IMG/VR virus record: IMGVR_UViG_3300037264_001975
Location: 1 to 23,684 of that record
Direction: 5' to 3' (one strand)
Origin: a virus
DNA length: 23,684 bases
Part shown: one piece after another, positions 1-23,684 of the stretch
Position numbering within the stretch: position 1 is the stretch's first letter
How the letters are laid out: the number at the start of each line of letters is the position of its first letter
Position numbers and translations under genes: made by a program
The notes under the pieces: generated by a model
The model's input: only the letters and a program-made list of their open reading frames with translations
Database searches by the model: none
What the model was told of the DNA's origin: nothing

Positions 1-1
1 G

Positions 2-436
2 ATAGAACTTACTAGGGCCGAGAGAATAGTTCTTAGTCAGGTTGTTAATATTGGACTTAATTCTGCAACTCTAAAGGACCATATTCTTCTAGAGGATATC
101 TACAAGAATTTAGACACAGAAAACATGAAGGTCCCTATCGTTTTGGATTATGTTAGCCCTGAGGATTCAGAGCTATTCCACAAGTATGACGGAAAGGCAG
201 TCTCTGAGATAGAGGACGAGGGACACAAGAAGACGATTCAAGAAGCAATGCACAAGCAGAGAGAAGACGAAGCTAAAATGTTTGATAATGAAGAACAAAG
301 CGAAAGCTTTGATTTCTCAAAGGACCAGTTTGATATGATTAAGAGGTTCTTTGAGACGGACAAAAGGCCGTTTCGTAGAGAGTACCATAATGCTATAGTG
401 GCATTGCATGGGAAGCTTTTCGAAGCAAAAAAGTAA
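2..436 (+). CDS. Hypothetical phage protein, 5' end cut off by window edge
   Basis: The reading frame is open from base 2, so the gene starts before the window. An internal ATG at 125 is not needed as a start, because 41 upstream codons read as ordinary protein (beginning IELTRAERIVLSQVVNIGL). The visible 144 residues are helical and charged, with a helix-rich N-terminal part and a Glu/Asp-rich middle. There is no membrane segment, signal or known catalytic motif. It is the last gene of its transcription unit, since a strong terminator follows about 90 bases downstream. I do not recognise the family. The opening (LTRAERIVL...L..) resembles the start of small helical proteins common in T4-like phages, but that is only an impression. 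Confidence 0.75.
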   Translation: MELTRAERIVLSQVVNIGLNSATLKDHILLEDIYKNLDTENMKVPIVLDYVSPEDSELFHKYDGKAVSEIEDEGHKKTIQEAMHKQREDEAKMFDNEEQSESFDFSKDQFDMIKRFFETDKRPFRREYHNAIVALHGKLFEAKK

Positions 437-525
437 AATGAGGGTGAATTAAAAAATTGAGGGAGAAAAAAATTTAAAAAATCGATGGTGTAAATTAAGA
501 AATGGCCTTTTTCACATCTGGCCCT

Positions 526-557
526 GCCGGAGGATAGTAATATTCTCCGGCTTTTTT
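526..557 (+). terminator. Rho-independent terminator
   Basis: A perfect 7-bp stem (GCCGGAG at 526-532 with CTCCGGC at 545-551) closes a 12-base loop and is followed by six T residues. It separates the partial first gene from the operon that starts at 603. The 89 bases between the first stop codon and this stem hold no gene. They contain two purine-rich GAGGG stretches and a weak GGCC/GGCC pairing. Confidence 0.9.
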
Positions 558-602
558 GTGTGTAAGTATCAAGTTAATTATATAAATGTTGGAGGTGTAA
601 AG

Positions 603-1049
603 ATGGCCACGAGAGATGAGCTTCAAGCTCAATTAGATGCATTAGATAAACAAGACAAGCAACTCAAAGTTTCCCAGGAAGTAACAAAAAAACATTTTGA
701 AAAGACAAAAATGTATAATGGAACTAAGCTAGCAATAGGTATCATAGTAGTATTCTTGGCAGTTATTGGAACGCTTGGTTCTATGAGGTGGGGAATATTT
801 TCTAGTTTCGATATGGATTCATTTGTTAAATTCTTATCGGCTTATCAAGGAATATTTATAACTCTAACTGGTAGCGTAGGCGTAGGTGGTATAGCTAAAA
901 ATATATTGAAGGCAAAGAGCGAGGCAAATGGAAATGGCAATGGTGGAGAAACAGAATCTGCCCCAGTTGATACTTCCGCTCCAATAGCCGGTACTTCTTA
1001 TAGGGCAACTCACGCACCAGTATATAAGCCGGAAGAAAAGGGAGTATAA
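603..1049 (+). CDS. Membrane protein with two hydrophobic segments
   Basis: A 148-residue protein. The ATG at 603 is chosen because GGAGGTG lies 5 bases upstream. The frame also runs back to a GTG at 558, but that sits next to the terminator T-run and has no ribosome site. Residues 1-40 are charged and helical (possible coiled coil). A clear membrane segment follows (LAIGIIVVFLAVIGTLGSM), then a second, weaker hydrophobic stretch (about residues 74-98) and a Gly/Asn/Ser/Pro-rich tail. Size and two membrane passes would suit a holin, and it heads an operon with other membrane or exported proteins. No lysozyme gene is visible nearby, so holin is only a guess. Its TAA overlaps the next ATG by one base. 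Confidence 0.7.
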   Translation: MATRDELQAQLDALDKQDKQLKVSQEVTKKHFEKTKMYNGTKLAIGIIVVFLAVIGTLGSMRWGIFSSFDMDSFVKFLSAYQGIFITLTGSVGVGGIAKNILKAKSEANGNGNGGETESAPVDTSAPIAGTSYRATHAPVYKPEEKGV

Positions 1050-1369
1050 TGAGCGACTATTGTAATCCGTCGGACACAGAGGATTTATTAAACTGGAGTA
1101 TAGCTTACCCAGTAGTACAATCAAAGTCGTTAACCAATACATTGGATTTTAGCGAATTAGATAATACTGCAGGTATTAAATCGGGATTATCTATAGGTAG
1201 AACTAATGGAGAAGTGCAAACGAAATCTTCTGATAATAAAATGGAAACCTATTTGAGAAGAACTTTAAAAAGCGAACAAGATGTGTCTCTCAGAACAAAA
1301 TCAAATAAAAACATTAACAATATAGAAAGTAAAAAGGTTAATAGTTCTAAAGTGAGGAATATAATATGA
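1049..1369 (+). CDS. Hypothetical protein, polar and probably disordered
   Basis: A 106-residue, Ser/Asn/Lys-rich protein with no hydrophobic segment and little predicted fold. It is probably flexible or disordered. The start codon overlaps the previous stop (TAATG) and has AAGGGAG 4 bases upstream. Its own stop overlaps the next start (ATGA), so translation is likely coupled along this operon. No family recognised. Two cysteine- and tryptophan-containing patches near the N-terminus are the only distinctive residues. Confidence 0.65.
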   Translation: MSDYCNPSDTEDLLNWSIAYPVVQSKSLTNTLDFSELDNTAGIKSGLSIGRTNGEVQTKSSDNKMETYLRRTLKSEQDVSLRTKSNKNINNIESKKVNSSKVRNII

Positions 1370-1605
1370 ATGCAATATGGGTAATAGTTATAGTTATTGT
1401 GGCTCTTGTGGCTGGGGCAGCTGGTGGTTATTTTTTCTTTAAGAAAAGAAAGAATCAAAAAGAAGAACAGGCCCAAGATGCAATAGACAATAGTATTTCC
1501 AACGATGCAGATAGAGAAAGGATAAAGAAAGAAATAGAAGCTAGGATAAAAGAAAATGAGAGAATTAGGCAAGAGCTTATGAACAAGTTAAAGAAAGTAC
1601 CATGA
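1366..1605 (+). CDS. Small single-pass membrane protein
   Basis: A 79-residue protein with an N-terminal membrane segment (residues 4-27, rich in Ile, Val, Gly and Phe) followed at once by a basic cluster, FFFKKRKNQKEE, and a charged coiled-coil-like helix to the end. By the positive-inside rule the C-terminal helix should be cytoplasmic, which argues against an ordinary i-spanin with a periplasmic coiled coil. GAGG lies 8 bases upstream of the start. Both ends overlap neighbours by ATGA, so it is co-translated with the secreted protein that follows. A membrane partner for that protein is possible but unproven. Confidence 0.7.
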   Translation: MNAIWVIVIVIVALVAGAAGGYFFFKKRKNQKEEQAQDAIDNSISNDADRERIKKEIEARIKENERIRQELMNKLKKVP

Positions 1606-2117
1606 AAAAAATAATAGCTATTCTACTTCTATTCTTGGCAACATTTGCTTTCGCTCAAAACAAAGATGCTGCAGCTGCGATAGCAGAAAGTAATAAATTG
1701 CTTCAACAGGCTCTAGATAAAATCTCCTTGTTGGAAAAGGAGAAGGCTGTCCTAGAGGTAGAGAATAAATCTTTAAAAGATACTAATCTATCTTTGCAAG
1801 TTTCATTGGCAGGCGCTAATGAAGCCCTAAAGCAAAGCAATGTTATTCTACAAAAAGCTTCTGATAGAATAACTGCCGACCAAGAAGAAATAAAAAATTT
1901 GAGATTGAATATAAAACAACTTATAGATGCTGGGGTAGAGGTCCAATATTATCAATGGGAAATCGGAGTTTTAGTTGGATATCCTTTCTCAGCAAAATTA
2001 GGAGTTACTTGGGATCCAAAGTGGATACCCTATTTGGGATTCACAGTTGGATTTGAATATTATTTTGATACACAAAAAGCTGGTGTATTTGCTGGTGTAA
2101 AAGTAAATTTAAAATAA
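1602..2117 (+). CDS. Secreted coiled-coil protein with C-terminal beta domain
   Basis: A 171-residue protein. Residues 1-18 form a textbook signal peptide (MKK, a Leu/Ile/Phe core, then FAFAQ) with an Ala-x-Ala type I cleavage site and no lipobox cysteine. Residues 20-110 are a long heptad-like coiled coil (repeated Leu with LEKEKAVLEVENKSL-type spacing). Residues 115-171 are alternating aromatic/hydrophobic beta strands with Gly turns (YYQWEIGVLVGYPF, YLGFTVGFEYYF), as in outer-membrane hairpins. The architecture is export, then a periplasm-spanning helix, then a membrane-compatible beta tip. That suggests a cell-envelope role such as lysis, exclusion or surface modification. It is not a classical o-spanin. 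The start overlaps the preceding stop. Confidence 0.7.
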   Translation: MKKIIAILLLFLATFAFAQNKDAAAAIAESNKLLQQALDKISLLEKEKAVLEVENKSLKDTNLSLQVSLAGANEALKQSNVILQKASDRITADQEEIKNLRLNIKQLIDAGVEVQYYQWEIGVLVGYPFSAKLGVTWDPKWIPYLGFTVGFEYYFDTQKAGVFAGVKVNLK

Positions 2118-2127
2118 GAGGAACAAA

Positions 2128-2643
2128 ATGGAAAACAAATTAAATAGGGTTTTAAAGAACGTTCTTGAGGAAGCCAAGAAAGCGGAGATAAAAGCAAAAC
2201 TACCTGATATGGGCATGTGGGATCCTCTTCCAGTAAGAGATATACGAGATGATGTAAAAAGGCAGAATGATTCTAACGTTGGATCTTCCGCTCTTGGACA
2301 GGATGAAGAGCCAGCCGATAAAGCTTTGATAGCAATACAACATTGTTTTATAAATGGAGATTTCGAAAAGGCTAGCGAGATCCTGCAAACTTTGAGAAAC
2401 CTAAAAGATGGTACTTTCTTTAGTTGGCACCACATGAACCAACTCTCTGACTGGGTTAGAAACATATATAAGTATACTAACATGAAGGATCTGGGAAAGA
2501 ATTATTACGAACACGAGCAAGCTAAGGATATGGAAATAGCTGGGGTTTCAGATCTAAGAAAAATAGAAGTTAAGGAAGCTGTAGTAGACAAGTTCTTAAA
2601 GGAAGCAGAGAAAGTATTAAAGCGAAAGCTTGAAATGAAATAA
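2128..2643 (+). CDS. Hypothetical protein, mostly helical
   Basis: A 171-residue, soluble, charged protein preceded by GAGGAA. The N-terminal helix (MENKLNRVLKNVLEE, then AKKAE) is amphipathic and contains LEE, which fits the (L/I)xE prohead-protease pattern. The centre (residues 60-110) has a helical-hairpin look (ALIAIQHCFINGDFEKASEI), reminiscent of one TPR-like unit, with two Trp-containing motifs. The C-terminal 30 residues are a basic helix. There are no catalytic motifs. It is fifth in the operon starting at 603. Function unknown. Confidence 0.65.
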   Translation: MENKLNRVLKNVLEEAKKAEIKAKLPDMGMWDPLPVRDIRDDVKRQNDSNVGSSALGQDEEPADKALIAIQHCFINGDFEKASEILQTLRNLKDGTFFSWHHMNQLSDWVRNIYKYTNMKDLGKNYYEHEQAKDMEIAGVSDLRKIEVKEAVVDKFLKEAEKVLKRKLEMK

Positions 2644-2662
2644 TATTTTAAAAGGAGACAAT

Positions 2663-3148
2663 ATGTCCGAGCTTAACGTTCCTAAAGAAGAATTAACAAC
2701 AACACCATTACCTTTCCATCTAATAGTATCGTATCCCCTGTTTTTAGCTATAAAGAACAATCAGGGTCTAAAGCCAGATAGTAAAGAAGTGTTAAAAGAA
2801 AGCGCAGAAGAGTTTGAAAAATTCAAAAGCCTATTTAAAACCTTTTTAGACTTATTAAACAATCATCAAGAAAGTGCCTTCTCTATACTATCCACAATTA
2901 TGAGCATATGGGGCTATAGTCGAAAGTATTGTGGAATGTGCGGCAAGCCAATTATAGGTAAGCCAGGACACATAGAAAATAGAATGGTTTGCCAACGATG
3001 CAATGAGTCTTTTAGAATAGCAGAAGAACTATATAAAAGAGACCCTCATGATCTAAAACAAGAAGCTCTAAAAGAATTCACAGAACGTAAGAGAGAAGAA
3101 AAGTCAGCAGATAGAACAGATATCCCCCCTTTAAGTAATTCTCTATAG
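2663..3148 (+). CDS. Zinc-ribbon protein, function unknown
   Basis: A 161-residue protein with AAGGAG 7 bases before the start. Residues 1-85 are helical. Residues 90-113 carry two cysteine pairs (CGMC at 90-93 and CQRC at 110-113) separated by 16 residues with Gly/Pro turns, which is the pattern of a zinc ribbon. The C-terminus is a charged helix. Phage zinc ribbons of this kind often bind nucleic acid or RNA polymerase, but nothing here identifies a target. It is the last gene before a 117-base gap holding a possible promoter. Confidence 0.7.
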   Translation: MSELNVPKEELTTTPLPFHLIVSYPLFLAIKNNQGLKPDSKEVLKESAEEFEKFKSLFKTFLDLLNNHQESAFSILSTIMSIWGYSRKYCGMCGKPIIGKPGHIENRMVCQRCNESFRIAEELYKRDPHDLKQEALKEFTERKREEKSADRTDIPPLSNSL

Positions 3149-3190
3149 ATATTCTATCGGAGATAGGTGTATCCGAGTCTCGCATATATA

Positions 3191-3210
3191 CTAAAGATAA
3201 ATAATATATA
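3191..3210 (+). promoter_or_regulatory. Possible late promoter region
   Basis: The gap 3149-3265 is very A+T-rich. It contains AAAGATAAATA (3193-3203) followed by ATATATAG. GATAAATA differs by one base from the T4 late promoter TATAAATA, and the same 11-mer recurs at 19291 in another gap. About 60 bases separate it from the acidic-protein gene at 3266. The A+T richness makes a chance match plausible. Confidence 0.3.
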
Positions 3211-3265
3211 GCGCACACTTTTCAATTATATTATATTATGCTATCGAAATCAGGAGGAATAGTTA

Positions 3266-3940
3266 ATGCCAGACAAAAAAAGATTGGACAAACTATTGGA
3301 TAATTACTTGTTCGAGCAACCCGAGGAAGAGGAGCCAGAAGAAGAATCTCCAGTAACCAAGAAGAACCCTAATCTTTCTACAGCTGAAAAAGAAAAGGAT
3401 GTAAAAGAGAAAGACTTAGAAGATGTAGATAAAAAAGATCTAGGTGACAAAGAAGAAGATGACGAAGAAGAAGCTACAAAGGGCGACACTGTTGCATCTA
3501 TAAAATTAAACAACAATATAGAGGGCGGTGGCCAAATAAAACTTATAGACAAAAACAAAATATCAAGTTTGATTTCAATAGAGAATATTTTGACTATGTT
3601 TAAAATAGACGCAGAGAACCCGGCAAAGGGCTTCAAAGACAAGATGGAAATAACTATTAATTCTCCTTTGAGCGACTTCAAGGAACATGAATATGTTATA
3701 ACTCTGATGGACAAAATAGGTCAACTATCTATATCGAGACCCGACTTCAAAACTACAATAACAAAGAAATCAACAGGGATGGGCGGCAATTTAGGCCAAG
3801 CAGTCGAACAGGGAGTTGGGGAAGAACCTGAAGAGGCGGCTAAACCAGAAGTAGATTTAAGTTATTTGCCAGAATTAAATTCTGAGTTCTTAAAGGCTGT
3901 AAAGAATGAATTCTTCGATAAAATCCTCGAGCGAAGATAA
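3266..3940 (+). CDS. Hypothetical acidic protein, possible virion component
   Basis: A 224-residue protein with AGGAGGA upstream. Residues 1-20 form an amphipathic helix (KKRLDKLLDNYLFE) ending in LFE, which fits the gp21 cleavage consensus. Residues 20-75 are a Glu/Asp/Lys-rich, probably disordered run. Residues 78-165 look like a folded alpha/beta domain (IKLNNNIEGGG..., then ITINSPLSDF). A Gly-rich linker and a final helix follow. An acidic head plus a compact domain is common among phage head or scaffold-associated proteins, but no family is recognised. The last 35 bases overlap the sigma-factor gene in another frame. Confidence 0.65.
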   Translation: MPDKKRLDKLLDNYLFEQPEEEEPEEESPVTKKNPNLSTAEKEKDVKEKDLEDVDKKDLGDKEEDDEEEATKGDTVASIKLNNNIEGGGQIKLIDKNKISSLISIENILTMFKIDAENPAKGFKDKMEITINSPLSDFKEHEYVITLMDKIGQLSISRPDFKTTITKKSTGMGGNLGQAVEQGVGEEPEEAAKPEVDLSYLPELNSEFLKAVKNEFFDKILERR

Positions 3941-4721
3941 ATTAGTAGCAACAGTCCCCAAGAACTACTACTTCATAGAATCAGAAATAGCTCCACTGAT
4001 ATTACAGTGGCAAGAAATATATAAAAATCAAAAAGAATGCGAGAATCTATTAAAGAACGAAGTAGATGAAGATAACCCCGAAAGGTGGAAAGAACTATCA
4101 GTTGAAGAAAAAGTATTTGTACAACAAAGATTAAAATCGGAGATAGCTATTGGCAAGCCTCAGCTAGAGAAGATAATGAATGAGACTTGTAAGATTATTA
4201 AAGGTGTAATCTTTAGAGCCGAATTCCACAAGAAAGAAAAATACAACATTTGTTTTCAAGTTGCGGTAGAAGCTTGCATAAAAGCTTTGCCGAGATTCAA
4301 TCCCGAATACGGTACCGCGTTTAACTACCTAAGCTTAACGGCTAAGAAGTCTATCATATACTACTTGATAAAAAGAGCAAAGAAATCCCACCTATCATTA
4401 GATTTTGAATATATAGATGATGACAACCTCCAACTAAAGAATGTTTTAAGGCAAGAAGAAAAGACCCTAAGAAACTTAGAGATAGAGAACTTAACTGATT
4501 CTATATCTAATCTTATTCAGGATTTGAATGAGCACCGTGGATTAAATCAAGTGAACAAAGAGCTTAGAGAGTACCTATTCTACAACCAAGGCAAGTATGA
4601 TAAGAAGGATTTTTTCAAATGGTCAAAGTCCGATGGCATAAGCTCTAACCTTTTACGCAAATTTATAAAATTTTTGAAAGAACACAGAGATACTCTATAT
4701 AAAGAAATAGGTGTATACTAA
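3906..4721 (+). CDS. 55: Late-transcription sigma factor, T4 gp55-like
   Basis: A 271-residue protein. Residues 18-40 (KNYYFIESEIAPLILQWQEI) resemble the N-terminal motif of T4 gp55. Residues 113-160 match the sigma-70 region 2-like core: a helix with VAVEACIKALPRFNPEYGT, then AFNYLSLTAKKSIIYYLIKR. T4 gp55 replaces the host sigma factor on RNA polymerase and recognises only a -10-like late promoter. This protein also has a C-terminal segment (about 195-271) ending in a helix-turn-helix-like stretch (SSNLLRKFIKFLKEHR). I do not see the short hydrophobic/acidic sliding-clamp tail of T4 gp55 at its end. The start lies inside the previous gene with only a weak AAAGG, and no other Met is available for about 90 residues. 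The identification is by motif and is not certain. Confidence 0.7.
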   Translation: MNSSIKSSSEDKLVATVPKNYYFIESEIAPLILQWQEIYKNQKECENLLKNEVDEDNPERWKELSVEEKVFVQQRLKSEIAIGKPQLEKIMNETCKIIKGVIFRAEFHKKEKYNICFQVAVEACIKALPRFNPEYGTAFNYLSLTAKKSIIYYLIKRAKKSHLSLDFEYIDDDNLQLKNVLRQEEKTLRNLEIENLTDSISNLIQDLNEHRGLNQVNKELREYLFYNQGKYDKKDFFKWSKSDGISSNLLRKFIKFLKEHRDTLYKEIGVY

Positions 4722-4761
4722 ATGTAGTTTTATCAAAGATAATATAAATGGTGGTATTTAA

Positions 4762-5031
4762 ATGAAAAAACTCAATGACTTTTTAGAAAAATTAGATGAA
4801 AATTCAGAAATGGTTTCGCTAAAAAGCTTATCTAGCTATGTCAACAATCCTGTAGAAGGATTTGTCAGAGTTTTGGTACATCTATACAGAGATCCTAAAA
4901 AGGTAGATGCTATGGAGATAGCTAATAATCTTAAGAAAGCTTTTGGAGAAAAAGAGGTAAGTACTTTATTAGCGAGAGCTAAAGAAGTCGTAGAAATGCT
5001 ATCAGGAGAAGAAAAAAATGAAACTAGATGA
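4762..5031 (+). CDS. Small helical protein, possible internal head protein
   Basis: An 89-residue, wholly helical protein. The N-terminus MKKLNDFLEKLDE is an amphipathic helix ending in LDE, very like the start of the gene at 9733 and comparable to the T4 capsid-targeting peptide (MKTYQEFIAE), which gp21 cleaves after (L/I)xE. Cleavage after residue 13 would release a 76-residue protein. The ribosome site is weak (GGTGG). The last 14 bases overlap the next gene. Function otherwise unknown; packaging into the head is inference. Confidence 0.6.
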   Translation: MKKLNDFLEKLDENSEMVSLKSLSSYVNNPVEGFVRVLVHLYRDPKKVDAMEIANNLKKAFGEKEVSTLLARAKEVVEMLSGEEKNETR

Positions 5032-5836
5032 AGTTGTGGAAATAACAGAAGATAAGGGTAGTGGGTCTTTTGATTATAAATATTGGTTCTGGGCAAAGAA
5101 GGGCCCATCAAGTTACGGAATAGCTTATGCTAGGCAACCAATAGAGTTAGACATTCAAAGAGTTGGTAAAGAAGCAGAAGATGCTGTATCCAACATAAAG
5201 GACGTTGTAAACTCTCTAGATATAAGAGGAGATGCCCAAAAGAATTTGGAAATCGTTGAGAGAAAAATAAAGTCCAATACCAAAAGAGTGCAAGGTATAA
5301 TAGATTTATTTGGGTCCCCGATTGTAGTAAATTGGCTTAGTGGTATAAAGACCGACGAGCCAAAAGATGAATTAGATATGCCTCGTGGGGATCCCCCGAC
5401 GCTAATAATGGTTCCCCTAAAGAGAGAGGGAGACGTAACAGATCTTTCAAATAGAGAGATAGATGTAGTAAGGTTATTCAGGGATCCAGAAACCACTAAT
5501 CTATTAAAGAAAATAGATTGGGATAAGGTTAAGATAAATGACCAAAAGGGAGACACTCAAAATACAATAATGGCAAAATTTGTTGCCAAAGTTTTTGTTA
5601 AAGCTGACCCGAAAAAACTTAGATCTATAGCAAGAGGATCAGGCATAGAAGGCATTATGTCAAGTCTTAAATTTGTAGATGAGAAGAAAGGAATACAGAT
5701 AGTTCCATTTAAACAAAACGACTATAAGCTTTTTCCAGAAGAAGCTATTGGGTCAAAAAAGATGGTAAGCTATTTGGGAAACCTAATGAAAGACAATTTT
5801 CAAAAAGTTTTAAATAGAGTGAAGCACGCTTTCTAA
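5018..5836 (+). CDS. Hypothetical protein of 272 residues
   Basis: The start ATG at 5018 has AGGAG about 11 bases upstream, inside the preceding gene. The protein is a mixed alpha/beta, soluble product with an aromatic-rich N-terminus (FDYKYWFWAKKG), a long helical centre (residues 45-95), a Pro/Gly-rich loop region near 120-130 and a basic C-terminus. There are no membrane segments or recognisable catalytic motifs. Length is close to T4 neck proteins gp13-gp15 (roughly 250-310 residues), and its place before the terminase would suit a neck or completion role, but I see no sequence motif that confirms this. Confidence 0.6.
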   Translation: MKLDEVVEITEDKGSGSFDYKYWFWAKKGPSSYGIAYARQPIELDIQRVGKEAEDAVSNIKDVVNSLDIRGDAQKNLEIVERKIKSNTKRVQGIIDLFGSPIVVNWLSGIKTDEPKDELDMPRGDPPTLIMVPLKREGDVTDLSNREIDVVRLFRDPETTNLLKKIDWDKVKINDQKGDTQNTIMAKFVAKVFVKADPKKLRSIARGSGIEGIMSSLKFVDEKKGIQIVPFKQNDYKLFPEEAIGSKKMVSYLGNLMKDNFQKVLNRVKHAF

Positions 5837-5856
5837 TATAAGTTCAAGGAGAAAAT

Positions 5857-6147
5857 ATGTCAGACAAAGTAGAATATGGTTATATAGCAGAGGCTCCTGC
5901 CAAAAAGAAATTGGGATCTGTAACTAAGAAGATTGATTTAGAAAAAAGAGCCATTGACCCTAACTCGCTAGATTTTAGGCAAAAAGAAATGATGAACAGA
6001 GTATTAAATAGAGTTAAGTTGCCTAATGTTTCTTGGACTTCTTTGGTAGAAGATTTTAAGAATAAAGAGCCAAAAGATTTTATTTGTAGAAAATATGGAA
6101 TTAAACCAGCTGATTTGAAGTATATTAAAAAATACTTAAACTATTGA
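5857..6147 (+). CDS. Small basic protein with possible C-terminal helix-turn-helix
   Basis: A 96-residue Lys-rich protein with AAGGAG upstream. The first 40 residues are extended and polar. The last 50 residues form three helices in which SLVEDFKNKEPKDFICRKYG, followed by a short turn and a final helix (DLKYIKKYLNY), look like a helix-turn-helix (the FICRKYGI turn). It may bind DNA, perhaps as a packaging or regulatory accessory, but the family is not recognised. Its stop codon overlaps the ribosome site of the next gene. Confidence 0.6.
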   Translation: MSDKVEYGYIAEAPAKKKLGSVTKKIDLEKRAIDPNSLDFRQKEMMNRVLNRVKLPNVSWTSLVEDFKNKEPKDFICRKYGIKPADLKYIKKYLNY

Positions 6148-6157
6148 GGAGTGACAA

Positions 6158-6475
6158 ATGAATACGAAGTTGACGGTTAAAAAGGTAGCAGACTCTGGAT
6201 ATATACCAGTTAAATATGGAGTAGTAGAAATTACAGTTGGTGCTAATGCTGCTGCCACCTATCTATTGCTAGAAACTATAGGAGTAGGTTGGGATACTGA
6301 AATTCACTATTTGGCATGGAAATCTACAAAGACATATGACTCTGGTAGTGGTACTACTACTCTAGTTGGTAGAAACGTGACCGGAATACAAGGAACCTTG
6401 GGAGCTTTAGAAATCGTAGCTCTAAGTGCAGTGATATCTTATACAGTACAAACTCCTAGTGTAGATAGAGCATAA
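6158..6475 (+). CDS. Small beta-rich protein, possible virion decoration
   Basis: A 105-residue protein with a strong GAGGAG site. It is rich in Thr, Val, Gly and Ala with alternating strand-like stretches (YGVVEITVGANAAATYLLL, then GTTTLVGRNVTGIQGTLG), and has no cysteines and few charges after residue 12. The composition is that of a compact beta fold, often seen in capsid decoration or tail-tip proteins. No homology is recognised, so the role is inference from composition and from lying in the structural region. Confidence 0.55.
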   Translation: MNTKLTVKKVADSGYIPVKYGVVEITVGANAAATYLLLETIGVGWDTEIHYLAWKSTKTYDSGSGTTTLVGRNVTGIQGTLGALEIVALSAVISYTVQTPSVDRA

Positions 6476-6478
6476 CAA

Positions 6479-6850
6479 ATGGACGGAAGCGAACTAGAAG
6501 TTACCAAAAAAGAAGTTACAGAATTAGACGTAGTTGTTCATAATATAGTTTCTTATTCTGAAGATGACAGAAGAAAAGCTGACGACTTATATGATTATTA
6601 TCAAGAGCTCATATCACAAGGTGACACTAAGGGTGATACGAGGATGGCTCTTGCAAAATCATTAGAATTAAAAGAGACCTCTGTTCAAAATTTGATAGAG
6701 ATAATGAAATTGAAGACTCGGTTGTTAGAAAAGAAGATCTCCTATGAGATAGCAAGAGAAATGAAAGATGTAGATAACGTTGGGCAAAGAAGATCTGGGT
6801 TTGACTCTAGCGTTATGATAACCGACATAGACAAATCTGAAAAGGAATAA
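6479..6850 (+). CDS. Helical protein, possible small terminase subunit
   Basis: A 123-residue, charged, all-helical protein three genes before the large terminase. Residues 28-50 (DDRRKADDLYDYYQELISQ) and 55-90 (TRMALAKSLELKETSVQNL plus a following coiled-coil helix) read as a helix-turn-helix and an oligomerisation helix. T4-like small terminase subunits (gp16) are short, centrally coiled-coil proteins encoded directly before gp17, so this is one candidate. The 80-residue coiled-coil gene at 7198 is the other. No diagnostic gp16 motif is certain. The ribosome site is weak. Confidence 0.5.
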   Translation: MDGSELEVTKKEVTELDVVVHNIVSYSEDDRRKADDLYDYYQELISQGDTKGDTRMALAKSLELKETSVQNLIEIMKLKTRLLEKKISYEIAREMKDVDNVGQRRSGFDSSVMITDIDKSEKE

Positions 6851-6854
6851 ATCA

Positions 6855-7211
6855 ATGGCAGAACCAATAGACAAAATTCAATACAATTTTATTGCTCCCG
6901 ATTTGCCACAAGAAGACTTAGACGAAGCATTGAGTATCTTAGAAAACCTAGACTCTAGGAAAGTTGACAAAGTAAACTGGGAAGAAAGAGCAAAAATGAA
7001 CGAAATATCTAAAAGAAGTGGCAAATATTTAATGACTGAGGGATCTACTAAGAAAGAATCAAAAGATATTCCCCAAGAAAAAGAAGTTGAACAAAAAGAA
7101 ATAAAAGAAGAAAAAGCTACAAAATATTCGCCGAATGAAAAAGAAAAAAATCTTTTGGGGTATCTTGGGGGAGTAATGAATTTACTGGAGGAAATAGATG
7201 ATAAGAAGTAA
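6855..7211 (+). CDS. Hypothetical charged protein
   Basis: A 118-residue protein with AAGGA upstream. Residues 1-60 are acidic and helical (QEDLDEALSILENL). Residues 62-100 are a Lys/Glu-rich, disordered linker with repeated KE. The last 25 residues form a short amphipathic helix (LLGYLGGVMNLLEEI). The arrangement of two helices joined by a charged linker suggests an adaptor that binds partners at both ends. It overlaps the next gene by 14 bases. Function unknown. Confidence 0.6.
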   Translation: MAEPIDKIQYNFIAPDLPQEDLDEALSILENLDSRKVDKVNWEERAKMNEISKRSGKYLMTEGSTKKESKDIPQEKEVEQKEIKEEKATKYSPNEKEKNLLGYLGGVMNLLEEIDDKK

Positions 7212-7440
7212 AGACTTTTATAAAGAGATTGAAGACGAGTTAGATGCTATAGAAAGTGGAGCAACTATGGAAGATGTGAATGCAGCTGATGCTAGCGTTC
7301 AACAATCTCTCACAATGCAGCGTGGAAGGATACAAGTTAAAATAACGAGATTAGAAACAGAGCTTAAGAAAGCCCAAGAAGAAATGGCAAGATTAGATAA
7401 ATCAATAGCCACAAAGAAGGTTGGGACCGGAATCCAGTAA
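7198..7440 (+). CDS. Short coiled-coil protein before the terminase
   Basis: An 80-residue protein starting inside the previous gene, with GGAGG 6 bases upstream of the ATG. Residues 38-70 form a strong coiled coil (RIQVKITRLETELKKAQEEM). The N-terminal helix (DFYKEIEDELDAIE) is acidic. Its place three bases before the large terminase and its coiled coil would suit a gp16-like oligomeric packaging protein, although at 80 residues it is about half the length of T4 gp16. It is the alternative candidate to the gene at 6479. Confidence 0.55.
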   Translation: MIRSKDFYKEIEDELDAIESGATMEDVNAADASVQQSLTMQRGRIQVKITRLETELKKAQEEMARLDKSIATKKVGTGIQ

Positions 7441-7443
7441 AAA

Positions 7444-9342
7444 ATGGATGAAAAAGAAAAGAAAGAATTATTACTTAAGAACCTACAAGAAAAGATTGAT
7501 CAATACAATCTCCCAGAGAGTTGCGAGAAGATACCAACCTCTGGACAATATGTAGAGATAAAATACAACGACGGAACCAAGGGGCTAGTAGATCCCGTAA
7601 GTGAATTTTATCTTTGCAAGAAATACTTTATATATTTTGCAGATAGATACGGTTATATTTTAGACGTTAAAGAAAAAAGAGTATACGCATTTAAAGCTCA
7701 CAATTTCCAAAGTAAAATAATAATTCCTGCACTACTCAATAAAAGATTCCTGGTATTCAGAAAGTGTAGGCAGGTTGGTATGAGCGTTATATGCGGAATG
7801 TACGCCGTATGGAAGGCCAACTTCAATATAGCTCAAGACATATTAATAATATCTAGAACAAGAAAAGATGCACAGGATTTCAAAGAAAAAGCAATCATAA
7901 CCTATGAGAGATTGCCGAGCTTCTTGAAAACTAAACCAACTAGAGATGGTCAAAACATGACTACGTTGAAGTTGGTAAACAATTCAAGAATAGAAGTAAG
8001 ATCAGCGGCAGCAGACTCTGGACGTGGCGTTACAGCTTCGTTATTGATAATGGACGAAGTTGCTTTCATGCAATATGCTGATGATATTTGGGCATCTGCA
8101 TATCCATCTTTGTCTAACTCAAAAGGACAATGCTTTCTAATCTCTACATCTAATGGAGTTGGAAACTTCTACCACAAGATGTGGACAGATGCCGAAGAGG
8201 GAGAAAACGATTTCTATCCAGTATTTGTTCCGTGGTGGAAGTTCCCCGGCAGGGACAATCTTTGGTTAGAAAATATAGAAAACCACGATGTAGAGTTTTT
8301 ACAGAAATCTTTTAGCAAAGAAGAATTAGAAGAACTTAAAAAAGTTCTCAAAAACGATGGATTAGAAAATGACGAAAATGCTTATTGGGATAGATTAGTA
8401 GAAAAATTCATAACTAAGAAAGAAGAAGAGGATCTTAGCTATGATGGGCCCAACGAAAATAAGCCTTGGCTAAAACAACAAAAAGACAATCTGTCTATAA
8501 GAAGATTCAACCAAGAAATACTATCAAAATTCTTAGGATCGGGCAATACAGTATTAGCAGTTTCTACCTTAGAAAGAATAGAAGCTCAACTAAAAGAACC
8601 TCTCTTTACCGATGCTTTAAGTAAATCGGCAGCAATCAAGGGATTGAATGTATTTCAAAATCCAGTCGATGATATAACCTATACAATGACAGTAGACGTT
8701 AGCTCTGGTTCTGGCAGAGACTATAGTACATTCCAAATATTTAGAGATGATACTTTAGAGCAAGTAGCAGAGTACAAACAACAAATAGACACTAAACAAT
8801 TCGGTAACATTATAAAAATAGCTGCCAAGCACTTTAACTACGCTTACGTTATAATAGAAACTAACCAGGGAATGTCAGTATTCAATGAAGTATTCCTCGA
8901 CAAAGACGATCCATATCAAAATGTATTTTATGAGTTTAAGAATAAAGCTTTCAGAGGTTTGCACACTGGACCAGCTAATAAAAAGTTAATGCTTGATGAA
9001 TTTATGACAGATATGGAAAATGACCACATAAAAATTTATGGTAAAAGAACACTTGGTGAATTACAGGTATACATATGGCATAACGATAAGGCTCAAGCAT
9101 CAAGAGGATATAACGACGACTTGGTATTACCAATAATGTTTTTATCTTATTTAATAAAGTATGGCGATCAAAAGATGAAAGTATTGGGCTTTGCGACAGC
9201 AACTCAGACGGTAGGATTAACCGAGGGAGAAGCGGACGAAAGGGAAGAAGAGAGAGAATACATGCAAGAGCAATACGCAAGGGAAGAAGTGAAGACTTCG
9301 TTAGGCTTAGACTGGGAAGATTACGCAGACTGGCTAAAGTAA
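7444..9342 (+). CDS. 17: Terminase large subunit, T4 gp17-like packaging ATPase/nuclease
   Basis: A 632-residue DNA-packaging motor. The ATPase half has the nucleotide-binding loop at 106-114 (RKCRQVGMS), Walker B at 200-205 (LLIMDE, Asp204 and Glu205) and the coupling motif LISTSN at 232-237. The nuclease half has the three acidic sites of the RNase H-like fold: Asp418 in TVDVSSGSGRD, Glu472 in VIIETNQG and Asp558/Asp559 in YNDDL. It docks on the portal, pumps DNA into the prohead and cuts concatemers. The usual P-loop lysine (GK[TS]) is Met113 here; Lys107 sits upstream, as in lambda-type deviant Walker A motifs. Length is close to T4 gp17 (610). The C-terminal 40 residues are a charged helix. 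The ribosome site is weak, so translation may be coupled to the gene before. Confidence 0.95.
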   Translation: MDEKEKKELLLKNLQEKIDQYNLPESCEKIPTSGQYVEIKYNDGTKGLVDPVSEFYLCKKYFIYFADRYGYILDVKEKRVYAFKAHNFQSKIIIPALLNKRFLVFRKCRQVGMSVICGMYAVWKANFNIAQDILIISRTRKDAQDFKEKAIITYERLPSFLKTKPTRDGQNMTTLKLVNNSRIEVRSAAADSGRGVTASLLIMDEVAFMQYADDIWASAYPSLSNSKGQCFLISTSNGVGNFYHKMWTDAEEGENDFYPVFVPWWKFPGRDNLWLENIENHDVEFLQKSFSKEELEELKKVLKNDGLENDENAYWDRLVEKFITKKEEEDLSYDGPNENKPWLKQQKDNLSIRRFNQEILSKFLGSGNTVLAVSTLERIEAQLKEPLFTDALSKSAAIKGLNVFQNPVDDITYTMTVDVSSGSGRDYSTFQIFRDDTLEQVAEYKQQIDTKQFGNIIKIAAKHFNYAYVIIETNQGMSVFNEVFLDKDDPYQNVFYEFKNKAFRGLHTGPANKKLMLDEFMTDMENDHIKIYGKRTLGELQVYIWHNDKAQASRGYNDDLVLPIMFLSYLIKYGDQKMKVLGFATATQTVGLTEGEADEREEEREYMQEQYAREEVKTSLGLDWEDYADWLK

Positions 9343-9415
9343 ATAAGAAGTTGCGATTGATTATTTTACCATTAAAGGATAAGATAACTTAAATCGTTCG
9401 ATAGGAGATAAGAAA

Positions 9416-9730
9416 ATGGCAAAAATGAATATGCATCAGTTCTTCAAGGAGTTAGATTATACCCTTGATGAGCAAACTTCTAATTATATAGAAAACCTTA
9501 GCGAAGTGAATTTGAAGCTTCTTATAAAAAGAGTTTATGAGAGCAACGAGCTCGTAAGCAACGAACTTAATAGACAGGTTAAGCTGACAAATTACAAGTC
9601 TATTCAAGAAGTAATTCAAAGCCTGAACAGAGAAGAGACGGCTAAGTTTGTTCACTGGATGTCAGAGAGTGTATTTGGTGCAAATCAAATCATCACTGAA
9701 GAGCTAGAAAAGATTTTAATAAAGGGCTAA
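9416..9730 (+). CDS. Small helical protein, possible internal head protein
   Basis: A 104-residue helical protein with AGGAG 8 bases upstream, following a 73-base gap after the terminase. The N-terminus (MHQFFKELDYTLDE) is an amphipathic helix ending in LDE, fitting the prohead-protease consensus. The rest is three or four Leu/Asn/Glu-rich helices without cysteines or catalytic motifs. It sits in the slot where T4 encodes the tail sheath and tube (gp18, gp19) but is far too short for either. Function unknown. Confidence 0.6.
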   Translation: MAKMNMHQFFKELDYTLDEQTSNYIENLSEVNLKLLIKRVYESNELVSNELNRQVKLTNYKSIQEVIQSLNREETAKFVHWMSESVFGANQIITEELEKILIKG

Positions 9731-9732
9731 TA

Positions 9733-9969
9733 ATGAAATTAGATAAGTTATTAAAAAAGCTTGACGAGGCTTTACCTTCGGGCTCGCCAAATGATGAAAG
9801 CAAGATTAAGAGACAAGCAAAGGAAGCTGTAGATAAACTGCTTGATGAAGATGTGCTTAGCGATTATTTTGAAGGTGAAGATGATAATGATGAACCGTTT
9901 GGTAGCGAAGTACAGGAACTGGCATATGAGTATCTTAAGAAATTAGAAACGTATCTTAAGACTCTATAA
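9733..9969 (+). CDS. Small acidic protein, possible internal head protein
   Basis: A 78-residue protein starting 3 bases after the previous stop, with AAAGGG as ribosome site. The N-terminus MKLDKLLKKLDE is an amphipathic helix ending LDE and followed by Ala. It is closely similar in pattern to the start of the gene at 4762 and to T4 capsid-targeting peptides. The remainder is a helix, a strongly acidic loop (about residues 47-58) and a C-terminal helix. It may be cleaved and packaged in the head; this is inference. Confidence 0.6.
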   Translation: MKLDKLLKKLDEALPSGSPNDESKIKRQAKEAVDKLLDEDVLSDYFEGEDDNDEPFGSEVQELAYEYLKKLETYLKTL

Positions 9970-9990
9970 TATTTTCTCAAAGGGGTAAAC

Positions 9991-10530
9991 ATGGCGATTA
10001 ATTCAAAAAAGAAGGGAAATAGGGGCGAACTAGAATTAGTTCACATATTAGAAGAAAAATTTGGAATCGGCAGATTTAAAAGGACACCAAGCTCTGGAGC
10101 TTGGACTGGTGGTAAAAATAGAGAGGGATGTGAAAACTTACCTTGGGAAGCCAAAATAACTTTAGTTTCCGATTTAATAACACCAGCAAATTTTAATTTT
10201 GTAATTGAGCACAAGTTCTACGCTGACATTTCTTTCTGGGAATTGCTTTCTGAAAAGTCGAATTGGAATGATTGGCTAAAGCAAGTGGAAGGTGATGCTG
10301 ACTTTGTAAAGAAAATACCTCTACTTATAGTAAAGTACAATAGGCACGATAGAATAGCCTTAGTACCTTATTATCACTTAGTAAAATATGGAATGAATAA
10401 GGAAAAGACAGATTTGGATTTATCAAATAAGATTCATGAATCCGCTAAAAATTTCGTTTGGAAAAGTTATTCAATTGTAAGCTTACAATCTCTTTTAGAT
10501 TTACCAGTCGATTTCTGGTTCGGGAGTTAA
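9991..10530 (+). CDS. PD-(D/E)XK nuclease, Holliday-junction-resolvase-like
   Basis: A 179-residue protein with AAAGGGG upstream. The N-terminus KKKGNRGELELVHILEEKFG has the conserved Gly-x-x-Gly-Glu helix (Glu13) of archaeal-Hjc/RecU-type resolvases. The catalytic core is Asp61 (SDLITP) with Glu73-x-Lys75 in FNFVIEHKFY, the classic D...ExK of PD-(D/E)XK nucleases, followed by the family-like FW and W residues. Such enzymes cut four-way DNA junctions. T4 uses an unrelated enzyme (endonuclease VII, gp49) to trim branches before packaging, and the place next to terminase and portal suits the same job. A restriction-like or mobility nuclease is the alternative. The stop lies 3 bases before the GIY-YIG gene. 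Confidence 0.7.
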   Translation: MAINSKKKGNRGELELVHILEEKFGIGRFKRTPSSGAWTGGKNREGCENLPWEAKITLVSDLITPANFNFVIEHKFYADISFWELLSEKSNWNDWLKQVEGDADFVKKIPLLIVKYNRHDRIALVPYYHLVKYGMNKEKTDLDLSNKIHESAKNFVWKSYSIVSLQSLLDLPVDFWFGS

Positions 10531-10533
10531 GCT

Positions 10534-11169
10534 ATGGGTATAGTATATACTCTTACGAACAAAATTAATAATAAAGTTTATGTTGGACAAACAGTACAAC
10601 CAATAAACATAAGAATGAGAAACCATAAAAATAGAAATACTCTAATAGGGAATGCCATAGCAAAATATGGAATAGATAATTTTATTATATCAGAAAATGA
10701 AGTACCAGAATATATGTTAGATAACTTAGAGTCAAACTTAATAAAACTATATAATTCTATAAGCCCAAATGGTTATAATTTGGAAAGTGGTGGACATAAA
10801 AATAAACACCTTTCTGAGGAAACAAAGAGGAAAATGTCAAATACCAAAATGGGTCACGTTGTATCTGAAGAGTCTAAAAAGAAAATGAGCTTATCAAAAT
10901 CTGGAGATAAAGCTCCTATGTTTGGGAAACACTGGTCAGACGAAATAAAAAAGAAGATGAGCGAATCTAGAGCTGGCGAAAAACATCCTCTTTATGGAAA
11001 ACATCACTCTGAAGAAACAAAAAAGAAAATGAGAGAATCTAGAAAGGGAAGATTTATTGGTAAAAATAACTATATGTTTGGTAGAAAAGCCTCTGAGGAA
11101 ACAAAAAAGAAAATGAGAGAATCTAGATTTGCTTATTTATCTAGATCAGGAAAGGGGGCTCCAAATTAA
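10534..11169 (+). CDS. GIY-YIG homing endonuclease with NUMOD3 repeats
   Basis: A 211-residue homing enzyme. The GIY-YIG nuclease domain fills residues 1-90: IVY at 3-5, YVG at 16-18, a likely catalytic Arg27, Glu66 and the closing GYNLESGG. Residues 90-200 are four or five NUMOD3 DNA-binding repeats of the form SEETKKKMRESR. Such free-standing enzymes cut a phage gene lacking them and spread by repair. GGGAG lies 8 bases before the ATG. Its 3' end overlaps the start of the portal frame, so it is wedged between the resolvase and portal genes. It is a paralogue of the gene at 21649 (shared NSISPNGYNL and KNKH). The NUMOD3 repeats are partly identical in DNA sequence. Confidence 0.9.
   Translation: MGIVYTLTNKINNKVYVGQTVQPINIRMRNHKNRNTLIGNAIAKYGIDNFIISENEVPEYMLDNLESNLIKLYNSISPNGYNLESGGHKNKHLSEETKRKMSNTKMGHVVSEESKKKMSLSKSGDKAPMFGKHWSDEIKKKMSESRAGEKHPLYGKHHSEETKKKMRESRKGRFIGKNNYMFGRKASEETKKKMRESRFAYLSRSGKGAPN
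11007..11127 (+). repeat. Direct repeat encoding NUMOD3 units
   Basis: Two 37-base copies (11007-11043 and 11091-11127) differ at one base and lie 84 bases (28 codons) apart. Each encodes SEETKKKMRESR. The near-identity at DNA level points to recent tandem duplication. The second copy ends two bases before the TTG at 11129 that begins the open portal frame. Confidence 0.85.
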
Positions 11170-14100
11170 TAGAATAACTGAGATAGAAAAAAAAGCCGAA
11201 ATAATTCAGGGCTATTTCAATAAGATCGGAATCACAAAGATAAAGGACCTTTCCAATTATGAAGGCGGCGGAGGGAAAGGCGATACTGGCTTAAATGCAT
11301 TCGGTTCATATAGAACTTCTGTTGAAAGCTTAACCTCTATAGATCAAAGTAGAATGATGAGGTACAGACAATACGAGCAGATGTGCTATGTACCAGAATT
11401 AAATGGTGGTCTAGAGCTTTATGCTGATGATGGTTCTTTATATAACGAGAACGATGAAGTAATAAAGGTAGAAGCAGACAATCAAGAAATAACTGAGTCT
11501 CTCACTAGTTTGTGGTTTAAGTCTCTTGATATGAATTCCGTTCTATGGCACATCGTTTATAATACTTGTAAATATGGCGATTCGTTCTACGAAGTAATCC
11601 CTGATAGCTTTAAGAATCCAAAGAAAGTAAAGTTTCTAAGATTTATTCCTCCTCAATTTGTGTCAAGAATAGAGAAGGATGGAAACTTATTAGAATTTGT
11701 TGTAAGAATACCAGAGGATGTAACTTCGGGCGGTTCTACAAGCTATACTACTACACAAGCACAAGAAGTTAAATTAAAGCCCTGGCAAATAGTACATTTC
11801 AAATTAGATGATAAAGAATTTGAACCTTATGGTAAATCAGTTCTTGAGCCTGGCAGATTAGCATTCAAGCAAATGAAATTGATTGAAGATGCAATGTTAA
11901 TTTATCGTATTTCTAGAGCACCAGAGAGAAGAGTATTCAGTATTCCAGTTGGTAACTTGCCATATAGAGAAGCAATGGCAAGAGTAGAAGACTTCAAACA
12001 GAAATATAGAAAGACTCCATGGATAGATCCAATAAGCGGGGAAATAGGCTACAAAGCTAATCCGTTGTGCATAACTCTTGATACTAAAATAGACTTGTTG
12101 GATGGAAGATCTTTAGAACTTTCAAAATTAATAGAAGAGTATAAGTCAGGTAAAGAGAACTGGGTATATTCTATTGATACTAAGAGAAATAACAAAGTGG
12201 TTCCCGGAAAGATTGAATGGGCGGGAGTAACTCGAAAGAATGCAGAATTAGTAGAAGTGACTATAGATAATGGAAAGTCAGTAAGATGTACTCCAGATCA
12301 CAAATTTATGCTTAGAGATGGGACATATAAACAAGCTAAGGATTTAGTTCCTGGCGAAAGCTTGATGCCTAAATATACGAAGCTATGCAAAATAGCCAAT
12401 AGTAAAGACTACATGAAGATCTATGATCCTTCGTCTGATAAATATAAGTATATACATAGTTTGGTGGCTGAGGAAATACAACCAGAACTATGGAATAATG
12501 ATTGGACTTTTAGAATAACGCACCACAAAGATTTTAATAAACTAAATAACAGTCCAAATAACTTAGTCATAATGGAAAGAAATGAGCACAATAGATATCA
12601 TTTAGATTTATTAAATAAACTATGGTCAGATGAAGAATATAGAACTAAGCAGATTGCTTCTAGAGTTGCTGCCTGGAAGGATGATGACGAAAGAAAGAAG
12701 ATGCAATCTAATCTTATGATAAAATATAATAAGAGCGATAAGCATAGACAAACTACTACAGACAGAAATAATAAATTTTGGTCTGATGCAGATAACAAAG
12801 AAAAGACTTCAGCTAAAATGCGAAAGCCAAAATCTACTACGGAAAAGATGCACATCAAGTTCGATGATAAGTTTTGGAACCATGTAGATATAACAATAAA
12901 ACAACTTAATACCCAAACTAAAGTTGTAGAATCTCTAAACTCCAACGAAAAGTTCATAGAACATTTTGTCACTATAACCCCAAGAAGTAACAGACAAATT
13001 CATAGACATTTATTAACTAAAGCTTTTAGATCAAAGGGGTTTGAAACATTTGAAGAGTATTCTGCTTTTGTAAAGAGCAATAAAAATCATAAAGTTGTTT
13101 CTGTAAAATTTTTGAAAATCAAAGAAGATACTGGATGTATAACAGTAACTGAATGGCATAACTTCAGTATATTAAATTCCATATATATAAAGAACAGTAT
13201 AAATGATGATTTCTTTTTGCCGAAGAGACCAGATGGGTCTGGGGTTACAATTGATTATCTACCTGGTGGCCAACAGCTGGGAGAAATTGACGACGTAAGA
13301 TACTTTAAAGAAAAGATCCTTAGAACAATGCGTATTCCTATAGCTTATCTAACTGGAGAACTACAAGGAGACGTGGCTAGAACTTCTTTGGCAGCAATGG
13401 ACGTAAGATTTGCTAAAACTATAGAAAGAGTTCAGAAGATGATCATAAAAGGCTTGGAAAAAATAGCTATAGTAGAGCTAGCTTTCAAGAGATTCACTAT
13501 TGAAGATCTGCACTCTTTCGTTATAAAACTAACTCCACCATCTAAAATTTATGAGATGCAAGAGTTAGAAACTACTACCCAAAAGCTTAACGTTATACAA
13601 ACTGCTATTGGTTTAGCTGATTCAGCTGGTAAATTATACTTACCAAGAGAGTGGCTATATAAGAATATAAGCAAATTTAATGAACAAGAAATATCTGCGA
13701 TAAAATTAATGCAACAGGCAGAGGCAGCTGAAGCTGCTGAAGCTCAAGCTGCCCAGGGTGCAGGTGGAGGACTTGAAAGTATGGGAGCACCTGCTGGCGG
13801 TGGCGGAGGAGGGATGGGAGGAACAGGAGGAATGGAAATGGGAGCTGAAGCGGGTGGAGTAGCAGGTGGAGGAGAAATGGGAATGGCACCTCCAGAAGCT
13901 GGAGCAATGCCACCTGAAACTACCCCAGCTCCAGGCGGAGGAGAAGCAGAATTAGCCTTAGCAAGTAAAATATTAAACATAGCAGGAAAAGACTTCCTAT
14001 TAGAAAACGAAAACGACATTAGAGAAATTATAAAATTTGTTAAGAATTATAAAGAAACTGATAAGATAACTAAAGATAAGCCGATTATAGTGCCTAAGAA

Positions 14101-14203
14101 AAAAATGTACGAAAACAACTTCCATTATTTATTTGTTATAGGCGAGCTAAAGGGATTAATTAGTCGCAATACTAAAAACAAACAAGAAATGCTTGAAGAC
14201 TAG
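11129..14203 (+). CDS. 20: Portal vertex protein, T4 gp20-like, interrupted by an intein
   Basis: A 1024-residue precursor. Removing the intein (residues 314-689) leaves a 648-residue portal, longer than T4 gp20 (524). T4-like signatures are the FGSY motif near residue 58, LIEDAMLIYRISRAPERRVF before the intein, and LPGGQQLGEIDDVRYF and LRTMRIPIAYL after it. The portal forms the dodecameric ring through which DNA enters the head and docks the terminase. After the conserved domain comes a Gly/Ala/Met/Pro-rich linker (about residues 860-940) and a separate helical C-terminal domain. No ATG or GTG lies before residue 76, although conserved sequence begins earlier. The only ordinary start is TTG at 11129, inside the GIY-YIG gene. 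ATT at 11165 has AGGAAAGGGGG 6 bases upstream and is the alternative. Confidence 0.93.
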   Translation: MLIYLDQERGLQINRITEIEKKAEIIQGYFNKIGITKIKDLSNYEGGGGKGDTGLNAFGSYRTSVESLTSIDQSRMMRYRQYEQMCYVPELNGGLELYADDGSLYNENDEVIKVEADNQEITESLTSLWFKSLDMNSVLWHIVYNTCKYGDSFYEVIPDSFKNPKKVKFLRFIPPQFVSRIEKDGNLLEFVVRIPEDVTSGGSTSYTTTQAQEVKLKPWQIVHFKLDDKEFEPYGKSVLEPGRLAFKQMKLIEDAMLIYRISRAPERRVFSIPVGNLPYREAMARVEDFKQKYRKTPWIDPISGEIGYKANPLCITLDTKIDLLDGRSLELSKLIEEYKSGKENWVYSIDTKRNNKVVPGKIEWAGVTRKNAELVEVTIDNGKSVRCTPDHKFMLRDGTYKQAKDLVPGESLMPKYTKLCKIANSKDYMKIYDPSSDKYKYIHSLVAEEIQPELWNNDWTFRITHHKDFNKLNNSPNNLVIMERNEHNRYHLDLLNKLWSDEEYRTKQIASRVAAWKDDDERKKMQSNLMIKYNKSDKHRQTTTDRNNKFWSDADNKEKTSAKMRKPKSTTEKMHIKFDDKFWNHVDITIKQLNTQTKVVESLNSNEKFIEHFVTITPRSNRQIHRHLLTKAFRSKGFETFEEYSAFVKSNKNHKVVSVKFLKIKEDTGCITVTEWHNFSILNSIYIKNSINDDFFLPKRPDGSGVTIDYLPGGQQLGEIDDVRYFKEKILRTMRIPIAYLTGELQGDVARTSLAAMDVRFAKTIERVQKMIIKGLEKIAIVELAFKRFTIEDLHSFVIKLTPPSKIYEMQELETTTQKLNVIQTAIGLADSAGKLYLPREWLYKNISKFNEQEISAIKLMQQAEAAEAAEAQAAQGAGGGLESMGAPAGGGGGGMGGTGGMEMGAEAGGVAGGGEMGMAPPEAGAMPPETTPAPGGGEAELALASKILNIAGKDFLLENENDIREIIKFVKNYKETDKITKDKPIIVPKKKMYENNFHYLFVIGELKGLISRNTKNKQEMLED
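12068..13195 (+). mobile_element. In-frame intein with HNH endonuclease, in the portal gene
   Basis: A 376-residue self-splicing element (portal codons 314-689). It begins with Cys1 (CITLDTKIDLLDG, block A) and has block B with TPDH (Thr75, His78). It ends with a block F-like GCITVTEWHNFSI and block G SIYIKN, then Ser as the first residue of the C-extein. Removal joins NPL to SINDDFFLP, restoring the gp20 sequence. The middle carries an HNH endonuclease core (HHKDFNKLNNSPNNL with a following EHNRYH) and two or three repeats around WSDEEYR and WSDADNKEK that probably bind DNA. The penultimate residue is Lys, where most inteins have His. Some inteins splice without that His, so activity is likely but not certain. 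Confidence 0.9.
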
Positions 14204-14215
14204 GAGGGAATTTCT

Positions 14216-15469
14216 ATGGATTTAACTTACAGTCAGATAGCTCAAGCGTCTATGTTCAGCAACGAAAAGATGGTTACTTTGATAAAACAGAAACTTGCTG
14301 AATCTGCGAACGCAGCTGTCGCACTAGTTTTTGATGATAAGTTAATAGTTTTAGACGAGGAGAAGGACGAATTCTATTCCGTCAACTATAAGGTTGAGGA
14401 TAAGGCCCTAAAGCTAAGCGGATGGGATAAAGTAAATCTTATGGCAGACAATGAGTCAAGACTAGAATCATTATCTGAAGAGTTTTTTGATCCAATAAGT
14501 AAGAAAGAAATAACAGTAAAAGAGTTGGTAGAAGCTTTTAAGCTAAAACATTCCGATCAACCAGTTAGAAGGTTGCTTAATCAAACAGCAACAGAAAAGA
14601 AGAGAATCGTAGAATCTAATGAAAAAATAAAGGCTATAAGAGAAGTTAGAGAAGCTAAGGAATATGTCTCTGACGATATAGCTGAGATCTTCAAAGATCC
14701 GAAGATAAAGGCTCTCGCATCTAAGATGGCAGAGAGCAATCCAGTGCAGGCATCTGTAAATAGAGTAAGCTTCACTTCTCCTCTTTCTGTTTCTTTAGTG
14801 GAAGAGTCTTCTAATAAGATAGTAAATCTAAACGAGAAAAAGAAGAGTAAGGTTAAGTTCGGAAACGTAAAGAAGAAGGTTCAGAACATGTGGACCTCTG
14901 AATCTTTCAAGAACGACCTAAAAGAACTAGTATCTGATTTAGCAAACTCTGAGGCTCCAAAGGAAGTACTAGAGAGCTTCATTAAGCAACACATGGAAAT
15001 CTTAGTTTTAGAGTCAAGTGAGCTAGAAGATTTGATATTGAAGACGGCTTTGATGATAAGTGAAGCTGCTAAGTCAGAATCTTTAGTTGGACTATTCAGA
15101 GAGTATTGTGGTCTTAAAGAAGCTAAGGTCCTAAGGGATCAATTTGTTTCGCGAAACAATATTGTTTATGAAGAAGAGGCAGAGGGAGAAAAAGAACCAG
15201 AGGAAGAGCCAGCCAAGGAAGAGCCAAAGGAAAAAGAAACTTCTATAGACGAAGATTCAATAAACAAGATTCTAAAGGTTCTTAATAAGATTAGCGAAAA
15301 TCTTAAAGAGAAGACCATGGAATCAAGGTATGTAAAGTCTTTCGTAACAGCTCTTGAAGACGCAAAGGTTGGATCAGTTTCCGAGGGAAAGCTAAAAGAA
15401 GTCTTGGATTTCTTAAGCACTGTATATGAATCTGCCCAGGAAGAGAAAGACGAAGGCGAGGAGGCATAA
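14216..15469 (+). CDS. Head-module protein of unknown function, in the gp67 position
   Basis: A 417-residue protein with AGGAGGG upstream, between portal and prohead protease. This is the slot of the prohead core proteins gp67/gp68 in T4, though T4 gp67 has only 80 residues. Residues 1-95 look like a small alpha/beta domain (VALVFDDKLIVLDEE). Residues 95-310 are helical and Ser/Glu/Lys-rich, 325-350 are a disordered Glu/Pro/Lys run, and the C-terminus is a helical bundle. KLAES at residues 27-31 and several other LxE sites could be cut by gp21. A core or internal head role is inferred from position only. Confidence 0.6.
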   Translation: MDLTYSQIAQASMFSNEKMVTLIKQKLAESANAAVALVFDDKLIVLDEEKDEFYSVNYKVEDKALKLSGWDKVNLMADNESRLESLSEEFFDPISKKEITVKELVEAFKLKHSDQPVRRLLNQTATEKKRIVESNEKIKAIREVREAKEYVSDDIAEIFKDPKIKALASKMAESNPVQASVNRVSFTSPLSVSLVEESSNKIVNLNEKKKSKVKFGNVKKKVQNMWTSESFKNDLKELVSDLANSEAPKEVLESFIKQHMEILVLESSELEDLILKTALMISEAAKSESLVGLFREYCGLKEAKVLRDQFVSRNNIVYEEEAEGEKEPEEEPAKEEPKEKETSIDEDSINKILKVLNKISENLKEKTMESRYVKSFVTALEDAKVGSVSEGKLKEVLDFLSTVYESAQEEKDEGEEA

Positions 15470-15471
15470 GA

Positions 15472-15885
15472 ATGACTCCCGATAGGAAATACTCAGAAAT
15501 TTTAAAGGAACAACTAGAACTATCAGGAGTTCAGTTGTCAGAGGCAGAACCTGAAGAAGATGATTTTTCAAGTATGCCTATGCCAGATGTTGGCAAGGAA
15601 GACGAAGAGCCAAAGAAAGGAAAGAAGGAAGACGACAAGAAAGACGACAAGAAAGACGATAAGGAAGAAAAGAAGGATCCAGAATCTGAACTAGCAGACT
15701 CTTGGGAAATAGATGTAGGTACTGCTGGTAAGATTAAATTTGACATGCACCAAAACTATATGTATATATGGTATAGAAACAGAAGAAGTGATAAAATAAT
15801 GATGCCATCAAAACTAAGACCCTATGCAAAACAAGTTAGCGAGCTATTCAATAGTTTGTTAGACCACGTAGAGAAGGTAAGCTAA
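15472..15885 (+). CDS. Small charged head-module protein, in the gp68 position
   Basis: A 137-residue protein with GAGGAGG upstream, starting 3 bases after the previous stop. The N-terminal 25 residues (MTPDRKYSEILKEQLELSG, then VQLSE) form a helix ending LSE followed by Ala, a good match to the gp21 cleavage consensus. Residues 28-70 are alternating Lys/Asp/Glu (repeated DDKK) and surely disordered. Residues 75-137 form a compact domain with an aromatic strand (NYMYIWYRNRR) and two helices. T4 keeps gp68, a prohead core protein of 141 residues, in this position. The length is similar, but sequence similarity is not visible. Confidence 0.6.
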   Translation: MTPDRKYSEILKEQLELSGVQLSEAEPEEDDFSSMPMPDVGKEDEEPKKGKKEDDKKDDKKDDKEEKKDPESELADSWEIDVGTAGKIKFDMHQNYMYIWYRNRRSDKIMMPSKLRPYAKQVSELFNSLLDHVEKVS

Positions 15886-16508
15886 TGGCAGAGAATTTAT
15901 TAACAGAGTTTCAAGATTTCACTTATGAGGTATTATCTGAAGATCGCCCAGGCGGCGGCCCAAAGAAAACTTATCTTAAAGGATTATTCCAACATGGTGG
16001 AATCCAAAATGGAAACAAAAGAGTTTATCCTGCCCCCATATTAGAAAGAGAAATACAAAAGAATTTAGACAAAGTAAAGGGCAGAAATATGTTGGGAGAG
16101 TTAGATCATCCAACTGAAGGTAAGATTCACTTAGACAAAGTTTCTCACGTTATAACAGAACTCAATATGAATACCGATGGAAGAGTACTAGGATCATTAG
16201 AAGTCTTCGATGGTCCAGATGAACTTGGAGGTACCCCCAAGGGAAGAATACTTGGTTCACTTATAAAGCGAGGAGTTAAACTTGGAATATCTTCTAGGGG
16301 ATTTGGTAGCACTAAAGAGAGCGGAGAAACAAACGAAGTACAAGATGATTATAAACTAATAACATTTGATATCGTTGCCGATCCGTCTACTCCTGGTGCT
16401 TATCCATCGGCCGTATATGAAGACAAGAGTGAAACTTGCAATTGGATAAAAGAAGAAAAGGACACGGAGTCTTTTGCTAAGATATTGAAAGAAAATTTAG
16501 AAGACTAG
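15885..16508 (+). CDS. 21: Prohead core protease, T4 gp21-like
   Basis: A 207-residue serine protease that cleaves scaffold and capsid proteins during head maturation. The catalytic His is His75 in GELDHP and the serine is in LGISSRGFG (Ser136 or Ser137), both signatures of the T4 gp21/herpes-protease-like family. LFQHGGIQNGNKRVYP near the N-terminus is also typical. VLSE followed by Asp near residue 19 could be a self-cleavage site. Length is close to T4 gp21 (212). The start overlaps the previous stop (TAATG) with AAGG upstream, and the scaffold gene follows after 13 bases. Confidence 0.93.
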   Translation: MAENLLTEFQDFTYEVLSEDRPGGGPKKTYLKGLFQHGGIQNGNKRVYPAPILEREIQKNLDKVKGRNMLGELDHPTEGKIHLDKVSHVITELNMNTDGRVLGSLEVFDGPDELGGTPKGRILGSLIKRGVKLGISSRGFGSTKESGETNEVQDDYKLITFDIVADPSTPGAYPSAVYEDKSETCNWIKEEKDTESFAKILKENLED

Positions 16509-16521
16509 GAGGTTGGTTCGC

Positions 16522-17493
16522 ATGGCAAATAATATATTGGCTGAGATAGAACTCAACGAAAAGCAAATCAAAGCTTTTAACGAAGAACTAAATAAGTGGA
16601 AGGAAAAGAAAGAGGAAGAGATAAAAGAGAATCTAGCCTCTGAGTTGAAGACCGAGTTCGAAGTTAAAGTTAGAGAGCTCGCTGAGGAAAAGGCTAATTT
16701 CGAAAAGAAGCAGACTGATTTGGTCGAAGAGATCAAAAACAAAATGCAGAAAGTCATGGTAAAAAGATTTACTTCTGCTCTCAAGGACATGTATGATGAA
16801 TTGAAAGTGGAAGCAAGAAAAGACGTCATGAACGATCCTCGAATTTTAGCTCTCGAAGAGATCAAGAGCGTTGTCTATCCTCTAATGGATGAGACTGTTA
16901 CTAAGGGTTATGTTGACGAACTTGCAACAGCTCTTAGAGTAGTTGAGACAAAAGAAGACGAGAACGACAGGCTAAAGGCTAAGCTAAAGTTGAAGGAGAT
17001 CACATCCTCATTGGCTCCAGTCGTAGCAGAAGCTGTAGAAGCTTTCATCGGCAACGCTTCCACTGAGGAAGAGGTTGTTGAGAAGTACTCTAAGTTAAAG
17101 AATTTGGCTAATGAAGCCTCCGAAGACGACGAAGAGGAAGAGGAAGAAGAGCCAGAAGAAGACGAAGAGGAAGAGGATGATGGAAAGAAGAAGAGCAAGA
17201 AGGCAAAGAAGGGCAAGAAAGACGACGAAGAGGAAGAGCCCGAGGAAGAAGTAGATGAAGCTAAGAAAGATGACGAGGACGAAGAGTCCGAAGAAGATGA
17301 TGAAGATGAAGAGTCCGAAGAGGACGATGAAGACGAAGAAGACGACAAAGACGACGAAGATGAAGACAAAGCAGACGAAGGACTAGAAATTAGACCTTCT
17401 GTCCATTTTGAGAAGAAAGAAGTAGAGGATAGTGAAGATCACTTAGCAACTCTTAATGAGATGCTTGATCTCGCGGGAGTCCCTACAAAGTAA
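16522..17493 (+). CDS. 22: Prohead scaffold protein, T4 gp22-like
   Basis: A 323-residue protein between protease and capsid genes, exactly the gp22 position. The ATG at 16522 is preferred because AGGAGG ends 9 bases before it; the TTG at 16513 touches that site. Residues 1-75 are a long coiled coil (EELNKWKEKKEEEIKENL) and residues 75-195 a helical core. Residues 198-285 are an extreme Asp/Glu run broken by a Lys patch and containing a 9-residue tandem repeat. A conserved-looking C-terminal helix ends LNEMLDLAGVPTK. Scaffold proteins fill the prohead and are destroyed by gp21; many LxE sites are present. The acidic run is much longer than I would expect in T4 gp22. Confidence 0.85.
   Translation: MANNILAEIELNEKQIKAFNEELNKWKEKKEEEIKENLASELKTEFEVKVRELAEEKANFEKKQTDLVEEIKNKMQKVMVKRFTSALKDMYDELKVEARKDVMNDPRILALEEIKSVVYPLMDETVTKGYVDELATALRVVETKEDENDRLKAKLKLKEITSSLAPVVAEAVEAFIGNASTEEEVVEKYSKLKNLANEASEDDEEEEEEEPEEDEEEEDDGKKKSKKAKKGKKDDEEEEPEEEVDEAKKDDEDEESEEDDEDEESEEDDEDEEDDKDDEDEDKADEGLEIRPSVHFEKKEVEDSEDHLATLNEMLDLAGVPTK
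17269..17340 (+). repeat. 27-base tandem repeat in the scaffold gene
   Basis: Two full units and one partial unit encode DDEDEESEE, DDEDEESEE and DDEDEE. The DNA copies differ mainly at third positions, so the protein repeat appears to be conserved under selection or to be an older duplication. Confidence 0.8.
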
Positions 17494-17511
17494 TTCAGGA
17501 GGAAATGAACG

Positions 17512-19227
17512 ATGCTTTTTGATTATAACAGATTGAGAAAAGAGCAGAAGGACAAGATCCTCGGAAAGTGGAAGCCATTCCTAAAGGGAATTGACGACGG
17601 CTATCTGAGAGAGTCTACTGCAATGCTTCTAGAGAATGAAGCACAATATTTGATGGAAGACCCAGCAACTCAAGCTTCCGACGTAGTTGGTATCCAAAAG
17701 ATCCTTCTACCAATCGTAAGAAGGGTATTCCCCAACTTGGTAGCAAACAACCTAGTTTCTGTTCAGCCACTAGCTGGACCAACTGGCGTAGTATTCTACT
17801 TGAAGTATGAGTTTGTAAACGCTAAGAGTGGAGGTTCAGCTGGTGATGAGTACAGCATGTATTCAGAAAATCCATCTGATACTTCACAGGGTTATAATGC
17901 TTACTATTCTTCGGATGAAGTAAGAATGACCACATCAACTGGAACTACAACCACAACTCCTCTCGGAGGACAAAACAATGCAGGCGCCGGAGCGGGAACA
18001 GGATTAGACGGAGGTGGTGGAGGTCAAAGCTATATACTCTTCAACACTAACGCTACTTACGATGACGGAATAGATTCGGCTGCTTACGATGGAACTCACG
18101 TAACTTCTACTGCAGCTGCTCTATTAAAGACTGCAAAGTTTAGATTTAAGATTTATACAACTGCAACTCCAACAACCTATTCTACCTTCTTGGTACAGTG
18201 GGACGGAAGAGTTGGAAAGAACTATTGGAGTATCACAGAAACCGATAGAGGCGGAGCTGGTGTAGCACTGAACGTAGCCTACACAACCCTGGTTACCAGC
18301 GGAGTAGACTTGACTCTTCAAGACTGGGATACTACTACTGGAAGATTGACCAATGCAGTTGTAGACTTTGATTTCACTGGTGGATCACTAGATAGACAGA
18401 TAAGGCTAAAGCCATTCGTTTCTAACACTGACTTCATCAACGCTACTTATACATTCCTTGGAGTTGAAGCTTTCTACTCTTACAAGCAGGAAGCTACCAC
18501 AGCTATTCCAGAAATGGCCATCTCTATTTCACAGTTCCCAATAACTGTAAAGTCCAGAAAACTAAAGGCCACATGGACCAATGAAGCAGAGCAAGACCTA
18601 AAGGCATATCACGGCTTGAACGCTGATGCTGAGCTAACAGCTCTAGTATCAAACGAGATGATAGCCGAGATTGACAGAGAGATAGTAGGGAAGTGCTTAG
18701 ACATTGTACCTATTTCTTCTCATAGATGGGTCGACTGGAATGCTGACGTTGCTAATAACACATCAGGTAACTACTTCGACAGACACAGGAACTTCGTTCA
18801 GGTTATGGTAGAGCTCAGCAATGAAATCTACAGAAAGAGCAAGATTGGTCCAGCAAACTGGATCGTTACTTCCCCGAAGGTTTGCTCTTACCTAGAAGTT
18901 CTCGAGGGCTTCGTTGCAGCACCTGGTGCTGTTCAGGGTGGACTAGGAATCGTAAAGGCCGGAGACTTCAGAGGTTCATTCGCAGTATACAAGGATCCTC
19001 TATTCCCAGCTAATAAGGTTCTAATGGGTCACAAGAGCCCAGCATCCCCATTCGGAGCTGGACTAGTTTATGCTCCATACGTTACACAGGTTACACCAAC
19101 CTTGTACGGACCAGATGACTTCACTCCTCGCAAGGGATTCCTTGCTAGGTACGGCCTCATCCAGGTACCACTAGGTGACTTGCTATACGGTATGGTAAAC
19201 GTTTCTGATCTACCTGGTAGCACTTAA
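17512..19227 (+). CDS. 23: Major capsid protein, T4 gp23-like
   Basis: A 571-residue shell protein. T4 gp23 signatures are clear: PIVRRVFPNLVANNLVSVQP then GPTGVVFYL (67-97), SRKLKATW (348-355), QDLKAYHGLNADAEL (361-375), NWIVTSPKV and YAPYVTQVTPTLYGPDDFTP. LLE at 39-41 and LME at 47-49 are possible gp21 cleavage sites, where T4 gp23 loses its first 65 residues. Between about 144 and 333 lies an insertion domain introduced by a Gly/Ala/Asn linker (LGGQNNAGAGAGTG), likely beta-rich. T4 gp23 also has an insertion domain, but the sequence differs. A strong AGGAGGAAAT site and a more G+C-rich codon choice than the neighbours fit very high expression. A terminator follows. Confidence 0.96.
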   Translation: MLFDYNRLRKEQKDKILGKWKPFLKGIDDGYLRESTAMLLENEAQYLMEDPATQASDVVGIQKILLPIVRRVFPNLVANNLVSVQPLAGPTGVVFYLKYEFVNAKSGGSAGDEYSMYSENPSDTSQGYNAYYSSDEVRMTTSTGTTTTTPLGGQNNAGAGAGTGLDGGGGGQSYILFNTNATYDDGIDSAAYDGTHVTSTAAALLKTAKFRFKIYTTATPTTYSTFLVQWDGRVGKNYWSITETDRGGAGVALNVAYTTLVTSGVDLTLQDWDTTTGRLTNAVVDFDFTGGSLDRQIRLKPFVSNTDFINATYTFLGVEAFYSYKQEATTAIPEMAISISQFPITVKSRKLKATWTNEAEQDLKAYHGLNADAELTALVSNEMIAEIDREIVGKCLDIVPISSHRWVDWNADVANNTSGNYFDRHRNFVQVMVELSNEIYRKSKIGPANWIVTSPKVCSYLEVLEGFVAAPGAVQGGLGIVKAGDFRGSFAVYKDPLFPANKVLMGHKSPASPFGAGLVYAPYVTQVTPTLYGPDDFTPRKGFLARYGLIQVPLGDLLYGMVNVSDLPGST

Positions 19228-19258
19228 TAGTTCTACCTAATATTTAAAAAAGTAAATG

Positions 19259-19286
19259 AGAGCCACTCTTCGGAGTGGCTCTTTTT
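19259..19286 (+). terminator. Terminator after the major capsid gene
   Basis: A perfect 10-bp stem (AGAGCCACTC with GAGTGGCTCT) closes a TTCG tetraloop of the very stable C(UUCG)G type, followed by a T-run. It ends the head operon. Its stem core GCCACTC/GAGTGGC is shared with the terminator at 20990. Confidence 0.93.
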
Positions 19287-19290
19287 GTAG

Positions 19291-19301
19291 AAAGATAAAT
19301 A
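19291..19301 (+). promoter_or_regulatory. Possible late promoter upstream of the Fn3 genes
   Basis: AAAGATAAATA lies directly after the capsid terminator and recurs at 3193. The next gene starts 92 bases downstream. A terminator followed by a new gene implies a promoter in 19287-19392. A second shorter match, AAAGATAA, is at 19363. Assignment to a late promoter rests on one-base similarity to TATAAATA. Confidence 0.35.
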
Positions 19302-19392
19302 TAGAAGAAAATAGGTCTAAGATAATAAAACAAATAAATCAAGATAACTATGTTCTAATTCGAAAGATAATTTTAACAAGTTGAGGTAAAAA

Positions 19393-20307
19393 ATGGCAAC
19401 AACTTCTTTTTCTAATACTTCGGTGACTTATAAATCTGATGGAGTAACTATTGATATAGTAGCCGATACCGTCATAGACATGAATCCACCATCGGGATAT
19501 TCCGGAACTCAGGATGAGTTCCTGGCAGAATGTCTTCCCCCGAGATTTAGAATGTTTGCTGAATATTTTGCCAGTTTAACAAATGCAGAAAGATTGGCTC
19601 AAGAGTTGGGTACTTCTAATCAACCCGGTATTGATGCAGGATCTTTGGCCTTCATTGATTATGTCAATGAAGAAATATATCAAATCTTTAGGGGAGAGGG
19701 TATAACTATAGCTGGCTCTGGAGCAGTATGTTCTTATACTAGATTATCTGCTTATGCAGCTTCTGGTGGAGGAGTACACGCTGGTGGATCTGCATTTACT
19801 ATTGGAGTAATTGTAGCTCCAGCCGGAACAGCAGCAATAACTCTTAGCGGAACGGTTGTGAGAGTAGTTGATAGAATAGTATCTACTTCTGGAACTGGAA
19901 CACTCAGCGGAGCAATGGCAGCAGCAGCAGTTGATAGAATAGTATCTACTTCTGGAACTGGAACACTCAGTGGAGATGCTACTTGCACAAGCATTCCTAA
20001 TGCCCCAACTGGAACTGGACTTGCAATAGGGAATACAGAGTTGATTCTAACTTGGACTGATGTTGCACCAGCAGCAACTGGATACAAAGTATTCTGGTTG
20101 GCTTGCCCACTTGGAACTGAAAATGCAGCGGCTATAGAAGCTGGGACAGAGTGGGTTGGAGCCAAATCACCAGCCGGAACTACTATAACTGGATTGCTAA
20201 ACGGCACACAGTACGGCGTAATAGTAGCTGGTACTAATACTTGTACTATACCTGCAGTGGGAGCTTACAATTACGGTACAGTAAAGTACCAGACGCCTTC
20301 TGCATAA
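19393..20307 (+). CDS. Fibronectin-III-like virion surface protein, long paralogue
   Basis: A 304-residue protein with GAGG upstream. Residues 1-110 form a domain shared with the next gene (SNTSVTYKSDG at the start, then LPPRFRMFAEYFASLT and LAFIDYVNEEIYQI). Residues 112-200 are a low-complexity Gly/Ala/Thr/Ser insert holding a duplicated VDRIVSTSGTGTLSG. Residues 203-304 look like one fibronectin type III domain (PNAPTGTG, ELILTWTDVAPAATGYKVFW, TTITGLLNGTQYGVIVAG). Fn3 and Ig-like domains on phage particles often bind host surfaces or mucus, and T4 Hoc is an Ig-like capsid decoration. Position after the capsid gene suggests a head decoration or fibre, but this is inference. There is no signal peptide. 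Confidence 0.75.
   Translation: MATTSFSNTSVTYKSDGVTIDIVADTVIDMNPPSGYSGTQDEFLAECLPPRFRMFAEYFASLTNAERLAQELGTSNQPGIDAGSLAFIDYVNEEIYQIFRGEGITIAGSGAVCSYTRLSAYAASGGGVHAGGSAFTIGVIVAPAGTAAITLSGTVVRVVDRIVSTSGTGTLSGAMAAAAVDRIVSTSGTGTLSGDATCTSIPNAPTGTGLAIGNTELILTWTDVAPAATGYKVFWLACPLGTENAAAIEAGTEWVGAKSPAGTTITGLLNGTQYGVIVAGTNTCTIPAVGAYNYGTVKYQTPSA
19867..19975 (+). repeat. 46-base direct repeat within the Fn3 gene
   Basis: Copies at 19867-19912 and 19930-19975 differ at one base and are 63 bases apart (21 codons), so the reading frame is kept. Each encodes VDRIVSTSGTGTLSG. The segment is absent from the paralogue at 20326, so it is probably a recent in-frame duplication. Confidence 0.9.
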
Positions 20308-20325
20308 TAACGAGGGGGATTTTAA

Positions 20326-20976
20326 ATGGCACAAACTTCGATATCAAATACTAGTGTAACTTATAAATCAGATGGAGCTACCATAGATGTAGTTGCTCAA
20401 ACAGAAATAGATCTCAACAAAACTTTAGCAGATAGTAATTCTGTAGCAGATTTTCATTCTGCTTCTATTCCATTAAGGTGGAGGGCTTTTGCAGAATATT
20501 TTGCAGATCTAACAGAAGCACAGAGAAAAGTAGAAATAGGCGACTGGGTAGGAGGACCGAACCTGGATGCAGGCACTTTGTCTTTCATAGACTATGTTAA
20601 TGCTCAATTATATAATGTGGTAAGGTCTGCGGGATTGACAATAGCTTCTTCGGCGGCAGTATGCACAAGTATACCAAGAACTCCAACTGTAGTAGCAGTT
20701 GCTGTGGGCAATACTCAACTTACAGCTACTTGGACTGATGTTGCCCCAGCGTCCACAGGATATAAAGTATTCTATAGACTATGTCCACTTGGGACAGAGA
20801 ATTTAGCTTTTGTAGTTGCTGGTACAGAATGGGTTGGGGCTAAAGCAGCAGCTGGGACTGTTATAACTGGTTTATCTAATGGATCTCAATATGGAGTTGT
20901 GGTGGCTGGTACTAATGCTCAAACAATTTCTGGTTATAACTATAGCACAGTAAAGTATCAAACTCCTTCCGCATAA
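20326..20976 (+). CDS. Fibronectin-III-like virion surface protein, short paralogue
   Basis: A 216-residue protein with GAGGGGG upstream. It matches the previous gene end to end except for the low-complexity insert: N-terminal SNTSVTYKSDG, middle LRWRAFAEYFADLT and LSFIDYVNAQLYNV, then directly AVCTSIP and an Fn3-like domain (LTATWTDVAPASTGYKVFY, VITGLSNGSQYGVVVAG, ending STVKYQTPSA). The two genes arose by duplication and diverged mostly in the N-terminal half. A surface-decoration or adhesin role is inferred as for its partner. A strong terminator follows the stop codon. Confidence 0.75.
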   Translation: MAQTSISNTSVTYKSDGATIDVVAQTEIDLNKTLADSNSVADFHSASIPLRWRAFAEYFADLTEAQRKVEIGDWVGGPNLDAGTLSFIDYVNAQLYNVVRSAGLTIASSAAVCTSIPRTPTVVAVAVGNTQLTATWTDVAPASTGYKVFYRLCPLGTENLAFVVAGTEWVGAKAAAGTVITGLSNGSQYGVVVAGTNAQTISGYNYSTVKYQTPSA

Positions 20977-20989
20977 TAAAGACTACCGT

Positions 20990-21013
20990 GGGCCACTCCC
21001 TGAGTGGCCCTTT
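20990..21013 (+). terminator. Terminator after the Fn3 pair
   Basis: A perfect 9-bp stem (GGGCCACTC with GAGTGGCCC) closes a 3-base loop and is followed by TTTCTGTGTG, a weak T-run. The stem core is the same as in the terminator at 19259, so the Fn3 cassette is bracketed by matching hairpins. Confidence 0.8.
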
Positions 21014-21036
21014 CTGTGTGCATATATATTTAAGAA

Positions 21037-21222
21037 GTGGCCACAGAAAAAATAATACCTAAAAATTTATTAGAAAACAAAATTTGTACAAACTGTAAGA
21101 GTTGGGACGACGAAGACACAATTGGAGATTGGTGCATGGTGAGGTCTTCTCGTCCCAGATTTGATACTTGCGAATATTGGAGAATATCTATAAAGTTTCG
21201 AGTAGGCGGTATAATGAAATGA
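21037..21222 (+). CDS. Small four-cysteine protein, probable zinc binder
   Basis: A 61-residue protein. The only available start is GTG at 21037 (a stop lies 6 bases upstream), with poor ribosome-site complementarity, so the exact start is doubtful. Cysteines at 17, 20, 33 and 45 (CTNC, WC, TCEYW) form a CxxC...C...C pattern of small metal-binding phage proteins. The last residues are basic. It begins a new unit after the Fn3 terminator and overlaps the next gene by ATGA. Function unknown. Confidence 0.6.
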   Translation: MATEKIIPKNLLENKICTNCKSWDDEDTIGDWCMVRSSRPRFDTCEYWRISIKFRVGGIMK

Positions 21223-21641
21223 TGGAAATACCAATTTTATCTGACAAGGCAAAACTTGATAAGTGGAACGACATCTGCATATCCCAGGATTGGGCTCAAC
21301 AGGGAGAATTAGAAAAGTGGTTGATGGCTCACGGTATTTTCTTCACTGGAGCTGGCAGCTGTTTGAACACTTCTATAGTAGTGATAAAAATGTCCAGCTC
21401 GCAACAGGCAATAGACAACATAAAGAATAGCTCTTCAGAAGAAATGGCTACAAACATATTGCTTGCCCTAACGGGAATCATGATCTTTTCAAGTTCAGAG
21501 TGCGAAACCGATTTCTGGAAAGCTGCTATTGAAAGATTGAATGTAGAGGCGGATATGTTTATGCCTCCAGAAATAATGCCCAAACCTGTAAGAGAATCGC
21601 TGAAGTATCCTGCCGATACCAACAATGGAGCCATCTCGTAG
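21219..21641 (+). CDS. Hypothetical protein
   Basis: A 140-residue protein. The start ATG at 21219 is chosen because it overlaps the previous stop (ATGA) and has AGGCGG 9 bases upstream; the frame also extends back to a TTG at 21168 inside that gene. The protein is helical, with a Trp-rich N-terminal third (KWNDICISQDWAQQGELEKW), a Gly/Ser-containing turn, a Ser-rich helix and a hydrophobic helix (NILLALTGIMIF) that is too short and mixed for a confident membrane segment. No motif recognised. The second homing gene follows at once, so this may be a homing target border. Confidence 0.6.
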   Translation: MMEIPILSDKAKLDKWNDICISQDWAQQGELEKWLMAHGIFFTGAGSCLNTSIVVIKMSSSQQAIDNIKNSSSEEMATNILLALTGIMIFSSSECETDFWKAAIERLNVEADMFMPPEIMPKPVRESLKYPADTNNGAIS

Positions 21642-21648
21642 AAAGCCT

Positions 21649-22161
21649 ATGGGTGCATTATATATTTTACAAAATAAATTAAATAAAAAATGTTATGTTG
21701 GGCAAACTACTGTGTCAGCAGAACATCGGGTTACAAAACATCTACGAAAAAATAGTATAATTGGGAAAGCCCTAAGAAAATATGGTGTAGAAAACTTTAA
21801 TCAATATATCTTCGAGGGAATTCAAGAAGATACTCTAGATTTTGTAGAGAGCGAAATGATTTCACGTTTAAATAGCATAAGCCCTAACGGATATAATCTT
21901 GATAGCGGCGGAAATAAAAACAAACATATAACAGAAGACACAAAGAGAAAAATGTCATTATCTAAAAAAGGATATAAAAATCCTATGTTTAAAAAGGGAT
22001 ATAAACAAGTTGGAGAGAAAAATCCAATGTTTAATAAGGGATATTTAGTTTCTGGCGAAAAACATGCTGATGTAAACGGCAGCAAAAACCCAAGGTGGAA
22101 AGGTGGAATCGGAAAGAAATACAGAGCAAAACAAAAGCTTCGACATAGAGATATAGTATAA
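21649..22161 (+). CDS. GIY-YIG homing endonuclease, second copy
   Basis: A 170-residue free-standing homing enzyme. The start at 21649 aligns with the first GIY-YIG protein (both MG...Y); an upstream in-frame ATG at 21625 lies inside the previous gene. ALY at 3-5 and YVG at 16-18 form the GIY-YIG core, with likely catalytic Arg27 and Glu67, then NSISPNGYNLDSGG. The C-terminal half has one NUMOD3 unit (TEDTKRKMS) and three short repeats around KNPMFKKGY, which differ from the first enzyme's repeats. The ending is strongly basic. The two enzymes share an ancestor but probably recognise different sites. Confidence 0.88.
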   Translation: MGALYILQNKLNKKCYVGQTTVSAEHRVTKHLRKNSIIGKALRKYGVENFNQYIFEGIQEDTLDFVESEMISRLNSISPNGYNLDSGGNKNKHITEDTKRKMSLSKKGYKNPMFKKGYKQVGEKNPMFNKGYLVSGEKHADVNGSKNPRWKGGIGKKYRAKQKLRHRDIV

Positions 22162-22176
22162 GCACAAGAGGACACT

Positions 22177-22794
22177 ATGGGAAAAGCTAATTATGGTGAT
22201 TATATCTCTAAGAGCTTTGAGGACAGGATTGAAATCAATCTTGCTAATATCAGCAAGAACCCTGACGACGAATTTGCTCTTCTCGGAATTCAATTCATTC
22301 TACCTTATTTTAAATGTGAACTTTGCTCTCACGAACCCTGCCTTTACGCCTACACGGTGAAGAACCTGAAGACGAACATCTCTATGAAGGTCGGCTCGGA
22401 ATGCATCAACCACTTCAAGGGCAAGATGAACATCGATCTGGCCTCCGGCCTCAAGAAGAGGGTCAAATCGGTCATCCGGAAGATGCGGCGCTACATGAAG
22501 AACAGCCTCGAAGAGGTCGAATACAAGACTCTCCCGAAGGAACAGAAGAGGATTCTGGTCACCCGGCTCTTCATGAAGCATCAGGCAATGGAAGCCATCA
22601 AGGGCGACACCAAGAGGGCTATGCTGGCTAAAGAAGATGTCCTGAAGATCATCGAAGAGAATCCTTGGGTCGAGGCTGAGGCCACCCCCACCGAAGATGC
22701 CAAAGAGGCCAAGAAAGAGAAGAAGGCCACCAACAAGAAGTCGGCAATGGGAAAGGCTCCTACGGTCGCCATGGCTGCTAAGGCAACAATCTAA
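22177..22794 (+). CDS. Zinc-finger-like phage protein with G+C-rich body
   Basis: A 205-residue protein with AGAGGA upstream. Cys47, Cys50, Cys55 and Cys76 (CELC, HEPC, VGSEC) form a probable metal site. The pattern CxxC...YxYTVKN...KVGSECI is one I associate with phage proteins annotated only as zinc-finger. Residues 85-150 are basic helices and the C-terminus is an Ala/Lys-rich tail. The first 50 codons are A+T-rich like the rest of the phage, but from about 22325 to the stop the codons turn G+C-rich (CTG, ATC, CGG, AAG), which suggests a chimaeric or recently acquired gene. A terminator follows within 20 bases. Function unknown; nucleic-acid binding is likely from charge. Confidence 0.75.
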   Translation: MGKANYGDYISKSFEDRIEINLANISKNPDDEFALLGIQFILPYFKCELCSHEPCLYAYTVKNLKTNISMKVGSECINHFKGKMNIDLASGLKKRVKSVIRKMRRYMKNSLEEVEYKTLPKEQKRILVTRLFMKHQAMEAIKGDTKRAMLAKEDVLKIIEENPWVEAEATPTEDAKEAKKEKKATNKKSAMGKAPTVAMAAKATI

Positions 22795-22810
22795 CTTAAA
22801 CGCGAAAAGG

Positions 22811-22839
22811 AAAGGCCGCTCTAACCGGCGGCCTTTTTT
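22811..22839 (+). terminator. Rho-independent terminator
   Basis: A 9-bp stem (AAAGGCCGC with GCGGCCTTT) closes an 8-base loop and runs into six T residues. It ends the unit of the G+C-rich zinc-finger gene. The next start codon lies only 5 bases after the T-run. Confidence 0.9.
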
Positions 22840-22844
22840 ATTGT

Positions 22845-23180
22845 ATGAGAAAGATACCAGAAAAACTAACTAAGAGAGAAAGGAAGCCAAGATGGAACTG
22901 GGCTAAACATGCAGTCAGAAGATATAAGTATCTCATAGAGAAGAATGTAATATATAAAGTGGATCCGAAAGATGGGCACCCGGAACTTTACTTTATCATC
23001 AGAGACATAGATGAAAACTATGAATATTTCTTTTTAGAAGTATTGAACTGTAGTCAGGGAACAATCCTTACTTTGAAAGTAGGATCTTTGATTTTTAAAA
23101 CGAACTACTTGTGGCCATCTCATAGGATCTTCAGCAAGAAAGAAATAACGAAGGCGATATTGAAGGGGATATCGATATGA
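22845..23180 (+). CDS. Hypothetical basic protein, possible paralogue of the next gene
   Basis: A 111-residue protein. The ATG at 22845 has no ribosome site of its own, because the terminator T-run ends 5 bases before it. It may be translated from a leaderless or readthrough transcript. The N-terminus is very basic (KLTKRERKPRWNWAKHAVRR). The rest is beta-rich (YFIIRDIDENYEYFFLEVL, then GTILTLKVGSLIF) and ends FSKKEITKAILKGI. The next gene ends with nearly the same block, so the two may be distant duplicates. Its stop overlaps the next start (ATGA). Function unknown. Confidence 0.6.
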   Translation: MRKIPEKLTKRERKPRWNWAKHAVRRYKYLIEKNVIYKVDPKDGHPELYFIIRDIDENYEYFFLEVLNCSQGTILTLKVGSLIFKTNYLWPSHRIFSKKEITKAILKGISI

Positions 23181-23515
23181 GATTGATAGCAGAAAATTTA
23201 CCCCTTTACTTCGATATAATCTATAAGCCCAAGAGAGGAAATCATATTCGCGTGAATCTAATGGTCAATAGCTATATGGGCTCTCAACCATCAGACAAAG
23301 ATGTGATGTTCTTTATCTTTAAAGATCCCAGTCGAGAATATTCTGATGAGGTTGTAGATTCCGTCAATTCTGTTAAAATAGTATGGATAGACTCCGCAGG
23401 AGATAAGGGTTCTATAGTTATGCCAGCTTATAAGTTTGCAAATAACTTCCCCTCTGTAGAGCCTGTTACATCAAAGAAAGAGATTACTATGTGCCTGTTA
23501 AAAGATTTAATTTAA
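23177..23515 (+). CDS. Hypothetical beta-rich protein
   Basis: A 112-residue protein, translationally coupled to the previous gene by an ATGA overlap. Beta strands alternate through most of its length (HIRVNLMVNSYMG, DVMFFIFKD, VKIVWIDSAGDKGSIVMP), and the C-terminus TSKKEITMCLLKDLI resembles that of its neighbour. It has no catalytic motif or signal. Its stop codon overlaps the stop of the convergent minus-strand gene, and no terminator separates the two. Confidence 0.65.
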   Translation: MRLIAENLPLYFDIIYKPKRGNHIRVNLMVNSYMGSQPSDKDVMFFIFKDPSREYSDEVVDSVNSVKIVWIDSAGDKGSIVMPAYKFANNFPSVEPVTSKKEITMCLLKDLI

Positions 23516-23684
23516 TTATTGAAGTCTCGGGGAGATCTTTCTTCTCTGTTGCACTTATCACATCGAGCTCTTACATTTAGCTTGCCACGAGAGAAAACAG
23601 AAATACTCTTTACTTGTCCACCACAAGAGCAATAGAAATTCTGGGTCTTTGATCCCGCGGTTCTCGCGTTCTTACTAATTACTT
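23512..23684 (-). CDS. Zinc-ribbon protein, minus strand, 5' end cut off
   Basis: On the complementary strand the frame is open from the window edge to a TAA at 23512-23514, giving 57 residues of the C-terminus. They include FYCSCGGQVKSISVFSRG, then RCDKCNREERSPRD. The CSC and CDKC pairs separated by about 20 residues make a zinc-ribbon knuckle, and the rest is basic, as in nucleic-acid-binding proteins. It is the only minus-strand gene supported here. It converges on the gene at 23177, with overlapping stop codons, so it marks a border between transcription blocks. No start is visible inside the window. Confidence 0.65.
   Translation of the reverse strand, partial: VISKNARTAGSKTQNFYCSCGGQVKSISVFSRGKLNVRARCDKCNREERSPRDFNN

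Follow-up and report, generated by a model that had tools for sequence, protein, structure and literature searches.

A GIY-YIG homing gene at the start of a T4-like portal gene, and a probable AUU start codon served by a Shine-Dalgarno site within the homing gene

How does a phage translate a portal gene whose reading frame offers no conventional start codon at the point where its similarity to other portals begins? We addressed this question in a 23.7-kb viral contig (the window, by which we mean the whole stretch of DNA analysed) that carries a T4-like head gene cluster, with a homing gene directly upstream of the portal gene. We consider it probable, at roughly 0.83, that the portal is translated from an AUU codon at 11165 by way of a Shine-Dalgarno (SD) site embedded in the homing gene. 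The features on which the argument turns are given below, where L002 is a second carrier of the homing gene and L003 is a relative without it.

7444-9342: terminase gene
9991-10530, plus strand: PDDEXK / Holliday-junction-resolvase-like gene (PF24608, 1.7e-25; phrog_244), with its C-terminus ...DFWFGS and its stop codon at 10528-10530
10518-10560, plus strand: predicted hairpin burying the SD and ATG of the homing gene (fold -13.0 kcal/mol)
10522-10526, plus strand: GGGAG ribosome-binding site, now that of the homing gene; the portal site of relatives is at the equivalent place
10522-11217, plus strand: tract common to the window and L002 by sliding identity, comprising the homing gene and the first 17 portal codons
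10534-11169, plus strand: gene for a 211-aa GIY-YIG homing endonuclease with NUMOD3 repeats (PF01541, 7.6e-8; PF07460, 6.8e-33; phrog_314, 8.5e-42)
11148-11158, plus strand: AGGAAAGGGGG, putative SD site of the portal within the last codons of the homing gene, 6 nt from the ATT and identical in L002
11165-11167, plus strand: ATT, probable portal start codon, aligned with the L003 ATG at 3693 and conserved in L002
11165-14203, plus strand: portal gene (T4 gp20 family; PF07230, 4.6e-73), bearing an intein
12068-13195, plus strand: intein of 376 aa inside the portal (PF14890, 1.2e-13), with an empty site in L002 and L003
Same head cluster: prohead protease and major capsid protein genes

The portal reading frame and its ribosome-binding site

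An earlier note on this DNA had claimed that the portal lacks an ATG or GTG start, and its coordinates and distances are right. The portal frame, +1 relative to the homing gene, has an in-frame stop at 11114 and is open from 11117 to 14203, with its first ATG at 11354 (residue 76 counting from the TTG at 11129), no earlier GTG, and only TTG 11129, ATT 11165 and ATA 11174 as start-like codons upstream. We likewise confirmed that the GIY-YIG gene sits exactly between the resolvase stop and the portal with GGGAG and an ATG, and that AGGAAAGGGGG lies 6 bases ahead of the ATT, the junction running from this motif through CTCCAA to ATT. The TAA stop of the homing gene (11167-11169) shares its first base with the ATT, giving ATTAA.

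Paired with the anti-SD ACCUCCUUA, the site ahead of the ATT (AAAGGGGG) reaches -10.7 kcal/mol, the strongest value among the 16 portals compared, the anti-SD being assumed to be the standard sequence, from which that of the host may differ. Portals with ATG range from -3.5 to -8.7 kcal/mol and those with GTG (L013/L016/L018) lie at about -9.1 kcal/mol; stronger SDs thus accompany weaker start codons across the three kinds of start compared. On the plus strand, an SD this strong and well placed precedes 2 of 512 ATT trinucleotides.

The G-run in this site had also been read as a possible point of frameshifting. A programmed +1 slip at AAG-GGG-GCT would yield a fusion of homing endonuclease and portal, and it draws some support from the portal frame, which lies in the +1 register and runs through the junction without a stop from 11117 onward, and from the run of five G, which is conserved in L002. 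We nevertheless judge it unlikely. Slip pairing is possible with GGG followed by GCT, but the A-site codon is neither a stop nor one that is evidently slow, and we saw no additional stimulator; each portal subunit would gain about 208 residues; and the G-run is already accounted for as an SD, at an ideal distance from the codon aligned with the ancestral ATG. In addition, the start of the homing gene is predicted to lie within a hairpin, and an essential protein would be poorly supplied from it. The frameshift option found no positive support.

In predicted folds, which are only marginally better than those of shuffled sequences, the portal SD and ATT lie in an open loop (0.81 unpaired, versus 0.48-0.69 for four other folded portal sites) and the SD and ATG of the homing gene are paired in a hairpin in both phages (0.21-0.26 unpaired). 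The hairpin, which folds at -9.5 kcal/mol in L002, has a statistically weak z of about -1.6. As modelled, its presence at the start of the homing gene argues that much of portal initiation would be direct. Near the junction there was no exact match to the late-promoter-like TATAAATA, and sigma-70-like sites were not above chance level.

The ancestral start and its fate in two carriers

A search of viral contigs with the portal N-terminus as query returned 17 relatives at 64-96% identity, with L100 and L110 coming from a further, alignment-based search; a search of genome contigs with the portal alignment found no relative. Among relatives lacking the homing gene, L003 is the closest, with a portal 92% identical to that of the window. 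Its resolvase stop overlaps the portal ATG directly (TAATG), constituting the empty site, and its junction reads ...TTTAATGGTGGGGTAGCATA-ATG-GAC-AGA-CTA-AGA-GAG, versus ...CTCCAA-ATT-AAT-AGA-ATA-ACT-GAG in the window. The L003 ATG falls codon for codon on the ATT at 11165, which is exactly where homology to the relatives begins. Every relative free of the homing gene (12/12: L003-L012, L100, L110) uses a portal ATG at the same place or at most 4 alignment columns off, including L011, which has an HNH gene just upstream of the portal and an ATG start nonetheless. Among 31 more distant homologues, the first candidate start is ATG except in L131 (GTG) and L134 (TTG, then ATG). The comparison with homing-gene-free relatives that had been proposed earlier thus gives, as judged from sequence, an ancestral portal start that is an ATG at the position of the ATT, as aligned in L003. 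Shared use of TTG by such relatives had been named as evidence against a captured start; none of them uses it, and that reading is not refuted.

In L013 (3094-3429) and L011 (3637-3981), a small HNH protein is encoded in place of the PDDEXK resolvase of the window, which suggests that one nuclease has been replaced by another at this position of the operon.

The homing gene and ATT arrangement occurs in two contigs only, the window and L002, a contig of another metagenome record and the sole match to the exact junction pattern across viral contigs. L002 has the same homing gene, followed by AGGAAAGGGGG-CTCCAA-ATT, and no intein. The onset of homology exactly at the ATT, together with the same layout in L002, indicates that the arrangement is not due to chance. 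A single assembly error repeated in both contigs is ruled out by portal synonymous divergence (88.5 of 146 sites, about 0.61 per site).

L002 also discriminates among the candidate start codons, as it has TGG where the window has TTG 11129 and contains no ATG, GTG or TTG before codon 62. Of the codons listed as possible starts in the earlier note, ATT is therefore favored, being aligned with the L003 ATG and kept in L002, and TTG is not. TTG 11129 is the sole conventional start-like codon upstream in the window phage, yet a portal start there is very unlikely given the TGG in L002, an SD energy of only -2.9 kcal/mol and the addition of 12 residues without counterpart in relatives.

Portal codons 2-62 differ between the window and L002 by 17 synonymous changes (39 sites) and 0 nonsynonymous changes (147 sites), and the stretch must therefore be translated in the portal frame. 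Purifying selection of this kind rules out 11354 as the start; since the first substitution lies at 11218, the start can be no further downstream than that. A portal beginning at the internal ATG 11354/11357 and losing its first 63 residues is thus highly improbable; the Pfam portal domain does begin about there, and alignment with T4 portal structures starts further in still, but the portal N-terminus is conserved in all relatives as well as being under strong selection.

Insertion, spread and a parallel lineage

The inserted gene encodes a GIY-YIG catalytic domain and a DNA-binding tail (PF01541 and PF07460, above cut-offs), lies outside any intron or intein and is absent from the empty site of L003; by sequence it is a typical free-standing GIY-YIG (Seg-type) homing gene, with predicted cleavage and homing. 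The distance from the FWF codons of the resolvase to the homing-gene ATG is 21 nt, versus 22-28 nt from FWF to the portal ATG in L003, L004, L005, L008, L010, L012 and L100, indicating that the homing gene occupies the old translation start of the portal. The earlier proposal that the element inserted at the portal start, captured its ribosome site and left a rare start that relies on AGGAAAGGGGG agrees with all the comparative tests. The homing gene could use the former ATG of the portal, since both begin ATGG. Alternatively, the element may have brought its own ATG, since the CTATGGGT context recurs at the start of the window's second GIY-YIG gene. That second gene (21625-22161, likely start 21649) is 44% identical to the first, and the gene downstream of it (22177) retains an ATG.

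We give almost no credence to the homing gene being an intron or a bypassed segment, such that the mature message would join ATG 10534 to AAT 11168. The joined product, M-N-R-I-T-E-I, does resemble the ancestral N-terminus, but an Rfam scan of the window for group I or any other intron family gave no match at E up to 1, and the ORF fills the entire insert and leaves no space for a catalytic core. As for bypassing, we know of no precedent for a translational bypass of 630 nt.

Identity between the window and L002 is mosaic: 82% at the end of the resolvase, 96-98% in the homing gene and 87% in the portal, with 100% identity over 11144-11217, which covers the ATT. Within the homing gene there are 13 synonymous differences in 121 sites (about 0.11 per site) and 7 nonsynonymous differences in 512 sites. 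The mosaic, together with synonymous differences of 0.11 versus 0.61 per site in homing gene and portal, suggests that the element, the ATT start and 17 portal codons were recently exchanged between diverged phages. Such an exchange is what homing with co-conversion would be expected to produce, and co-conversion tracts accompanying homing have been described (PMC2988022). Homing is thus the presumed mode of spread, with general recombination an alternative cause of the shared tract that must be allowed for.

A different GIY-YIG gene, 31% identical to that of the window, occupies the same place upstream of the portal in L013/L014, L016 and L018. As in the window, the portal SD (AAGGAGAT) is supplied by the final codons of the homing gene (AAG GAG) and the portal start is not ATG; unlike in the window, that start is GTG, an ordinary start codon, and the preceding gene encodes an HNH protein rather than a resolvase. 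An upstream homing gene is accompanied by a non-ATG start at 5 distinct loci, versus 0/12 relatives without one (Fisher 1.6e-4, relatedness ignored), or in 2/2 versus 0/12 when counted by lineage (Fisher 0.011). The association in these sequences is suggestive only, since GTG is an ordinary start. A survey of approximately 75 other GIY-YIG loci for neighbors lacking ATG, GTG or TTG gave no convincing example and no second AUU-like case; where a gene follows closely, its start codon lies close to the stop and is ATG or, in some cases, GTG or TTG. One candidate, L025, had been flagged through a wrong frame and was rejected, its ATG lying immediately at the stop.

In L018 a further GIY-YIG gene (6406-6978) begins at the stop codon of the portal, which thus has a homing gene on either side. 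The window intein, which has HNH-like similarity, follows ...KANPL, and L005 and L011 appear to carry an insertion at the same point. In the portals of L013 (4001-6376) and L018 (4001-6406) the intein lies elsewhere, after ...YRQYEQM. Inteins thus occupy at least two sites in the portal gene, in addition to the homing genes upstream of it. Elsewhere in the window, an ORF with a very long Glu/Asp-rich stretch (16513-17493, listed with a TTG start and with an ATG just downstream) adjoins the prohead protease gene, and its product is perhaps a scaffold or core protein.

A proposed mechanism and known systems

The position of the ancestral ATG, the conservation of the ATT and its SD, the selection acting before the first ATG and the shared tract are read from sequence; AUU initiation itself, its efficiency, any coupling and homing as the mode of spread are inferred. 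We propose that a free-standing GIY-YIG homing gene inserted at the portal translation start, so that its own start would have taken the place behind the resolvase where the portal SD and ATG stood, and its 3' end would have replaced the first two portal codons (ATG GAC-like to ATT AAT). AUU is normally a poor start codon, as in infC and pcnB. The portal, however, is needed in few copies (12 per head in T4), so that a weak start may be tolerated. Initiation at AUU 11165 would be enabled by the unusually strong AGGAAAGGGGG with its 6-nt spacer. In S. aureus reporters, in line with AUU being a poor start codon, AUU and AUA starts with an extended SD give approximately 10% of AUG (PMC13009471). 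Ribosomes terminating at the overlapping UAA possibly assist: an SD promotes re-initiation where a stop and a start codon overlap (PMC2268962), and AUUAA may thereby contribute some coupled initiation. Upon homing into a new phage, the element would carry its flanking tract along, and recipients would acquire the AUU start.

If this is correct, a selfish gene can change how translation of an essential structural gene starts and still be maintained, and a mechanism of retention is predicted whereby deletion of the element removes the ribosome site of the portal. More tentatively, it is possible, although we are somewhat short of convinced, that the mobile unit of a homing gene can include the start site of an essential neighbor, with the SD in the final codons of the endonuclease and the ATG replaced, so that recipients are given a weak start and the element cannot be cleanly lost, and that this has arisen at least twice at the portal, in the AUU and GTG lineages. 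AUU starts are seldom recognized, and gene callers confined to ATG, GTG and TTG would miss 63 N-terminal residues of this portal or choose the false TTG. In the mainly open-access literature searched, we found no earlier report that combines a homing endonuclease with an AUU/ATT start or an embedded SD.

Naturally AUU-started genes include infC and pcnB of E. coli. Another is cvfC1 of S. aureus (PMC13009471). Like the window portal, these genes have an AUU that follows a strong SD at a suitable spacing and is conserved between genomes; they are, however, host regulatory or cellular genes, whereas the portal is a phage structural gene that has no known regulatory role and whose ATG was apparently changed through a mobile element.

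The free-standing Seg/Mob homing endonucleases of T4-like phages (PMC2988022) similarly combine GIY-YIG with NUMOD3, lie between essential genes and have an empty site in relatives. Several T4 homing genes bury their own ribosome-binding site in a hairpin, and the translational cases described there concern the start of the endonuclease itself, not that of a downstream gene (PMC2988022). In T4, promoters of gene 32 are embedded in the segG ORF, so that this ORF holds expression signals of an essential neighbor, and such embedded promoters favor retention of the homing genes (PMC2988022). Here, in contrast, the embedded signal would be the ribosome-binding site of a neighbor that has lost its ATG, and the translation start would play the retention role that promoters play in the homing genes of T4.
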